DNA from: Azospirillum sp. TSA2s
GTDB taxonomy: Bacteria; Pseudomonadota; Alphaproteobacteria; Azospirillales; Azospirillaceae
Direction of reading: 5' to 3'
DNA length: 64,000 bases
Assembly: GCF_004923315.1 (NCBI RefSeq)
Contig: NZ_CP039650.1
Coordinates: forward strand, 1,439,501-1,503,500
The notes below the pieces were generated by a model. The model had not been told where the DNA came from. It saw only the letters and a list, made by a program, of their open reading frames with translations, and made no database searches. Positions 1-64,000 of this stretch are shown piece after piece; the first letter of the stretch is position 1; the number at the start of each line of letters is the position of its first letter. A program made the translations under genes and the position numbers.

Positions 1-366
1 CAGATGCTGGCCGCGCTGCTGGGTTGGGGCCAGGGCACCTTCGCCTCGAAGGTGGTTGCCGGCGACGGCAAGGTCGCGGTGACCCGCGAGATCGACGGCG
101 GGCTGGAGACGGTCGAGCTGAAGCTGCCGGCGGTGGTGACGGCCGACCTGCGTCTGAACGAGCCGCGCTATGCCTCGCTGCCCAACATCATGAAAGCGAA
201 GAAGAAGCCACTGGAGACCGTCACGCCGGACGCTCTGGGCGTTGACGTGACGCCGCGGCTGACCACGGTGAAGGTGGCCGAGCCGGCCAAGCGTCAGGCC
301 GGCATCAAGGTGCCGGACGTCGCCACGCTGGTCGACAAGCTGAAGAACGAGGCGCGGGTGATCTGA
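1..366 (+). CDS. etfB: Electron transfer flavoprotein subunit beta (5'-truncated by window edge)
   Basis: C-terminal 121 residues of ETF beta; the frame is open from base 1, so the true start lies before the window. ETF beta pairs with ETF alpha and carries electrons from acyl-CoA dehydrogenases to the ETF:ubiquinone oxidoreductase in the cytoplasm. Visible family features are the segment [20 protein letters not shown], typical of the C-terminal half, and the tail that wraps onto the alpha subunit. etfA follows on the same strand after 191 bp occupied by a palindromic repeat. The two are presumably one transcription unit. Identification is strong despite truncation. Confidence 0.93.
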
Positions 367-379
367 GCGCCGGCTCCGG

Positions 380-514
380 TGCCCCCACCCTAACCCTCCC
401 CCGCTTCGCAGGGGAGGGAACTGCCGCCGCTCTCCCGCATCAGCACTTTCCCCCTCCCCCACGTCGGACGGACCTTCGGTCCGCCGAGAGCGGGGGAGGG
501 TCGGGGTGGGGGCA
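380..514. repeat. C/G-rich palindromic element (MITE-like), copy 1
   Basis: Terminal inverted arms of 26 bp at 380-405 and 489-514 match with two mismatches, beginning TGCCCCCACCC. Inside is a second perfect hairpin around CGGACGGACC/GGTCCGTCCG near 469-484. The element occupies most of the etfB-etfA gap. A related element with the same termini and the same inner hairpin lies at 59383-59541. It is non-coding, and any RNA would fold tightly, so it may alter the relative expression of etfB and etfA. Confidence 0.75.
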
Positions 515-557
515 AGTGTCCGCACTCGCCACCCCCCGCCCGACAGAGGAATCCGCC

Positions 558-1484
558 ATGCCCATCCTGATCCTCGCCGACCACGACAACGCCACCCTCA
601 AGCCGGCCACCGCCCACGCGGTGACCGCCGCCGCCAAGCTCGGCGGCGACATCCACCTCCTGGTCGCCGGCCGCAACGCCGCCCCGGCCGCCGAGCAGGC
701 CGCCAAGCTGGCCGGCGTCGCCAAGGTGCTGCTCGCCGACGCTGCCGCCTACGAGCACGCGCTGGCCGAACCGGTCGCGGCCCTGCTGGTCTCGCTGGCC
801 CCCGGCTACAGCCATGTCCTCGCCGCCGCCACTTCAACCGGCAAGAATGTGCTGCCGCGCGTCGCCGCCTTGCTCGACGTGGCGATGATCTCCGACATCA
901 CCGCCGTGGTCTCTTCGGATACGTTCGAGCGGCCGGTCTATGCAGGCAACGCCATCGCCACCGTGCAGTCGGCCGATCCGGTGAAGGTGATCACCGTCCG
1001 CACCACCGCCTTCGAGGCGGCGGCAGCCACCGGCAGCGCCCCGGTCGAGAGCGTCGCCGCCGTGGCCGATCCCGCCCTGTCGAGCTTCGTCTCGGCCGAG
1101 CTGTCGAAGTCGGAGCGTCCGGAGCTGACCTCCGCCCGCATCATCATCTCCGGCGGGCGTGGCATGCAGTCGGGCGACAACTTCCACCTGCTGGAGGCCA
1201 TCGCCGACAAGCTGGGCGCCGCCGTGGGCGCCTCGCGCGCCGCCGTTGATGCCGGCTTCGTGCCGAACGACTATCAGGTCGGCCAGACCGGCAAGATCGT
1301 GGCGCCGGAGCTGTACGTCGCCGTCGGCATCTCGGGCGCCATTCAGCACCTCGCCGGCATGAAGGACAGCAAGGTGATCGTCGCCATCAACAAGGACGAG
1401 GAGGCGCCGATCTTCCAAGTCGCCGATTACGGCCTTGTCGCCGACCTGTTCAAGGTGCTGCCGGAGCTGCAGCAGGCCGTCTGA
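558..1484 (+). CDS. etfA: Electron transfer flavoprotein subunit alpha
   Basis: 308 residues, the usual length for ETF alpha. The N-terminal domain covers about 1-190. The C-terminal FAD domain starts near residue 194 with [12 protein letters not shown] and continues through [20 protein letters not shown] and a C-terminal DKDEEAPIF-like stretch (here NKDEEAPIF). These contact the FAD that accepts electrons from acyl-CoA dehydrogenases. The ATG at 558 has an AGAGGA Shine-Dalgarno nine bases upstream; an in-frame codon at 516 lies inside the repeat and is unlikely. An acyl-CoA dehydrogenase begins 37 bp downstream, so carrier and a likely donor enzyme are co-transcribed. Confidence 0.96.
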
Positions 1485-1521
1485 TCCCGTTCATTTCCTC
1501 CGTTACCCGAAGAGGTCCCCC

Positions 1522-3342
1522 ATGACCGCCGCCGCGATCCCCTACACCCCGCCGCTGAAAGAGATCCGCTTCGTCCTCGACCACCTCGCCGGCATGGCCG
1601 ACGTGGCGGCTCTGCCGGGCTTCGAGGATGCCAGCCCCGACATGGTGGACAGCATCCTGGGCGAGGCGGCGAAGATCGCCGAGAATGTCCTGGCTCCGCT
1701 GAACCGCATCGGCGACGTCCAGGGTGCCAGGCTCGGCGCCGACGGCATCGCCCGCACGGCGGAAGGCTGGGGGGCGGCTTGGCAGGCGTTGGTGGAGGGC
1801 GGATGGAACGGGCTGCCCTTCGACCCGACGCGCGGCGGCATGGGGCTGCCCAACCTGCTGAACACAGCCGTGCAGGAGATGTGGCATTCCGCCAACATGG
1901 CCTTCGCGCTCTGCCCGATGCTGACTCAAGGGGCGGTGAACGCGGTGCAGCTCTATGGCTCCGACGCGCTGAAGGACCTCTATTTGCCCAAGATGATCTC
2001 GGGCGAGTGGACCGGCACCATGAACATCACCGAGCCGCAGGCGGGCAGCGACCTTGCCGCCACGCGGTCGCGCGCGGTGCCGAACGGCGACCATTACCTC
2101 GTCAGCGGGCAGAAGATCTTCATCACCTACGGCGACCATGACCTGACGGAGAACATCGTCCATCTGGTGCTGGCCCGCCTGCCCGATGCGCCTCCGGGCG
2201 TGAAGGGCATCAGCCTGTTCGTCGTGCCGAAGTTCCTGGTCAATGCCGACGGCAGCCTGGGCGCCCGCAACCAGGTGAAGTGCGTGTCGCTGGAGCACAA
2301 GCTGGGCATCCACGGCAGCCCGACCGCCGTGCTGTCCTTCGGCGACGAGGGCGGGGCGACCGGCTTCCTGGTCGGCGAGCCGAACCGCGGCCTGGAATAC
2401 ATGTTCACGATGATGAACCACGCCCGGCTGAACGTCGCCATGCAGGGACTGTCGATCGCCGAGCGCGCCTATCAGCAGGCTTTGGCCTATGCCCGCGACC
2501 GTGTGCAGGGCAAGCCGCTGGGCTGGACCGAGGGGCAGTCGAAGGGCATCGTCAACCACCCCGACGTCCGCCGCCTGCTGATGGGCATGAAGGCGCGGAT
2601 CGAGGCGATGCGCGGCATCCTTTACACCGCCGCCGCCGCGGTCGACGTGGCGCACCATCATGCCGACGAGGCGGCGCGCGGCCGGGCCGCCCTGCTGGTC
2701 GATCTGCTGACCCCCATCGCCAAGGGCTGGTGCACAGAGACCGGCCAGCAGCTGGCGTCGGACGGTGTGCAGATCCATGGCGGCATGGGCTTCATCGAGG
2801 AGACCGGCGCTGCCCAGCATCTGCGCGACGCCCGCATCACCACGATCTATGAAGGCACGACCGCCATCCAGGCCAACGACCTGATCAACCGCAAGATCCT
2901 GCGCGACGGCGGGGCGACCGCCAACGGCCTGCTGGACGAAATCGCGGCGCTGGGCGGCGAGCTGTCCGGCCATGCGGACGAGTCGTTGCGGGTCACCGGC
3001 GCCGAACTGGTCGCTGCGGTGCATGAGGCCAAGCAGGCGGTGGCCTGGGTGCTGAGCGTGGCGAAGCAGGACCCGCGCCTGCCGGCCGCCGCGTCGGTGA
3101 CCCTGCTGGAGCTGATGGGCGTGGTCGCCGGCGGCTGGCAGCTTGCCCGCGCCGCCAAGGTGGCGGCGGAACGGCTGGCGGCGGGCGATGCCGACACCGC
3201 CTTCCTCTCGGCCAAGCCGCTGACCGCCCACTTCTTCGCCACCCATGTGCTGCCGAAGGCGGCGGCGCTGCGGGCGACCGTCGTCAACGGCTCCGCGAGC
3301 GTGATGGCGCTGAGCGAGGAGCAGCTGTTCGGCGCGGCTTGA
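1522..3342 (+). CDS. Acyl-CoA dehydrogenase, long form with C-terminal extension
   Basis: 606 residues, well above the ~380 of classical acyl-CoA dehydrogenases and typical of the group with an extra C-terminal domain (the family that includes DmdC-type enzymes). N-terminal helical part to about 160, then the FAD/substrate domain with [14 protein letters not shown], and the late [13 protein letters not shown] segment carrying the expected catalytic Glu region. It oxidises an acyl-CoA to the enoyl-CoA and passes electrons to ETF. The ATG at 1522 follows GAAGAGG. It sits directly behind etfA, which fits that role. The substrate cannot be told from sequence. Its 3' end overlaps the convergent pseudouridine synthase gene by 59 bp. 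Confidence 0.93.
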
Positions 3343-3949
3343 CGGGGGCGCGCTGGCCGGTTGGTGCCGGGGCCTTTGGCCCTTTGCCGGGAGTCGCGGG
3401 CGGTTGGGGGACCTCCCGCCACTGCCCCGGCGCCAGCCCATCCAATGTCCAGTCGCCGATCGACCAGCGGATCAGCCGCAGGGTGGGGAAGCCGACCGCC
3501 GCGGTCATGCGGCGGACCTGCCGGTTGCGCCCCTCGCGCAAGGTCAGCGCGATCCAGCTGGTGGGGATGGCGGCGCGGTAGCGCACCGGCGGATCGCGCG
3601 GCCACAGCGATTCCGGCTCCTCCATCCGCCGCACCTCGGCCGGCAGGGTCGGGCCGTCCTTCAGCGTGACGCCGCGGCGCAGAGCCTCCAGCGCCTCGTC
3701 GGTCGGGATATCCTCCACCTGCACCCAATAGGTCTTCGGCATCTTGTTGGCCGGTGAGGCGATGCGGGCGATCAGCGGGCCGTCGTCGCTCAGCGCCAGC
3801 AGCCCTTCGCTGTCGCGGTCGAGCCGGCCGGCGGCATAGACGCCCTTCACCGGCACCAGCTCCGCCAGGGTCGGGCGGCCCTGGTCGTCGGTGAATTGCG
3901 GCAGCACGCCATAGGGCTTGTTCAGCAGGATCAGGCGCGGCACGGGCAT
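3284..3949 (-). CDS. rluE: rRNA large-subunit pseudouridine synthase, RsuA/RluE family
   Basis: 221 residues. No S4 domain is visible: the catalytic fold starts at once with [16 protein letters not shown]. The catalytic motif [17 protein letters not shown] holds the nucleophilic Asp, followed by [20 protein letters not shown]. These match the RsuA/RluB/E/F family, and the short S4-less form points to RluE, which modifies 23S rRNA. The ATG at 3949 has AAGGA six bases upstream; a GTG at 4009 would add 20 residues but has no good ribosome site. The last ~35 residues are a basic Pro/Arg/Ser tail encoded in the overlap with the convergent acyl-CoA dehydrogenase. The exact target uridine is inferred. 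Confidence 0.88.
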
Positions 3950-4030
3950 GCGTCCTTGCGGATTGCGGAGTTTTGGAAAGGCGCTATCGTTCGCGCCCCA
4001 AACACTCACCTACATAGCAGGGGTTCGGCC

Positions 4031-4957
4031 GTGACGCTTCTGTTCTGCTCCGCCAGTGACAGCGCCGAGGATTGGCGCCGCGAGATCGCCCGCCATCTTC
4101 CCGGCGTGGAGATGCGCGTCTGGCCCGAGACCGGCGACGTCGCCGACATCGAGGTCGCGGTGGTGTGGAAGCCGCCGGCCGGCATGCTGGCGACGCTGCC
4201 CAACCTGAAGCTGATCGTCTCGCTGGGCGCCGGGGTGGAGCCGATCCTGCAGGATCCGACCCTGCCCGACGTGCCGCTGGTCCGCATGGTGGCGGACGGG
4301 CTGACGGTCGACATGGCCGGCTATGTGGCCTTCCAAGTGCTGTATTGGCACCGGCTGATGGATGGCTATGCCGCCCTCCAGGCCGAGGCGCGGTGGGAGC
4401 AGAGGGACCATCGCCCGGCCTCCGAGGTGACCGTCGGCTTCCTGGGGCTGGGCGAGCTGGGGGCGGCGTCGGCCCGCACCCTGCGGACCCTGGACTACCG
4501 CCTGATGGGCTGGAGCCGCAGCCCCAAGAGCATCGAGGGGGTGGAGAGCTTCTCCGGTCCCGACGGGCTGGCGGCGATGCTGCCGCAGTGCGATTTCCTC
4601 GTCTGCCTGCTGCCGCTGACCGACGAGACCCGCGGCATCATGAATGCGTCGCTGTTCGCCGCCTTGCCCAAGGGGGCGGTGGTCATCAACGCCGCCCGCG
4701 GCGGGCATCTGGTCGAGTCGGAATTGCTCGATGCACTGGAGAGCGGGCATCTGCACGGCGCCAGCCTGGACGTCTTCGCGACGGAGCCGCTGCCGGCCGA
4801 CCATCCGCTCTGGCGTCATCCGCAGGTCCGCATCACCCCCCATGTCGCCGGAATCACCCACCCGTCGCGCTGCGCCGTGCAGGTCGCCGACGCGGTGAAG
4901 GCCCTGCGTGACGGCCGGCCGCTGCCCAATCTGGTGGACCGCAGCCGGGGTTACTGA
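4031..4957 (+). CDS. ghrA: Glyoxylate/hydroxypyruvate reductase A-like D-2-hydroxyacid dehydrogenase
   Basis: 308 residues with a GTG start preceded by AGGGG. D-isomer-specific 2-hydroxyacid dehydrogenase fold: Rossmann glycine motif GFLGLGELGAASARTL near residue 140, then the catalytic Arg in NAARGGHLVE, Glu in FATEPLPADHPLW and His in ITPHVAGITHPSR. The GhrA branch (about 312 residues in E. coli) reduces glyoxylate and hydroxypyruvate with NADPH in the cytoplasm. It diverges from the rluE-like gene with 81 bp between starts. The subfamily call is good, but the preferred substrate is inferred. Confidence 0.88.
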   Translation: MTLLFCSASDSAEDWRREIARHLPGVEMRVWPETGDVADIEVAVVWKPPAGMLATLPNLKLIVSLGAGVEPILQDPTLPDVPLVRMVADGLTVDMAGYVAFQVLYWHRLMDGYAALQAEARWEQRDHRPASEVTVGFLGLGELGAASARTLRTLDYRLMGWSRSPKSIEGVESFSGPDGLAAMLPQCDFLVCLLPLTDETRGIMNASLFAALPKGAVVINAARGGHLVESELLDALESGHLHGASLDVFATEPLPADHPLWRHPQVRITPHVAGITHPSRCAVQVADAVKALRDGRPLPNLVDRSRGY

Positions 4958-4972
4958 GAAGAAAGCCTCTCT

Positions 4973-5058
4973 CGGCCGGCATCCCCGCGAAGGCGGGGAT
5001 CCAGGTTTCCGGCTCAAACACTTGGAAAGTCTGGATTCCCGCCTTCGCGGGAATGACG
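4973..5058. repeat. REP-like paired hairpin element, copy 1
   Basis: Two inverted half-elements: CATCCCCGCGAAGGCGGGGAT and, on the other side, GATTCCCGCCTTCGCGGGAAT followed by GACG. Each half is a hairpin and the halves face each other over about 40 bp. Same family as 7531-7559 (one half), 23710-23798 and 55151-55239. It lies between the 3' ends of ghrA (plus) and ubiB (minus), a common site for REP doublets, where it could protect mRNA 3' ends. Confidence 0.85.
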
Positions 5059-5089
5059 ACCAACGAAATTTTCAGCGCGGTCGCGGCCC

Positions 5090-6628
5090 TTACAGCATCT
5101 GAACCGCGATCACCGCCAGCAGGGCCGCGATCACCCACAGGGCGATGCGGTCCGAGCGGCGGCGGGTTTCCCAGCCGTTCAGCATCTGGCGGACGGTCTG
5201 GGGATGCAGGCGCACGCCGCCCTCCGCCATGTCGCGGGTCACCCGTTCCGCCTCGCTGACCAGAGCGGGGATGCGGCGGACGGTGGACAGGATGGCGCCG
5301 GCATCGTTGATGAACTGCGCCTCCGGCCCGCGATTCTCGCGCATCCACTCCTCGATCAGCGGACGGGCCAATTCCCACATGTTGATGTTGGGGTTCAGCA
5401 GCCGGCCGACTCCCTCCGCCGTCAGCATGCTTTTCTGAAGGAGAAGCAACTGCGGCTGGGTTTCCATCTCGAACTGTTCGGTGACGGCGAACAGCTGGGC
5501 CAGCAGACGGCCGACCGAGATGTCGGCCAACGGCTTGTTCTGCAAGGGCTCGCCGATGGCGCGGCAGGCCTGGGTGAAGATCTCGATCGACTGGTGGCGC
5601 GGGACGTAGCCGGCTTCGAAATGCACAATGGCAACGCGGCGGTAGTCGCCGGTCAGGAAGCCGATCAGCATGTCGGCGAGGTAATAGCGCGTCTCGCGGT
5701 CCAACCGGCCCATGATGCCGAAATCGACGGCGGTGATGGTGCCCTGTTCGTTGATGAACAGGTTGCCGGGATGCAGGTCGGCGTGGAAGAAGCCGTCGCG
5801 GAAGACCTGATTGAAGAAGCTGGCCGAGGCCATCGCCAGGATCTCGTCGCGGTCGAAGCCGGCGGCGGAGATGCGGGCGGGCTCGTCCACCTTGAAGCCG
5901 CGGATGCGCTCCAGCGTCAGCACGCGGCCGGCGGTGCGCTCCCAATCGACCTTCGGCACGTTGAAGGTTTCATCGTCCTTGAAGTTCGACGCCAGCTCCG
6001 ACGCGGCGGCCGCCTCCATCCGCAGGTCCATCTCCAGGCGGGAGGTGCGGGCGAAGGTGTCGACGACCTCGACAAGCCGCAGCCGCTTCAGCCGGGGCAG
6101 CACCCATTCGGCAAGGTTCGCCAGCCGGTAGAACAGGTCGATGTCGCGTTCGAAGGCCTGCTCGATCCCCGGACGCAGCACCTTGACCGCCACCTCCTGC
6201 CCGTCGGCGGTGACGGCGAAATGCACCTGGGCGATGGAGGCGGCGGCGACCGGCTTGTCGTCGAAGCTCTGGAACAGGGCATGGACCGGCTGGCCGAACT
6301 CCGCCTCGATGATGGCGCGGGCCTGATGGGCGGGGAAGGGCGGCAGCTTGTCCTGCAACTCGGCCAGATCGACGGCCATCCGTTCGCCGACCAGATCGGA
6401 GCGGGTGGACAGCAGCTGTCCCAGCTTGATGTAGGTCGGGCCGAGTTCGGCCAGCGCGCGGGCCAGCCGCTCGCCCTCGCGGCCGGGCACGCCCTTGCGG
6501 GCGACCCGGCGCCACAGCCAGAGCAGGCCTGGGGCGGTGCCGAGCAGGCTGGTGGGCAGGGCATCGTGACGGGCGACCGTCCGGCCGATCACGGCCATCC
6601 GGATCAGGTTGCGCAGGATGCGGAACAC
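5090..6628 (-). CDS. ubiB: UbiB, ABC1/ADCK atypical kinase-like ubiquinone biosynthesis protein
   Basis: 512 residues, normal for UbiB. The KxGQ-type motif is seen as YIKLGQLLSTRSD, the invariant Lys in VAVKVLRPG, and the catalytic-loop and metal motifs as FFHADLHPGN and VDFGIMG. The C-terminus ends in a hydrophobic span (IALWVIAALLAVIAVQ) of the membrane anchor. UbiB is an ATPase-type protein needed for aerobic ubiquinone synthesis at the inner membrane. The GTG start at 6628 lies six bases after the ubiE stop, so ubiE-ubiB form an operon, a frequent arrangement. Confidence 0.95.
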   Translation of the reverse strand: MFRILRNLIRMAVIGRTVARHDALPTSLLGTAPGLLWLWRRVARKGVPGREGERLARALAELGPTYIKLGQLLSTRSDLVGERMAVDLAELQDKLPPFPAHQARAIIEAEFGQPVHALFQSFDDKPVAAASIAQVHFAVTADGQEVAVKVLRPGIEQAFERDIDLFYRLANLAEWVLPRLKRLRLVEVVDTFARTSRLEMDLRMEAAAASELASNFKDDETFNVPKVDWERTAGRVLTLERIRGFKVDEPARISAAGFDRDEILAMASASFFNQVFRDGFFHADLHPGNLFINEQGTITAVDFGIMGRLDRETRYYLADMLIGFLTGDYRRVAIVHFEAGYVPRHQSIEIFTQACRAIGEPLQNKPLADISVGRLLAQLFAVTEQFEMETQPQLLLLQKSMLTAEGVGRLLNPNINMWELARPLIEEWMRENRGPEAQFINDAGAILSTVRRIPALVSEAERVTRDMAEGGVRLHPQTVRQMLNGWETRRRSDRIALWVIAALLAVIAVQML

Positions 6629-6634
6629 GGGAGC

Positions 6635-7423
6635 CTAGATCCGCCAGCCGGAATGGATGGCGGCGATTCCGCCCGACAGGTTGCGCACGCGCACGGCGCC
6701 GAATCCGGCCGCCTCGATCCGCTTCGCCAGATCGGCCTGCTGCGGGAAGCGGCGGATGCTCTCGGCCAGATAGCGGTAGCTCGCCTCGTCCTTCGCCACG
6801 ACGCGGCCCATGAAGGGCAGCACCTGGAAGGAATAGACGTCGTACAGCTCGCGCAGCACCGGCAGGACGACATGGCTGAACTCCAGGCAATAGAACTTGC
6901 CGCCGGGCTTCAGGACGCGGTGGGCCTCCTTGATCGCCTCGTCGATGCGGGTGACGTTGCGCAGGCCGAAGGCGATCGTGTAGGCGTCGACCGAGCGCGA
7001 GGCGATGGGCAGCTTTTCCGCGTCGCCGACCGTCCATTGCACCCCGGACAGGATGTTGCGGTCGATGGCGCGGTCGCGCCCGACCCGGACCATTGCCTCG
7101 GTGATGTCGCAGACCACAGCGGCCCCGCCGCCCTTCTTCAGGAAGCGGAAGGCGATGTCGCCTGTGCCGCCCGCCACGTCCAGCAGGGTCATGTCCGGCT
7201 TGGGCGCCACCAACTCCATCAGCGTGTCCTTCCACAGCCGATGGATGCCGCCCGACATCAGGTCGTTCATCAGGTCGTAGTTGGTCGCCACGCTGTCGAA
7301 GACGGCGCGGACCAGCCCGGACTTGGCGGACGGATCGACGGGGGTGAAGCCGAACCAGTTGCCTTCGGCACCGGAGACGGGCTTTTGCGGGTCGGCGGAG
7401 GATGGGGGGGTGCGGTCGCTCAT
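6635..7423 (-). CDS. ubiE: UbiE, C-methyltransferase of ubiquinone/menaquinone biosynthesis
   Basis: 262 residues. SAM-dependent class I methyltransferase: VRAVFDSVATNYDLMND at the N-terminus, motif I LLDVAGGTGDIAFRF, and the family signatures YTIAFGLRNVTRIDEA and RVLKPGGKFYCLEFS. It C-methylates the benzoquinol ring during ubiquinone synthesis. I chose the ATG at 7423 (MSDRTPPSS) because homology begins some 30 residues later; an ATG at 7435 would add four residues, and neither has a strong Shine-Dalgarno. The upstream frame runs on into a REP half-element and is not coding. First gene of ubiE-ubiB. Confidence 0.95.
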   Translation of the reverse strand: MSDRTPPSSADPQKPVSGAEGNWFGFTPVDPSAKSGLVRAVFDSVATNYDLMNDLMSGGIHRLWKDTLMELVAPKPDMTLLDVAGGTGDIAFRFLKKGGGAAVVCDITEAMVRVGRDRAIDRNILSGVQWTVGDAEKLPIASRSVDAYTIAFGLRNVTRIDEAIKEAHRVLKPGGKFYCLEFSHVVLPVLRELYDVYSFQVLPFMGRVVAKDEASYRYLAESIRRFPQQADLAKRIEAAGFGAVRVRNLSGGIAAIHSGWRI

Positions 7424-7530
7424 GGCCGGGAACATAGCGCGGGCAGGGGCCATGCGCCAGCGGGGGCGTGCGATGCGGAAGACGCTGCGGCGAATGGCGT
7501 AGGGCGGGGGGGAGGCGGAAGTTGGAACGA

Positions 7531-7559
7531 CTGGATTCCCGCCTTCGCGGGAATGACGG
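7531..7559. repeat. REP-like half element, copy 2 (single hairpin)
   Basis: Single half of the REP-like doublet: CTGGATTCCCGCCTTCGCGG then GAATGACGG. It is identical in core sequence to the right half of the 4973-5058 copy, but the facing half is absent, so this is a solo or decayed element. Confidence 0.75.
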
Positions 7560-7615
7560 CCGAAGAGGAGCCTCGGGTCCGGGGCGTTGCAGAAAGCCTT
7601 TCCGCCACATCCCCC

Positions 7616-7644
7616 TTGCATCCCGCCGTCCCCGCGCGTATAAG
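7616..7644 (+). promoter_or_regulatory. Candidate sigma-70 promoter for rpmI-rplT
   Basis: TTGCAT at 7616-7621 and TATAAG at 7639-7644 are separated by exactly 17 bp, a near-consensus pair in very GC-rich sequence. A transcript starting near 7651 would have a leader of about 90 nt before rpmI. Confidence 0.6.
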
Positions 7645-7677
7645 CCCATCCTTCCACGGGCGGCGAGGCTGGGCCGT

Positions 7678-7731
7678 ATGGCTCAGGGCATGCCCAACCG
7701 TCCGATGGAATTCCGCCTCATTTCCATCTAG
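7678..7731 (+). other. Possible 17-codon upstream reading frame in the rpmI leader
   Basis: ATG at 7678 opens MAQGMPNRPMEFRLISI and stops with TAG at 7729-7731, nine bases before the rpmI ATG. It lies wholly within the predicted leader. There is no clear Shine-Dalgarno and no stretch of regulatory codons, so it may be chance. Confidence 0.2.
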
Positions 7732-7740
7732 GAAACGAAA

Positions 7741-7941
7741 ATGCCCAAGCTGAAGACGAAGAGCGGCGCCAAGAAGCGCTTCAAGGTGACCGCCACGGGT
7801 AAGGTCCGCGCTCAGGCCGCCTACAAGCGCCACTGCCTGGAACAGAAGTCCCCGAACATGAAGCGCAACGCGCGCGGCATGATGACCCTGTGCGACTCCA
7901 ACGCCCGCACGGTGCTGAAGAACTGGCTGCGCAACGCCTGA
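7741..7941 (+). CDS. rpmI: 50S ribosomal protein L35
   Basis: 66 residues, the standard length, starting [20 protein letters not shown], the canonical bL35 N-terminus, and very basic throughout. It is a small structural protein of the large ribosomal subunit. An AGGAAA ribosome site precedes the ATG. rplT follows after 35 bp, the conserved rpmI-rplT pair. The promoter at 7616-7644 probably drives both. Confidence 0.98.
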
Positions 7942-7976
7942 TCTCGGCACATCATAGAATTCGGAAGGACTGAACC

Positions 7977-8348
7977 ATGGCTCGTGTTAAGCGCGGCGTC
8001 ACGACGCACGCCCGTCACCGCAAGATCCTGAAGCTCGCCAAGGGCTACCGGGGTCGCAATTCCAAGAATTTCCGCATTGCGATCGAGAAGGTCGAAAAGG
8101 CGCTTCGTTACGCCTACCGCGACCGCCGCAATAAGAAGCGCGATTTCCGCGGCCTGTGGATCCAGCGCATCAACGCCGGCGTCCGTCAGTACGGCCTGAC
8201 CTACTCGCGCTTCATCAACGGCATCAAGCTGGCCGGCATCGAGATCGACCGCAAGGTCCTGTCCGATCTGGCCGCGCGCGAGCCGGAGGCCTTTAAGACC
8301 CTGGTGGACAAGGCCCAGGCCGCGCTCGCCTCCAAGGCCGCCGCGTAA
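7977..8348 (+). CDS. rplT: 50S ribosomal protein L20
   Basis: 123 residues. [20 protein letters not shown] followed by [15 protein letters not shown] is the classic bL20 N-terminal extension that threads into 23S rRNA, and [20 protein letters not shown] is the conserved C-terminal globular part. L20 is needed early in 50S assembly. The GGAAGG Shine-Dalgarno is well placed. Genes for L35, L20, PheS and PheT run in one direction, but a strong hairpin terminator lies between rplT and pheS. Confidence 0.98.
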
Positions 8349-8406
8349 CGCCCAGCGCTTCCCGTCCTAGGGAACGCTTGCCGTCACGGCGTCAGTTGTA
8401 AGAGAA

Positions 8407-8438
8407 GGGAGCCGGGCCGCTGGGCCGGCTCCCTTTTT
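8407..8438 (+). terminator. Intrinsic terminator or attenuator between rplT and pheS
   Basis: Nine-bp perfect stem GGGAGCCGG / CCGGCTCCC with a nine-base loop, then five Ts. It ends rpmI-rplT transcription or, if read-through occurs, acts as an attenuator before pheS, whose start is 41 bp beyond. No phenylalanine-rich leader peptide was seen. Confidence 0.85.
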
Positions 8439-8479
8439 CTGTTTGCACCGATTTTTCCCCACGCTTGCCGGGAACCGCC

Positions 8480-9547
8480 ATGCTCGACGCGCTGAAAGAC
8501 GAACTTCTGTCGCAGGTCAACGCCGCCGCCGACCTTTCGGCGCTGGACGAGGTGCGGGTCTCCGCGCTCGGCAAGAAGGGGCGCATCACCGGCTTCATGA
8601 AGGAGCTGGGGAACCTCACCCCCGATGAGCGCAAGGAGCGCGGTCAGGCGCTGAACGCGCTGAAGGACGAGATCGCCGCCGCCATCGACGCGCGCAAGGC
8701 CGACCTCGCCGCCGCCCACCTGAAGGCGCGGCTGGAGGCCGAACGGGTCGATGTCACCCTGCCGGTCCGCCCGGAGACCGAGGGACGCATCCACCCGATC
8801 AGCCAGACGATGGACGAGATGATCGCCATCTTCGCCGAGATGGGCTTCTCGGTCGCCGAAGGGCCGGACATCGAGGACGATTTCCACAACTTCACCGCCC
8901 TGAACTTCCCGCCCGGCCACCCGGCGCGCGACATGCACGACACCTTCTATCTGCCGGATGCCGGCGATAAGAAGATGCTGCTGCGCACCCACACCAGCCC
9001 GGTGCAGGTCCGCACCATGCTGAACAACAAGCCGCCGATCCGCATCATCGCGCCGGGGCGGACCTACCGCTCCGACTACGACATGACCCACACCCCGATG
9101 TTCCACCAGATCGAGGGGCTGGTCATCGACGAGGCGACCAACATGGGGCACCTGAAGGGCTGCCTCGTGGAATTCTGCCGCGCCTTCTTCGATGTGGACG
9201 ACTTGCCGCTGCGCTTCCGCCCCAGCTTCTTCCCCTTCACCGAACCGTCGGCGGAGGTCGATATCGGCTGCTCGCGCAAGGGCGGCGAGCTGAAGCTGGG
9301 CAACTACGGCGACTGGCTGGAGATCCTCGGCTGCGGCATGGTCCACCCGAACGTGCTGGAAGCCTGCGGCATCGACAGCACCCGCTACCAGGGCTTCGCC
9401 TTCGGCATGGGGGTGGAGCGCGTCGCCATGCTGAAATACGGCATCCCCGACCTGCGCACCTTCTTCGAAGCCGACCTGCGCTGGCTGAAGCATTACGGCT
9501 TCGTGCCCCTCGACATTCCCAACATCGCCCACGGGCTAACGCGCTGA
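8480..9547 (+). CDS. pheS: Phenylalanyl-tRNA synthetase alpha subunit
   Basis: 355 residues, a typical length. An N-terminal coiled coil covers about 1-90. Class II catalytic motifs follow: motif 2 at [20 protein letters not shown], and motif 3 in [18 protein letters not shown]. It charges tRNA-Phe as an alpha2-beta2 tetramer with PheT. The ATG at 8480 follows GGGAA; a TTG at 8465 would add five residues and is less likely. Unusually, two small DUF genes separate it from pheT. Confidence 0.97.
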
Positions 9548-9551
9548 GCCG

Positions 9552-9800
9552 ATGCCAACCATTGCCGAATTCGACGGGATCAAGATCCTGATGTATTATC
9601 AGGATCATGATCCGCCCCATTTACATGTCGAATACGGTGATTGCGAAGCGCTGATCCGCGTTGCGGATCTGGCGTTGATCGAAGGGGATGTGCCGGGCCG
9701 GATCCTGCGCCGCGTCACCGAATGGGCGCGGACGAGGCAGGCCGATCTGGCGCTGAACTGGGTCAAGTGCCGCAGCCATGTGGCGCCGGATCGCCTGTGA
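9552..9800 (+). CDS. DUF4160 domain protein
   Basis: 82 residues. It begins MPTIAEFDGIKILMYYQDHD and continues PPHLHVEYGDCEALIRVADL, the hallmark of DUF4160 (PTI..F.GI.I.MY..DH.PPH.H). The His-rich DHDPPHLH core suggests a metal or catalytic site, but the biochemical role is unknown. It starts four bases after the pheS stop, so translation is probably coupled to pheS. The next gene is a DUF2442 protein, the usual partner of DUF4160. Pairs of this kind are often annotated as possible toxin-antitoxin-like modules without proof. Confidence 0.85.
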   Translation: MPTIAEFDGIKILMYYQDHDPPHLHVEYGDCEALIRVADLALIEGDVPGRILRRVTEWARTRQADLALNWVKCRSHVAPDRL

Positions 9801-9837
9801 CAGGACCGTCTGTGACGGGCCGCGTTTGGAGGGAAGC

Positions 9838-10131
9838 ATGCCGGGTTTGCTGAAGAACCGCATCGAAAGCGCCACCCCGCTCCCGGACGGGCGGCGGGTG
9901 TCGTTGCGCTGGGTCGGCGGTGCCGAAACCAGCGTCGACATGGCCCCCCTGATCGCCCGCGGCGGCGTGTTCGCGGCGCTGTCCGACCCGGCCCTGTTCG
10001 CCGCCGTCACGGTCGGTCCGCGCGGCCGGTCTCTGACCTGGCCGGGTGAACTGGACCTGGACGCCGACGCCCTGTGGTTCGAAGCCCACCCGACCGACAA
10101 CCCCTTCGCCCATTCCGCCGCGGCCGAGTGA
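9838..10131 (+). CDS. DUF2442 domain protein
   Basis: 97 residues, ATG at 9838 with a strong GGAGGGAAG ribosome site. The core ESATPLPDGRRVSLRWVGG and the later FAALSDPALFAAVTV fit DUF2442, a small domain that usually reads as V.P..DY.L.V.F..GE...D....L..GVF..L.D...F..V. Its function is unknown. It lies 37 bp after the DUF4160 gene and 66 bp before pheT. DUF4160 and DUF2442 are recurrent neighbours, which suggests a functional pair. The DUF2442 call is somewhat less certain than the DUF4160 call because the protein is short and divergent. Confidence 0.75.
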   Translation: MPGLLKNRIESATPLPDGRRVSLRWVGGAETSVDMAPLIARGGVFAALSDPALFAAVTVGPRGRSLTWPGELDLDADALWFEAHPTDNPFAHSAAAE

Positions 10132-10197
10132 ATCTCGCCTTTTTCCGGTCGCCCCTCTCTGCCCGCCAGACAATCATCGCATCACGGACCCGCTCCC

Positions 10198-12609
10198 ATG
10201 AAGTTCACGCTGTCCTGGCTGAAGGACCATCTGGAGACCGACGCCTCGCTCGACCAGATCACGGAGAAGCTGACCGCCCTCGGCCTGGAGGTGGAAGGCG
10301 TCCATGACCGGTCGAAGGAGCTGGCGCCCTTTCGCGTCGCCCATGTCGTCTCGGCCGAGAAGCACCCGGACGCCGACAAGCTGCGCGTGCTGATGGTCGA
10401 TACCGGCGCCGGCACCCTGCAGGTCGTCTGCGGCGCCCCGAACGCGCGCGCCGGGATGAAGGGCGTCTTCGCGCCGGAGGGGACCTATGTCCCGGGTTCC
10501 GACATCACGCTGAAGAAGGGCGTCATCCGCGGCGTCGAGTCGAACGGCATGATGTGCTCCAAGCGCGAGCTGAAGCTGTCCGACGAGCATGAGGGCATCA
10601 TCGAGCTGCCGGACGACGCCCCCGTCGGCGCCGCCTTCGCCGACTATGCCGGGCTGAACGATCCGGTCATCGACATCAACCTGACGCCCGACCGCGCCGA
10701 CTGCGCCGGCGTGCGCGGCATCGCCCGCGACCTCGCAGCATCCGGCATGGGCACGCTGAAGCCGCTGACCGCCGGGCATCTCGACACCACCCCGGTGGAG
10801 GGCCGCTTCGCCAGCCCGATCGGCGTCAGCATCGCCGCGCCCGAGGCCTGCCCGCTGTTCGTCGGCCGCTATATCCGCGGCGTGAAGAACGGCCCGTCGC
10901 CGAAATGGCTGCAGGACAAGCTGGTGTCCATCGGCCTGCGCCCGATCTCGGCGCTGGTCGACATCACCAACTACCTGACCTTCGACGCCGCCCGTCCGCT
11001 GCACGTCTTCGACGCCGACACGGTGAAGGGCAACATCACCGTCCGCATGGGCCGCGAGGGCGAGACGCTGGCGGCGCTGAACGGCAAGGAATACGCGCTG
11101 GACGGCGCCATGACCGTGGTGGCCGACGACGAGCGGGCGGAGGCTCTGGCCGGCATCGTCGGCGGTGAGCCGACCGGCTGCACCGAGCAGACCGTCAACG
11201 TCTTCGTCGAGGCGGCGCTGTTCGATCCGGTGCGGACGGCGCAGACCGGCCGCCGGCTGGGCATCGATTCGGATGCGCGCTATCGCTTCGAGCGCGGCGT
11301 CGATCCGGCCGCGGTGTTTGCCGGCATGGAACGCGCCACCCGCCTGATCCTGGAACTGTGCGGCGGCGAGCCGTCGGAACTGGTGGTCGCCGGGGCCGAG
11401 CCGGACTGGAAGCGCAGCCTGACCCTGCGCGCCGGCCGAGTCGCGGCGCTGGGCGGCGTCGACCTGCCGCGCGAGCGTCAGGAGAGCATCCTGACCGATC
11501 TGGGCTTCACCCTGGAAGGCGAGGATGAGGAGGGCCGGCTGCGCGTCGGCATTCCGTCCTGGCGCGCCGACGTCCATGGCGAGGCCGATCTGGTCGAGGA
11601 GGTGCTGCGCGTCCACGGCTTCGACGCCATCCCGGCGACGCCGCTGCCGCGCGAGACGGTGCTGACCCGTCCGGCCCTGACGCTGAAGCAGCGCCGGGTT
11701 GCGCTGGCCAAGCGGACGCTGGCCGCCCGCGGTTTGTCGGAGGCGGTGACCTGGTCCTTCCTGTCCGGTCCGGTCGCCGAGCTGTTCGGCGGCGGCCAGC
11801 CCGGCCTGCGGTTGGTCAACCCGATCAGCAGCGACCTGGACGTCATGCGCCCGTCGATCCTGCCCAACCTGATCCAGGCCGCCGGCCGCAACGCCGACCG
11901 TGGCTTCGCCGACGTGCGCCTGTTCGAGGTCGGGGCGGCCTTCCGCACCCCGGCGCCGGACGGGCAGGACAGCGTCGCCGCCGGCATCCGCGCCGGGGCG
12001 GCGGTGCCGCGCCATTGGGCGGAGAAAGCGCGCGGCGTCGATGTGTTCGACGCCAAGGCCGACGCGCTGGCGGTCCTGGAGTCGGTCGGCGCCCCCGCCG
12101 GCAATCTGCAGGTCACCACCGACGCGCCGGGCTGGTACCACCCCGGCCGCTCCGGCGTGCTGCGACTCGGCCCCACCGTGATGGCCCGCTTCGGCGAAAT
12201 CCATCCGTCGGTGCTGGAGGCTCTGGGCGTCAAGGGTCCGGTCGTCGGCTTCGAGGTGATGCTGGACGCCGTGCCGCTGCCCAAGAAGAAGGGCGGCACC
12301 GCCAAGCCGATGGTCCAGCTCTCCGCCTTCCAGCCGGTGGAGCGCGATTTCGCCTTCGTCGTCGACCGCAAGGTCGAGGCCGACAAGATCCTGCGCGCGG
12401 TGAAGGGTGCCGACAAGGCGCTGGTCAAGGATGTCGCGGTGTTCGACGTCTATGAGGGGCCGGGCGTGGGCGAGGGGCGCAAGTCGGTCGCCGTGTCGGT
12501 CACCTACCAGCCGACCAGCGCAACCTTGACCGATGAGGCGATCGAAGCGGTCGGCCAGAAAATCGTCGCGGCGGTGGTCAAGGCGACCGGTGGAAATCTC
12601 CGCGCCTGA
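10198..12609 (+). CDS. pheT: Phenylalanyl-tRNA synthetase beta subunit
   Basis: 803 residues, normal for PheT. Domains in order: N-terminal segment MKFTLSWLKDHLETDASLDQ, tRNA-binding OB fold at about 40-150 (VVSAEKHPDADKLRVLMVDT), B3/B4 editing region at about 210-380, B5 domain at about 400-475, catalytic-like core, and a C-terminal ferredoxin-like anticodon-binding domain from about 710 (FQPVERDFAFVVDRKVEADK). It edits mischarged Tyr and binds tRNA-Phe. The last gene of the unit, it is followed by a strong terminator. Confidence 0.97.
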   Translation: MKFTLSWLKDHLETDASLDQITEKLTALGLEVEGVHDRSKELAPFRVAHVVSAEKHPDADKLRVLMVDTGAGTLQVVCGAPNARAGMKGVFAPEGTYVPGSDITLKKGVIRGVESNGMMCSKRELKLSDEHEGIIELPDDAPVGAAFADYAGLNDPVIDINLTPDRADCAGVRGIARDLAASGMGTLKPLTAGHLDTTPVEGRFASPIGVSIAAPEACPLFVGRYIRGVKNGPSPKWLQDKLVSIGLRPISALVDITNYLTFDAARPLHVFDADTVKGNITVRMGREGETLAALNGKEYALDGAMTVVADDERAEALAGIVGGEPTGCTEQTVNVFVEAALFDPVRTAQTGRRLGIDSDARYRFERGVDPAAVFAGMERATRLILELCGGEPSELVVAGAEPDWKRSLTLRAGRVAALGGVDLPRERQESILTDLGFTLEGEDEEGRLRVGIPSWRADVHGEADLVEEVLRVHGFDAIPATPLPRETVLTRPALTLKQRRVALAKRTLAARGLSEAVTWSFLSGPVAELFGGGQPGLRLVNPISSDLDVMRPSILPNLIQAAGRNADRGFADVRLFEVGAAFRTPAPDGQDSVAAGIRAGAAVPRHWAEKARGVDVFDAKADALAVLESVGAPAGNLQVTTDAPGWYHPGRSGVLRLGPTVMARFGEIHPSVLEALGVKGPVVGFEVMLDAVPLPKKKGGTAKPMVQLSAFQPVERDFAFVVDRKVEADKILRAVKGADKALVKDVAVFDVYEGPGVGEGRKSVAVSVTYQPTSATLTDEAIEAVGQKIVAAVVKATGGNLRA

Positions 12610-12650
12610 GACTGTCACCCAAAGGTTGAAGTCTCTGCTGTTCAAGAAAG

Positions 12651-12681
12651 GAGCCTCCGTTCCGACGGGGGCTCTTTTTTT
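12651..12681 (+). terminator. Intrinsic terminator after pheT
   Basis: Stem GAGCCTCCG / CGGGGGCTC (one G-T pair), six-base loop, then a run of seven Ts. It closes the pheS-DUF4160-DUF2442-pheT unit. Confidence 0.9.
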
Positions 12682-12979
12682 GTCCTCGCCGAAGGCGTCG
12701 CGAAAGAGTCCTTTCAAGCCGCCGATTGCCCAATCATATGCTGAATCGCTGATTGAAGAGTCTTGAGTGCATTCGCTAAGGGAAAAACCTGATGCCGATT
12801 GTTGCAATTCAGTGTTAGACGGCTATGCAATGTTTTGTGGGAAGATCGGCCCCTGGGATTGTTTGCCCGTCGTAAGCCTATGATGTGTCCGATGTCACGG
12901 TTAGGCCACAGGCGGCGCTTGCATTGCCTTGGCATGCCCGATGTCCAATTTGATGCAAGCGACAGACCGGGAGAAATCA
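12682..12979. other. AT-richer intergenic region before the response regulator gene
   Basis: About 298 bp with visibly lower GC than its surroundings, e.g. CAATCATATGCTGAATCGCT near 12731. It presumably holds the promoter of the downstream response regulator gene. I found no convincing -35/-10 pair, dyad or coding frame. Confidence 0.5.
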
Positions 12980-13393
12980 ATGGCTGATCCTACAGGCAGT
13001 CAGGCAACCAAACCGGAGTCCGTCAGGCCGCTGATCCTGGTGGTCGACGATGACCGCTCGATTGTCGAGGGGCTGGCGATCCTGTTGGACGGCTGGGGGT
13101 ACGAGGTGGTGAAGGCGCTGAGCGCCGCCGCGCTGGAGGCTCAACTCGGCGGTCTGGGCCGGGCGCCGAACCTGATCATCGCCGACCATTACCTGCCGGC
13201 CGGCCGTACCGGGCGGGAGGTGGTGGAGCGCGTCCGCGCCGAAACCGGGCAGCAGATCCCGGCGATCATCCTGACCGGCGACAGCACGCCCGAGCGACGT
13301 GACGAGGCCGAACTTCTGGGCTGCCAGCTGCTGCTGAAGCCGGTGCAGGTCGGGCCGCTGCGCGAGGCGGTCGAGGCCCTTTGCAGCCGATAG
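12980..13393 (+). CDS. Single-domain response regulator (CheY-like receiver)
   Basis: 137 residues, one receiver domain and no output domain. Acidic pocket in LILVVDDDRSIVEGLAILL, phosphoacceptor Asp in LIIADHYLPAGRTG, then the conserved Thr in IILTGDSTPE and Lys in LLLKPVQVG. The receiver resembles those found after hybrid kinases. ATG at 12980 with GGGAGA upstream; another ATG lies 51 bases earlier but adds a non-conserved tail. The convergent neighbour is a REC-HD-GYP protein. No cognate kinase is adjacent, so its input is unknown. Confidence 0.88.
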   Translation: MADPTGSQATKPESVRPLILVVDDDRSIVEGLAILLDGWGYEVVKALSAAALEAQLGGLGRAPNLIIADHYLPAGRTGREVVERVRAETGQQIPAIILTGDSTPERRDEAELLGCQLLLKPVQVGPLREAVEALCSR

Positions 13394-13450
13394 GACGAAG
13401 GAAAAGGGCGCGGGGGTAGGAGTGCGGCATCCCGCCTGTCTGGCCGCCCG

Positions 13451-15205
13451 TCAGGTTGCAGGACCTGCCCCGGAACCGGGCCGGTCGATCTCCGGCAGCA
13501 CGGCGAGGAAGGCATCGACCACCGCCGGATCGAAGCGCAGGCCGGCCAGCCGCCGGATTTCCTCCACGGCGTGAGCACGGTCCAGCGCCGGACGATAGGG
13601 ACGGTCGCGCGTCATCGCGTCATAGGCGTCGGCGACGGCGACGATGCGGGCGCACAGCGGGATCGCCGCCCCGGTGCGGCCGTCGGGATAGCCGGTGCCG
13701 TCCCAATTCTCGTGATGCCAGCGCGCAACCGCCGCCCCCAGATGCAGATGGGTCGGACCGTCGGCCAGATGGCTGGCATGGTGCAGCAGGGCGGCGCCGG
13801 CCACCGTGTGGGTCTGCATGGCGCTGCGTTCCGTCGGATCGAGCGGGCCGGGCTTCGACAGGATGTCCGGGTCGACCGCGGCATTGCCGATGTCGTGCAG
13901 GATGGCGGCGAGCCCGATGATCTCCAGCGTCGATTCGTCCAGCGACTCGGGGAACAGGCCGTCGGCATGCAGGCGGCGGGCGATCCGTTCGGTGATCGCG
14001 GCGATGCGCAGCGAGCGGCTGAAGCGGCTGTCCCCAGGCATTTCGGCCGCCATATCGGCCGTCTTCTCCGCCGCCGCGCCGTCCGTGCCCAGCGCGCCGC
14101 GGCCGCGTTCGGCCAGATCGGCCAGCGCCGCCAGCGTGCCCTGCTGGGCGCGGTAGAGCTGTTCGTAATGGTGCAGATTGTCGAAACCGACGGAGATCTT
14201 GCCGCAGAACACCTCGATCAGCCTGCGGTCGAGTTCGGACAGCGGCCGGTTGGAGCGCAGATAAACCACGGTCTCGCGGTCGTTCGGCGTGCGGATGTAG
14301 AGCGTGCAATGGTCGCCGGCATAGCCATGCGCCTGTCTTTCCAGGCAGGCGGTCACCGCGTCCAGCACGGCCGGGTCGACATGGCCGGCGGCGGGCTCGT
14401 TGATCAGCGCCTCAAACCGGCCCGACCCGGCCAGCACATAGAGGCTGGTGGGACATCCCGATGGGGCGCATCCCGACGGGGTGCAGCCCGCCGCGCCGGC
14501 GCCGCCGCGCTGCATGCAGAGGATGGCGTCCGGCCCCACCCCCAGCAGGCCCGACAGCTGGGTCAGCACGCCCGCCGCGAACAGCTTCATCGAGCGGGCG
14601 CGGAACAGCGACGACGACGCCTCGATGATCTTCTCCAGGCCGCGGCGGTTGGCGTCGATCGTTACGATGTCCTCGTAGGAGCGCAGGGCCGCGACGGTGG
14701 TGGTGAACAGCTGCTGGGCGGTCAGCTGGGTCTTCGCCTTGTAGTCGTTGATGTCGTAATCGAGGATCACCGCCCGTTCCGGCGCCTGTCCCGGCTGGCC
14801 GGTGCGCAGGATGATGCGGACGTTGCGGTTGCGCAGCTCCTCGCGGATGTGGTGGACCAGCCGCAGGCCGGCGTCCTCCGTCTCCATCACCACGTCGAGC
14901 AGGATCAGCGCGATGTCGCTTTCCCGCGCCAGGATGCGCCGCGCCTCCGCCGCCGAATGGGCGGACAGGAAGCGCGCCTTGCGCCCCTTGTAGGCGAAGT
15001 CGGACAGGACGAGCTTGGTGATCGCATGGACCTCCGGCTCGTCGTCGACGATCAGCATGGTCCAGCGGCTGCCGGGCGGCTCCTCCGCGTCCTGCTCCTC
15101 CTCCGGGGCGGCATCGTCGAGGAACACCAGATCCTCGTCACCGCTTTCCGGTGCCGGATCGGTTCGGGCCTCGTCCTCTGGTCCAGTCGGGTCGGCGTCG
15201 GTCAT
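13451..15205 (-). CDS. REC-DUF3369-HD-GYP response regulator (putative c-di-GMP phosphodiesterase)
   Basis: 584 residues. An acidic leader covers 1-45 and a receiver domain about 48-170, with VDDE and phosphoacceptor D104 in ALILLDVVM. DUF3369 (GAF-like) spans about 200-370 and the HD-GYP domain about 400-575. The HD pair is H437-D438, but the next position reads HDIGN where the family has HDIGK; the later HHENWDGTGYPDG motif is intact. HD-GYP domains hydrolyse c-di-GMP, so the Lys-to-Asn change makes activity uncertain. A Cys-rich insert C-x4-C-x4-C (CTPSGCAPSGC) sits in DUF3369 and is encoded by an imperfect 15-bp duplication. Convergent with the response regulator gene, 57 bp apart. Confidence 0.88.
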   Translation of the reverse strand: MTDADPTGPEDEARTDPAPESGDEDLVFLDDAAPEEEQDAEEPPGSRWTMLIVDDEPEVHAITKLVLSDFAYKGRKARFLSAHSAAEARRILARESDIALILLDVVMETEDAGLRLVHHIREELRNRNVRIILRTGQPGQAPERAVILDYDINDYKAKTQLTAQQLFTTTVAALRSYEDIVTIDANRRGLEKIIEASSSLFRARSMKLFAAGVLTQLSGLLGVGPDAILCMQRGGAGAAGCTPSGCAPSGCPTSLYVLAGSGRFEALINEPAAGHVDPAVLDAVTACLERQAHGYAGDHCTLYIRTPNDRETVVYLRSNRPLSELDRRLIEVFCGKISVGFDNLHHYEQLYRAQQGTLAALADLAERGRGALGTDGAAAEKTADMAAEMPGDSRFSRSLRIAAITERIARRLHADGLFPESLDESTLEIIGLAAILHDIGNAAVDPDILSKPGPLDPTERSAMQTHTVAGAALLHHASHLADGPTHLHLGAAVARWHHENWDGTGYPDGRTGAAIPLCARIVAVADAYDAMTRDRPYRPALDRAHAVEEIRRLAGLRFDPAVVDAFLAVLPEIDRPGSGAGPAT

Positions 15206-15265
15206 GGCTCTTCGATCGTGAAAGCGTCATGAGGGTGGGCGTGGCCGGCCCATTGGTGCAAACTA

Positions 15266-16234
15266 TCAGAACGTATCCAACTCGATCACCGTACAATCGA
15301 GTCCGCGTTGCGCCAACGTGCCGCAGGCGGTGTCGACCTGCAGCCGGGTGAAGGGGGCCACCCCGACCTCGTACAGCAGGCGACCCTTGCGGAACACCGG
15401 CCAGACCATCGGCGGCAGGTCGCGATAGGCGCTGCCCGGTCCGGCGGTGAACTCCTTCCAGGCGCGCAGGCCCTCGGCGTAGCTGACATATTCGCCCAGC
15501 TTGATGCCGTAGAGCATGCCCGGCTCCACCGGCGGCATGCCCGGCAGCGGGTAGGGCGCAACCACCCCGACCAGCCCCTGGACCGGCGCCAGCGCGCGGG
15601 TGCCGGCGGGCAGGGCCAGAGTCGCCTCGCCGTTCGCCGCACTGATCAGCGCCACCACGTCGCCCTGGCGCAGGGTGAAGGGGCGCCGCTTGCGGTTGCT
15701 CAGGATCTCGGTGGCGGAGATCGGGCCGGCGGCGACGACATAGCCCTCCGCCGGAGTCTGCGCCGCCTTGTCCCAGGCCGCGCGCGGCACGACGGCGGCG
15801 CTGCGGTGGGGCAGGGGAGCGTCCGCCGCCGGCTTGCCGGAGCCGGGTTTCGCCGGGTCGGCAGGCTTGTGCGCCCGCGGCCCCTCGCCGCCGATGGCCG
15901 GCCGGCCGGTGACCATCAGCGCCGGGTCCAGCGAATCGGCGGGAACATAGCCGATGGGCTGGCCGCCGATGGCGACCTCCGTCCAATAGGTGCCGCGCGG
16001 GGTGCCGAGCGCGTTCAGCGCCTTGCCCTGCTTCAGCGTCATGACGATGCGCGCATCTTCGCTGGGGCCGATCCGCACCTCGATGTCGCGGTTCAGCACC
16101 ACCTCTCCGGTCAGCGGGGCGCCGATGGCGACGGGGCTCTGCGCCCGCGCCGGCGGGGTGGCAGCGATCAACCCGACACAAGCGAGGGCGACGGCGAGCG
16201 CCGGCAGCAGGCGGCGGGTCGGCACGGCTTTCAT
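15266..16234 (-). CDS. Secreted SH3-like/SPOR-like domain protein
   Basis: 322 residues. Clear signal peptide, cleaved near ARAQ at about 32. An SH3b-like domain spans about 43-103, including VRIGPSEDARIVMTLKQGKA. A Pro/Ala/Lys-rich linker follows at about 115-150, then a second beta-rich part, and a C-terminal SPOR-like segment near 275-318 (YEVGVAPFTRLQVDTACGTL). These domains typically bind peptidoglycan, so an envelope role is likely. AAGGAAG lies eight bases before the ATG. The start overlaps the LysR gene stop by four bases (ATGA), so the two are translationally coupled. Domain calls are from motif reading only. Confidence 0.7.
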   Translation of the reverse strand: MKAVPTRRLLPALAVALACVGLIAATPPARAQSPVAIGAPLTGEVVLNRDIEVRIGPSEDARIVMTLKQGKALNALGTPRGTYWTEVAIGGQPIGYVPADSLDPALMVTGRPAIGGEGPRAHKPADPAKPGSGKPAADAPLPHRSAAVVPRAAWDKAAQTPAEGYVVAAGPISATEILSNRKRRPFTLRQGDVVALISAANGEATLALPAGTRALAPVQGLVGVVAPYPLPGMPPVEPGMLYGIKLGEYVSYAEGLRAWKEFTAGPGSAYRDLPPMVWPVFRKGRLLYEVGVAPFTRLQVDTACGTLAQRGLDCTVIELDTF

Positions 16235-17172
16235 GTGGCAACTTCCTTCGCGGACACCGGTGAAGCAAGGCCCGGTTCCCGCCGGCCGAGCAAGTCATGG
16301 CCGACAAGGTCGTGGATGGCGTCGGCCAGCAGCCGCACCGGCTTGGGCGCCGTGCCGCGGGCGCGGTGCAGGGCGATGTCGACGTCCGGCAGGCCGGGAA
16401 ACCCTTCCGCCGCGCCGATGCGGCGCAGGCTGGGCGGAACGGTGCAGCATTCCATCGCCGTCACCCCCAGCCCGCCCATCACCGCGCCATGGACGGCGAC
16501 GACGCTCTTGCTGGTGAAGGCGACGCGCCAGTCGCGGCCGATCCCGTCGAGCGCGGCGACCGCGAGGTCGCGCACGACGCAGCCCTTGGGGAACAGCGCC
16601 AGCGGCAGCGGATCCAGGCTTTCCACCGGGCGATGTCCCGGCGGCGACACGGGATCGAGCGGCGGGGCAACCCAGGCCACCGGCTCCTGCCGCACCAGCT
16701 CGCCGCCGGCCTCGCCGGCCTTGCGGGTGACGAGCGCGAGGTCGTAGCGGCCCTTATCGATCTCCGCCACCAGATCGGGGCTGTTGTCGCAGATGACCTC
16801 GACCATCACCTCGGGATAGGCGGCGTTGAAGCGGGCCAGGATTTCCGGCAGCAACATGGTGGCGTAATCGTCGGGCGTGCCGATGCGGACGCTGGCAACC
16901 GTCGGGCTGCGGTGCATCAGGGCCAGCACCTCGTCGTTCAGGGTCAGCATGCGCCGGGCATAGGTCAGCAGCACCTCGCCGTCGCGGGTCATGCGCACGC
17001 CGTGGGTGTCGCGTTCGAACACGCGCTTGCCCACCGTGTCCTCCAGCCGGCGCACCTGCTGGCTGACCGCCGCCTGGGTGCGGCCCAGCCTTTCGCCGGC
17101 ACGGGTGAAGCTGGCGCTGTCGGCGACGGCGACGAAGGCGCGCAGCAGGTCGGTATCGAGATTGGCGGGCAT
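16231..17172 (-). CDS. LysR-family transcriptional regulator
   Basis: 313 residues. N-terminal winged helix-turn-helix with SFTRAGERLGRTQAAVSQQV, then the LysR linker and a periplasmic-binding-like effector domain from about 90 (VRIGTPDDYATMLLPEILAR). It probably regulates itself and the divergent small gene starting at 17332. A LysR-type dyad sits between them at 17237-17251. It overlaps the SH3/SPOR gene by four bases, an unusual partner for a LysR regulator. The effector is unknown. Confidence 0.92.
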   Translation of the reverse strand: MPANLDTDLLRAFVAVADSASFTRAGERLGRTQAAVSQQVRRLEDTVGKRVFERDTHGVRMTRDGEVLLTYARRMLTLNDEVLALMHRSPTVASVRIGTPDDYATMLLPEILARFNAAYPEVMVEVICDNSPDLVAEIDKGRYDLALVTRKAGEAGGELVRQEPVAWVAPPLDPVSPPGHRPVESLDPLPLALFPKGCVVRDLAVAALDGIGRDWRVAFTSKSVVAVHGAVMGGLGVTAMECCTVPPSLRRIGAAEGFPGLPDVDIALHRARGTAPKPVRLLADAIHDLVGHDLLGRREPGLASPVSAKEVAT

Positions 17173-17236
17173 GGCGGGGAACCGGAAGTTGCCGCTTATT
17201 CAAGCAGAGCGCCCGGCCGTCCGCAACGGCGCGGTC

Positions 17237-17251
17237 ATTACGAATCGTGAT
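17237..17251. promoter_or_regulatory. Candidate LysR box
   Basis: ATTACGAATCGTGAT is a near-perfect dyad (ATYACG-N3-CGTRAT) and contains the T-N11-A pattern of LysR-type sites. It lies in the 159-bp divergent gap, 65 bp before the LysR start and 81 bp before the small gene, the usual place for autoregulatory binding. Confidence 0.55.
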
Positions 17252-17331
17252 GACGGCATAATGCCTATTCGTTTCCAAGGGAATGGCGCCCGCCCCATTG
17301 TCGGTCTCCGAACCCTTTGGAGTGTCCGATC

Positions 17332-17538
17332 ATGTCGCTGTTCGCCGCCTGGACCGGTGCGGTTCTCGGGGCCGCCCGCATGGAGTTGCCTGTCATGCCG
17401 GAGCCCGCGGTGCCGGAGCCGCGGCGCTTCCGCCTTGCCTACAACCCGGTGCCGGCCGCGCTTCCGGGCTTCGGCCGTCCCCTGATGGCGGAGCAGGCGC
17501 CGGCGTCGGTGCGTGACCGCCTGTGGCTTGAGAAATAG
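17332..17538 (+). CDS. Small hypothetical protein, divergent from the LysR gene
   Basis: 68 residues, MSLFAAWTGAVLGAARMELP at the start and DRLWLEK at the end, Pro- and Ala-rich in between. There is no recognisable domain; the N-terminus is mildly hydrophobic and could be amphipathic. A weak GGAG lies about ten bases upstream. The case for a real gene rests on its position: it is divergent from a LysR regulator across a LysR-type dyad. The asparaginase gene begins 51 bp downstream on the same strand, so it could be the first gene of a regulated pair. It could also be non-coding. Confidence 0.45.
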   Translation: MSLFAAWTGAVLGAARMELPVMPEPAVPEPRRFRLAYNPVPAALPGFGRPLMAEQAPASVRDRLWLEK

Positions 17539-17589
17539 GCGGGCGCCAGCCTATCCTGCCGCCGACAAGAAAGCCGGGAGGAACGGGCG

Positions 17590-18678
17590 ATGTCGCGGGT
17601 CTATGTGCTGTATACCGGGGGCACCATCGGGTGCGTGACCAATCCCGACGGGGCGCTGGCCCCGGTGCCGGGCGCGGAGTTCGAGAAGCTGGTGCTGGCG
17701 GTGCCCGGCCTGTCGGGCCACCGGGTGCAGGATTACCCGGACCTGAACTGGACCATGGACTGGTTCGACCGCACGCTCGACAGCTCCAACATGACGCCGG
17801 CGGACTGGGTTGCCATCGCCCGGCGGCTGCTGTCGGTCTATGACCAGTATGACGGTTTCGTCGTGCTGCACGGCACCGACAGCATGGCCTACAGCGCGTC
17901 GGCCCTGTCCTTCCTGCTGCCCGGCCTGTCGAAGCCGGTGGTGTTCAGCGGATCGCAGGTGCCGCTGTCCTTCACGCTGAGCGACGCGCCGGCCAATCTG
18001 GTCGGCGCCATCGTGGTGGCGGGGACCCTGCCGGTGCCGGAGGTCTGCGTCTATTTCGACACCAAGCTGCTGCGCGGCAACCGCTCGTCCAAGGTCGACG
18101 CCAACCGCTTCGCCGGCTTCGATTCGCCGAACTTCCCGCCGCTCGCCAGCGTCGGCAGCGTGGTCGCCCGCAACGAGCCCCATTGGCTGCCGATGCCGGA
18201 CAAGAGCGTTTCACTGGCCGAGCCGGACAACCGGGCCAAGCGGCTGGCAACGTTGGACGCCCTGCCGGCGGCGCTGGCGGGGTTCTCCGTCGTCATGCTG
18301 TGGCTGTATCCCGGCATTCGGGCGAGCACGGTGTCGGCGATGCTGACCGCCACCAGCCCGGCGGCGAAGGGGGCGGTGCTGCTGGCCTTCGGCGAGGGCA
18401 ACGGCCCGACCGATCCGGACTTCCTCGGCGCCCTGTCGGCGGCGGTGACGGCCGGGGTCGTGCTGATGGACAACACCCAGGTGCAGCGCGGCGCGGTGCT
18501 GCCCGGCGCCTATGCCACCGGGTTGGGCGCCGTCGGTGCGATCGGCGGCTATGACATGACGCCGGAGGCGAGCTACGCCAAGCTGGTCTGCCTGCTGGCC
18601 GGCGGCCTGGACGCCGCCGCGGTCAAGGCGGCGATGCCGGTGCCGCAGGCGGGCGAACTGACGGTAATCGGGGATTGA
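17590..18678 (+). CDS. L-asparaginase, type I family
   Basis: 362 residues. Nucleophile motif VLYTGGTIG at about 6-14, second threonine/aspartate motif VLHGTDSMAYSAS near 95-107, and GSQVPLSF in the family position. No signal peptide is visible, which fits the cytoplasmic type I enzyme that converts asparagine to aspartate and ammonia; glutaminase activity cannot be excluded. The ribosome site is GGGAGGA. It may be co-transcribed with the small gene at 17332-17538 under the adjacent LysR regulator. Confidence 0.9.
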   Translation: MSRVYVLYTGGTIGCVTNPDGALAPVPGAEFEKLVLAVPGLSGHRVQDYPDLNWTMDWFDRTLDSSNMTPADWVAIARRLLSVYDQYDGFVVLHGTDSMAYSASALSFLLPGLSKPVVFSGSQVPLSFTLSDAPANLVGAIVVAGTLPVPEVCVYFDTKLLRGNRSSKVDANRFAGFDSPNFPPLASVGSVVARNEPHWLPMPDKSVSLAEPDNRAKRLATLDALPAALAGFSVVMLWLYPGIRASTVSAMLTATSPAAKGAVLLAFGEGNGPTDPDFLGALSAAVTAGVVLMDNTQVQRGAVLPGAYATGLGAVGAIGGYDMTPEASYAKLVCLLAGGLDAAAVKAAMPVPQAGELTVIGD

Positions 18679-18733
18679 GAGTTGTTGTCCGGAGGCGGGG
18701 GCGTCGGTTGGACCCTCCGCCTCCGGCAGACGG

Positions 18734-19375
18734 TTACTGGCCCATGCCGGGCTGGTTCGGCGACATGGTGCCGCGGTTCATCGTGCCGTTGCCCATGGTG
18801 CCCTGATTCATGGTGCCCTGATCCATGGAGCCTTGGTTCATCGACCCGCGGTTCATCGTGCCGGTGCCCATGGAGCCCCGGTTCATCGAATCGCTGTCCA
18901 TCGCTCCACGGTTCATGGCGCCGGAGCCCATGCCGCCGGCGGAGCCGCCCATCTGGCCGCCCATGGTCCCGCCCGTCGAGCTGCCGTAGCCGGTGTTGGC
19001 CTGGTTGCTGTATTGGGCGAGCTGCTGCAGTTCGCTGGCGTCCTGCATGACGATGATCTGCTTGCCCCGCCGTTCGAAGGAGGCCGGGGGAAGCATGACG
19101 GTCTGGCCGGACTTGGCGAGCTTCAGCTCGACCATCGTCTGGCCCTGGGCGTCGGTGGTGACGTTCTGGACGGTGCCGGCGACCGGACCGCCATGGCGGT
19201 GGACCACCCGTTTGCCGATCATGGCGCGGCTGGCCTGGACGTCGCGGGCACCGCTGTCCATCGTGCCGTTGGCGACCGCGTTGGCCCTGGCGGAGCCGCT
19301 GGTCTGGGCATGGCCCGGCGCGGCGGCGGCCACCAGCATCAGGGCCGGAACCGCGGCGGCGAGAAATTTGCGCAT
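18734..19375 (-). CDS. Secreted protein with PRC-barrel-like core and Met-rich pentapeptide-repeat tail
   Basis: 213 residues. Signal peptide 1-23 (MRKFLAAAVPALMLVAAAAP, cleaved after GHA). The middle part (about 50-105) includes IGKRVVHRHGGPVAGTVQNV, resembling a PRC-barrel. Residues 152-206 are eleven tandem five-residue units of the form G-[AST]-M-[NDG]-x, for example GTMNR, GSMNQ and GSMDQ. The start at 19375 has GGGAGGA. Function is not recognised; the repeat tail is flexible, methionine-rich and likely exposed in the periplasm or outside. Convergent with the asparaginase gene. Confidence 0.75.
   Translation of the reverse strand: MRKFLAAAVPALMLVAAAAPGHAQTSGSARANAVANGTMDSGARDVQASRAMIGKRVVHRHGGPVAGTVQNVTTDAQGQTMVELKLAKSGQTVMLPPASFERRGKQIIVMQDASELQQLAQYSNQANTGYGSSTGGTMGGQMGGSAGGMGSGAMNRGAMDSDSMNRGSMGTGTMNRGSMNQGSMDQGTMNQGTMGNGTMNRGTMSPNQPGMGQ
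18758..18922 (-). repeat. 15-bp in-frame minisatellite (11 units)
   Basis: Eleven contiguous 15-bp units inside the gene 18734-19375 encode G-[AST]-M-x-x pentapeptides. Units differ by a few substitutions and keep the ATG (Met) codon at the third position. Such arrays can change copy number by slippage. Confidence 0.85.
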
Positions 19376-19504
19376 GTCATCCTCCCGGACTTCAACCGAA
19401 TGTGGGGGGACCGCGACCGCCGGCGGCGGCATCTGATCCCCCTTCGCAGGAGATGACACCTCAGCCGTGGGTTTGTTTCGCCGGTAAGCCGCTATTTCTC
19501 AGGT

Positions 19505-19566
19505 CTGTCATCAGATAGACAGTTCGGTCGCAGGGCTGAAACCACAGTTCGCTTTAAATGCGAACT
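19505..19566. promoter_or_regulatory. Two dyads upstream of the NlpC/P60-like gene
   Basis: Dyad one: CTGTC-N8-GACAG at 19505-19522. Dyad two: AGTTCGC at 19546-19552 and GCGAACT at 19560-19566, a perfect seven-base inverted repeat around TTTAAAT. Both lie in the 242-bp divergent gap, the second ending 51 bp before the start at 19618. They look like operator sites; the binding protein is unknown. Confidence 0.4.
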
Positions 19567-19617
19567 AATTTCTGAGAGTCTCCTTCCCGCAGAATCGGCA
19601 GTCGCGAGGCTTCAGTC

Positions 19618-20220
19618 ATGGTGTCCCTTTCCCCGGCCTATCGTCCCGGCGACATCATCATCGCCGATGGAACGGTGTCGCACTGCGCCATCGTGATCGG
19701 CGAGAAGGTCAAATACAGCAGCGGTGTGCGGACCGACTGGATGGTGCTCCATGCCACCGGCTTCGGCAGCGAACAGCCGCGCGACGGCATCAAGAAGTCC
19801 GACGTCATCAATATGGGGGCCGGGCGGCTGTTCCGCCCGCGCGCGATGAGCGATGCCCAAGCCCAGGCGGTACAGGACACCGCGCTGAGGCTGCACAAGG
19901 CCTCCTCCTCCTACGGGACGGCCAGGGCGGTGTTCGCCTGGGCGGGAAGCACCGGCTTCGGCACCGGTGCCTTCGGGCGGCTGCAGAAATACAAGGAGCG
20001 GCTGTCGCACACCGAACATCAGGGGGCGGTGAAGAACGTCTTCTGTTCGGAATTCGTGATCCTCTGCTACCAGCTTGCCTTTCTCGACGAGGCGCAGAAG
20101 ACGCGGCAGACCAATCCGCTGTTCATCAACCTCGACGCCAAGCACAGCTATCCCAAGCACCTCCGCCAGTATCTGCGGACCAACGCCACGGTCTGGGAGG
20201 AGGGCGATTTCCCGCCCTGA
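19618..20220 (+). CDS. YiiX/YebB-like permuted NlpC/P60 (papain-fold) protein
   Basis: 200 residues. His motif early (TVSHCAIVIGEKVKY) and Cys motif late (NVFCSEFVILCYQLAF), the reversed His...Cys order of permuted NlpC/P60 (YiiX/LRAT-like) enzymes. The opening YRPGDIIIADGTVSHCAIVI matches the family's PGDI...H..I. signature. Such proteins are thiol hydrolases or acyltransferases acting on amide or lipid substrates. No signal peptide is visible, so it is probably cytoplasmic. Two dyads upstream suggest regulated expression. The substrate is unknown. Confidence 0.65.
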   Translation: MVSLSPAYRPGDIIIADGTVSHCAIVIGEKVKYSSGVRTDWMVLHATGFGSEQPRDGIKKSDVINMGAGRLFRPRAMSDAQAQAVQDTALRLHKASSSYGTARAVFAWAGSTGFGTGAFGRLQKYKERLSHTEHQGAVKNVFCSEFVILCYQLAFLDEAQKTRQTNPLFINLDAKHSYPKHLRQYLRTNATVWEEGDFPP

Positions 20221-20240
20221 GCGGAGGCCGCCGTCAAACA

Positions 20241-20264
20241 AAAGGCGGGCCGAAGCCCGCCTTT
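20241..20264. terminator. Bidirectional intrinsic terminator
   Basis: Perfect ten-bp stem AAAGGCGGGC / GCCCGCCTTT with a four-base loop, placed between the convergent NlpC/P60-like and lepA genes and working in either direction. Confidence 0.9.
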
Positions 20265-20272
20265 CCGTATCC

Positions 20273-22075
<1,803 letters not shown>

Positions 22076-22189
22076 CGGGGCCCGGACAAGCGATAGTTTG
22101 CCGGGAACATAGGGCGGACGGGGGATGGGCGCAATGATGGTGTGGTGGGGCGGGCGGATGCGAAGCCCCAGGGGGGCCTCGCCGGGGCC

Positions 22190-23659
22190 TCACCGCCCAG
22201 CGATCCCCCGGTACAGCTCCATATACTCCTCCGCCGGCCCGTGCCAGCCGAAGTCCCGCGTCATGGCGCGGCGCTGCATTGCCTGCCAGCGCTCCGGCTT
22301 GCGGTAGACGGTCAGTGCGCGCCGCAAGGCCCAGACCAGTTCCTGGCCGGTGGCGTTGACGAACTGGAAGCCGGTGGCGCTGCCGTCGGCGCTGGCCGCC
22401 GGGTTGGCGTCGATCACCGTGTCGGCAAGGCCGCCGGTGCGGCGGACCAGCGGCAGGGTGCCGTATTTCAGGGCGTAGAGCTGGGTCAGGCCGCAGGGCT
22501 CCGAGCGGGACGGCACCAGGAACAGGTCGGAACCGGCCTGGATGCGGTGGGACAGCGGCTCGTCATAGCCGACGCGGACGCCGATCGAATGCGGGTGCCA
22601 TTGGGCGAGGTGGCGGAAACCGGCCTCGCTGGAGGCGTCGCCGCTGCCGAGAACCACCAGCTGGCCGCCCCAGGACACCCATTGGCTGGCGGCTTCCAGC
22701 ACGAGGTCCAGGCCCTTGTGCCAGGTCAGGCGGCTGACCACGGCGGCGAGCGGCGCGTCGGGGCGGCGGTCGAGGCCGAAGGCGGATTGCAGGTCGGCCT
22801 TGCAGGCGTCCTTGCCGCCCAGATCGTCGGGGGTGTAGCGGGCGGGGAGGTGCGGATCGGTCGCCGGGTCCCACACGGCGTAATCGACGCCGTTCAGGAT
22901 GCCGGTCAGCACGTCGGAACGGGTGGCGAGCAGGCCCTGCAGGCCGGTGCCGTGTTCCGCCGTCTGGATCTCGTTGGCGTAGGTCGGGCTGACCGTGGTC
23001 AGGCGGTCGGCGTAGAAGCAACCCGCCTTCAGGAAACTGATGTTGCCGTAATACTCGACGCCGTCGATGCGGAAGCTGGAGGAGGGCAGGCCGATGTCGC
23101 CCATCATCCAGGGGCCGAAGACGCCCTGATAGGCGATGTTGTGGATGGTCAGCACGGTGCCCGGCCGGAAGGGGGCGGCGAAGCGGTCGGGGCGCAGGGT
23201 CAGATAGGCGGGGATCAGCCCGGCCTGCCAGTCATGGCCGTGCAGGATGTCGGGCCGCCACCAGGGATCGTAGGAAACTTCCGACGCGAAGCCGGCGGCG
23301 ACCCAGGCGAGCGCGGCGAAACGCAGGGCGTTGTCGGCCCAATCCTTGCCGTCCGGACCGAGATAGGGGTTGCCGGGACGGTCGTACAGCGACGGCGCGT
23401 TCAGCGCATAGGCGAGGACCCCGTCGGCGGTGCGGCCGATGCACAGCTGGGCGCGGTCGCAGCCGGGCAGGTCGGTGATCAGGTCGCCGACCTCGTGCAG
23501 GTTCTGCAGGCTGTTGAGAACGGCGGGATATCCCGGCAGCAGCAGGCGGACATCGGCGCCGGCGGCGTTCAGGGCCGGCGGCAGGGCGGCGGACACGTCC
23601 GCCAGCCCCCCCGTCTTGACCATCGGGTAGCATTCGGACGTGACGTAAAGGACGCGCAT
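22190..23659 (-). CDS. glgA: Glycogen synthase (ADP-glucose)
   Basis: 489 residues. The N-terminus MRVLYVTSECYPMVKTGGLA carries the KTGGLADV ADP-glucose site, and the C-terminal half has the conserved SRSEPCGLTQLYALKYGT loop. GT5 family: it extends alpha-1,4-glucan chains from ADP-glucose in the cytoplasm. I chose the ATG at 23659 because the conserved N-terminus starts there; a GTG at 23707 has no better ribosome site. It lies downstream of glgC on the same strand, with a REP-like doublet in the 193-bp gap, which could reduce or stabilise the glgA part of the message. Confidence 0.95.
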   Translation of the reverse strand: MRVLYVTSECYPMVKTGGLADVSAALPPALNAAGADVRLLLPGYPAVLNSLQNLHEVGDLITDLPGCDRAQLCIGRTADGVLAYALNAPSLYDRPGNPYLGPDGKDWADNALRFAALAWVAAGFASEVSYDPWWRPDILHGHDWQAGLIPAYLTLRPDRFAAPFRPGTVLTIHNIAYQGVFGPWMMGDIGLPSSSFRIDGVEYYGNISFLKAGCFYADRLTTVSPTYANEIQTAEHGTGLQGLLATRSDVLTGILNGVDYAVWDPATDPHLPARYTPDDLGGKDACKADLQSAFGLDRRPDAPLAAVVSRLTWHKGLDLVLEAASQWVSWGGQLVVLGSGDASSEAGFRHLAQWHPHSIGVRVGYDEPLSHRIQAGSDLFLVPSRSEPCGLTQLYALKYGTLPLVRRTGGLADTVIDANPAASADGSATGFQFVNATGQELVWALRRALTVYRKPERWQAMQRRAMTRDFGWHGPAEEYMELYRGIAGR

Positions 23660-23709
23660 CGGGAAGGCACTCGGATGAAAGGCGGGAGGGGCGGGCCTGC
23701 CGCTCACCC

Positions 23710-23798
23710 GGCCGTCATCCCCGCGCAGGCGGGGATCCAGGCTCGTCCGAAGGATCGGCTTCGGGGGCGCTGGATTCCCGCCTGCGCGGGAATGACGG
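23710..23798. repeat. REP-like paired hairpin element, copy 3
   Basis: Facing halves GTCATCCCCGCGCAGGCGGG (then GATCCAG) and CTGGATTCCCGCCTGCGCGG (then GAATGACGG). Both stems carry the same compensatory change relative to the 4973-5058 copy (GCGCAGGC instead of GCGAAGGC, mirrored), which preserves pairing. It is located between glgC and glgA. Confidence 0.85.
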
Positions 23799-23852
23799 TC
23801 GCAGGGGTGAGTGGTTGGCTTTGGTGGAGGGAATGGGGGCGGTGGGAGCTTC

Positions 23853-25124
23853 TTACTCCTTCGGCAGCTTCTCGATCATCTCGCGGGTGATGAGGACGAC
23901 GCCGCCCTCGCTGCGGTGAAAGCGCTTGGCGTCCAACTCCGCGTCCTCGCCGACAACGAGGCCGTTGGGGATGCTGACGCCGCGGTCGATCACCACCTTC
24001 TTCAGGCGGCAATGGCGGCCGATGTCGCATTCCGGCAGGACCACCGCCTCGTGCAGCTCGCTGTAGGAGTTGACGCGGACCGAGCTGAACAGCAGCGACC
24101 GCCGCACGGTGGAGCCGGAGATGATGCAGCCGCCGGACACCAGGCTGTCCACCGCCATGCCGCGGCGGTTCTCGTCGTCGAAGACGAACTTCGCCGGCGG
24201 CAGCTGTTCCTGATAGGTGAAGATCGGCCAGTCGCGGTTGTACAGGTTCAGCTGCGGCGTGACGTGGCAGAGGTCGAGGTTGGCTTCCCAATAGGCGTCG
24301 ATGGTGCCGACGTCGCGCCAGTAGGGGGCGTCGTCGGGCGCGTCGATGATGGCGCTGTCGGCATAGTCGTGGGCGATGATCCTGGCGCCGGTCTTCACCA
24401 GATGCGGGATGATGTCCTTGCCGAAATCGCGGCTGGAGCCGGGGGTGGCGACGTCGCGCTCCAGCTGGTCGTAGAGGAACTGGGCGTTGAAGACGTAGAT
24501 GCCCATGCTGGCCAGCGCCAGATCGGGGCGGCCGGGCATCGGCGGCGGATCGGCCGGCTTTTCCACGAAGTCGATGATGCGGCGGTCGTTGTCGATGTGC
24601 ATCACGCCGAAGCCGGTCGCCTGTTCGCGCGGAACGGCGATGCAGGGAACGGTGACGTCGGCCTGCCGGTCGATGTGGTCGAGCAGCAGCGCGCCATAAT
24701 CCATCTTGTAGATGTGGTCGCCGGCCAGGATCAGGACATATTCCGGCTCGTGGTCGCGCAGGATGTCCAGGTTCTGGTACACGGCGTCGGCGGTGCCCTG
24801 GTACCACTCCGTCTCGCTGACGCGCTGCTGGGCCGGCAGCAGGTCGCAGAACTCGTTCATCTCGCCGCGGAAGACGTTCCAGCCGCGCTGGAGATGGCGC
24901 AGAAGGCTGTGCGACTTGTACTGCGTCAGCACGCCGATGCGGCGGAAGCCGGAATTGACGCAGTTGGACAGCGCGAAGTCGATGATGCGGTACTTGCCGC
25001 CGAAATAGGTGGCCGGCTTGGCCCGCCGGTCGGTCAGTTGCTTCAGACGGCTTCCGCGTCCCCCGGCCAGCACCAGCGCCACCGCACGTCGCGGTGCGAG
25101 GCGCAGATCGCGTTTGTCGAGCAT
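23853..25124 (-). CDS. glgC: Glucose-1-phosphate adenylyltransferase (ADP-glucose pyrophosphorylase)
   Basis: 423 residues. Nucleotidyltransferase signature [30 protein letters not shown] and [12 protein letters not shown] in the catalytic domain, then a left-handed beta-helix C-terminal domain ([20 protein letters not shown]). It makes ADP-glucose for glycogen synthesis and is normally the allosterically controlled step. The ATG at 25124 has a strong AAAGGGGG ribosome site. First gene of glgC-glgA; no branching enzyme or phosphorylase gene is in the window. Confidence 0.96.
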
Positions 25125-25802
25125 GGCCGTTACCCCCTTTGCCTTATTCTTGCGGCCGCGGGCGAGCGGCCAATCCAATTGGAGGCGTTGACGGTGCCAC
25201 ATCTCGCCGCCATGTCCAATAGGCCCGGCGTCGGGTTTGCCTCGGCTTACCCGCCGGATCTTCAACCCGCGGTCCTAGGAGGAAAGCGGTGGCGAAAGCG
25301 GGGCAAGCCGAAAGGACTGGATGGACGGGGTAGGGTGCTGCCCGATGTCGCGCCCCCGATGCCGTGCCCCCGATGCCGCTCCAGTGACCGCCGCGCGGGC
25401 CGATCTCTGCCTAAATTTTCATCAACTGCCGGAATGGCAGCCAGAATGCCGGGCCAGATCGGAGCGTCCGGTCCTGCCAATCGGTCGAAAGCCCGAAAAT
25501 TGCAGCAGAATGAGGGTTCCGGAGCCTGCCTGTTTTCTGTGCAGACACCGGGTGCGACTCGTCCGGGGCTGCCCGTTCGGGGGTCCGGCCTTGGGACAAC
25601 CCTGACGATTCCAAGCCGTTTTCGACTGGCACGCTTCTTGTAACGCTGGAGGCGTCCTTGGTCCCGTCCGCCGCCCCGTCTTTGCCGGGGACGGGGCGAC
25701 CGGGACGGGGTCGCCCCAGTGCGGTGCCCAGCGCGCGGAACACCTCCGGTGCCGCGCCGGCCGTATCGGGGCGGGAGCGATTTTGGAGAAAGAGGAGCCT
25801 CG
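25125..25802. other. Long intergenic region glgC / amtB
   Basis: 678 bp between divergent genes. It holds a sigma-54 promoter at 25629-25644 facing amtB, a direct repeat of GCCCCCGATGCC near 25351-25376, and a possible NtrC-like site around 25538-25555 (TGCAGACACCGGGTGC). Open frames here show no protein-like composition, and I do not call a gene. Confidence 0.6.
25629..25644 (+). promoter_or_regulatory. Sigma-54 promoter for amtB
   Basis: TGGCACGCTTCTTGTA matches the RpoN consensus TGGCAC-N5-TTGC(A/T) with correct spacing; the -12 GC is GT here. The amtB start is 158 bp downstream. The gene is a classic NtrC/RpoN target, so nitrogen-limited induction is expected. Confidence 0.75.
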
Positions 25803-27212
25803 ATGAACCGTCTGTTCCTTCTGGCCGCACCGATGATGGCGGTTGCTCTGGGCACGGTCGGCATGCCGGCCGCAGCCCTTGCCCAAGATGCGGCCGCGGC
25901 CGCCGCTGCTGCCGCGCCGGCGGCTCCGGCGCTGAATGGCGGCGACACCGCCTGGATGCTGATCTCCACCGCGCTGGTGCTGATGATGACCATCCCCGGC
26001 CTGGCGCTGTTCTACGGCGGCATGGTCCGCAAGATGAACGTGCTGTCGACGGTGATGCAGAGCTTCGCCATCACCTGCCTGATCAGCGTCCTGTGGTACG
26101 TGATCGGCTACAGCCTGGCCTTCACCGGCACCGGCGCCTATGTCGGCGGTCTCGACCGGCTGTTCCTGAACGGGCTCGACTTCTCGAAGGCCTTCGTGCT
26201 GGGCGAGGCGACGGGGTCGGGTGTCGCGACGACGATCCCCGAGCCGGTCTTCATGATGTTCCAGATGACCTTCGCGATCATCACCCCGGCCCTGATCACC
26301 GGCGCCTTCGCCGACCGCATGAAGTTCTCCTCGCTGCTGGTCTTCACCGCCCTGTGGTCGATCGTGGTCTATGCGCCGATCGCCCACTGGGTCTGGTATC
26401 CGTCGGGCTTCCTGTTCGGCCTGGGCGTGCTGGACTTCGCCGGCGGCACGGTCGTGCACATCAACGCGGGTGTGGCCGGTCTGGTCGCCGCGCTGGTGAT
26501 CGGCAAGCGCAAGGGCTACCCGAAGGAAGCCTTCATGCCGCACAACCTGGTGCTGTCGCTGATCGGCGCCTCGCTGCTGTGGGTCGGCTGGTTCGGCTTC
26601 AACGCCGGTTCGGCCCTGACCGCCGGTCCGCGCGCCGGCATGGCGCTGGCCGCCACGCACATCGCCACCGCCGGTGCCGCCATGGGCTGGCTGTTCGCGG
26701 AGTGGATCGTCAAGGGCAAGCCGTCGATCCTCGGCATCATCTCCGGCGCCGTCGCCGGTCTGGTCGCGGTGACCCCGGCCGCCGGCTTCGTCGACCCGAC
26801 GGGCGCCATCATCATCGGCATAGTCGCCGGCGTGGTCTGCTTCTGGTCGGCCACCAGCCTGAAGCACATGCTGGGCTATGACGACAGCCTGGACGCCTTC
26901 GGCGTGCACGGTGTCGGCGGCCTGATCGGCGCCATCCTGACCGGCGTGTTCGCCAAGATGTCGGTGTCCAACAGCGAAGGCGGCTTCGCCTCCGTCCTGC
27001 AGGCCGACCCCAACGCCACGCTGGGCCTGCTGGAAGGCAACGCCGCCGCCGTGTGGATCCAGGTCCAGGGCGTGCTCTACACCATGGTGTGGTGCGCCGT
27101 CGCCACCTTCGTCCTGCTGAAGGTCGTCGACGTGGTGATGGGCCTGCGCGTCGAGGAGGATGTGGAGCGCGACGGTCTCGACCTCGCCCTGCATGGCGAG
27201 AGCATCCACTAA
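25803..27212 (+). CDS. amtB: Ammonium transporter, Amt/MEP family
   Basis: 469 residues. A cleavable N-terminal signal (MNRLFLLAAPMMAVALGTVG, then AAALAQ) and an Ala-rich spacer precede about eleven membrane spans. Family marks are GLALFYGGMVRKMNVL near 62-77, DFAGGTVVHINAG and the C-terminal DDSLDAFGVHGVGG. It conducts ammonium into the cell and is usually gated by a PII protein. No glnK/glnZ is adjacent, unlike the common glnK-amtB pair. GAGGAG precedes the ATG. Regulated by the upstream sigma-54 promoter; a strong terminator follows. Confidence 0.97.
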   Translation: MNRLFLLAAPMMAVALGTVGMPAAALAQDAAAAAAAAAPAAPALNGGDTAWMLISTALVLMMTIPGLALFYGGMVRKMNVLSTVMQSFAITCLISVLWYVIGYSLAFTGTGAYVGGLDRLFLNGLDFSKAFVLGEATGSGVATTIPEPVFMMFQMTFAIITPALITGAFADRMKFSSLLVFTALWSIVVYAPIAHWVWYPSGFLFGLGVLDFAGGTVVHINAGVAGLVAALVIGKRKGYPKEAFMPHNLVLSLIGASLLWVGWFGFNAGSALTAGPRAGMALAATHIATAGAAMGWLFAEWIVKGKPSILGIISGAVAGLVAVTPAAGFVDPTGAIIIGIVAGVVCFWSATSLKHMLGYDDSLDAFGVHGVGGLIGAILTGVFAKMSVSNSEGGFASVLQADPNATLGLLEGNAAAVWIQVQGVLYTMVWCAVATFVLLKVVDVVMGLRVEEDVERDGLDLALHGESIH

Positions 27213-27243
27213 GACAAATCCCTTTCCCACGGGTCTCTTCGAG

Positions 27244-27272
27244 AAGGCCGCCGGTTCTCCGGCGGCCTTTTT
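27244..27272 (+). terminator. Intrinsic terminator after amtB
   Basis: Stem AAGGCCGCCGG / CCGGCGGCCTT with a four-base loop and a run of Ts, 31 bp after the amtB stop. It makes amtB monocistronic. Confidence 0.92.
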
Positions 27273-27388
27273 CGTTTGGATTGTTGCACGGGCGGAAACG
27301 CTGTGGCGCGGGCGGGCCGGCTTCACGGCGGGGCCGGGGCGGACTACCTCTGGTGCAACGTCATTGTGCTTTGCCAGGAGTTGCCGCC

Positions 27389-28246
27389 ATGTCTACCAAG
27401 CCCGCCACCCCCGGTGTCCGTCCGGTGCTCGCCGCCGTGGAGGGCATGGCCACCTCCGACGGGGCCGGGGTCAGCATGACCCGCATGCTGGGCACGCCCC
27501 GCCTGCGCACGCTCGACCCCTTCCTGATGCTTGACCTGTTCGGCTCGGACCAGCCGACCGACTATCTGGCGGGCTTCCCTGACCATCCCCACCGCGGGTT
27601 CGAGACGGTGACCTACATGCTGGCCGGCCGCATGCGCCATGCCGACAACCATGGGCATGAGGGTGTGATCGAGACCGGCGGCGTGCAATGGATGACCGCC
27701 GGCCGCGGCCTGATCCATTCGGAGATGCCGGAGCAGACCGAAGGGCTGATGCGCGGCTTCCAGCTGTGGATCAACCTGCCGGCCCGGCTGAAGATGACCG
27801 ACCCGCGCTATCAGGAGTTCCCGGCCGCCTCCATCCCGGTGGAGCGGCGCGAGGGTGGGGCGACCGTCACCGTCATCGCCGGCGACACCGCCCGCGGCAC
27901 GGCCGGGCCTGTGCGGGCCGAGGCGACCGACGCCCGCTATTTCGACGTGACGCTGCCGCCGTCGGTCTCCTTCGCCGAACCGCTGCCGGCCGGCCACACC
28001 GCCTTCCTGGTGCTGTTCGAAGGCACGCTGGATGTGGGCGGGGAGGGAGCTTTGTCGGGGCCGCGGGTGATCGTGCTGGGCGACGGCGAGCGGGTGGAGG
28101 CGGTGGCCGGGCCGGACGGCGCCCGCTTCCTGCTGCTGGCCGGCGAGCCGATCGGCGAGCCGATCGCCTGGGGCGGTCCCTTCGTCATGAACACGCGGGA
28201 GGAGGTGATGCAGGCCTTCCGCGACTTCGAGGAAGGGCGCATCTGA
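27389..28246 (+). CDS. Pirin family protein
   Basis: 285 residues. Cupin metal-site motif in FPDHPHRGFETVTYMLAG, with further His/Glu ligands in HADNHGHEGVIETGGVQWMT and GLIHSEMPEQTEGLMRGFQL, typical of pirins. The C-terminal pirin domain ends near the stop. Bacterial pirins bind iron and several act as quercetin dioxygenases or redox-linked regulators; which applies here cannot be told. AGGAG lies upstream of the ATG. Stands alone after the amtB terminator. Confidence 0.92.
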   Translation: MSTKPATPGVRPVLAAVEGMATSDGAGVSMTRMLGTPRLRTLDPFLMLDLFGSDQPTDYLAGFPDHPHRGFETVTYMLAGRMRHADNHGHEGVIETGGVQWMTAGRGLIHSEMPEQTEGLMRGFQLWINLPARLKMTDPRYQEFPAASIPVERREGGATVTVIAGDTARGTAGPVRAEATDARYFDVTLPPSVSFAEPLPAGHTAFLVLFEGTLDVGGEGALSGPRVIVLGDGERVEAVAGPDGARFLLLAGEPIGEPIAWGGPFVMNTREEVMQAFRDFEEGRI

Positions 28247-28376
28247 TCGCCCGATGCTGCGCGGGGCCGGTCCTCATGGTCTGCCCCACGCGGCATCTCG
28301 TGCCTTGCACCCCCGCCGTCCCCGGTTATCATGGCGCATTCCGTATTAACACCAACGATGGCGGGGAGCCGGGGCG

Positions 28377-28922
28377 ATGCGAGCAAAGGGTCTGATGGGT
28401 GGCTTCAGGGCGGCTGCGGCTGCGGCACTGCTGGCTCTGACGCTTGCCGGGGGACTTTTCTCCGCCAAGCCGGCCGCCGCCGTGGACTTCTCCAAGGCCG
28501 CCGCCGATTTCGGGCCCGAGGGCGCCTGGACCAACCAGTGCGACATCGACCGGATGACCGACAGCAAGACCTGCCGGCTGATGATCTACCGCCTGTTCGA
28601 CGACGGGAAGGATGTCGGCTTCATCGCGCTCAGCATCATTCCGACCGGGAACGACTTCCACCTGTTCCTGACCACCAGCCAGGGCCTGATCGACCGCTGC
28701 GCCATCCGCGTCGACCGCCAGCCGCGCATCGAATCGCATGTGGCGACGCTGAACATGTGCATGTTCCCGAACTTCGTGTCCGGCCGCGTCGCCGACCAGT
28801 TCCGCAACGGCTCGTCCATCCTGGTCCGCGTCAACTCCCCCCGCATGGGCAAGCGCGACATCGACTTTCCGCTGAACGGTTTCTCCCGCACCTTCGAGGA
28901 GATGCAGCGCAGCCTGCAGTGA
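28377..28922 (+). CDS. Secreted protein resembling the invasion-associated locus B (IalB) family
   Basis: 181 residues. Signal peptide to about 35 (LALTLAGGLFSAKPAAA). The mature part has the pattern W...C at TNQCDIDRMTDSKTCRLMIY, then ALSIIPTGNDFHLFLTTSQG, and paired cysteines further on (DRCAIRV, LNMCMFPNF). This spacing recalls IalB-type periplasmic proteins, which are common in alphaproteobacteria and of uncertain function. Start ATG 28377 after GGGG; an ATG at 28395 is possible. Family assignment is tentative. Confidence 0.6.
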   Translation: MRAKGLMGGFRAAAAAALLALTLAGGLFSAKPAAAVDFSKAAADFGPEGAWTNQCDIDRMTDSKTCRLMIYRLFDDGKDVGFIALSIIPTGNDFHLFLTTSQGLIDRCAIRVDRQPRIESHVATLNMCMFPNFVSGRVADQFRNGSSILVRVNSPRMGKRDIDFPLNGFSRTFEEMQRSLQ

Positions 28923-28934
28923 GGGGGAGTGATG

Positions 28935-28962
28935 TCCCCCTCTCCCCGGGGGGGAGAGGGGA
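28935..28962. repeat. C/G-rich palindrome, short copy
   Basis: TCCCCCTCTCCCC / GGGGAGAGGGGA hairpin with a three-base loop, between the convergent IalB-like and catalase-family genes. Composition resembles the arms of the larger palindromic elements at 380, 37741 and 59383. There is no T-run, so it is not a classical terminator. Confidence 0.6.
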
Positions 28963-28990
28963 TTGTAGGCGGGAGAGGGAGCGCTGACGC

Positions 28991-30106
28991 CTAGCCCGGC
29001 AACCGGTAGCCCGCAGCCGGTTCGTGCATCGGGCAGCCGTTGCGGTCCATGCGGAATTCGGCGGAGCGGTCGTAGGCGAGGCGGCGGGCGCGCATGATCG
29101 AACCCAGCGGCCGGTGCGCCGCCAGCCCATGCCAGGGGCTGAAGGACAGCCGGTCGTCGCCGGCGCGCGACCGTTCCTCGCTCCACGCCGTCTGCGCCGG
29201 CACGGTGAGGCGGGCGACGGTGCGGTAGGGGCTCAGCTCCTCCGGCCACAGCACGCTGGCATCCTCCACCGGCATGCGCTCCTCGTCGGTGCGCAGCTGG
29301 GCGCGCAGTTCCCAGACGGCTTCGTTGTCGCGGAAGAACTCCACCACCGCTTCGCGCAGGCCGTTCGGCTTGCCGTTGACGGTCAGCGCCGCGCCGGCCA
29401 GCGCGGTCAGTTCCGGAGACACCGGAACGATCTGCAGCTTGGCGATATGGTCGCCGAAGCGCAATGCGGCCTGGCTGTAGAATGTTTCGCCCAGAATGTG
29501 GGTTTCCGGGTGGCCGCCCAGCGTCTTCAGCGTGGCGCTCTCGCCGCCGAAGGCCTCCACCACCCGTTCGGCGGCGCGCAGGCCGGCCGACAGCACCGTC
29601 TTCGCCGTCTCCGCCCGGTCGGTGGTGGCAGCCAGCAGCTTCAGCGTCGTCAGGAACCGCTTTGCGTCGGGGGCCGAGAAGACAGGGGCGTTGGCCATGA
29701 CGAAATCCTGCGTCGCCTCGTCCTCCGATCCCGGCATCCGGTCGCCGGACACGCCCAGCACCTTCACCGCCAGACCGCGCGGGGTCGATACGCTGTCGGG
29801 CAGGATGTCGCCCGGCGTGGTCGACAGCCGCAAAATCGCCGGATAGCTCTCCGGCCGCGCGAACAGGCCCTGGGCCAGTTCCGCCGGCAGATCGTCCAGC
29901 ACGTCCAGCCGGCCGATCAGCAGCCCGTGGCTCTTGGCGTGGACGCTGCGGTTCGCATGGCCGCTGTCCTCGAAGGTCTTGGCGCTGATCGACAGCAGCG
30001 TTTCGGCCAGTTCCTCGAAGATTTGGGCTTCGTCGGGACCGGGATTTTCGACCGACGGGGCGTAGGGCAGGGGCTTGGCATTGGGCTGGGAAAAGGCAGC
30101 GGACAA
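28991..30106 (-). CDS. Catalase-family (haem-binding catalase-fold) protein
   Basis: About 371 residues from a TTG at 30106. The motif NRSVHAKSHGLLIGRLDVLD corresponds to the distal His region of catalases (VHAKG), and FSPWHGLAAHRPLGSIMRAR is a family block near the C-terminus. The protein is shorter than true catalases (~480+) and belongs to the diverged catalase-like group, so peroxide dismutation is not assured. The start is uncertain: an ATG at 30223 would add 39 residues of non-conserved sequence. Standalone gene. Confidence 0.75.
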   Translation of the reverse strand: MSAAFSQPNAKPLPYAPSVENPGPDEAQIFEELAETLLSISAKTFEDSGHANRSVHAKSHGLLIGRLDVLDDLPAELAQGLFARPESYPAILRLSTTPGDILPDSVSTPRGLAVKVLGVSGDRMPGSEDEATQDFVMANAPVFSAPDAKRFLTTLKLLAATTDRAETAKTVLSAGLRAAERVVEAFGGESATLKTLGGHPETHILGETFYSQAALRFGDHIAKLQIVPVSPELTALAGAALTVNGKPNGLREAVVEFFRDNEAVWELRAQLRTDEERMPVEDASVLWPEELSPYRTVARLTVPAQTAWSEERSRAGDDRLSFSPWHGLAAHRPLGSIMRARRLAYDRSAEFRMDRNGCPMHEPAAGYRLPG

Positions 30107-30475
30107 GGGGCCGGCTCCGGATTGGGGAAGGGGCGGGGTGCAGCCGGGACAACAGCCGGATTGTGTCGTCCGTTCCGCAACGATTCGCCGGAGCCGGCGG
30201 AGGTTAATGACCAGGCCCGGCATCCACCTTTGCTGTTCGCACTGCACAAAAAGAGGCGGGCCTGCAAATAATCAAGCACGACCCATGCGGGTGTGGTTTG
30301 GGAGTATTCCAATCTTCTATGGAAATTAACCAAGAGTATTGGAAGATCCCTTATAAGAAGTCTGTAGCGCTGAAGTGCCTTGCCTGCTTATCCTTCAAGG
30401 TGGGAGGGTCGGAGATTTTCGATCACTTTGCGGAGTTCGAAGAGTCCGGCCGGATCGGCGACCGAAGGATGCTCC
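30107..30475. other. Divergent intergenic region, AT-rich in its centre
   Basis: About 370 bp between the catalase-family gene and the GGDEF-EAL gene. Around 30299-30360 it is strongly AT-rich for this genome and contains two GAGTATT copies, facing TTCCAA/TTGGAA half-sites, and a TATAAG that could be a -10. Part of it (30107-30223) would be coding if the upstream start of the catalase-family gene were used. Confidence 0.45.
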
Positions 30476-33400
30476 ATGACCAGCTGGCCTGCGATACGTC
30501 CCATCAGGTGGGTGCGCGGCTGCGTCCTGCTGCTGGGACTTCTGCTGGCGGCGATGGCGTCCTCCGCCGCCGGACGGCCGTCGGCGGCGAACCGGACGGT
30601 GCTGGTCCTGCATTCCTACCACCAGGGCTACGAGTGGACGCATGGTCAGGCCGACGGTATCACCAAGCTGTTGGAGGTGGAGGCGCCGACCGCGATCGTG
30701 ATTGCCTATTACCTGGACTGGAAGCGCTTTCCGGACCGGAGCGGCCTGGAGCTTCTGCGGGCACTGATCGCCTTTCGCCATCCTCAGGGCACCGTCGATG
30801 CCATCATCACCACCGACGATGCGGCATTGGAATTCGCTCTCGACCTGCGGCGGGAATTGTATGGGCCGGTGCCGCTGGTGCATGGCGGCGTGATCGCGGC
30901 CACGGCACGCAAGCTGACCGCGGGCGAGCGCAATGTGGTCGGGGTGGACGAGGGCAAGGACATCGAAGGAACCGTCCGCATGGCGGCTGCGGCCAACCCG
31001 AAGCTGCGCCACCTGTTCCTTCTGCGCGACCAGACCGAATCGGGACTTGCCCTGGATGTCGAGGTCGAGGCGCTGGCGGCGGCCGGCCGTCTTCCCGCCG
31101 GGCTGGAGCGGCATGTGCTGCCCGACCTGCCCTTCGCCCGGCTGGAGGATCGGCTGGCGACCCTTCCGCCCGACAGCGCCGTGCTGCTCGGGAGCTATGC
31201 TTCCGATGCCGACGGGGTGGTTCTGCCGCCCGAGGAGTTCCTGGACCTGATGAGCGAGCGGAGCAGCGCGCCGATCTATGGCCTGCAGGACTTCCTGCTC
31301 GGCCATGGCATCGTCGGTGGCAGCCTGCTGAGCGCACAGGAGCACGGCCGGGCGGTGGGAAGGCTGGCCGCCAGGATGTTGAACGGGGACGGGGTGTCCG
31401 ATCTGCCGGCGGAGGCGAACCGCTCCGTTTCACGCGCGGCGGATTACCGGCAGGCGGAGCGGTATGGCATCGACGCCATGTCGTTCGGGCCGCTCGACCG
31501 GCTGATCAACAAGCCCTTCTCCTTCATGGAGACCTACCGCTGGCTGGTGGTGACGGTCGGCGGCGTGCTGCTGCTGCTGTTCGGCATGGTGCTGGTGCTG
31601 TCCTTCGCGCTGCGCGAACGCCGGATGGCCGAGGCGGCGCTGCGGGTGAGCAACGATGCGCTCAGCGACTCGCGCCGGGAGCTGCAGGCCAAGGTGGAGG
31701 AGCTGACCGCCAGCAAGGAGGCGTTGCGCGGGCGTGAGCGGTGGATGCGGCTGGTGGCCGAGGCGTCGCGCGACATCATCTGGACCTGGGACGTCGTCAA
31801 GGACCGCCGGGTCCTGTCCGGTCGGGTCGAGGAACTGCTGGGGGTGGACGCCGTCAGCATCAATTCGCTGGCGGCCTGGTTCGACCGCGTCCACCCGGAC
31901 GACCGCGCGCATGCGGAAGAGGAGCTGTGCCGCCACCTGTCGGGCGAACTGCCGGAATACCGGGTGGAATACCGCGTCCGTCACCGCGACGGCAGTTACC
32001 TGTGGCTGTACGCCACCGGCAAGGCCCTGTTCGACGAGCAGGGGCATCCGACGATGATGGGCGGCTCCTACACCGACATCACCGCCCAGAAGCAGCAGCA
32101 GGCGCGGCTGGACCATCTGGCCCATTATGATTCGCTGACCGGGCTGCCCAACCGGCTGATGCTGGAACGGCATGTCGACCGGCTGATCGCCGACAACAGG
32201 GCGTGCGGCAAGGCCGGGTCGCTGGCGCTGCTGTTCCTCGACATGGACAATTTCAAGTTCATCAACGACGGGTTCGGCCACAAGGCGGGCGACGAGCTGC
32301 TGGCGATGATGGGCCGGCGCATCAGCGAGGGAGCGGGCGAGGGGCTGTTCATCGCGCGGCTGGGCGGCGACGAGTTCGTGGTGGTCGTCCAGGGCGGCGA
32401 CGCCGGTGCCCCGGCGGAGGTGGCGCGGCGGGTGGAGCAGGCTCTGGCCGCGCCCTTCCTGGTCGAAGGGCAGCATTTCTACGTTTCCTGCAGCATCGGC
32501 ATCGCGCGCTATCCCTGGGACGGCCGCTGTTTCGACGATCTGCTGCAGAATGCCGACACCGCCATGTACCGGGCCAAGGACAATGGGCGCGGAAGCATCT
32601 GCACCTTCACCGCCGACATGAACCTGAACGTGGTGGAGCGCATGCAGCTGCTCAGCCGCGCCCGGCTGGCCTTCGACCGCCAGTCCTTCAGCCTGCATTA
32701 CCAGCCCCAGGTCGCGACGGCCGACGGCCGGGTCCGCGGCTTCGAGGCGCTGGTCCGCTGGACCGATTCGGAATTGGGGCCGGTGTCGCCGGACCGCTTC
32801 ATTCCGGTGTGCGAGGATTCGGGCCTGATCGTCCCGCTCGGGCTGTGGGTGCTGGAGACCGCCTGCGTCGAGGCGGTGGGGCTGGGCTGCCGCGGGGCCG
32901 GCGACGTGACGATGAGCGTCAACATGTCGGCGGTCCAGCTGGGCCAGCATGATTTCGTGCCGCGGGTGCTGGAGATCCTGGCCCGCACCGGATTGCCGCC
33001 GCACCGGCTGGAGCTGGAGATCACCGAGTCGCAGATGATCGGCTCGCTCGACGCCGCCATCGGCAAGCTGAACGCGCTGCGGCAGGCCGGCATCCACATC
33101 GCGCTGGACGATTTCGGCACCGGCTATTCGTCGCTGACCTATCTGCGGACGCTGCCGATCAACACGCTGAAGCTGGACAAGGCCTTCATCGACGACGTCC
33201 ACCGCCGCCCCGACGCGCGCAGCATGGTGTCGTCCATCTCGCGCATCGCCCACGACCTCAGCCGCAGCGTGGTGGCCGAAGGGGTGGAGGAGGCGGCCCA
33301 GTGGGAGGTGCTTGCGCAGATGGGCTGCGACCTGATCCAGGGCTATTTCGTCAGCCGTCCGCTGCCGGCCGACCGCATCGACGCCTTCCTGGCGGCCTGG

Positions 33401-33499
33401 GAGGAGCGGCGGGCCGGCTTGCCGCTGATCGACGGCGACGATGTGGTGGTCGGCATGCCCTGCGCCGCGGCGACCCGGCCGCCGTCGCCGGTGTCGTGA
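30476..33499 (+). CDS. Membrane sensor GGDEF-EAL protein with ABC-substrate-binding-like input and PAS
   Basis: 1007 residues. N-terminal membrane span at about 14-34, then a periplasmic part 35-370 similar to ABC-type substrate-binding sensors (VLVLHSYHQGYEWTHGQADG). A second span lies near 380-403, followed by a short coiled coil and a PAS domain at about 450-560. The GGDEF motif is intact at 630-634, and the EAL domain has EAL at 757-759, LEITES and DDFGTGYSSLTYL. Both catalytic motifs look complete; no RxxD inhibitory site precedes GGDEF. It likely makes and/or degrades c-di-GMP in response to a periplasmic ligand. The ATG at 30476 follows GAAGGA. Confidence 0.92.
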   Translation: MTSWPAIRPIRWVRGCVLLLGLLLAAMASSAAGRPSAANRTVLVLHSYHQGYEWTHGQADGITKLLEVEAPTAIVIAYYLDWKRFPDRSGLELLRALIAFRHPQGTVDAIITTDDAALEFALDLRRELYGPVPLVHGGVIAATARKLTAGERNVVGVDEGKDIEGTVRMAAAANPKLRHLFLLRDQTESGLALDVEVEALAAAGRLPAGLERHVLPDLPFARLEDRLATLPPDSAVLLGSYASDADGVVLPPEEFLDLMSERSSAPIYGLQDFLLGHGIVGGSLLSAQEHGRAVGRLAARMLNGDGVSDLPAEANRSVSRAADYRQAERYGIDAMSFGPLDRLINKPFSFMETYRWLVVTVGGVLLLLFGMVLVLSFALRERRMAEAALRVSNDALSDSRRELQAKVEELTASKEALRGRERWMRLVAEASRDIIWTWDVVKDRRVLSGRVEELLGVDAVSINSLAAWFDRVHPDDRAHAEEELCRHLSGELPEYRVEYRVRHRDGSYLWLYATGKALFDEQGHPTMMGGSYTDITAQKQQQARLDHLAHYDSLTGLPNRLMLERHVDRLIADNRACGKAGSLALLFLDMDNFKFINDGFGHKAGDELLAMMGRRISEGAGEGLFIARLGGDEFVVVVQGGDAGAPAEVARRVEQALAAPFLVEGQHFYVSCSIGIARYPWDGRCFDDLLQNADTAMYRAKDNGRGSICTFTADMNLNVVERMQLLSRARLAFDRQSFSLHYQPQVATADGRVRGFEALVRWTDSELGPVSPDRFIPVCEDSGLIVPLGLWVLETACVEAVGLGCRGAGDVTMSVNMSAVQLGQHDFVPRVLEILARTGLPPHRLELEITESQMIGSLDAAIGKLNALRQAGIHIALDDFGTGYSSLTYLRTLPINTLKLDKAFIDDVHRRPDARSMVSSISRIAHDLSRSVVAEGVEEAAQWEVLAQMGCDLIQGYFVSRPLPADRIDAFLAAWEERRAGLPLIDGDDVVVGMPCAAATRPPSPVS

Positions 33500-33521
33500 T
33501 TTGGGGAAGGGCCGTAAACGC

Positions 33522-33554
33522 AAAACGCCCCGCAGGCGGACTGCGGGGCGCTTT
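33522..33554 (+). terminator. Intrinsic terminator after the GGDEF-EAL gene
   Basis: Stem CGCCCCGCAG / CTGCGGGGCG, five-base loop, flanked by AAAA and CTTT, so it may also serve the convergent gene at 33590-34006. Confidence 0.85.
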
Positions 33555-33589
33555 CGGAGGCTGGGCTTGTCGGACCGGAGAGGTCGCGC

Positions 33590-34006
33590 TCAGTGCCGCG
33601 TGCGGGCCGGGGTGATGTAGACGCCGTCCCAATCGACGCCGAACAGGGCGTCGTCGCCGGCCTCTTCCACCAGGTCGTCATATTCGTGGGCCTCGATCAG
33701 TCCGAAGATGGAGGCGGTGCCGGAGGCGTCGAGGTCGCAGGTCACCACATGGCCGCCCACCTCGACGGAGGTGAAGAACACTTCCGGCAGTTCCATGCTG
33801 TCCAGGTCGGCGGTGACGGCGGCTTCGATCTCGTGGATGGAGCGGGACGACAGCGACACGCGCAGCTTGGCCGCCTGGGAGGCCCAGACGATGCGCTTGA
33901 CGTGTGCCGGCTCCTTCATCTCCGCAACGCCCGCCGCTTCGTCGCCTTGGCCGGCCATCGCGATCATCCGGGAAACCAGGGTCGAGGTGCTGCTGGGTGC
34001 GCGCAT
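33590..34006 (-). CDS. Conserved-looking hypothetical protein
   Basis: 138 residues, ATG at 34006 with a GGAGG ribosome site, which supports translation. No known domain was recognised. The middle (VKRIVWASQAAKLRVSLSSR) is basic, while the C-terminal half is acidic (EAHEYDDLVEEAGDDALFGV) and ends DWDGVYITPARTRH. No signal peptide or membrane span. Monocistronic between a terminator and psuG on the same strand. Function unknown. Confidence 0.7.
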   Translation of the reverse strand: MRAPSSTSTLVSRMIAMAGQGDEAAGVAEMKEPAHVKRIVWASQAAKLRVSLSSRSIHEIEAAVTADLDSMELPEVFFTSVEVGGHVVTCDLDASGTASIFGLIEAHEYDDLVEEAGDDALFGVDWDGVYITPARTRH

Positions 34007-34121
34007 TGAAGCCTCCGCTCGTTCGATGACGACAGATTTGCGCGCAGGCGGTTAACGGGGTCTTAAGCCGGCACCGGGGCTAAAGCCTTACCACCGCAGG
34101 AGTAGGCTTATCCGTTCGGTT

Positions 34122-35036
34122 CTAGGGGGCGGCAAGGGCGGCGGCGACCCCTGCCGCGACCCGCGCGTTGTTGCGGATCAGCGCGATGTTGGCGGTCAGG
34201 CTGCGCCCGCCGGTGATGCGCTCCAGCGCCGCCAGCAGGTGGGGGGTGATGTCCTTCCCCTTGATATTGTTGGCTTCCCCGTCGGCCAGCGCCTGGGTGA
34301 CCGCGGCTTCCATCAGGTCGGCGTCCAACTCGTCGGCCGGTGGGATGGGGTTGGCGAGCAGCACGCCGCCTTCCAGGCCAAGCTGCCATTTCGCCCGCAG
34401 GATGTCTGCCACCTGTCGCACGTTGTCACAGCGATGATCGACGGGCAGGCCGCTGCGGCGGCTGTAGAAGGCGGGAAATTCGTCCGTGCCGAAGCCCAGC
34501 ACCGGGACTCCACGGGTTTCCAGCACCTCCAGCGTCTTGGGCAGGTCGAGAATCGACTTGGCGCCGGCGCAGACCACGCAGACGGAGGTGCGGGCCAGCT
34601 CGTCGAGGTCGGCGGAGATGTCGAAGCTGCTCTCCGCCCCGCGATGGACGCCGCCGATGCCGCCGGTGGCGAAGACGGAGATGCCGGCCAGCCGAGCCCC
34701 GATCATCGTCGCCGCCACCGTGGTGGCGCCGATGCCGCCGCCGGCGAGCGCGATGGGCAGGTCGCGGCGGCTCAGCTTGCGCGCCTTGTGGCCGGCGATG
34801 GCCAGCCGTTCCAGCGCCGTGTCGTCCAGCCCGATGCGGATGCGGCCGTCCATCACCGCGATGGTGGCGGGGATGGCGCCGGCGGCCCGCACCTCCGCCT
34901 CCAGCGCGCGGGCGGTCTCCAGATTCTGCGGATAGGGCATGCCGTGGGAAATCACGGTCGATTCCAGCGCCACCACCGGGCGGCTCGTGGCAAGCGCGTC
35001 GGCAATCTCGGGGGTCGGCAGCAGGATCGGGTGCAT
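34122..35036 (-). CDS. psuG: Pseudouridine-5'-phosphate glycosidase
   Basis: 304 residues, standard for PsuG. Conserved blocks VVALESTVISHGMPYPQNLE, TIAVMDGRIRIGL, ATGGIGGVHRGAESSFDISA and GFGTDEFPAFYSRRSGLPVD are all present, and the Lys expected to form the Schiff base lies in the family region CAGAKSILDLPKTLE. It splits pseudouridine 5'-phosphate into uracil and ribose 5-phosphate. The usual kinase partner psuK is not adjacent. Divergent from the exonuclease gene with only 39 bp between starts, so promoters must overlap. The uracil product links loosely to upp at 50 kb. Confidence 0.95.
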   Translation of the reverse strand: MHPILLPTPEIADALATSRPVVALESTVISHGMPYPQNLETARALEAEVRAAGAIPATIAVMDGRIRIGLDDTALERLAIAGHKARKLSRRDLPIALAGGGIGATTVAATMIGARLAGISVFATGGIGGVHRGAESSFDISADLDELARTSVCVVCAGAKSILDLPKTLEVLETRGVPVLGFGTDEFPAFYSRRSGLPVDHRCDNVRQVADILRAKWQLGLEGGVLLANPIPPADELDADLMEAAVTQALADGEANNIKGKDITPHLLAALERITGGRSLTANIALIRNNARVAAGVAAALAAP

Positions 35037-35075
35037 GCGCTGGGTCTCCGGTTGTCGCGCCCTATATTAGGACGC

Positions 35076-36152
35076 ATGTCCGCTGCACTCCATGCCAATC
35101 CCGACCGCCCGCACCCCGACAAATGGATCAAGGTCCTGCCCGAGGGGCTCTATGTCGAGCCGGGAGGCTTCTACATCGACCCGGTGCGCCCGGTGGAGCG
35201 CGCGGTCGTCACCCACGGCCATTCCGACCACGCAAGGCCCGGCAACCGCCATGTGCTGGCGACTCCCGGCACGCTCGCCATCATGCGCCAGCGGATGGGC
35301 GAGGGGGTGGGGGAAAACCTGCAGCCGCTGGAGTATGGCGAGAGCTTGCGCATCGGCGACGTGGCGATGCGGCTGGTTCCGGCCGGCCATGTGCTGGGCA
35401 GCGCCCAGGTGGTGCTGGAGCATGCCGGGTCGCGCGTGGTGGTGTCGGGCGACTACAAGCGCCGGCTCGACCGCACCTGCGCAGCCTTCGAGCCGGTGCC
35501 CTGCGACGTCTTCGTGACCGAGGCGACCTTCGGCCTGCCGGTGTTCCGCCACCCGCCCGACCTGGGGGAGGTGCAGAAACTGCTGCATTCGATGGCGCTG
35601 TTCCCGGAGCGCAGCCATGTCGTCGGCGTCTATGCACTCGGCAAATGCCAGCGGCTGATCACCTTGCTGCGGGCGGCGGGGTACGACCGGCCGATCTGGC
35701 TGCATGGCGCGCTGGAGCCGCTGTGCCGGCTCTACAGCAGCCTGGGAGTGGAGTTGGGGGATCTGCGGCCGGCGACGGTGGCGGCGAAGGAGGATTTGAA
35801 GGGGGCGCTGGTGCTGGCCCCGCCGGCGGCGGTGGCCGACCGCTGGGCGCGGCGGCTGGCCGATCCGGTGGTGGCGATGGCGTCGGGATGGATGCGGGTG
35901 CGCCAGCGTGCCCGCCAGCGCGGGGTGGAACTGCCGCTGGTGATCTCCGACCATGCCGACTGGGACGAGCTTTGCCAGACGCTGGAGGATGTCGGTGCGC
36001 CGGAGGTCTGGGTGACCCATGGCCGCGAGGAGGCGCTGGTCCATTACGCCACCAGCCGCGGCATCCGCGCCCGCGCACTGGCGCTGATCGGCTTCGAGGA
36101 CGAGGATTCGGAAGGGATTTCGGAGAAGGCCGCGGAAGGGGAGGCGTCGTGA
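35076..36152 (+). CDS. Ligase-associated DNA exonuclease (beta-lactamase/beta-CASP fold)
   Basis: 358 residues. Metal-binding motif VVTHGHSDHARPGNRHVLAT near 47-66, then GHVLGSAQVVLEH and SGDYKRRLD, the pattern of metallo-beta-lactamase nucleases of the mRNA-3'-end-processing-factor type. These are called ligase-associated exonucleases because the gene sits next to an ATP-dependent DNA ligase, as here: the stop overlaps the ligase GTG by four bases. Proposed role: DNA end processing in repair. AGGA lies before the ATG at 35076. Confidence 0.9.
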   Translation: MSAALHANPDRPHPDKWIKVLPEGLYVEPGGFYIDPVRPVERAVVTHGHSDHARPGNRHVLATPGTLAIMRQRMGEGVGENLQPLEYGESLRIGDVAMRLVPAGHVLGSAQVVLEHAGSRVVVSGDYKRRLDRTCAAFEPVPCDVFVTEATFGLPVFRHPPDLGEVQKLLHSMALFPERSHVVGVYALGKCQRLITLLRAAGYDRPIWLHGALEPLCRLYSSLGVELGDLRPATVAAKEDLKGALVLAPPAAVADRWARRLADPVVAMASGWMRVRQRARQRGVELPLVISDHADWDELCQTLEDVGAPEVWVTHGREEALVHYATSRGIRARALALIGFEDEDSEGISEKAAEGEAS

Positions 36153-37738
36153 ACCGCTTTGCCGCGCTGATCGACGCGCTGGTCTTCATGCCGTCGCGCA
36201 ACGGCAAGATCCGCCTGCTGGTCGAACATTTCGCCACCGCGCCGGACCCCGAGCGCGGCTGGGCGCTGGCGGCGCTGACCGGGGCGCTGAGCTTCCGCGA
36301 GGCCAAGCCGGCGGCGATCCGCGAACTGGCGGCGACCCGAGTCGATCCGCAATTGCTGGCGCTGTCCTACGACTATGTCGGCGATCTGGCGGAGACGGTG
36401 GCGCTGATCTGGCCGGAGCGTGCTGAACGCGCGAACAGTCTGCCGCCGAGCCTGGACGAGGTGGTGGAGGGGCTGCGGGCCGCCAAGCGCGGGCAGGTGA
36501 TCGGGCTGGTGGAGGGCTGGCTCGACACGCTCGACTCGTCGGGGCGGTTTGCGTTGCTGAAGCTCATCACCGGGGCGCTGCGCATCGGCGTGTCGGCGCG
36601 GCTGGCCAAGACGGCGCTGGCGGAGTGGGGCAGGACGGCCCGGCCGGAGGTCAGCGTCGATGACGTGGAGGAGGTCTGGCACGGGCTGACCGCCCCCTAT
36701 GCGGAGCTGTTCGCCTGGCTGGAGGGGCGGGCCGAGCAGCCGGCCACCGGCTCCGGTGCCGGCTTCCGCCCGATGATGCTGTCCCACCCGCTGGAGGAGG
36801 AGGACCGCGCCGGGCTCGACCCCGCCGCCTATGCCGCCGAATGGAAATGGGACGGCATCCGCGTGCAGATGGTGGCGCGCGGCGGGGAGCGGCGGCTCTA
36901 CAGCCGCACCGGCGACGACGTGTCGGGGGCCTTTCCCGACATCGTCGACCATATGAGCTTCGACGCCGTGCTGGACGGCGAGCTGCTGGTGGCGCGCGAC
37001 GGGGTGGTGGCGCCCTTCAACGATCTGCAGCAGCGCCTCAACCGCAAGACGGTGACGGCGCAGATGCTGCGCGACGGGCCGGCCTGGGTGCGGCTCTACG
37101 ACATCCTGTTCGACGGCGAGGAGGACCTGCGCGGCCTGTCCTTCGTCGAGCGGCGCGCCCGGCTGGAGCGCTGGTATGAGGCGGTGCAGCCGCGGCGGAT
37201 GGATTTGTCGCCGATGGTGCCCTTCACGGCCTGGGACGAGCTGGTGGCGTTGCGCGAGGGCGCGCGGGAGAACGGCATCGAGGGGCTGATGCTGAAACGG
37301 CGCGACAGCGCCTATCTGGCCGGGCGGCCGAAGGGGCCGTGGTTCAAATGGAAGCGCGGGGCGCTGACGCTCGACACCGTGATGATGTACGCCCAGCGCG
37401 GCCACGGGAAGCGGTCGAGCTATTATTCCGATTACACCTTCGGCGTCTGGCGAGGGGAGGAGCTGGTGCCGGTCGGCAAGGCCTATTCCGGTTTCACCGA
37501 CGCCGAACTGATCGAACTGGACCGCTGGGTGCGCAACCACACCACCCGCCGTTACGGCCCGGTGCGCGAGGTGGAGGCCGGGCTGGTGCTGGAAGTCGCC
37601 TTCGACAGCGTGCACCCGTCGACCCGGCACAAGAGCGGGCTGGCCATGCGCTTCCCCCGCATCCACCGCATCCGCTGGGACAAGCCGGCGCATGAGGCGG
37701 ACCGGCTGGAGACGCTCGCGGCGATGGTGGTGGGGTAA
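36149..37738 (+). CDS. ATP-dependent DNA ligase (cluster type)
   Basis: 529 residues from a GTG overlapping the exonuclease stop (GTGA). An N-terminal helical DNA-binding domain covers about 1-190. The adenylation domain carries Lys233 in AEWKWDGIRVQ, later motifs RLYSRTGDDVS and EGLMLKRRDSAYLAGRPKG, and the OB-fold end VAFDSVHPSTRHKSGLAMRF. It seals nicks using ATP, separate from the essential NAD-dependent LigA. In many bacteria a DEXH helicase and a phosphoesterase complete this cluster; neither follows here. A long palindromic repeat lies directly after the stop. Confidence 0.93.
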   Translation: MNRFAALIDALVFMPSRNGKIRLLVEHFATAPDPERGWALAALTGALSFREAKPAAIRELAATRVDPQLLALSYDYVGDLAETVALIWPERAERANSLPPSLDEVVEGLRAAKRGQVIGLVEGWLDTLDSSGRFALLKLITGALRIGVSARLAKTALAEWGRTARPEVSVDDVEEVWHGLTAPYAELFAWLEGRAEQPATGSGAGFRPMMLSHPLEEEDRAGLDPAAYAAEWKWDGIRVQMVARGGERRLYSRTGDDVSGAFPDIVDHMSFDAVLDGELLVARDGVVAPFNDLQQRLNRKTVTAQMLRDGPAWVRLYDILFDGEEDLRGLSFVERRARLERWYEAVQPRRMDLSPMVPFTAWDELVALREGARENGIEGLMLKRRDSAYLAGRPKGPWFKWKRGALTLDTVMMYAQRGHGKRSSYYSDYTFGVWRGEELVPVGKAYSGFTDAELIELDRWVRNHTTRRYGPVREVEAGLVLEVAFDSVHPSTRHKSGLAMRFPRIHRIRWDKPAHEADRLETLAAMVVG

Positions 37739-37740
37739 GA

Positions 37741-37895
37741 TTCCCTCTCCCGCCCCGGGAGAGGGAAGGGGCCCATGCGAAGCATGGGAAGGGTGAGGGG
37801 TGATCCAAGGAACCATGCGGTTCGGGTTTCTTGGGCCACCCCTCACCCTCCCCGCCTTTGGCGGGTCCCCTCCCTCTCCCGGGGCGGGAGAGGGC
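37741..37895. repeat. C/G-rich palindromic element, nested inverted repeats
   Basis: Outer arms CCCTCTCCCGCCCCGGGAGA (left, with GGG) and TCCCTCTCCCGGGGCGGGAG (right, with AGGG) are inverted copies, each also self-complementary. Inner arms GGGTGAGGGGTG and CACCCCTCACCC pair as well, and the centre contains AACCATGCGGTT-like pairing. It fills the gap between the ligase gene and the convergent lipoprotein gene. Related in composition to 380-514 and 59383-59541. Confidence 0.8.
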
Positions 37896-37928
37896 ATTTG
37901 TCATCATCGCGATTGACGTGAGGGATCC

Positions 37929-38120
37929 CTAACGCAGCGGCGCCGTCACCACGTCGACGGAGGTTTCCGCCACGGTGCCGACGACATCCACGGCGGTGCC
38001 GGCGATGCTGGCCGCACCGCTGGCCACGCCGGTGACGGCACCGCAGCCGCTCAGCGAAGCGCCCAGCAGCAACAGGGCTGCGAGCGGGAGACGGCGGCGG
38101 GAAGCGGGGCGGCGGGACAT
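37929..38120 (-). CDS. Small lipoprotein
   Basis: 63 residues. Signal sequence with lipobox LSGC; the acylated Cys is residue 26 (LLLLGASLSGC). The mature 38 residues (AVTGVASGAASIAGTAVDVV onward) are small and hydrophobic-amphipathic with repeated A/G/V/T, resembling short entericidin-like or phage-shock-type lipoproteins, but not diagnostic of any family. The ATG at 38120 follows GGAGG. A charged extension upstream of this ATG is not supported. Confidence 0.75.
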   Translation of the reverse strand: MSRRPASRRRLPLAALLLLGASLSGCGAVTGVASGAASIAGTAVDVVGTVAETSVDVVTAPLR

Positions 38121-38470
38121 GCTGTCCTCCAGAAAACCAAGGGGCTGGAACGAAACCGAGGGCATTGCAGCACGCAATCCCCACCGAAAGGTTAATTCGG
38201 GCATTTGGCACAACAGCCGTGAAATCTGCCGTCCTGCGAAGAAGCGATCACTGATCCTGAATATTACAAGTAATTAATAGTGGTGTAATACCTTGATATA
38301 GGTTTCCGCAAAGATAGGGCGGACTTAAAAGAAATCGGCATGGCTGCCATGAGTATTCATCCAACTTTGCGGAATGTTTCTGCGTGGCCGCGTTCATTTC
38401 CGGCCCCATATCAGGCCTGCCGAGCGACGAATGACGTCTGCGAGCAATCGACTGGTAGGGAAAGACACCG
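38121..38470. other. AT-rich divergent intergenic region
   Basis: 350 bp between the lipoprotein gene and the patatin-like gene. The stretch 38255-38340 is AT-rich (TATTACAAGTAATTAATAGT and nearby) and probably holds promoters for one or both genes. No clear operator dyad, small RNA or coding frame was found. Confidence 0.45.
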
Positions 38471-39649
38471 ATGCGCGACGGATCCTTTGCCGATCTCACC
38501 GCCCCCTACGACCGGGTGGCTCTCGTCCTGCAAGGCGGCGGAGCGCTGGGGGCCTATCAGGCGGGCGTCGTCGAGGGGCTGTTCAAGCACGACATCCATC
38601 CGACCTGGGTGGCCGGCGTGTCGATCGGCGCCGTCAACGCGGCGCTGATCGCCGGCAACCCGCCGGAGCGGCGCTGCGCCGCGCTGGCGGAGTTCTGGGC
38701 CCGCGTCGCCCCGCCCTCGCCCTGGGAGCATGCGGAGGCGCTGTGGCGGCGGCTCGATCCCGACGGCCCGTCGATTTCCATCCTCAACCAATGGAGCGCG
38801 TGGCGGACGGCGCTGTCCGGGCAGCCGGGCTTCTTCCGGCCGCGGCCGGCGGTGGAATGGGCGGCGGCCGGCCCCTTCGCCGGGCCGACCAGCGTCTATG
38901 ACACCGCGCCGCTGAAAGGCACGCTGGAGGACCTGATCGACTTCGACAGGATCAACCGGGGCGATGTCCGGTTGTCGCTGGGCGCGGTCAATGTGCGGAC
39001 CGGCAACTCCATCTATTTCGACACCGAGACCCACCGGATCGGCCCGGAGCATGTGATGGCCAGCGGCGCCCTGCCGCCCGGCTTCGCCCCCGTGGAGATC
39101 GACGGCGAGTTCTATTGGGACGGCGGGCTGGTCTCCAACACGCCACTGGATCATGTGCTGGAGGACCAGCCGCGCCGCGACACGCTGGTCTTCCAGGTCG
39201 ACCTGTGGAGCGCCAGCGGTCAGGTGCCGCGCGGCATGTCGGAGGTGCTGGAGCGGCAGAAGGACATCACCTATTCCAGCCGCACCCGCTTCAACACCGA
39301 CAAGGTCACCTACGAGCAGACCCTGCGCAACCAGCTGGTCACTCTGCTCGACCGGCTGCCCGGCGATCTTCGCGACACGCCGGAGGCCAGGGCGCTGCGG
39401 CGCGCCGCCTGCGGGGCGGCGATCAACATCATCCACCTGATCTACCGCCGCAAAAGCTACGAGCGCGACAGCAAGGACTACGAGTTCTCCAACGCCGGCA
39501 TGCGCGAGCATTGGGAGAGCGGCCTTGCCGACACGCTCGCCACGCTCGCCCACCCGGACTGGCTGGCGATGCCGTCGCGGCTGGACGGTCCCGTCACGCA
39601 CGATCTGCGGCGGCCGGCCCCAACCGAAACCCCAACCGATGCAGCTTGA
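38471..39649 (+). CDS. Patatin-like phospholipase with DUF3734 C-terminal domain
   Basis: 392 residues. Oxyanion-hole glycines in [19 protein letters not shown], nucleophile Ser51 in [11 protein letters not shown], and the catalytic Asp in [12 protein letters not shown] complete the patatin Ser-Asp dyad. The C-terminal part, including [20 protein letters not shown], matches the DUF3734 extension seen in alphaproteobacterial patatins near PHB genes. Expected acyl-ester hydrolase. A 3-hydroxybutyrate dehydrogenase follows 37 bp downstream on the same strand, suggesting a link with PHB or lipid turnover. Confidence 0.92.
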
Positions 39650-39686
39650 ACGCCAAGCAATGCAGTTTGAACGAAGGAGCAGACCC

Positions 39687-40466
39687 ATGCGTTTGCAGGA
39701 CAAAGTCGCCGTCATCACCGGGGCGGCGAGCGGAATCGGGCTGGAAATCGCCCGGACATTCGCCGGCGAGGGCGCGCTGGTCGTCATCGCCGACCTCAAC
39801 CAGGCCGGTGCCGACGCCGCGGCGGCCAGCCTCGATCCCACCGGCAAGCGGGCGCTGGGCGTCGCCATGGACGTGACCGACGAGGCCCAGGTCGATGCCG
39901 GCATGGCCCGCGCCGTCGCCGCCTTCGGCCGCATCGACATCCTGGTCAGCAACGCCGGCATCCAGACGGTGGCGCCGCTCGAATCCTTTGAGTTCGCGAA
40001 GTGGAAGCAGCTTCTGTCCATCCATCTGGACGGCGCCTTCCTGACCACCCGCGCCGCCCTGCGGACGATGTACCAGCAGAAAAGCGGCAGCATCATCTAT
40101 ATGGGGTCGGTCCATTCCAAGGAGGCGTCGCCGCTGAAGGCGCCCTACGTCACCGCCAAGCACGGTCTGATCGGCCTCGCCAAGGTGGTCGCCAAGGAAG
40201 GGGCGGCGCATGGCGTGCGCGCCAACGTGATCTGCCCCGGCTTCGTCCGCACCCCCCTAGTCGAGAAGCAGATCCCGGAACAGGCCAAGGAGTTGGGCAT
40301 CTCCGAGGAGGAGGTGGTCAAGACCGTGATGCTGAAGGAGACCGTCGACGGCGAGTTCACGACGGTCGAGGACGTTGCCCAGGCCGCCCTGTTCTTCGCG
40401 TCCTTCGGATCGAACGCGCTGACCGGCCAGTCGCTGGTCGTCAGCCATGGCTGGTTCATGCAATAG
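39687..40466 (+). CDS. bdhA: D-3-hydroxybutyrate dehydrogenase
   Basis: 259 residues, classical [18 protein letters not shown] cofactor motif, NAG in VSNAGIQTV, catalytic Ser in [10 protein letters not shown], and Tyr/Lys in [11 protein letters not shown]. The tail [11 protein letters not shown] is typical of 3-hydroxybutyrate dehydrogenase, which oxidises D-3-hydroxybutyrate to acetoacetate with NAD during PHB mobilisation. GAAGGAG precedes the ATG. Likely an operon with the patatin-like gene. A 14-bp direct repeat (ATGCAG[C/T]TTGAACG at 39639 and 39660) lies just upstream. Confidence 0.93.
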
Positions 40467-40486
40467 GCGGAACGCCGCCGGACTGA

Positions 40487-40519
40487 AAAAGGCGCCGGGC
40501 CATAGGCCTGACGCCTTTT
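40487..40519. terminator. Intrinsic terminator between bdhA and the convergent small gene
   Basis: AAAAGGCG ... CGCCTTTT stem with an additional inner GGGCC/GGCCT pairing. T- or A-runs on both sides allow function in both directions. Confidence 0.75.
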
Positions 40520-40549
40520 CGTTTGAAGATGAGCTTGCCCACTGAGAGC

Positions 40550-40741
40550 TTAGCTATGCTTTCCGGAAAAAGCCCAGGCTAGCGCGATCACCCATCCGAG
40601 GAAGGTCCAGCCAAGGAAGATGTTGATTACGATAACACCCCCTTTGCTTGTATGGTCGCGATTAACCGCGACGATCGTTGGCAAGAAATAGATCGCAATG
40701 CAAATTAGGCTGATGATCAATAACGCTCCATCTGGCCCCAT
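40550..40741 (-). CDS. Superinfection-immunity (Imm)-like small membrane protein
   Basis: 63 residues, two membrane spans at about 7-25 and 36-58. The sequence IYFLPTIVAVNRDH, then INIFLGWTFLGWVIALAWAF, has the FLPT...N..LGWT..GW..AL.W layout of the superinfection-immunity domain family named after phage T4 Imm. Many chromosomal homologues exist and their role is unknown. AAAGGAGA gives a strong ribosome site. The gene and its upstream region are far more AT-rich than both neighbours, suggesting recent acquisition. Monocistronic. Confidence 0.8.
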   Translation of the reverse strand: MGPDGALLIISLICIAIYFLPTIVAVNRDHTSKGGVIVINIFLGWTFLGWVIALAWAFSGKHS

Positions 40742-40809
40742 TTATTTTCTCCTTTATTAAATCCTTTTGAGTCATCTCTCGGCAGGGCTCATCAAAATGC
40801 GTAGGGCGC

Positions 40810-43332
40810 TCAGAACTCCTTCCAGTCGTCGTCGTCGCTGGTGCTGTGCTTCAGGACCGGGACCGCAGCGGTGCCGCGCGCGGGGGAGTCGGTGCGGGCT
40901 GACGGCTTGGTCGTCGCGACCCCGTGGGCCGTGCCGTTGCCGCGGGCGGCGGGCTTCGCCGTGGGCTTGGCGGCGGTGCGGGTCGGCGCCGCCGCGGCGC
41001 GGCGCGTGGTGGCGGCCGCTTGGGCGGTGTGGGCCGCGGCATGGACGGCGACCGGCGCGCGCGGAGCCGCGGCGTAACCGAAGCCGGCCGCCTGTTCGAA
41101 CTTGAAGAAGCCGACCAGCGACTTCAGGTCGCCGGCTTGACCGCTCATCGCCTGGGCGGCGGCGGTGGTCTCCTCCACCAGGGCGGCGTTCTTCTGCGTC
41201 ATCTCGTCCATGTTGGCGACGGTCGAGTTGATCTCGTCCAGCGCCGTCGCCTGCTCGGCCGAGGCCGACGCCATTTCGGCGATCAGGGTGGCCACCTGCT
41301 GCACGCCGGACACGATGCCCTGCAGCGCGTCGCCGGCCTTGCTGACCAGATCGACGCCGTCCTTCACCTGGGCATCGCTGTCCAGGATCAGGCCCTTGAT
41401 CTCCTTCGACGCCTGGGCGGAGCGCTGGGCGAGCTGCCGCACCTCCTGCGCCACCACGGCGAAGCCGCGCCCGGCGTCGCCGGCCCGCGCCGCCTCCACC
41501 GCGGCGTTCAAGGCCAGCAGGTTGGTCTGGAAGGCGATCTCGTCGATCACGCCGATGATGTCGGTGATCTTGCGGCTCGATTCCTCGATCCGGCGCATCG
41601 CCTCGATGGCCGAACCGGCGACGCCGCCGCCGGATTCGGCGGAGCCGCGGGCCTGGGCGGCCATCACGTTGGCGCGCTGGGCGTTCTCGGCGTTGGAGCG
41701 CACGGTCGCCCCCAGCTCTTCCATGCTGGCCGCGGTCTCCTCCAGCGAGGAGGCCTGCTGCTCGGTGCGGTCGGCGAGGTCGGAGGATCCCAGCGACACC
41801 TCGGCGGCGGCGGCGGCGATGGTCTCGGCCGCCTGGGTGATCTGGCCGACGATCTCGGCCAGCCGGGTGGAGGTGGCGTTGACGTCGGTCTTCACCCGCT
41901 CGAAGGCGCCCTGGTAGTCGCGGGTGACGCGGCGGTTCAGGTCGCCCTGGGCCAGCGCGCTCAACACCTCGCCCAGGTCGGCGATGACCGCCTCCACCGT
42001 GTCGGTCAGGCGGTTGATGCCCTGCGACATGGTCTTGTAGAAGCCGTCCTTGCCGGCCAGATCGATGCGGCGATCGAGGTCGCCCTTCGACACGGCGTCG
42101 ATCAGGCCGGCGATCTCCTCGCCGATGGCCTGCTCGCGGGCGCGTTGGGCCTCGGCGGCGCGGCGCTCGGCCTCCAGCCGCTCGCGCTCGGCCTCGTCCA
42201 TCCGCTTCTTCTCGACGGCGTTGTCCTTGAACACCAGCACGGCCTTGGCCATGCGGCCGATCTCGTCGCGGTTCTCCAGGGCGGGCACGTCGACCGTGAG
42301 GTTGCCGGCAGCCAGCTCCGTCATCGTGCCGGTCATCTGCACCACCGGGCGGACGATCGACCGCGCAGTGATCAGCGCCACCAGGATGCCGAGCACGAAG
42401 GCGCCCACCGCCATGCCGATCAGCAGCTTGGTGGTGGTCTCCATGTCGCTCTGCGCGCCGGTCAGCACCGCCTCGCGCGCCTCGGCCTGGGCGGCGATGG
42501 TCTTGTTGACCAGATCGGCGAACTCCTCCGCCTCCTTGGTCATGGTGCTGAATGCCAGGGTCTGCACCTCGGCGGCGGCCGCAACCACGCGGTTGAAGCT
42601 GTCCAGATAGCGGCCGGAGAACTGGATCGTCTCTTCGACGTCACGCTTCTGCACCGGGTCGGTCAGGCCGGCGGATAGGGCCGCAGCGGACTTCAGGAAG
42701 GCGTCCAGGCGGGTGCGCGCCTCCTCGGCCGCCTTCTGCGCCGGGTCCGTCAGGAAGCGCTGCACGCTCAACCGGGCGAGGATCAGGGTTTCCTGGGTCT
42801 GGCCCGCATGGGCCGCCGTCCGGAAATCGCCGGAGGCGATGCCGGCGGCGATCACCCGGCTCAGCCCCTCCCGCGCCTTCATGCCCAGCGGCACCAGTTC
42901 CTCCGACACCAGCCGGTCGCGCTGTTCGCGGGACTTGACCAGCTTGCCGAAGTTGGCGGTGTAGCCGTCGAACTGCTGGATCATGCGGTCGAGGTTGGCC
43001 CGGCGGCCGGGATCCTGCGTCGCCTCGCGGATGGCGCGCAGCATCTCGCCCAGCTTCGTCTGCTGCGCCTGGGTCGGGGCGATCAAGGCGTTGTTGCCGG
43101 AGAAGGAGTAGTTGACCACGTTCCGGCGCATGTCGGAGACCGAGCCGTCCACGTCCGAAATCCGCAGCGAATTGTCGGAGATCGTCGCATAGCGGGTGAA
43201 TCCGTCCTCCACCGTCGACAGCGACCGCACGCCAAGTGCTGCCACCAGGGCGAGGAGGACGAGGATCAGAAGGAACCCCACCTGGATGCGGGTGCCCACC
43301 TTGAATCGGCCGGCGAAGCTGGCGTTCTGCAT
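40810..43332 (-). CDS. Methyl-accepting chemotaxis protein
   Basis: 840 residues. First span near 16-38, periplasmic helical sensor domain to about 330, second span near 332-352, HAMP domains following, and the cytoplasmic signalling hairpin tip EIAFQTNLLALNAAVEAARA. The C-terminus is an Ala/Pro/Thr-rich flexible linker ending DDDDWKEF. A terminal xWxxF-type pentapeptide is the tether that CheR/CheB use in long receptors. The ligand is unknown. I chose the ATG at 43332 (MQNASFAG); longer frames reach into non-coding sequence. Confidence 0.95.
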   Translation of the reverse strand: MQNASFAGRFKVGTRIQVGFLLILVLLALVAALGVRSLSTVEDGFTRYATISDNSLRISDVDGSVSDMRRNVVNYSFSGNNALIAPTQAQQTKLGEMLRAIREATQDPGRRANLDRMIQQFDGYTANFGKLVKSREQRDRLVSEELVPLGMKAREGLSRVIAAGIASGDFRTAAHAGQTQETLILARLSVQRFLTDPAQKAAEEARTRLDAFLKSAAALSAGLTDPVQKRDVEETIQFSGRYLDSFNRVVAAAAEVQTLAFSTMTKEAEEFADLVNKTIAAQAEAREAVLTGAQSDMETTTKLLIGMAVGAFVLGILVALITARSIVRPVVQMTGTMTELAAGNLTVDVPALENRDEIGRMAKAVLVFKDNAVEKKRMDEAERERLEAERRAAEAQRAREQAIGEEIAGLIDAVSKGDLDRRIDLAGKDGFYKTMSQGINRLTDTVEAVIADLGEVLSALAQGDLNRRVTRDYQGAFERVKTDVNATSTRLAEIVGQITQAAETIAAAAAEVSLGSSDLADRTEQQASSLEETAASMEELGATVRSNAENAQRANVMAAQARGSAESGGGVAGSAIEAMRRIEESSRKITDIIGVIDEIAFQTNLLALNAAVEAARAGDAGRGFAVVAQEVRQLAQRSAQASKEIKGLILDSDAQVKDGVDLVSKAGDALQGIVSGVQQVATLIAEMASASAEQATALDEINSTVANMDEMTQKNAALVEETTAAAQAMSGQAGDLKSLVGFFKFEQAAGFGYAAAPRAPVAVHAAAHTAQAAATTRRAAAAPTRTAAKPTAKPAARGNGTAHGVATTKPSARTDSPARGTAAVPVLKHSTSDDDDWKEF

Positions 43333-43606
43333 GGTCAAATGCCTTGGTCTGCGGTGCGGATCGAACGCGATACGCCCGGCAGGGTAGAGGAAGATGGTTT
43401 CCAGTCCGTTGCCATGGCGCAAGGAAATGCAGGGAAAGCGTCCCTGGGCCGCGGCAAAATCGTGTCAAAGTCGCGGCGCGGGGCTTTGACGATGCCGCAC
43501 CGGTCCCTAGGTTAGGTCGCCTGAACAGCATTTCGGGGCGGTGCCATGGTCTGGCCCATTCCCTGGGCTGGTTTCCCGAAACCCGCAGAGACCACCGAAG
43601 AAGAAG

Positions 43607-45529
43607 ATGCGCCGCAGCCTTCCGCCGACCTCCGAAAACAGCGCCTTCACCCGCCCGTCCGGCGACCTGCGCGCCGCGATGCGCTCGCTGGCGCCTTATA
43701 TCTGGCCCAGCGATTCCCTGGAGACGCGGATCCGGGTGGTGGCGGCGATGCTGCTGCTGATCGGCGCCAAGGTCGCCAACGTCTATGTGCCGATCTTCTA
43801 CAAGCATGCGGTGGACGCGCTGACGCCTGCCTCTGCGGGCGGGAGCGTTGGGCCGGGCGCGGCGGTGACCATCCCCCTGGGACTGATCGTCGCATACGGC
43901 CTTGCCCGCGTGACCTCGCTGATCTTCGCCGAGCTGCGCGACGCCGTCTTCGCCACCGTGGCGCAGCGGACCATCCGCCGGGTGGCGCTGTCGGTGTTCC
44001 GGCACCTGCACGCGCTGTCGCTGCGCTTTCATCTGGAACGCCAGACCGGTGGCCTGACCCGCTCGCTGGAACGCGGCACCCGGGCCATTGAGTCGCTGCT
44101 GCGCTACACCCTGTTCTCCATCGTGCCGACGCTGGTGGAGATCGCGCTGGTCTGCGCCATCCTGTGGAAGCTGTTCAGCATCTGGTTCGCGCTGGCCACC
44201 TTCGTCACGGTGATGGGCTACATCCTCTACACCTTCTTCGTGTCGGAATGGCGCATCAAGTTCCGCCGGCAGATGAACGACACCGACAGCAAGGCCAACA
44301 CCAAGGCGATCGACAGCCTGCTGAACTACGAGACGGTCAAGTATTTCGGCAACGAGGAGCATGAGGCCCGCCGCTACGACGGCGCGCTGCAGAGCTACGA
44401 GAAGGCGGCGGTGCGCAGCCAGCAGAGCCTGTCGCTGCTGAATGTCGGCCAGTCGGCGATCATCTCGCTGGGGCTGGCGGTGGTGATGGGCATGGCCGCC
44501 AAGGGCATCGTCGACGGCAGCATGTCGCTGGGCGACTTCGTGCTGGTGAACACCTATCTGCTGCAGCTCTACCAGCCGCTGAACTTCTTCGGCGTCGTCT
44601 ATCGCGAGATCAAGCAGTCGCTGATCGACATCGAGTCGATGGTCACGCTGCTGGCGGTCGACCGCGAGGTGGCCGACGGCCCCGAGGCGAAGCCGCTGGC
44701 GGTCGATGGGGCGGAGCTGCGCTTCGAGGGGGTGGAGTTCGGCTACGATCCGCGCCGGCCGATCCTGAAGGATGTCAGCTTCACCGTGCCGGCCGGCAAG
44801 ACGGTTGCCATCGTCGGCCCGTCGGGGGCGGGCAAGTCCACCATCAGCCGGCTGCTGTTCCGCTTCTACGACGTCAACGGCGGCCGGGTGCTGATCGACG
44901 GGCAGGACATCCGCGACGTCACCCAGTCCTCACTGCGCGCGTCCATCGGCATCGTCCCGCAGGACACCGTGCTGTTCAACGACACCGTCTTCTACAACAT
45001 CGCCTATGGCCGCCCCGGCGCCAGCCCGGCGGAGGTGGAGCGGGCGGCGCGGCTGGCCCACATCCACGACTTCATCATGGCGCTGCCCGACGGCTACCAG
45101 ACCACGGTGGGCGAACGCGGGCTGAAGCTGTCCGGCGGCGAGAAGCAGCGCGTCGCCATCGCCCGCACCATCCTGAAGGACCCGGCGATCCTGCTGTTCG
45201 ACGAGGCGACGAGCGCGCTCGACACCCACACCGAACGGGAAATCCAGGCCAACCTGCGCGAGGTCAGCCGCGGCCGCACCACGCTGGTGATCGCCCACCG
45301 GCTGTCCACCGTGATCGACGCCGACGAGATCCTGGTGCTGGAGGCCGGCCGGGTGATCGAGCGCGGCCACCATGCCGACCTGCTGGCCGCCCGCGGCGCC
45401 TATGCCGCCCTGTGGACGCGGCAGCAGGAAGCCAGCCAGGGGGCCAATGGGGCGTCCAATGGGGCGTCCAACCAAGCGCCCGATGGCGGCGGACCCGCGC
45501 CGTTGCCCGGCGTGCTGGCCTCGACCTGA
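43607..45529 (+). CDS. Atm1/HMT-type ABC exporter (fused membrane and ATPase domains)
   Basis: 640 residues. Six-helix transmembrane domain at about 50-345 with the Atm1-type stretch LNYETVKYFGNEEHEARRYD. The ATPase has Walker A VGPSGAGKS, signature LSGGEKQRVAIART and Walker B ILLFDEATSALD. Atm1-type exporters move glutathione-linked sulfur/iron or metal-glutathione conjugates out of the cytoplasm. The C-terminal tail holds a short N-G-A-S repeat from a 12-bp duplication. A haem oxygenase gene follows after 22 bp, hinting at shared iron/haem physiology. Start ATG 43607 after GAAGAAGA. Confidence 0.93.
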   Translation: MRRSLPPTSENSAFTRPSGDLRAAMRSLAPYIWPSDSLETRIRVVAAMLLLIGAKVANVYVPIFYKHAVDALTPASAGGSVGPGAAVTIPLGLIVAYGLARVTSLIFAELRDAVFATVAQRTIRRVALSVFRHLHALSLRFHLERQTGGLTRSLERGTRAIESLLRYTLFSIVPTLVEIALVCAILWKLFSIWFALATFVTVMGYILYTFFVSEWRIKFRRQMNDTDSKANTKAIDSLLNYETVKYFGNEEHEARRYDGALQSYEKAAVRSQQSLSLLNVGQSAIISLGLAVVMGMAAKGIVDGSMSLGDFVLVNTYLLQLYQPLNFFGVVYREIKQSLIDIESMVTLLAVDREVADGPEAKPLAVDGAELRFEGVEFGYDPRRPILKDVSFTVPAGKTVAIVGPSGAGKSTISRLLFRFYDVNGGRVLIDGQDIRDVTQSSLRASIGIVPQDTVLFNDTVFYNIAYGRPGASPAEVERAARLAHIHDFIMALPDGYQTTVGERGLKLSGGEKQRVAIARTILKDPAILLFDEATSALDTHTEREIQANLREVSRGRTTLVIAHRLSTVIDADEILVLEAGRVIERGHHADLLAARGAYAALWTRQQEASQGANGASNGASNQAPDGGGPAPLPGVLAST

Positions 45530-45551
45530 GCGGAAGCGCGGAGCACGTTTG

Positions 45552-46121
45552 ATGGGACCGGCAAGGCAGGCGCTGCGCGCCGCGACGCGGGAGAGTCACG
45601 ACCGGCTGGACAAGGCGGCGGTGCTGCAGCCGCTGGTCCGGCCGGACATCACCGCCGACCAGTATGCCCGGGCGCTGGCCGTGCTCTACGGCTTCAACGC
45701 GCCGGTGGAACGGGCGCTGGGGGAGGGGCCGGGCGCGGCGCGGCTGGCGCTGCTGCGCGAGGATCTGCGGGTTCTCGGCACCGATCCGGACGGGCTGGCG
45801 GAGATGACGGACCTGCCGCCGCTGGACAGCGCGCCGGCCCGGTTGGCGGCGCGCTATGTGCTGGACGGCTCCGCCCATGGTGGGCGGGCGATGCTGCCGG
45901 GGATCACCCGCGCGCTGGGTTACGACGCCCGGCGCGGCGCGCGCTTTCTGGCGTCGGATGGGCTGGACATGGCCGGGGCGTGGAAGGCGCTGATGGGGCG
46001 GCTGGAGGAGGAGCTTGCCGACCCCGCCGCCCTCGCCACCGCCTGCGCCACCGCCGCTGCGCTGTTCGCGGCGCTGGAGCGGTGGACGGCAGAGCAGTGG
46101 ATGGGGGAGCGGAGGGGTTGA
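45552..46121 (+). CDS. Biliverdin-producing haem oxygenase
   Basis: 189 residues, typical of bacterial HO (HemO/BphO type). Proximal haem ligand His16 in LRAATRESHDRLDK; the distal helix region ARLAARYVLDGSAHGGRAML corresponds to the HO signature with Gly-rich kink. It opens haem to biliverdin, CO and iron. It lies 22 bp after an Atm1-type exporter, in the same direction. No bacteriophytochrome, the other common partner, is in the window, so iron recovery is the more likely purpose. GGAGC precedes the ATG. Confidence 0.85.
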   Translation: MGPARQALRAATRESHDRLDKAAVLQPLVRPDITADQYARALAVLYGFNAPVERALGEGPGAARLALLREDLRVLGTDPDGLAEMTDLPPLDSAPARLAARYVLDGSAHGGRAMLPGITRALGYDARRGARFLASDGLDMAGAWKALMGRLEEELADPAALATACATAAALFAALERWTAEQWMGERRG

Positions 46122-46193
46122 AACTGGCGTACCGCCCCATCCCTTGCTAGGGTGCCGGACCATTCGCATTCGGGTTCTGGAGACCGCCTTCCC

Positions 46194-46907
46194 ATGACCG
46201 CGCCAGCCTCGCGCATCTATTGCTCCGTCGACACCACCGAGATCGACGCCGCCCGCCGCATCGCCGGGCAGGTGGCGGGGGCCGTCGGCGGCATCAAGCT
46301 GGGGCTGGAGTTCTTCATCGCCCAGGGGCCGGCCGGCGTCCGCGCCGTGGTGGGGGAGGACGGGCCGCCGCTGTTCCTCGACCTGAAGCTGCACGACATC
46401 CCCAACACGGTGGCGGGTGGCGTGCGCGCGGCGCTGCCGCTGAAGCCGGCCTTCATGACCATCCACAGCGCCGGCGGGCCGGCGATGATGCGCGCGGCGG
46501 CGGAGACGGCGGCCAGCGCCGGGGCCGAGCGGCCGAAGATCCTGGCCGTCACCGTGCTGACCAGCCTGGACGAGGGCGATCTGGGGGCGGTCGGGCAGTC
46601 GGTGCCGGTGGCCGATCAGGTGGTCCGGCTGGCCAAGCTCGCCAAGGCGTCGGGGGTGGACGGCGTCGTCTGCTCGCCGGCCGAGGTGGCGCTGGTGCGG
46701 GCGGCCTGCGGTCCCGACTTCATCCTGATGGTGCCCGGCATCCGCCCGGCCTGGGCCGCCACCAACGACCAGAAGCGCATCATGACCCCGGCGGAGGCGC
46801 TGGCCGCCGGCGCCGACCATCTGGTCATCGGCCGGCCGATCACCGCCGATGCCGATCCGGCCGCCGCCGCCCGCCGCATCGTCGCCGAAATTGAGGGGAC
46901 CGCATGA
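46194..46907 (+). CDS. pyrF: Orotidine 5'-phosphate decarboxylase
   Basis: 237 residues. The signature FLDLKLHDIPNTVAGGV holds the catalytic Asp-Lys-Asp network, IKLGLEFF binds phosphate and ribose, and GADHLVIGRPIT is the C-terminal phosphate loop. It makes UMP, the last step of pyrimidine synthesis. The ATG at 46194 has GGAG upstream. Its stop overlaps the trpF start by four bases (ATGA), giving a tight pyrF-trpF pair. Confidence 0.96.
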   Translation: MTAPASRIYCSVDTTEIDAARRIAGQVAGAVGGIKLGLEFFIAQGPAGVRAVVGEDGPPLFLDLKLHDIPNTVAGGVRAALPLKPAFMTIHSAGGPAMMRAAAETAASAGAERPKILAVTVLTSLDEGDLGAVGQSVPVADQVVRLAKLAKASGVDGVVCSPAEVALVRAACGPDFILMVPGIRPAWAATNDQKRIMTPAEALAAGADHLVIGRPITADADPAAAARRIVAEIEGTA

Positions 46908-47548
46908 CCGTCGCCGCCAAGATCTGCGGGCTGAGCGAGCCCGAAAGCCTGCGCGCCGCCGTCGCCGGCGGAGCGCGCTATGTCGGCTTCGTCTTCTATC
47001 CGCGCAGCCCGCGCGCCATCGCCCCGCCGATGGCGGCGGAACTGGCGCGGCTGCTGCCGACCGGCGTTCGCTCCGTCGGGCTGTTCGTCGATCCCGACGA
47101 CGAGTTCCTGGAGCATGTCACCGGGCAGGTCCCGCTCGACCTGATCCAACTGCATGGCGCCGAGACGCCGCGCCGCATCGTCGAGATCAAGGGCCGCTAT
47201 GCCCTGCCGGTGATGAAGGCGGTCAAGATCGGCGGGCCGGAAGACCTGACCACGGCGATGGAGGCGGCGGAGGTCGCCGACCGGCTGCTGTTCGACGCCA
47301 AGCCGCCGGCCAAGGTGTCGGCGCTGCCCGGCGGCAACGGCATCGCCTTCGACTGGACGATCCTGGCCGGCCGCAGCTGGCCGCGCCCCTGGATGCTGTC
47401 GGGCGGGCTGACGGCGGAGAATGTCGCCGAGGCGGTGCGGGTCACCGGCGCCAGCGAGGTCGACGTGTCGTCCGGCGTGGAGGATCGCCCCGGCCACAAG
47501 GACCCGGCGCTTGTCCGTGCCTTCCTGTCGGCGGTGGCCGCGCTTTGA
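46904..47548 (+). CDS. trpF: Phosphoribosylanthranilate isomerase
   Basis: 214 residues. KICGLSEPESLRAAV carries the general-base Cys, FVFYPRSPRAI is the phosphate-binding block, and SGGLTAENVAEAV with DVSSGVEDRPGHKD closes the barrel. It catalyses the third step of tryptophan synthesis. Translationally coupled to pyrF. In many relatives trpB and trpA follow; here the next gene is a diguanylate cyclase after 95 bp, so the rest of the pathway is elsewhere. Confidence 0.95.
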   Translation: MTVAAKICGLSEPESLRAAVAGGARYVGFVFYPRSPRAIAPPMAAELARLLPTGVRSVGLFVDPDDEFLEHVTGQVPLDLIQLHGAETPRRIVEIKGRYALPVMKAVKIGGPEDLTTAMEAAEVADRLLFDAKPPAKVSALPGGNGIAFDWTILAGRSWPRPWMLSGGLTAENVAEAVRVTGASEVDVSSGVEDRPGHKDPALVRAFLSAVAAL

Positions 47549-47643
47549 GGCCGTTTTTCGGCGAAAGCGCCCTGTTTTAGACGAATGCTGCGGCTTATCT
47601 TGGTCGCATGGCGGGACCTTGCGCCGTCGGGTAGGATGCGCCC

Positions 47644-48552
47644 ATGAGCGATTCGACCACTCCGTCCACAACCGAGGCGCTCGGCGCCGTGCTCGACGAG
47701 CATCTGCGCTGGATCGGCCAGTGGCAGCGCGCTGTTTTCTACCGTGAGGGGCGTGGCGGGGAGCGGTCGTCGGCCCCGGCCTCCTTCCAGGCCTGGTGTC
47801 AGGCCGCCAGCCGCGACGACCTGCTGCAGCAGCCGGCGGTGCAGAAGCTGGCGGCCCTGCACGAGCAGATGCACCGGCAGGCCCGGCTGATCCTGCTGAA
47901 GGCGTCCGGCGGCGAGCTGCCGACCGAGGCCGAGTTCGAGGGGGTGGTCGGCCGCTTCGAGGAGTTCATGCTGCACCTGCGCCGGATGGAGCGCGCCTTT
48001 GCCGCCGCCGCCTCCGGCCTGGACCCGCTGACCGGCCTGCGCACGCGGCGCGGCATGGGCGAGGCGCTGGAGCGCGAGCACAACCGCTACCGCCGCACCG
48101 GACAGCCCTTCTGCGTCGCGCTGTGCGACATCGACAAGTTCAAGGGCATCAACGACAGCTATGGCCACGACATCGGCGACCGGGTGCTGGCCGCCACCGC
48201 CGCCGTCATCAGCCGCGGCGTCCGCAGCTTCGACGAGGCCTTCCGCATGGGCGGCGAGGAGTTCCTGGTCTGCCTGAAGGAAACCCGTCTGGAGGAGGGC
48301 TATGAGGTGATCGAACGGCTGCGCGTCGACCTGATGCGCTCGCCGGTGGTGCTGCCCGACGGCCGGATGATCCCCGTCACCGCGTCCTTCGGGCTGGTGG
48401 AGGCGGTGTCCGACCTGACCGTCGACGATCTGGTGGTCTGCGCCGACCGCGCGCTCTATCAGGCGAAGAATTCCGGCCGCAACCGCGTGATCCGCTACGG
48501 CATCGACCGTCCGGAGCCGAAGCCGGCGGCGGCGAAGGCGGGGCGGGGGTAG
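47644..48552 (+). CDS. Diguanylate cyclase with N-terminal CZB zinc-sensor domain (DgcZ-like)
   Basis: 302 residues. The N-terminal domain has H20, C52, H73 and H77 (EHLRWIGQWQRAVF, FQAWC, LHEQMHR), a spacing very close to the zinc ligands of E. coli DgcZ. The GGDEF domain follows from about 128, with GGEEF at 203-207 and an RSFD inhibitory I-site at 194-197, exactly five residues before it. It should therefore make c-di-GMP, with zinc and product inhibition likely. No membrane span. AGGA lies upstream of the ATG at 47644. Confidence 0.9.
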   Translation: MSDSTTPSTTEALGAVLDEHLRWIGQWQRAVFYREGRGGERSSAPASFQAWCQAASRDDLLQQPAVQKLAALHEQMHRQARLILLKASGGELPTEAEFEGVVGRFEEFMLHLRRMERAFAAAASGLDPLTGLRTRRGMGEALEREHNRYRRTGQPFCVALCDIDKFKGINDSYGHDIGDRVLAATAAVISRGVRSFDEAFRMGGEEFLVCLKETRLEEGYEVIERLRVDLMRSPVVLPDGRMIPVTASFGLVEAVSDLTVDDLVVCADRALYQAKNSGRNRVIRYGIDRPEPKPAAAKAGRG

Positions 48553-48619
48553 ATCGACCCTTTCGCGGAAGTCCGGGGCGCCCGTCACTCGTGCTTCACC
48601 TTTGGCGCTCCGGACATAT

Positions 48620-48676
48620 CTAGGGATGACTAGGAAAGTCTAGTTCCTGGCGCTAGACTTCGCTATAAACCGCTAG
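48620..48676 (+). promoter_or_regulatory. CTAG array with dyad and -10 box before the ATPase gene
   Basis: Five CTAG tetramers start at 48620, 48630, 48640, 48653 and 48673. The third and fourth form a perfect dyad GTCTAG-N9-CTAGAC (48638-48658). A TATAAA at 48664-48669 fits a -10, so the dyad would sit between -35 and -10, a repressor-like position. The gene start is 33 bp past the -10. Confidence 0.5.
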
Positions 48677-48701
48677 CTATCGCACGCTTTGCGGAGGTCC
48701 A

Positions 48702-49865
48702 GTGGATCCCTATCGCAATCCATTCGCACCGGGTGCAGGCAGCCGCCCTCCGGAACTCGCCGGCCGATCCGCCATTCTCGATATGGCAAGGATCTCCTGC
48801 GGCCGGGCCGTGAACGGACGAAATGCACGCCCGATGATGCTGCTGGGCCTGCGCGGCGTTGGAAAGACCGTGCTGCTCAATGAGATCGGCCGGAATGCCG
48901 AACGGGAGGGATTGCTTGTCTCCCGAGCCGAGTCTCCGGAAGGGGAAAGCCTTGCACGCCTGATTTTTCCGGAAATGCGGAAAGTCATGAGGTCGCTGTC
49001 GGGCGTGGAGGCGGCAAAGCACCTTGCAACACGCGGTCTCAAAGGTCTGCGAAACTTCGCGTCGATCTTCAAGATCGAGATGGCCGGTGTCGAGGTGGGG
49101 GTGGAGCCTGAACCCGGGCTGGCCGAAACAGGCGACCTCCAGTACGATCTGCCGGATCTGTTCACCTTGATCGGGAAGGCTGCCCAAGCGGCGGGGCGTG
49201 GCTGGCTGCTTCTGATCGACGAGGTCCAATACCTGTCCGACACCGATCTGTCTGCGCTCATTGTCGCGTTGCATCGCACGTCGCAGGATGGCCTGCCCGT
49301 CCTGATGGTCGGGGCCGGTCTTCCGCAAATCGCCCGTTTGGCGGGAGAGGCCAAGTCATACGCGGAACGACTGTTTCAATACCCGTCCGTGGGAGCGTTG
49401 GATCCGGTCTCCGCCGGCCAGGCCGTCGAAAAGCCGGTTCTCGATGAAGACGCCTCGATCACACCGGAAGCACTGCAGGCCATTTATGAGCGAACGAAGG
49501 GCTATCCTTTCTTCATCCAGGAATTGGCCTCGGTCGTATGGGACAATTCGGCGGGGCCGGAAATCACCGCCGCCGATGTCGGGCGTTCCTATGTGGAGAC
49601 ACTCGCACGGTTGGACGAGGGCTTCTTCAAGGTTCGGGTCGATCGCCTGACGAAGGCCGAGGTTCAGTTCGTCAAGGCGATGGCGCAACTCGGCGATGGT
49701 CCCTACGCAATGGGGGACATTGTCAAGTCGATGGGGCGTTCTCAAAAATCCCTGGGACCGGCCCGGGCAAGCATTATTTCAAAAGGTATGGTCTTCAGTT
49801 CCGACCATGGATATCTGGATTTCAGCGTCCCGCTTTTCGCCGAATTCATGCGGCGGCAGGGCTGA
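48702..49865 (+). CDS. AAA/STAND-like P-loop ATPase of unknown role
   Basis: 387 residues, GTG start with GCGGAGG just upstream. Walker A GLRGVGKT near 48-55, Walker B WLLLIDEVQYLSD near 168-180, a sensor-like VLMVGAGLPQ, and a C-terminal winged-helix-like part ending SSDHGYLDFSVPLFAEFMRR. The layout resembles Orc1/Cdc6- or archaeal-ATPase-like families found singly in bacterial chromosomes. Base and codon use are visibly less GC-rich than flanking genes, and its promoter carries a CTAG array, so transfer from elsewhere is likely. No nuclease or other effector gene is adjacent. Confidence 0.75.
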   Translation: MDPYRNPFAPGAGSRPPELAGRSAILDMARISCGRAVNGRNARPMMLLGLRGVGKTVLLNEIGRNAEREGLLVSRAESPEGESLARLIFPEMRKVMRSLSGVEAAKHLATRGLKGLRNFASIFKIEMAGVEVGVEPEPGLAETGDLQYDLPDLFTLIGKAAQAAGRGWLLLIDEVQYLSDTDLSALIVALHRTSQDGLPVLMVGAGLPQIARLAGEAKSYAERLFQYPSVGALDPVSAGQAVEKPVLDEDASITPEALQAIYERTKGYPFFIQELASVVWDNSAGPEITAADVGRSYVETLARLDEGFFKVRVDRLTKAEVQFVKAMAQLGDGPYAMGDIVKSMGRSQKSLGPARASIISKGMVFSSDHGYLDFSVPLFAEFMRRQG

Positions 49866-49992
49866 AAGGCAAAGCCGGCGACTCGTTCAAAGATGGTTCG
49901 GTTCGACGCCCCTCCGGTCAGCCCCCTTGGCCCCGGCCCCCCTGACGCGCTAGGATCGCGATAACCTTACCGTCAGCCGCGATCCGGATTCC

Positions 49993-50643
49993 ATGCGCAC
50001 CCTGCCCGAATTTCCCAACCTGTTCGTCCTCGACCATCCGCTGATCCAGCACAAGCTGACCCATATGCGGAACAAGGAACGGTCGACCGGCGGGTTCCGT
50101 ACCCTGCTGCGCGAGATCTCGCTGCTGATGGGCTATGAGCTGACGCGCGACATCCCGCTGACCACCGAGCGGATCGAGACGCCGCTGCAGCCGATGGACG
50201 CGCCGGTCATCCTGGGCAAGAAGCTGGCGGTCGTGCCGGTGCTGCGCGCCGGGCTCGGCATGTCGGCCGGGCTGCTGGAGCTGGTGCCGTCGGCGCGCGA
50301 GGGGCATATCGGCCTCTATCGCGACCATGACACCAAGCAGCCGCACGAATATCTGGTGAAGCTGCCGCCGGCAGAAGGGCGGCTGTTCATCGTCGTCGAC
50401 CCGATGCTGGCGACCGGCAACTCCGCCGCCCATGCCTGCGACGTGCTGAACCGCCATGGCGTCGACGACGACAACATCCGCTTCATGGCGCTGGTCGCCG
50501 CGCCCGAGGGCGTGCGCCGTTTCCACGAGTCGCACCCGGACGTGAAGGTCTTCACCGCCGCGCTGGACAGCCACCTGAACGAGGACGCCTACATCGTCCC
50601 CGGACTGGGCGATGCCGGCGACCGCATGTTCGGCACCAAGTAA
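49993..50643 (+). CDS. upp: Uracil phosphoribosyltransferase
   Basis: 216 residues. PRPP-binding loop [15 protein letters not shown]-terminal block [20 protein letters not shown] and C-terminal [16 protein letters not shown] are diagnostic. It salvages uracil to UMP. The uracil source could include PsuG activity encoded at 34-35 kb. It is monocistronic, with a terminator 25 bp after the stop. Confidence 0.97.
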
Positions 50644-50667
50644 GGATCGCTCAAGCGACCGGAAAAC

Positions 50668-50703
50668 GGGGCGGGCGCCGGAGGACGGCTCCGCCCCTTT
50701 TTT
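50668..50703 (+). terminator. Intrinsic terminator after upp
   Basis: GGGGCGG / CCGCCCC stem with a further GCC/GGC pairing inside, followed by six Ts. Confidence 0.85.
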
Positions 50704-50719
50704 CGTTGGGCACTTCCGC

Positions 50720-51826
50720 TCAGCCCGCCGTGGCCGGCTCCTCTTCCCGCACGGTGCCGAACTGGACCAGCGCCTTGCGGTAGCCGATGTTGGGCGGCGT
50801 ATAGCCCGCATCGCTGGCGGCGCGGTGCGGCACCGATGCGTGCAGGTTCTCCTCGCTGTAGGGCAGGACGCAGACCGGGCGGTAATGGCGCGGCTCCACC
50901 AGCTTGCCGACCCCATCCAGGAAACGGGCATAGGAATCCACGATGGCGCCCAGCGCGTTGTCGGGCGTCACCTCCGGCACCCAGATGGGGTCGATGGCCA
51001 AGCCGCAGGATTCGGCGTGCTCCATCATCCATTTCAACGTGATGTCCGACAGCTTGTCGTCGTCATAGCCGCCGCCGACATTCGAATGGCAGCCGGCGAA
51101 CCAGCGCTGTTCCATCCGCTGCGCCGGCTTGGCCTTCGGATCCCACAGGTTGGCGGCGAAGGTCTTGCGGTGCTCGTCGATCGCCAGCGCCTGGAAGGCG
51201 TTGCGGACAAGGCTGCTGAGTTCGGTGTCATGGAAACCGTAAAGCTCCTCGTCCAGATGCTCGCAGATGCCGAGCGGCACGCCGAGCGCGCCCACCGTGT
51301 CCCAGACGCCGAGGAAATGGATGGGGATCAGCGCCGACCCATGGGTGTCGCGGAACTGCTTCGCCTCGCCCACGTCCGGGCCGTCGTCCCGCTTGCGGTA
51401 GAGCGCATAGGCCGCGTCGGTCTGGTCCAGCTTGTCGGCGGGCAGCAGCCCGGCGTTGCGGATCAGGCCGACGAGGCTGCGGGCGGTGTAGGCGCCGCGC
51501 GAGAAGCCCAGGATGAAGACATGGTCGCCGTCGTTGTAATGCGAGGCGAGGAAGCGGTAGCCGTCCTTGATCTTCTCGTCGATGCCGAGGCCGAAGGCGC
51601 CGCCGAAGACCTTGTCGAACCAGTCGTGGAGGAACCCGCCCTTGTCGTCGGTGCCGACGCCGGAATCGTAGAAGCGGACCTGCGCCGTGCCGTCGGGGGC
51701 GTTGTCGAGAACCGACTTGTAGAATTTCCAGACGTTGGTCGCCGCCTCGTTGTCCTTGTCGGGCTGATTGCCGCTGCCCGGCGTATTCCAGGTACCGTCG
51801 AAACACAGGACGATCCGCTTCGCCAT
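50720..51826 (-). CDS. DUF2235 alpha/beta-hydrolase (Tle1-like phospholipase fold)
   Basis: 368 residues. Begins KRIVLCFDGTWNTPGSGN, the DUF2235 signature, with nucleophile Ser109 in ILGFSRGAYTARSL and a later FAGCHSNVGGGYDD that supplies the Asp/His part. The same fold is used by type VI secretion lipase effectors of the Tle1 group. Here no vgrG, PAAR or immunity gene is adjacent and no signal is seen, so an intracellular hydrolase is equally possible. Strong GGGAGGG ribosome site. A dyad at 51883-51900 lies 57 bp upstream of its start. Confidence 0.85.
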   Translation of the reverse strand: MAKRIVLCFDGTWNTPGSGNQPDKDNEAATNVWKFYKSVLDNAPDGTAQVRFYDSGVGTDDKGGFLHDWFDKVFGGAFGLGIDEKIKDGYRFLASHYNDGDHVFILGFSRGAYTARSLVGLIRNAGLLPADKLDQTDAAYALYRKRDDGPDVGEAKQFRDTHGSALIPIHFLGVWDTVGALGVPLGICEHLDEELYGFHDTELSSLVRNAFQALAIDEHRKTFAANLWDPKAKPAQRMEQRWFAGCHSNVGGGYDDDKLSDITLKWMMEHAESCGLAIDPIWVPEVTPDNALGAIVDSYARFLDGVGKLVEPRHYRPVCVLPYSEENLHASVPHRAASDAGYTPPNIGYRKALVQFGTVREEEPATAG

Positions 51827-51882
51827 CTTGCCCTCCCTGCTGGCATGCGCGCGGGAGATGATGGCAGTGATAGTTTTTCTCC

Positions 51883-51900
51883 TTCAACAGATTTGTTGAA
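51883..51900. promoter_or_regulatory. Perfect 18-bp dyad upstream of the DUF2235 gene
   Basis: TTCAACA-GATT-TGTTGAA is a perfect seven-base inverted repeat. On the minus strand it is followed by AT-rich sequence that could be a promoter for the DUF2235 gene. It is probably an operator; no candidate regulator is adjacent. Confidence 0.4.
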
Positions 51901-52146
51901 AAAGCCCGCAACCCCGGAACGTGTCGCTGTGCATGCCGCAACCGGGTCCGGCCGCCGGGGATCGGCGCAGGCATACGCACGTATTCCCAGACTGCAGCCA
52001 TGGTTATGCGGAAAGTTCCCGCCCATACAATTGCCGCTTCGGTCAAGTCATCGTCGTTCGGATCGTCTGTCGGCGGGAAGCCGACATGCGGCATGCGCAG
52101 GACAAGGGAGCCCGCCACTTGTGCGAAGGTCGCATATGACATTGGC

Positions 52147-52160
52147 TTGATTTCGATCAA
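52147..52160. promoter_or_regulatory. FNR/FixK-type box upstream of hemA
   Basis: TTGATTTCGATCAA is a perfect TTGAT-N4-ATCAA palindrome. If it sits at -41.5, transcription would start near 52195, about 90 bp before the hemA ATG. FNR-type control of hemA is established in several photosynthetic alphaproteobacteria. Confidence 0.8.
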
Positions 52161-52284
52161 TGCCGGGTGGCGTGACGGTAAGGATCATGCCATCCTATTC
52201 GATGCGCCGACCGAATGGCCTAGCCCATATGCCTTCAACCGGTGCAGCCGATCCTTAGTGGATGAACGCGAACGGGAACGCGCG

Positions 52285-53499
52285 ATGGATTACGAAACTT
52301 TCTTCCGCAACCAGATTGCGACCCTGAAGCAGGACGGCCGCTACCGGGTGTTCGCCAATCTGGAACGCCATGCGGGCAATTTCCCGACGGCGACCTTCCG
52401 CGATTCCAACGGGCGCGAACGTCCGGTCACGGTCTGGTGCTCCAACGACTATCTCGGCATGGGCCAGCACCCCAGCGTGATGAAGGCGATGCACGACGCG
52501 CTGGATCAGGTCGGCGCCGGCGCCGGCGGCACCCGCAACATCTCCGGCACCAACATCTACCATGTGCTGCTGGAGCGCGAACTGGCCGACCTGCACCACA
52601 AGGAAGCGGCGCTGCTCTTCACCTCGGGCTATGTGTCGAACGACGCGACGCTGACCACGCTGGGCAAGATCCTGCCCAACTGCGTGATCCTGTCGGACGC
52701 GCTGAACCACAACTCGATGATCACCGGCATCCGCAATTCGGGCGCCGAAAAGCACATCTTCCGCCACAACGACCCCAAGCACCTGGACGAGCTGCTGTCG
52801 GGCATCGCCCCCGGCCGGCCCAAGGTGGTGGCGTTCGAAAGCGTCTATTCGATGGATGGCGACATCGCCCCCATCCATGACCTGTGCGACGTCGCCGACA
52901 AGCACGGCGCCATGACCTATCTGGACGAGGTGCACGCCGTCGGCATGTACGGCGCCCGCGGCGCCGGCGTGGCCGAGCGCGACGGCGCCATGGACCGGCT
53001 GACCATCGTCGAGGGCACGCTGGGCAAGGCCTTCGGCGTCCAGGGCGGTTACATCACCGGCTCCACCGCGCTGATCGACTGCGTCCGCAGCTTCGCCGCC
53101 GGCTTCATCTTCTCCACCTCGCTGTCGCCGGTGCTGGCGGCGGGTGCGCTGGCCTCCATCCGCCACCTGAAGAACAGCCAGGTCGAACGGACGCAGCACC
53201 AGGAGCGCGCCGCCACGCTGAAGCGGATGTTCGCCGATGCCGGCCTGCCGGTGATGCCGTCGGTCAGCCACATCGTGCCGCTGATGGTCGGCGACGCCCA
53301 CCGCTGCAAGCGCGCGTCCGACGAGCTGCTGGACCGGCACAACATCTATGTCCAGCCGATCAACTATCCCACCGTCCCGCGTGGGACGGAGCGGCTGCGC
53401 TTCACCCCGACCCCGCTGCACACCGACGCGCAGATGGGCATGCTGGTCGAGGCGCTGCTGGATGTCTGGAGCCGGCTGGATCTGCGTCTCGCCGCCTGA
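52285..53499 (+). CDS. hemA: 5-Aminolevulinate synthase
   Basis: 404 residues, the standard size. Starts [20 protein letters not shown]; the PLP Schiff-base Lys is K248 in [14 protein letters not shown]. Glycine-rich substrate site [13 protein letters not shown] and the [13 protein letters not shown] block are typical. It condenses glycine with succinyl-CoA to make 5-aminolevulinate, the first step of the alphaproteobacterial C4 haem route. The ATG at 52285 is preceded by GGGAA; longer in-frame extensions would run through the FNR box and are rejected. Confidence 0.97.
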
Positions 53500-53689
53500 G
53501 TCGCACCCCCCTGGAAAGCCCGGGAAAGACCCTTTTGGCGATAGGGGCCTTTTGTCCTCTGGACAGATGGCGTGTGCCCCCCTATTTTGAGGGATAGCGT
53601 TGCGATCGGTTCGCAGCTTCGTTGCTGCGGGCCGGCCGTTGCGCTTGCCGTCCATCCTTCAATCCAGGGCATCGCCCAGGGGGTTCGCC

Positions 53690-54235
53690 ATGTACCGTGA
53701 CAACTCGCTGATGCCGAAGGAGGCCGTGCGCCTCGTCGTCCTGGGCACGCTGATCCAGGGCGGTCCGTTGCGTTACGCCGATCTGGCCGGCTCCGTCCGT
53801 CATTTCCTCGATCGTATGATGGGTCCGTCGCTGGACCTGATGGGCACCTCGCTGGAGATGCTGCGCTACGAGGGGCTGATCGAGGCGCTGGACGGCAGCG
53901 GCATGGAGGACAACGCCCTGCTGGGTCCGACCGAGACCGGCCGGGCGGAGTTCGACACGCTGATGCGCGCCAATGTCCGCGCGCCGTCGGCCGACGGGCT
54001 GAACAAGCTGGTCACCGCGCTGAAGCTGCGCTTCCTGCATCTGCTGGATGTCGAGTCGCAGCGCGACCAGATCGACAATCTCGTGGCGCTCAGTGAGACC
54101 GAGCTGGCCCGGCTGGGCGACCTGAAGCGGGCGGATGTCGGCAGCGACGGCCATTTCGCCTCCTGGCTGGACCGCGACATCGCCCAGACGGAAGAGCGTC
54201 TGGCCTGGTTTCAGGAGCTGCTATCCCGTCTGTAA
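53690..54235 (+). CDS. PadR-like winged-helix regulator (probable)
   Basis: 181 residues, ATG at 53690 after AGGGGG. N-terminal part EAVRLVVLGTLIQGGPLRYA, then a second helix-rich block LMGTSLEMLRYEGLIEALDG, reads as a PadR/AphA-type winged helix (short effector arm, L..L...P....L). The C-terminal half is a coiled-coil-like helix (ALKLRFLHLLDVESQRDQID) ending EERLAWFQELLSRL, which fits PadR dimerisation. The target is unknown. It lies 190 bp after hemA in the same direction and before the Hpt-pseudoreceiver gene. Confidence 0.6.
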   Translation: MYRDNSLMPKEAVRLVVLGTLIQGGPLRYADLAGSVRHFLDRMMGPSLDLMGTSLEMLRYEGLIEALDGSGMEDNALLGPTETGRAEFDTLMRANVRAPSADGLNKLVTALKLRFLHLLDVESQRDQIDNLVALSETELARLGDLKRADVGSDGHFASWLDRDIAQTEERLAWFQELLSRL

Positions 54236-54265
54236 TTCCCTGCGGGACCTAAGGTTTTATTTCGT

Positions 54266-54298
54266 GCGGCGCGTCCTTATCGAATAGGGGCGCGCCGC
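54266..54298 (+). terminator. Possible terminator after the PadR-like gene
   Basis: GCGGCGCG / CGCGCCGC stem with a 17-base loop and a weak downstream T-tract (GTCTGTTT). Strong pairing, but the loop is long and the tail poor. Confidence 0.4.
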
Positions 54299-54364
54299 GT
54301 CTGTTTCGGCGTGCGGTTTTGGTGTACCTTCGGGGTACCCCTTTTCCCAGCCGGAATCCTCTCC

Positions 54365-55141
54365 ATGGCCTCGTCCCTGTCGACCGACGACCTCGAAGAC
54401 CGCTTGCGCATGGAGTTCGTGGACGACGCGCGCGATCGGCTGGAGCTGATGAACGCGGCGCTGGCGGACCGCGTGAAGGGCGAGCGCAGCGACACGGACA
54501 CCATCGGCGTCCTGCGGCTGGAAGCCCACAATTTCAAGGGCATGGGCACCAGCTTCGGCTATCCCACCGTCAGCCTCGTCGCCCACCGTCTGGAGGATTA
54601 CCTCAGCGGCCTGAAGCGGCTGGACGAGAAGCAGCTGGTCGACGCCCAGATCTTCATCGACCGCATCGCCGAACTGGTCGACCGCGCCGAACAGCCGCTG
54701 CTGGCCGAGACCAACCGGATCATCCGCGCCCTGCCGGTCCGCTACGAGTTCCAGGTCACCGACGTCGATGTCCGCAATGTCGAGATCATGCTGGTGACCC
54801 CGTCCAAGGTCGTCGCCAAGAAGCTGGGGACGGAGCTGGCGGCCTGCGGCTTCCGCACCATGACGGTGACCGACCCGATCGAGTCGATCAGCCTTGCCGT
54901 GCGCGTGCCGCCGGACATGGTCATCGCCTCGATGGTGATGGACGGGCTGTCCGGCCTCGACCTGATCCGCGGCCTGCGCGCCATGAGCGTGACCCAGCAT
55001 GTGCCGATGGCCCTGCTGACCTCGCTGAACCTCGATCACCCGTCGCTGAAGGAGATTCCGTACGGCGTCTCCGTCATCCGCGTCGGCGAGCATTTCGGCG
55101 ACGACTTCGCCGCGGTGGTGGCAAAGCACAATCTGGGCTGA
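54365..55141 (+). CDS. Hpt domain fused to a degenerate receiver (pseudoreceiver)
   Basis: 258 residues. N-terminal Hpt four-helix domain with phosphorylatable His55 in LRLEAHNFKGMGTSFGY (HxxKG-type). The C-terminal half, about 137-255, has receiver-like secondary structure, but the acidic pocket is lost (IMLVTPSKVV) and the phosphoacceptor position reads Ser189 in DMVIASMVMDGLSGLDL, where receivers have DLxLLDxxMPxMDG. So it can take a phosphate on His but probably not on the receiver half. Partners are unknown; no histidine kinase is adjacent. Confidence 0.75.
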   Translation: MASSLSTDDLEDRLRMEFVDDARDRLELMNAALADRVKGERSDTDTIGVLRLEAHNFKGMGTSFGYPTVSLVAHRLEDYLSGLKRLDEKQLVDAQIFIDRIAELVDRAEQPLLAETNRIIRALPVRYEFQVTDVDVRNVEIMLVTPSKVVAKKLGTELAACGFRTMTVTDPIESISLAVRVPPDMVIASMVMDGLSGLDLIRGLRAMSVTQHVPMALLTSLNLDHPSLKEIPYGVSVIRVGEHFGDDFAAVVAKHNLG

Positions 55142-55150
55142 GCCTTTTCC

Positions 55151-55239
55151 GGCCGTCATCCCCGCGAAGGCGGGGACCCAGGCTTCCCGGTCAAGCGCCT
55201 GCATCGGCTGGATTCCCGCCTTCGCGGGAAAGACGGCCG
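55151..55239. repeat. REP-like paired hairpin element, copy 4
   Basis: Halves GTCATCCCCGCGAAGGCGGG (then GACCCAGG) and CTGGATTCCCGCCTTCGCGG (then GAAAGACGG). Two substitutions relative to copy 1. Located between the Hpt-pseudoreceiver gene and the permease genes. Confidence 0.85.
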
Positions 55240-55382
55240 AGGGGCGTGGTTGCTGGGGCTGCTGTATCGGGGCACCGACCACTCCATTCGGCTGAACGTC
55301 ATCGTCATATAGCCGCGCTTGCGCCGGCGGGAATCCCCATGTTAGGCGTCAAACCGGTCCCACAGGCTGGAGCAGCGCCCGA

Positions 55383-56267
55383 ATGACGGAGGTTCTTCGC
55401 CGGTACGGCCCGGTTCTGACCGGAGTGATCCTGCTGGCGGTGGCGCTGTGGCTGGCGCTGCTGGTGGTGCTGCCGCAGCTGATGATGATCGGCTTCTCCT
55501 TCCGGCCGTCGCTGCCGCCGTCCAAGATCGGCGGGCCGGAGGATGTGTTCACGGTCAGGAATTACCTGACGCTGTGGACCAACAGCATCCACCTGTCGAT
55601 CTTCCTGAAGACGATCTGGGCCAGCGCGCTGGTCACCGCGACCACGCTGGCGGTCTGCTATCCGGTCGCCTTCTATCTGGCGCAGGTGGCGCCGAAGCGG
55701 CGGCTGCCGCTGCTGATCCTGATGCTGGTCGTGCCCTTCTGGATCAACGAGCTTCTGCGCACCTTCTCCTGGTACATCATCCTGGCCTTCAACGGGCCGC
55801 TGAACGCGATTCTGCTGGGGCTGGGCATCATCGACGAGCCGCAGCGCTTCCTGGGCGGCGACGGCGGGGTGATCGTCGGGATGGTGTATGTCTACATCCT
55901 GTTCATGGTCTTCCCGCTCTACAACGCCATCGAATCGCTGGACCGCAACCAGATCGAGGCGGCGCGGGATCTGGGCGCCGGCTGGCTGCGCATCCATCGC
56001 CGCATCGTGCTGCCGCACGCGAAGCCCGGCATCGCCGTCGGCTGCATCATGACCTTCATGCTGGCCGCCGGCAGCTATGCCGTGCCGGCGCTGCTGGGCG
56101 GGCCGAACAGCCGCTGGTTCACCGAGATCATCTACAACTGGTTCTTCGAGGGTGGGAACTGGAACCAGGGGGCGGCCTACGCCTTCATCCTGCTGGTGCT
56201 GTGCATCGGCTTCATCCTCGGCGCGATGCGGCTGTTCCGCGTCGGGCTGGCCGATATAGCGAAATGA
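55383..56267 (+). CDS. ABC transporter permease, polyamine/opine type (PotB-like)
   Basis: 294 residues, six membrane spans; first span near 12-36. The EAA loop that docks the ATPase reads EAARDLGAGWLRIHRRIVLP. The periplasmic loop and length match PotB-type permeases for putrescine/spermidine or related opines. It pairs with the permease gene 25 bp downstream. Neither the ATPase (PotA) nor the binding protein (PotD) is in the flanking 5 kb, so the pair is either distal in a longer cluster not present here or works with parts encoded elsewhere. GGAG lies upstream of the ATG. Confidence 0.85.
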   Translation: MTEVLRRYGPVLTGVILLAVALWLALLVVLPQLMMIGFSFRPSLPPSKIGGPEDVFTVRNYLTLWTNSIHLSIFLKTIWASALVTATTLAVCYPVAFYLAQVAPKRRLPLLILMLVVPFWINELLRTFSWYIILAFNGPLNAILLGLGIIDEPQRFLGGDGGVIVGMVYVYILFMVFPLYNAIESLDRNQIEAARDLGAGWLRIHRRIVLPHAKPGIAVGCIMTFMLAAGSYAVPALLGGPNSRWFTEIIYNWFFEGGNWNQGAAYAFILLVLCIGFILGAMRLFRVGLADIAK

Positions 56268-56292
56268 GCCATCGCGAAGTGAGCCTCAAGCC

Positions 56293-57120
56293 ATGACCGC
56301 CGCCCGACTCCGCCGCCTGCTGACCGGCGCCTATCTGGTGCTGTTCTTCGGCTATCTGTTCCTGCCGCTGGGCATCATGGCGGCGGCGACCTTCAACAGC
56401 AGCCGCTTTCCAACCGTTACACCCTGGATGGGCTTCACGCTCAGCTGGTTCCAGGCGCTGTGGGAGGACCAGCGCATGTGGGCGGCGCTGGGCACCAGCC
56501 TGATCGTCGGGGCGGGAGTGATCGCGCTGGCGGTGCCGCTGGGGCTGGCGGCGGCGCTGCTGCTCGACCGGCTGCACAGCCGGGCCAAGACCTTCCTCTA
56601 CGCGCTGATGGTGTCGCCGCTGCTGACGCCGGGGGTGATCGTCGGCATTTCGACGCTGGTGTTCTGGCGGGAGTGGTTCGGGGTCAGCGGCGGGCTGTTC
56701 CTGACCGTGGTGGCGCAGTCCAGCTTCATCGCCGCCTATGCCATGCTGCTGTTCTCGGCAAGGCTGGAGCGGTTCGATCCGGCGTTGGAGGAGGCCGCGC
56801 TCGACCTCGGCGCCACCCATGGGCAGGTGTTCCGGCGCATCACGCTGCCGTACCTGATGCCGGCGATCCTGTCGGCGGCCCTGCTGGCCTTCCTGCAGAG
56901 CTTCGAGAACTACAACACCACGCTGTTCGTGCGCGGGTTGGACACCACCCTGACCGTCTACATCGCGACCAAGGTGCGCACCGGCCTGACCCCGGCGGTC
57001 AACGCGCTGTCGCTGGTGCTGATCGCGCTGACCATCCTGGGGGCTATGGTCTACGAGATCCTGCGCCGGCGCGAGGCGCGCCGGCAGGCAGGGTCCGCAG
57101 CCGCCTTGGAGTCGGCGTAA
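56293..57120 (+). CDS. ABC transporter permease, polyamine/opine type (PotC-like)
   Basis: 275 residues, six spans. EAA loop EEAALDLGATHGQVFRRITL; the segment SFIAAYAMLLFSARLERFD is typical of PotC. It forms the membrane channel with the preceding PotB-like permease. Substrate not determinable. The coding region runs to three bases before the convergent small acidic protein gene, leaving no room for a terminator. Confidence 0.85.
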   Translation: MTAARLRRLLTGAYLVLFFGYLFLPLGIMAAATFNSSRFPTVTPWMGFTLSWFQALWEDQRMWAALGTSLIVGAGVIALAVPLGLAAALLLDRLHSRAKTFLYALMVSPLLTPGVIVGISTLVFWREWFGVSGGLFLTVVAQSSFIAAYAMLLFSARLERFDPALEEAALDLGATHGQVFRRITLPYLMPAILSAALLAFLQSFENYNTTLFVRGLDTTLTVYIATKVRTGLTPAVNALSLVLIALTILGAMVYEILRRREARRQAGSAAALESA

Positions 57121-57123
57121 TCC

Positions 57124-57369
57124 TCAGTCCTCTTCCGCCTCGTCGGCATCCGCCTCGATCTGGGCGGCGAGGTCGCGCAGCATGTCGATGACGTCTTCGT
57201 GGCTGGTCTCGTCCACGGCGGCGTTCACCGCGGCCTCGATCATGGCGACGGCGATGTAGGGGCCGAGCGGGCCACCTTCCTTGATCGCCTCATCCAGATG
57301 CTTTTCGGCGATCGACAGCGCCTTTTCGAACAGCGCCTCGGCCGTCTGGTTGGTGGTGTCCTTGCTCAT
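57124..57369 (-). CDS. Small acidic hypothetical protein
   Basis: 81 residues. Helical, ending with a very acidic tail (AAQIEADADEAEED). The core AEALFEKALSIAEKHLDEAI, then GPYIAVAMIEAAVNAAVDET, looks like an amphipathic helical bundle. No family recognised, no signal peptide. The start ATG 57369 lacks a strong ribosome site; an earlier ATG at 57417 adds 16 residues. Convergent with the PotC-like gene, three bases apart. Confidence 0.65.
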   Translation of the reverse strand: MSKDTTNQTAEALFEKALSIAEKHLDEAIKEGGPLGPYIAVAMIEAAVNAAVDETSHEDVIDMLRDLAAQIEADADEAEED

Positions 57370-57549
57370 CGTCCGGTCCGTTGCGGAGGGTTGGTCCGAC
57401 TCCAATAACACGCCCAATCGGCGATTGGCGCGGGAATTCGCTGTCGCGCCCGTAAATAGGGGCCGCGAAACGGGAGGGCGGGCTTGCGCCGCCCCGGACC
57501 ATACGCCACAGTCCGGAGGTGCATTGACCTATACGGCAAGAGAGACAGC

Positions 57550-57972
57550 ATGACCGGGACGCCCGACCTGACCAGCCCCGACTTCTACCGCTTCTGGTGG
57601 GAGGAGCGCGTGCGCTTCAACGACCTCGACGCGGTGGGGCACGTCAACAACAATGCCCTCGGCGTCTATTTCGAACAGGCGCGCGTCGCCCTGATCCATC
57701 AGGTCGGCGGCTTCACCGACGAGGTTCCGTGGACCGTCGTCCTGGCCCGCAGCGTGATCGAGTACAAGGCGGAACTGCTCTATCCCAACACGGTCCGGAT
57801 CGGCGCGCGGACGCTGCGGCTGGGCAACAGTTCGATCACACTGGGCTGCGCCATCTTCCTGGGCGACCTCTGCATCGCCACGCAGGAAGCGGTGGCGGTG
57901 ATCGTCGACAAGGCGGCCCATCGCCCGACCCCGATCCCGGAACCGTTGCGCGCCAAGCTGCTGGAGGCGTAA
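57550..57972 (+). CDS. Acyl-CoA thioesterase, 4HBT hotdog family (YbgC-like)
   Basis: 140 residues. The catalytic-loop motif RFNDLDAVGHVNNNALGVYF carries the expected Asp and the HVNN stretch of 4-hydroxybenzoyl-CoA-type thioesterases. The central helix EQARVALIHQVG and the beta sheet follow. It hydrolyses acyl-CoA thioesters; the substrate is unknown. The RNA methyltransferase gene begins 38 bp downstream, possibly co-transcribed but functionally unrelated. Confidence 0.88.
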   Translation: MTGTPDLTSPDFYRFWWEERVRFNDLDAVGHVNNNALGVYFEQARVALIHQVGGFTDEVPWTVVLARSVIEYKAELLYPNTVRIGARTLRLGNSSITLGCAIFLGDLCIATQEAVAVIVDKAAHRPTPIPEPLRAKLLEA

Positions 57973-58010
57973 AGGGAGGCGCCGCAGCCCCGTACCATCG
58001 GAACCCCGCC

Positions 58011-59369
58011 ATGACGCGCTCCCCCCAGCGCCCTTCCGGCAAGCGACCCTTCGCCAAGGGACGCCCGCCCGCCCGCAAGACCTCCCAGCCGCCCACCCAT
58101 GCGCCTACTGAGATGCGGGAGATGGAGGTCGCCATCGCCGATGTCGGTGCGCGCGGCGACGGGATCGCGTTCGCCGAGGGCTTGCGCCTGTTCGTGCCCT
58201 ACACGGTGACCGGCGACCGCGTGCGTGTACGTGTCGCCGAGGGCGACGGGAAAGGGGAAGGCGTACGGGCAGACCTGCTTGAGGTTCTTGAACCCGGCCC
58301 CGGCCGCCAGACCCCGCCCTGCCGCCATTTCGGCCGCTGCGGCGGCTGTACGCTCCAGCAGATGGACGATGCGACGTACGCCGCCTGGAACAGTGGGATG
58401 GTGCGCAGCGCGCTGGAGCGGGTCGGGCTCGGCGATGTCGCGCTGGAGCCGCTGGCGCGTACGCCCGCCGGTGCCCGCCGCCGCGCCCGCTTCGCGGCGC
58501 TGAAGCGCGGCAAGCGCGTTTGGTTCGGCTTCAACGAGCGGCAGAGCCACCGGCTGGTCGATCTGGAGGAGTGCCCGATCCTGGCGCCCAGCCTGTTCGC
58601 CCTGGTGGAGCCTCTGCGCGCCGTGCTGGCGGCGATCCTGCCGGACGGCGGTGACGCCGACGTGGTGCTGACCGATCTGGAGGGTGGCGCCGACCTGCTG
58701 CTGGTCGGGCCGCGCAGCCTGGATCGCGGTGCCCGCGAGGCGCTGGTCGCTTTCGAGCCGGAGCGCATCGCCCGCATCGCCTGGCAGCCCACCGACCGCG
58801 CGGCGGCGGAGCCGGTGGCGAACCGCAGGCCGGCCTTCATCCGTTTCGCGGGCGTTCCGATCCAGCCGCCGCCCGGCGCCTTCCTGCAGGCGAGCGCGGA
58901 GGGCGAGGCGGCTCTGGTCGCCGCGGTGCGCGAAGGAGTCGGGCAGGCGTCCCGCATCGCCGACCTGTTCGCCGGCATCGGCACCTTTTCCATTCCGCTT
59001 GCGCAACAGGCCGCGGTTCATGCTGTCGAAGGCGACGAGGCTGCGGTGGCGGCGCTTGGCCGCGCGGTGCAGGGGCTGCGGCTGACGGTGGAGCGGCGCG
59101 ACCTGTTCGAGAATCCGCTGGGGGTGAAGGATCTCAACCGCTACGACGCGGTGGTGTTCGACCCGCCGCGCGCCGGGGCGGCGGCCCAGGCGGCGGTGCT
59201 CGCCGGAGCCAAGGTGCCGCGGGTGGTGGGGGTGTCCTGCAACCCCGCCAGCTTCGCCCGCGACGCGCGGGTGCTGGTGGATGGCGGCTATCGTCTGGTG
59301 AAGCTCTGGCCGGTCGACCAGTTCCTGTGGTCGGCCCATGTGGAGGTGGTGGGCCTGTTCGAGCGGTGA
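58011..59369 (+). CDS. Class I SAM-dependent RNA methyltransferase, RlmD/TrmA (m5U) family
   Basis: 452 residues. Basic N-terminus, TRAM-like domain at about 37-95, then [4Fe-4S] cysteines PPCRHFGRCGGCTLQQ and later EECPIL. SAM motif I is IADLFAGIGTFSIPLA, the Asp motif is VVFDPPRAGAAAQ, and the nucleophilic Cys is in VVGVSCNPASFARD. These define uracil-5-methyltransferases of the RumA/RlmD group acting on 23S rRNA or tRNA. Which site is methylated cannot be told from sequence. Start ATG 58011, with a weak ribosome site (TCGGAACC). Confidence 0.92.
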   Translation: MTRSPQRPSGKRPFAKGRPPARKTSQPPTHAPTEMREMEVAIADVGARGDGIAFAEGLRLFVPYTVTGDRVRVRVAEGDGKGEGVRADLLEVLEPGPGRQTPPCRHFGRCGGCTLQQMDDATYAAWNSGMVRSALERVGLGDVALEPLARTPAGARRRARFAALKRGKRVWFGFNERQSHRLVDLEECPILAPSLFALVEPLRAVLAAILPDGGDADVVLTDLEGGADLLLVGPRSLDRGAREALVAFEPERIARIAWQPTDRAAAEPVANRRPAFIRFAGVPIQPPPGAFLQASAEGEAALVAAVREGVGQASRIADLFAGIGTFSIPLAQQAAVHAVEGDEAAVAALGRAVQGLRLTVERRDLFENPLGVKDLNRYDAVVFDPPRAGAAAQAAVLAGAKVPRVVGVSCNPASFARDARVLVDGGYRLVKLWPVDQFLWSAHVEVVGLFER

Positions 59370-59382
59370 GCGCCTGAGCTGA

Positions 59383-59541
59383 TGCCCCCTCCCTAACCCT
59401 CCCCCACCTTCGGACGGACCTTCGGTCCGCCGAGGGTGGGAGAGGAAACTCCGCCGTACTTCCGCAAAGCTCCTACTCCCTCCACCGCGATCGGACCGGC
59501 CTTTGGCCGGCCGAGGGCGGGGGAGGGATGGGGATGGGGCA
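59383..59541. repeat. C/G-rich palindromic element (MITE-like), copy 4
   Basis: Terminal arms TGCCCCCTCCCTAACCCTCC... and ...GGGAGGGATGGGGATGGGGC(A) are inverted copies of about 23 bp with a few mismatches. Inside is a perfect hairpin CGGACGGACC/GGTCCGCCG at about 59413-59436, also seen in copy 1 (380-514), and a second GGCCGGCC-containing hairpin near 59496. It fills the gap between the convergent methyltransferase genes. Confidence 0.75.
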
Positions 59542-59559
59542 CCGGAAGCCCGAACGCCC

Positions 59560-60771
59560 TCAATCCAGCTGCAGAACGATCGCCTTCAGATAGGCCGACT
59601 CCGGCAGGTGCGGGTGGACCGGGTGGTCGGGGCCGGCGCCGGCGCTGCGCAGGATGCGGCCGGTGCGGCCGGCGTCGTGCAGGCCGCGGGCGACCTGTTC
59701 GGCGAAGGTCGGCGGATCGACATTGTGGCTGCACGACCCGCAGAGCAGAAAGCCGCCCGGCGCCGTGATCTTCGCCGCCAGACGCGCCATCTTGCGGTAG
59801 GCGCGGCAGCCGACCGCCAGATCCTTCTTCGACTTCACGAAAGCCGGCGGATCGGCGACCACCACCTGGAAGGTCTCGCCGGCCTCGATCAGCCGTTCCA
59901 TCTCCTGGAAGGCGTCGGCCTTGCGCGCCTCGAAGCGGTCGGCGACGCCGTTCGCCTCGGCGGCGCGGGTGGCGTTCTCCAGGGCCAGGGCGGAGCGGTC
60001 GACCGCGACCACGTGGGTGGCGCCGGCCACCGCGCACTGGATGCCGAAACCGCCATTGTAGCTGTAGAAGTCGATGGCCCGGCCGCCCTTGGCCAGCGAG
60101 GCGATGAAGGCGCGGTTGTCGCGCTGGTCGTAGAACCAGCCGGTCTTCTGGCCCTCCAGCGGGTTGGCGAAGAAGGTCACGCCGTTCTCTTCAAGGCGGA
60201 TCGGGCCGTCGATCTCGCCCTTGGCCAGCCGGGTCTCCTCGCCCAGCCCTTCCAGCGCGCGCTGGCTGCCGTCGTTGCGCAGGATGACCGCGCGCGGCGC
60301 CAACACCTCGTCGATGGCGGCCAGGATGTCGTCGATCCGGCTGTCCATGAAGACGGAATTGGCTTGGACCGTCACCACATCGTCGAACCGGTCGACGATC
60401 AGGCCGGGCAGCCCGTCGGCCTCGGCATGGACGACGCGGTAGAAGGGACGGGAGAACAGCCGGTCGCGCAGTTCCACCGCGCGGCGCAGCCGGCCGGCGA
60501 TGAAGGCGTGGTCCACCACGGTCGCCGGGTCGTTCGACAGCAGCCGGGCGGCGATCAGCGTGTGCGGATTGAAGGTGTAGATGCCCAGCGGCGTCCCGCC
60601 GGGGTCCAGAAGCCGCACCGGGCTGCCGGGCGGCACCGCCTTGGCGATGCTGTCCATCTGGACTTCGTTGGAATAGACCCAGGGATGTCCATGCATGACG
60701 CGCCGCTGGCGGCCGGCCTGCAGATGGATCGGGGGGTATTTCTTGACGGGTTTGGTGCCGGTGTCGCTCAT
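59560..60771 (-). CDS. rlmI: 23S rRNA (cytosine-1962-C5)-methyltransferase, RlmI-like
   Basis: 403 residues. N-terminal PUA domain with GRQRRVMHGHPWVYSNEVQ, a linker domain to about 190, and a C-terminal SAM domain with AIDFYSYNGGFGIQCAVAGA (motif I), VVADPPAFVKSKKDL and LLCGSCSHNVD with its catalytic Cys. The order and motifs match RlmI, which methylates C1962 in 23S rRNA. ATG at 60771. Convergent with the other RNA methyltransferase gene; upstream on the same strand is the GNAT-like gene, 54 bp away. Confidence 0.92.
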   Translation of the reverse strand: MSDTGTKPVKKYPPIHLQAGRQRRVMHGHPWVYSNEVQMDSIAKAVPPGSPVRLLDPGGTPLGIYTFNPHTLIAARLLSNDPATVVDHAFIAGRLRRAVELRDRLFSRPFYRVVHAEADGLPGLIVDRFDDVVTVQANSVFMDSRIDDILAAIDEVLAPRAVILRNDGSQRALEGLGEETRLAKGEIDGPIRLEENGVTFFANPLEGQKTGWFYDQRDNRAFIASLAKGGRAIDFYSYNGGFGIQCAVAGATHVVAVDRSALALENATRAAEANGVADRFEARKADAFQEMERLIEAGETFQVVVADPPAFVKSKKDLAVGCRAYRKMARLAAKITAPGGFLLCGSCSHNVDPPTFAEQVARGLHDAGRTGRILRSAGAGPDHPVHPHLPESAYLKAIVLQLD

Positions 60772-60825
60772 GGCCGCATCCTAGCGGCAATTCGCCGGCG
60801 CGCAATGGCTGGCTGTGCTGTCCAC

Positions 60826-61398
60826 CTACTCGGCGCGCAGGCTGCCGTCCGGCAGGTCGGGGGCGTTGTCGTTGACCACGACCAGATCCTTGCAGAAGCG
60901 GACGGTCTCCTGCCGGTGGCCTTCGCTGTGGAAGCAGTCGGGGATCGGGTTGCGGCGGGAGTCCCGGGGCAGGTAGCGCTCCGGCAGGGTGGTGTGGATG
61001 GCGGTGCAGCCGAGCCGCCGGGCCAGCCCCTCCATCGCCTGCAGCAGAGTCTCGGCGGGGCCGGCGACGTCGAACAGGTCGAGCACGACGAAGTTGTCGA
61101 CACACAGCGTCCGGCCATGGAGGAGCTGCGCCTCCACCGAGTACGAGAACAGGCCGTGCATGTACCCTTGCGCGTTCTGCACGGTCATGATGCCCCTGGC
61201 CGCGGGCCGTCCGTCCGTCCCGGCATCTCCCCTGCCCCCGCCCTTGGGGCTGCTGCCCATGGTTGCGCTGTCGAGCAGCGCTGCGGCAAATGCGCGCCAT
61301 TGGTCGATCCCCAGGCCCGGCGCGATGGCGCAGACCAGCGGATAGGCCTGGTCGATCTGGCGCCGACCAAGGGGTTTGGCGATGAAACTGTCGTCCAT
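60826..61398 (-). CDS. GNAT-like N-acetyltransferase domain protein
   Basis: 190 residues from ATG 61398 (MDDSFIAKPLGRRQIDQAYP). The pattern ..PLVCAIAPGLGIDQWRAFAA, then NAQGYMHGLFSYSVE and LVVLDLFD-like core beta strands (VDNFVVLDLFDVAGPAETLL), suggests a GNAT fold, but the acetyl-CoA loop is not textbook. The start lacks a strong ribosome site, and longer frames would run through the FNR-type box, so this ATG is preferred. Divergent from ccoN with 247 bp between them; co-regulation with the oxidase is possible. Confidence 0.55.
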   Translation of the reverse strand: MDDSFIAKPLGRRQIDQAYPLVCAIAPGLGIDQWRAFAAALLDSATMGSSPKGGGRGDAGTDGRPAARGIMTVQNAQGYMHGLFSYSVEAQLLHGRTLCVDNFVVLDLFDVAGPAETLLQAMEGLARRLGCTAIHTTLPERYLPRDSRRNPIPDCFHSEGHRQETVRFCKDLVVVNDNAPDLPDGSLRAE

Positions 61399-61456
61399 TT
61401 CAGTCCGGCCGATTGCAAGGACACTGAACGATGGCAGCCCCGGGCCGCAAGGGTCG

Positions 61457-61470
61457 TTGACGTAGATCAA
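61457..61470. promoter_or_regulatory. FNR/FixK-type box upstream of ccoN
   Basis: TTGACGTAGATCAA fits TTGAN-N4-NTCAA with one asymmetric base. A -41.5 position would place the start near 61505, with TACACA/ACATAG around 61490-61498 as the -10. cbb3 oxidase genes are well-known FNR/FixK targets. Confidence 0.75.
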
Positions 61471-61645
61471 TGTTGCTGAACCCCCCCCATACACATAGTG
61501 GCGTCCATTGGAGACAGGCGCGCCCGGCGTCCCTTTCGGCATTTCCGAGTGCAACCTGTCCCGCTCCTTAACAGTACGTACCCAGTGGTGGTGCAACCCA
61601 GAAGGCGCGGCCCCACGGCCGCCCGGGGCAAACGGGAGAGATTGT

Positions 61646-63142
61646 ATGACATCAGCGACTCTGACTTCAGGGGCCACCCTGGGCAGCCAGCGGGTGTCGG
61701 AAGACGTGCGTTACAATGAGGACGCCATCCGACTCTTCGTTATCGCTGCAGTGTTCTGGGGCGTGGTCGGTTTCCTGGCCGGCACCTTCATCGCTCTGCA
61801 GCTGGCCTTCCCGGCGCTGAATCTCGGGCTGGAGTGGACGAGCTTCGGGCGCCTGCGCCCGGTCCACACCTCGGCCGTGATTTTCGCGTTCGGCGGCAAC
61901 GTGCTGCTCGCCACCTCGCTCTATTCGGTCCAGCGGACTTGCCGCCAGCATCTCTTCGGGGGCGAAGGGCTGGCGAAGTTCATCTTCTGGAACTACAACG
62001 TCTTCATCGTGCTCGCGGCGCTGAGCTACGTCCTGGGCTTCACCCAGGGCAAGGAATACGCCGAGCCCGAGTGGATCCTCGACCTGTACCTGACGGTCGT
62101 CTGGGTGCTCTATGCGGTCCAGTTCATCGGCACGGTGATGACGCGGCGCGAGTCGCACATCTATGTGGCGAACTGGTTCTTCATGGCGTTCATCCTGACC
62201 GTTGCCATCCTGCACATCGGCAACAACGTCAACGTTCCGGTGTCGCTGTTCGGCATGAAGTCCTACACCTACGTGTCGGGCGTGCAGAGCGCGATGGTGC
62301 AGTGGTGGTACGGCCACAACGCGGTCGGCTTCTTCCTGACCGCCGGCTTCCTGGGCATCATGTACTATTTCGTGCCCAAGCGCGCCGAGCGGCCGGTCTA
62401 TTCCTACCGCCTGTCGATCGTCCACTTCTGGACCCTGATCTTCCTCTACATCTGGGCCGGCCCGCACCACCTGCACTACACCTCCCTGCCGGACTGGGCG
62501 CAGACGCTGGGCATGACCTTCTCCGTCATGCTGTGGATGCCGTCCTGGGGCGGCATGATCAACGGCATCATGACCCTGTCGGGCGCCTGGGATAAGCTGC
62601 GCACCGACCCGGTCCTGCGTTTCCTGGTCACCTCGGTCGCCTTCTACGGCATGTCGACCTTCGAAGGCCCGCTGATGTCGGTCAAGCCGGTCAACGCCCT
62701 GTCGCACTACACCGACTGGACCGTCGGCCACGTGCACTCCGGCGCTCTCGGCTGGGTCGCCTTCATCTCCTTCGGCGCGATCTACTATCTGGTTCCGGTG
62801 CTGTGGAAGCGCTCGCAGCTCTACAGCCTGCGTCTGGTCAGCTACCACTTCTGGACCGCCACCATCGGCATCGTGCTGTACATCACCGCCATGTGGGTGT
62901 CGGGCATCATGCAGGGCCTGATGTGGCGCGCCTACGACAACCTGGGCTTCCTGCAGTACTCCTTCGTGGAGACCGTCGCGGCGATGCACCCGTTCTACGT
63001 GATCCGCGCGATGGGCGGCGTCCTGTTCGTCACCGGCGCTCTCATCATGGTCTACAACCTGTGGCGCACGGCGAAGGGCGATGTCCGCATCGAGAAGCCC
63101 TATGTCACCACGCCGCACAAGGCGACGGTCGGCGCGGCCTGA
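61646..63142 (+). CDS. ccoN: cbb3-type cytochrome c oxidase subunit I
   Basis: 498 residues, about twelve membrane spans. Starts [20 protein letters not shown] with a GGGAGAG ribosome site. Haem and CuB ligands are in [53 protein letters not shown] and [17 protein letters not shown]. Catalytic subunit of the high-affinity oxidase that reduces oxygen at low concentration and pumps protons. First gene of ccoNO(Q...), controlled by the FNR-type box. Confidence 0.97.
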
Positions 63143-63163
63143 CGCTAGGGAAGGATGCGAGAA

Positions 63164-63901
63164 ATGGCTCAGGATAAAAAGGGCTTCAGCCACGACCTGA
63201 TCGAGCGGAACACCCTTCTGCTGATCGTGCTCGTGCTGATCACCGTGTCGATCGGCGGTCTGGTTCAGATCGTCCCGCTCTTCACGATCGAATCGACCAT
63301 CGAGAAGGTGGAGGGGGTCCGTCCCTACTCCCCGCTCGAGCTGGCCGGGCAGAACATCTACTTCCGCGAAGGCTGCTACAACTGCCACAGCCAGCAGATC
63401 CGTCCGTTCCGTGACGAGGTCGAACGCTATGGTCACTACTCGCTGGCGGCGGAGTCGATGTACGACCATCCGTTCCAGTGGGGCTCCAAGCGCACCGGCC
63501 CGGATCTGGCCCGCGTCGGCGGCAAGTACTCCAACGACTGGCAGGTCGCCCATCTGGTGAACCCGCGCGCGGTCGTGCCGGAGTCGATCATGCCGACCTA
63601 CGGCTGGATGAAGGACCGTCCGCTGAGCTACGGCGACATCGCCGACCACCTGAAGACCCTGAAGATCGTCGGGGTGCCCTACACCGACGAGCAGATCGCC
63701 AACGCCAAGGCCGATCTGGAAGCGCAGAAGAACCCGGACGGCGACACCGCCGGCCTGACGAAGCGCTACCCGAAGGCCGTGGTCGCGAACTTCACCGGCA
63801 GCAAGACCGTCACCGAAATGGACGCTCTGGTTGCCTACCTGCAAGTGCTGGGCACCATGGTGGACTTCACCAAGTACCAGTCCAAGCAGCTGCAGCAGTA
63901 A
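63164..63901 (+). CDS. ccoO: cbb3-type cytochrome c oxidase subunit II (monohaem cytochrome c)
   Basis: 245 residues. N-terminal membrane anchor [20 protein letters not shown] and haem c motif [11 protein letters not shown] with Met ligand expected in [15 protein letters not shown]. It transfers electrons to CcoN. I chose the ATG at 63164, which has AAGGA eight bases upstream; the ATG at 63155 overlaps that site. It lies 21 bp after ccoN and 15 bp before ccoQ. Confidence 0.96.
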
Positions 63902-63916
63902 TCGGGGGAGGAATCC

Positions 63917-64000
63917 ATGGACTTGGATTCGATCACGGTGATGCTTCGGTCCTTCTGGACGGTGTGGTTGATGCTGCTGCTGACGGGCATCCTGGTTTAC
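63917..64000 (+). CDS. ccoQ: cbb3 oxidase small subunit CcoQ (3'-truncated by window edge)
   Basis: First 28 residues only: MDLDSITVMLRSFWTVWLML then LLTGILVY. One membrane span begins. GGGGGAGGA is the ribosome site. Position directly after ccoO and the short hydrophobic start fit CcoQ/FixQ, a small subunit that stabilises the complex. ccoP is expected beyond the window. Confidence 0.85.
   Translation, partial: MDLDSITVMLRSFWTVWLMLLLTGILVY

Follow-up and report, generated by a model that had tools for sequence, protein, structure and literature searches.

The archaeal protein Orc1-2 is a DNA-damage-responsive regulator that binds its own promoter at a non-symmetric ANTTTC element (PMC9738581). 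It is an AAA+ protein of the Orc1/Cdc6 kind with a winged helix and acts as a transcription regulator on its own promoter, features that it would share with the protein considered here (PMC9738581). Unlike the Orc1-2 element, the present site is a six-part mirror array with one-turn spacing, its gene is bacterial, lone and mobile, and the two proteins are likened by predicted fold. BldC, a small MerR-like regulator, forms cooperative multimers on DNA direct repeats; the part of its description used here mentions neither an ATPase nor mirror-symmetric arms (PMC5859096). RepA, a protein of mobile replicons, represses its own repABC operon (PMC4492784). RepA is a ParA-type partition protein encoded in an operon, whereas the gene described below encodes a lone Orc1-like ATPase. 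The closest folds to this ATPase, over nearly the full length, are those of PABY2304 (2QEN) and SSO1545 (2FNA), archaeal Walker-type ATPases with approximately 15% identity to it. To our knowledge, no operator is known for either of them. The CTAG string, which recurs in the array, is also contained in a tryptophan-repressor-like operator.

Operators with helical phasing are a known arrangement, as is self-regulation; it is their pairing with a lone, mobile, Orc1-like bacterial ATPase for which we found no description. Our literature search, in which subscription journals were thinly covered, likewise returned no published account of the ATPase family or of its operator. Here we analyze a phased array in a 64,000-nucleotide stretch of Azospirillum sp. 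TSA2s DNA (the window, to which all positions refer unless stated otherwise). From sequence comparison and structure prediction, we consider it likely that the array is an autoregulatory operator of the ATPase gene behind it.

Architecture of the array

A preliminary description of the window had drawn attention to five copies of CTAG within 57 bp. These copies start at 48620, 48630, 48640, 48653 and 48673 and have the spacing reported for them (10, 10, 13 and 20 bp), and two of them form the GTCTAG-N9-CTAGAC dyad, which is exact at 48638-48658 (21 bp). The description overlooked the mirror symmetry of the whole layout and CTATAA as a sixth half-site: CTATAA at 48663-48668 is the right-arm counterpart of the CTAG at 48630 in the left arm, which puts the TA steps at intervals of 10, 10, 13, 10 and 10 bp. 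The TATAAA behind the dyad is present at 48664-48669, but its reading as a promoter box did not hold, because it coincides with this mirror half-site and neither a sigma-70-like promoter nor a terminator was found in 48540-48760.

The whole array occupies 48618..48678 (+ strand) and consists of six half-sites in mirror symmetry with a TA-TA spacing of 10-10-13-10-10. The left arm is made up of half-site 1 (outer, CTAG, 48620..48623), half-site 2 (middle, CTAG, 48630..48633) and half-site 3 (inner, GTCTAG, 48640..48643), all on the + strand. The right arm, which is inverted and lies on the - strand, contains half-site 4 (inner, CTAGAC, 48653..48656), half-site 5 (middle, CTATAA, 48663..48668, with the TA of the chain model described below at 48664) and half-site 6 (outer, CTAG, 48673..48676). 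When 13 arrays from several genera are aligned without gaps (A3), the TA steps of half-sites 1 to 6 fall in columns 5-6, 15-16, 25-26, 38-39, 48-49 and 58-59, respectively, where TA is invariant or nearly so; the alignment serves as an illustration rather than an independent test, because the aligned stretches were picked by the model at a centre gap of 13. Half-site 2 reads CTAA in the orthologue of genome G014, which has a CTAG spacing of 20, 13 and 20, and half-site 6 reads CTGG in genome G026.

The inner dyad extends to AAGTCTAG-N9-CTAGACTT (48636..48660, no strand assigned; read from the sequence), with 8-base arms. In a scan for further dyad sites, the 16-base form had a single exact match genome-wide, and the inner 14-base form occurred once more, within a prophage. 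We also scored the window with a chain model, in which half-sites lie 9-11 bp apart in each arm around one centre. The array scored 29.5 versus 6.2 for the runner-up in the 64 kb, with a training set that included L010, the same sequence as the window's array.

The ATPase gene and its predicted fold

The gene behind the array (48702..49865, + strand) starts with GTG and encodes an AAA+ ATPase of 387 aa (AAA_16/AAA_22) whose C-terminus forms a predicted winged helix. The GGAGG at 48693..48697 (+ strand), read from the sequence, we take on general grounds to be its probable ribosome-binding site. Structure prediction with 49 sequences gave a mean pLDDT of 91.1. In the predicted secondary structure, the winged-helix region (approximately residues 318-376; 49653..49829, + strand) has helices at 318-329, 337-344 and 348-360 and strands at 364-374; three helices and two strands at the C-terminus presumably represent the winged-helix layout. 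From the fold neighbours, this region would be the DNA-binding domain of the ATPase.

The nearest solved folds were 2QEN (Z 22.9, rmsd 4.9, 320 residues aligned) and 2FNA (Z 22.2, rmsd 4.4, 318 aligned). Folds of the Orc1/Cdc6 type included ORC2 (1w5t_A; Z 20.5, 333 residues, rmsd 6.0) and Orc1/Cdc6 on DNA (2QBY_B; Z 19.4, 318 residues, rmsd 6.8). The model thus places the AAA+ core and the winged helix in the Orc1/Cdc6 arrangement, although 2QEN and 2FNA score higher. The fold class is a broad one, with plant NLR and apoptosome ATPases at Z 14.9-18.7, TnsC at 14.3-16.5, and RuvB and MuB also among the neighbours.

A search by sequence returned no convincing solved relative of the ATPase. The Orc1/Cdc6 sequence model TIGR02928 gave 16.1 bits versus a cut-off of 181.3, and Pfam ORC-CDC6-like matched 2 of the 49 family members at E <= 0.001; we therefore did not file the ATPase as Orc1/Cdc6. 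AAA_16 (49.7 versus a gathering cut-off of 32.6) and AAA_22 (35.4 versus 27) both match 49/49 members at E <= 0.001. At the same threshold nSTAND1 matches 12/49, and the window's protein has no match to it. As to a defence function, PADLOC mad8 matches the window's ATPase (E 2.2e-6) and 32/49 members; the matches are weak and confined to the ATPase part (residues 43-215 only in the window's protein).

Conservation of the array upstream of homologues

Three other genomes of the genus contain orthologues with 92-97% identity, and relatives in other genera and classes reach up to 82% identity among the best 80 of 572, which together with loci from the host's family formed the homologue set. We left out L119 (truncated at the gene start), L013 (gene start interrupted) and L014, L017, L019, L023, L026 and L027 (incomplete genes, fragments or a duplicate of L024), and L022 was entered with a shifted start. 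Removal of five near-identical loci (L121, L104, L012, L011 and L020) from 90 gave 85, and the addition of six plasmid loci (L222-L227) gave 91.

The array is kept before the gene in all three orthologues, the outcome on which the operator reading in the preliminary description had been made to depend. In the 100-bp upstream regions of the 85 non-redundant homologues, TA steps were separated by 10 bp 228 times versus 90.8 expected (z 16.5), with further peaks at lags of 20 (z 11.9), 18 (z 9.6) and 33 (z 7.0). In 79 arrays the lag-10 share was 0.092, compared with 0.041 in 632 windows taken from the flanks of these loci. Palindromic symmetry at p <= 0.01 was found in 46/85 upstream regions.

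When the chain model was trained on one half of the regions and tested on the other, 52/91 regions beat all 50 shuffles, 58/91 had p <= 0.02 and 68/91 had p <= 0.1. Only one of the 79 control windows beat all its shuffles; the controls were less AT-rich (0.46 versus 0.59), and each was judged against its own shuffles. Regions with p > 0.1 numbered 15/91 in-sample, L024 among them, and 23/91 in cross-validation. Among five actinobacterial plasmid homologues with 33-37% identity, three had p <= 0.1 in-sample, and L222 and L224 failed.

Across the homologues, the element consists of up to approximately six half-sites spaced 10 bp (often 9 bp) apart in each arm, with a centre of 13-14 bp and a half-site consensus of approximately AnT[TAC]TA[GT][CG]. 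The arm spacings in the 91 regions were 10 (138 cases), 9 (74) and 11 (13), and the centre gap was 13 in 38 regions and 14 in 20. The distance from array centre to start codon had a median of 38.5 bp (10th-90th percentile, 29.5-53) and is 54 bp in the window. Between the host genome (G000) and G026, 4/60 array positions differ, compared with 17/65 positions of the adjacent spacer and 72/1161 of the gene; the smaller number of changes in the array than in the spacer suggests selection.

Judged from these comparisons, the array is a conserved dyad-symmetric site adjoining the gene it would serve, as is expected of an autoregulatory operator. The operator reading of the CTAG cluster is thus largely supported. 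Conservation in orthologues and distant homologues speaks strongly for a multi-site operator with one contact per helical turn, but the notion of CTAG as its essential string was not borne out. The rarity of CTAG is beside the point, because distant relatives have TATAG, TTTAT or TCTAT at the same phase.

The ATPase as the candidate reader

To find further sites in the genomes, we used a profile (R1) built without the window's array and with its three close orthologues. It detected the window's array with E-values of 3.6e-13 (+) and 7.0e-9 (-). In the 8.1-Mb genome it marked three places at E <= 10, namely the array, C9 988378-988431 and C5 136560-136595. In 45 genus genomes (E <= 0.1, with stricter filters), the profile matched 4/4 of those with the orthologue and 0/41 of those without. 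Ten further genomes had a strong profile match at the ATPase promoter in 10/10 cases, where nine of the ten had supplied an array to the model and G089 had not; G086 had one additional weak match (E 0.01). The array is nearly unique in the 14 searched genomes that hold a closely related ATPase. On three plasmids the top-scoring site was the ATPase promoter in each case, clearly so in Pandoraea and Sphingomonas (26.8 versus 11.0 and 13.5 versus 7.2) and narrowly in Stutzerimonas (10.6 versus 9.9, in the training set).

The form of the array also varied with the clade of the ATPase. Clades were set by short peptide patterns that were chosen post hoc. From 79 loci we used the 48 scoring >= 12 (clade I, 12/12; clade II, 12/17; clade III, 22/47; other, 2/3) and left out 31 with weaker arrays. 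A centre gap of 14 was found with 12/12 proteins that have GP[RC]R in the winged helix versus 0/36 others. The base before TA was T in 75/108 half-sites of clade III and in 3/61 of clade I. This co-variation of clade and spacing could stem from common ancestry alone. Profile specificity, the top sites on plasmids and the clade co-variation together make the ATPase the likeliest reader of the array, with shared ancestry weakening the statistics.

A different arrangement would be a real operator read by another, host-encoded regulator, with the ATPase gene as its target only. Binding by the ATPase is something we infer, and the prophage copies described below show the motif at places with no adjoining ATPase gene, both of which leave room for such a regulator. 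However, such a regulator would need to be present in Proteobacteria, Actinomycetota and Planctomycetota as well as other groups, and its site would need to change along with the clade of the ATPase. Within flanks of up to 3 kb, no protein family was common to more than three of the 79 loci, so that a shared neighbour was not seen there, and the 41 genus genomes without the orthologue have no profile site. We consider a host-encoded reader improbable.

If the ATPase reads its own operator, each protomer may contact one half-site through its C-terminal winged helix. Three protomers in each arm would be aligned on one helix face, and the dyad would be the point where the two arms face each other head to head. 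Such an oligomer would cover the start region and repress, or switch in an ATP-dependent manner, its own gene. Regulation is more likely negative than positive, given that the array directly precedes the gene; since no sigma-70-like promoter was found by consensus in 48540-48760, repression through promoter overlap is put forward hypothetically.

Distribution and mobility of the gene

A match to the ATPase was found in 14/82 genomes of the host's family. Plasmid homologues occurred in 119 of 72,556 records, and one of these plasmids carries many integrative-conjugative-element genes. In the window, the array and the gene lie in a stretch (48553..49905, ends approximate) that is flanked by a diguanylate cyclase gene and by upp and is absent from relatives. 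The site is empty in G025 (L192) and others, which have neither array nor gene between these two flanking genes. Because the stretch is missing in other genus genomes such as G025, the gene and the array came or went together, and the gene would move between genomes together with its operator.

Joint presence or absence at one intergenic site would also be expected of a cis-acting site used in movement or replication of the unit, that is, an iteron-like or recombination site that is bound by the ATPase and is not a transcription operator. The fold neighbours Orc1/Cdc6, RuvB, TnsC and MuB and the plasmid homologues, including the one among integrative-conjugative-element genes, are in line with such a role. 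The array, however, lies at a rather fixed distance before the start codon and inside the mobile unit rather than at its ends, and the flanks (up to 3 kb) revealed no conserved neighbouring gene, for example one for a recombinase. The position of the array ahead of the gene favours a regulatory site over an origin role, and we regard a movement or replication site as quite unlikely.

In L202 (G035), L198 (G021) and L207 (G027) the gap before upp is filled by other, different DNA, so this site may be tolerant of insertion. The host genome also has a second ATPase of the family (G000 C10 195827-196978; L024) with 42% identity. L024 and its near-copies in G025 and G004 (L019 and L020) have no recognisable array. 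At L013 (G014 C4), the first codons of the ATPase gene are interrupted by a stretch of approximately 170-180 bp that contains inverted repeats, and part of the start region is present on both sides of this stretch.

Copies in prophage-like regions

The two other places marked by the profile in the host genome do not fit an operator that serves its own gene only and are the most surprising loose end of this analysis. Site one (G000 C9 988378-988431; L006 1486-1539) has five half-sites (10-13-10-10), with a score of 28.4 and an E-value of 5e-8. It overlaps the end of a 117-aa gene upstream of a gene with a partial DNA ejection protein match, and is surrounded by portal, terminase and virion genes. 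Site two (G000 C5 136560-136595; L003 1489-1524) has three half-sites (10-13), a score of 19.3 and an E-value of 0.013, and its setting is a prophage-like endolysin-spanin region. AT-rich viral DNA reaches 18.2 by chance, so site two (19.3) is the weaker of the two. The ATPase may, in the host genome, act also on these two prophage late-gene regions.

We searched for the element in phages more widely. The exact 14-base dyad is present in 58 viral DNA stretches, and one of them, L045 (at approximately 1093; IMGVR_UViG_2846966018_000001), contains the same 72 bases as prophage site one. A phage-wide element was nevertheless rejected: of the four further half-sites, the other 57 stretches show none (56) or one (L043), by a simple count in which L046, at a contig end, was partly visible. 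The exact 14-base dyad is absent from the 41 genus genomes without an ATPase orthologue. With <= 2 mismatches it occurs at 10 places in these genomes, none of them a phased array by eye, and the best chain score at genus loci other than the array-bearing ones was 9.7.

The prophage copies would be accounted for if the operator of a phage regulator had been captured by a host gene, with phage infection switching the ATPase on; the presence of the array in two prophage-like late-gene regions of the same genome is what favours this. Relatives of the phage ejection-like protein, however, lack the array in the 8 loci scored of 12 (best 8.8), the approximately 40 kb around site one contain no second site (runner-up 8.2), and distant homologues of the ATPase across phyla bear the array. 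A captured phage operator is very unlikely on these grounds.

A broader proposition goes beyond the autoregulatory operator, and we offer it tentatively, with more doubt than confidence. These ATPases may be undescribed, widespread and mobile regulators of an Orc1/Cdc6-like kind, which would form a nucleotide-dependent head-to-head oligomer at their own promoter, on a six-part operator with one helical turn for each site, and would take this operator along across phyla; in some hosts they would also act on resident prophages via operator copies in late-gene regions. If this is true, a large and exchangeable bacterial family of Orc1-like ATPases would regulate while bound to DNA, through an operator code that is simple and readable, and the half-sites would show an AAA+ oligomer counted out on DNA. 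Each genome would supply its own test site, so that a protein annotated only as an 'ATP-binding protein' becomes directly testable. It would also imply a possible tie between a mobile ATPase gene and prophage late genes.

A 40% identical homologue (L191, MT837995.1, 1116-2315), outside the scored set, lies in a 5.9-kb record from human faeces titled 'Bacteriophage sp.'.

CTAG composition and RNA folding

CTAG is rare in the window, as the preliminary description had held for this kind of genome; a lack of depletion, which that description had named as telling against its reading, was not seen on this window-only count. Trinucleotide counts predict 62.5 copies, of which 19 are present (O/E 0.30; no tetramer present in the window has a lower value), and shuffled versions of the window contained 63.6 +/- 7.5. 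A genome-wide search on one strand for three CTAGs with gaps of 4-24 gave five matches at three places, and the array accounts for three of these matches.

Pairing of the inner dyad in RNA is conceivable, but a chance cluster or an RNA hairpin has a negligible probability, because five CTAGs fell within 57 bp in 0/200,000 trials with 19 sites placed at random, the RNA fold was no better than that of shuffles (z -0.82), no RNA family matched 47500-50100 at E <= 1, and distant homologues conserve the array. In L015 and L016, two TTATAG-N10-CTATAA dyads stand in tandem upstream of the gene, perhaps as a double operator.
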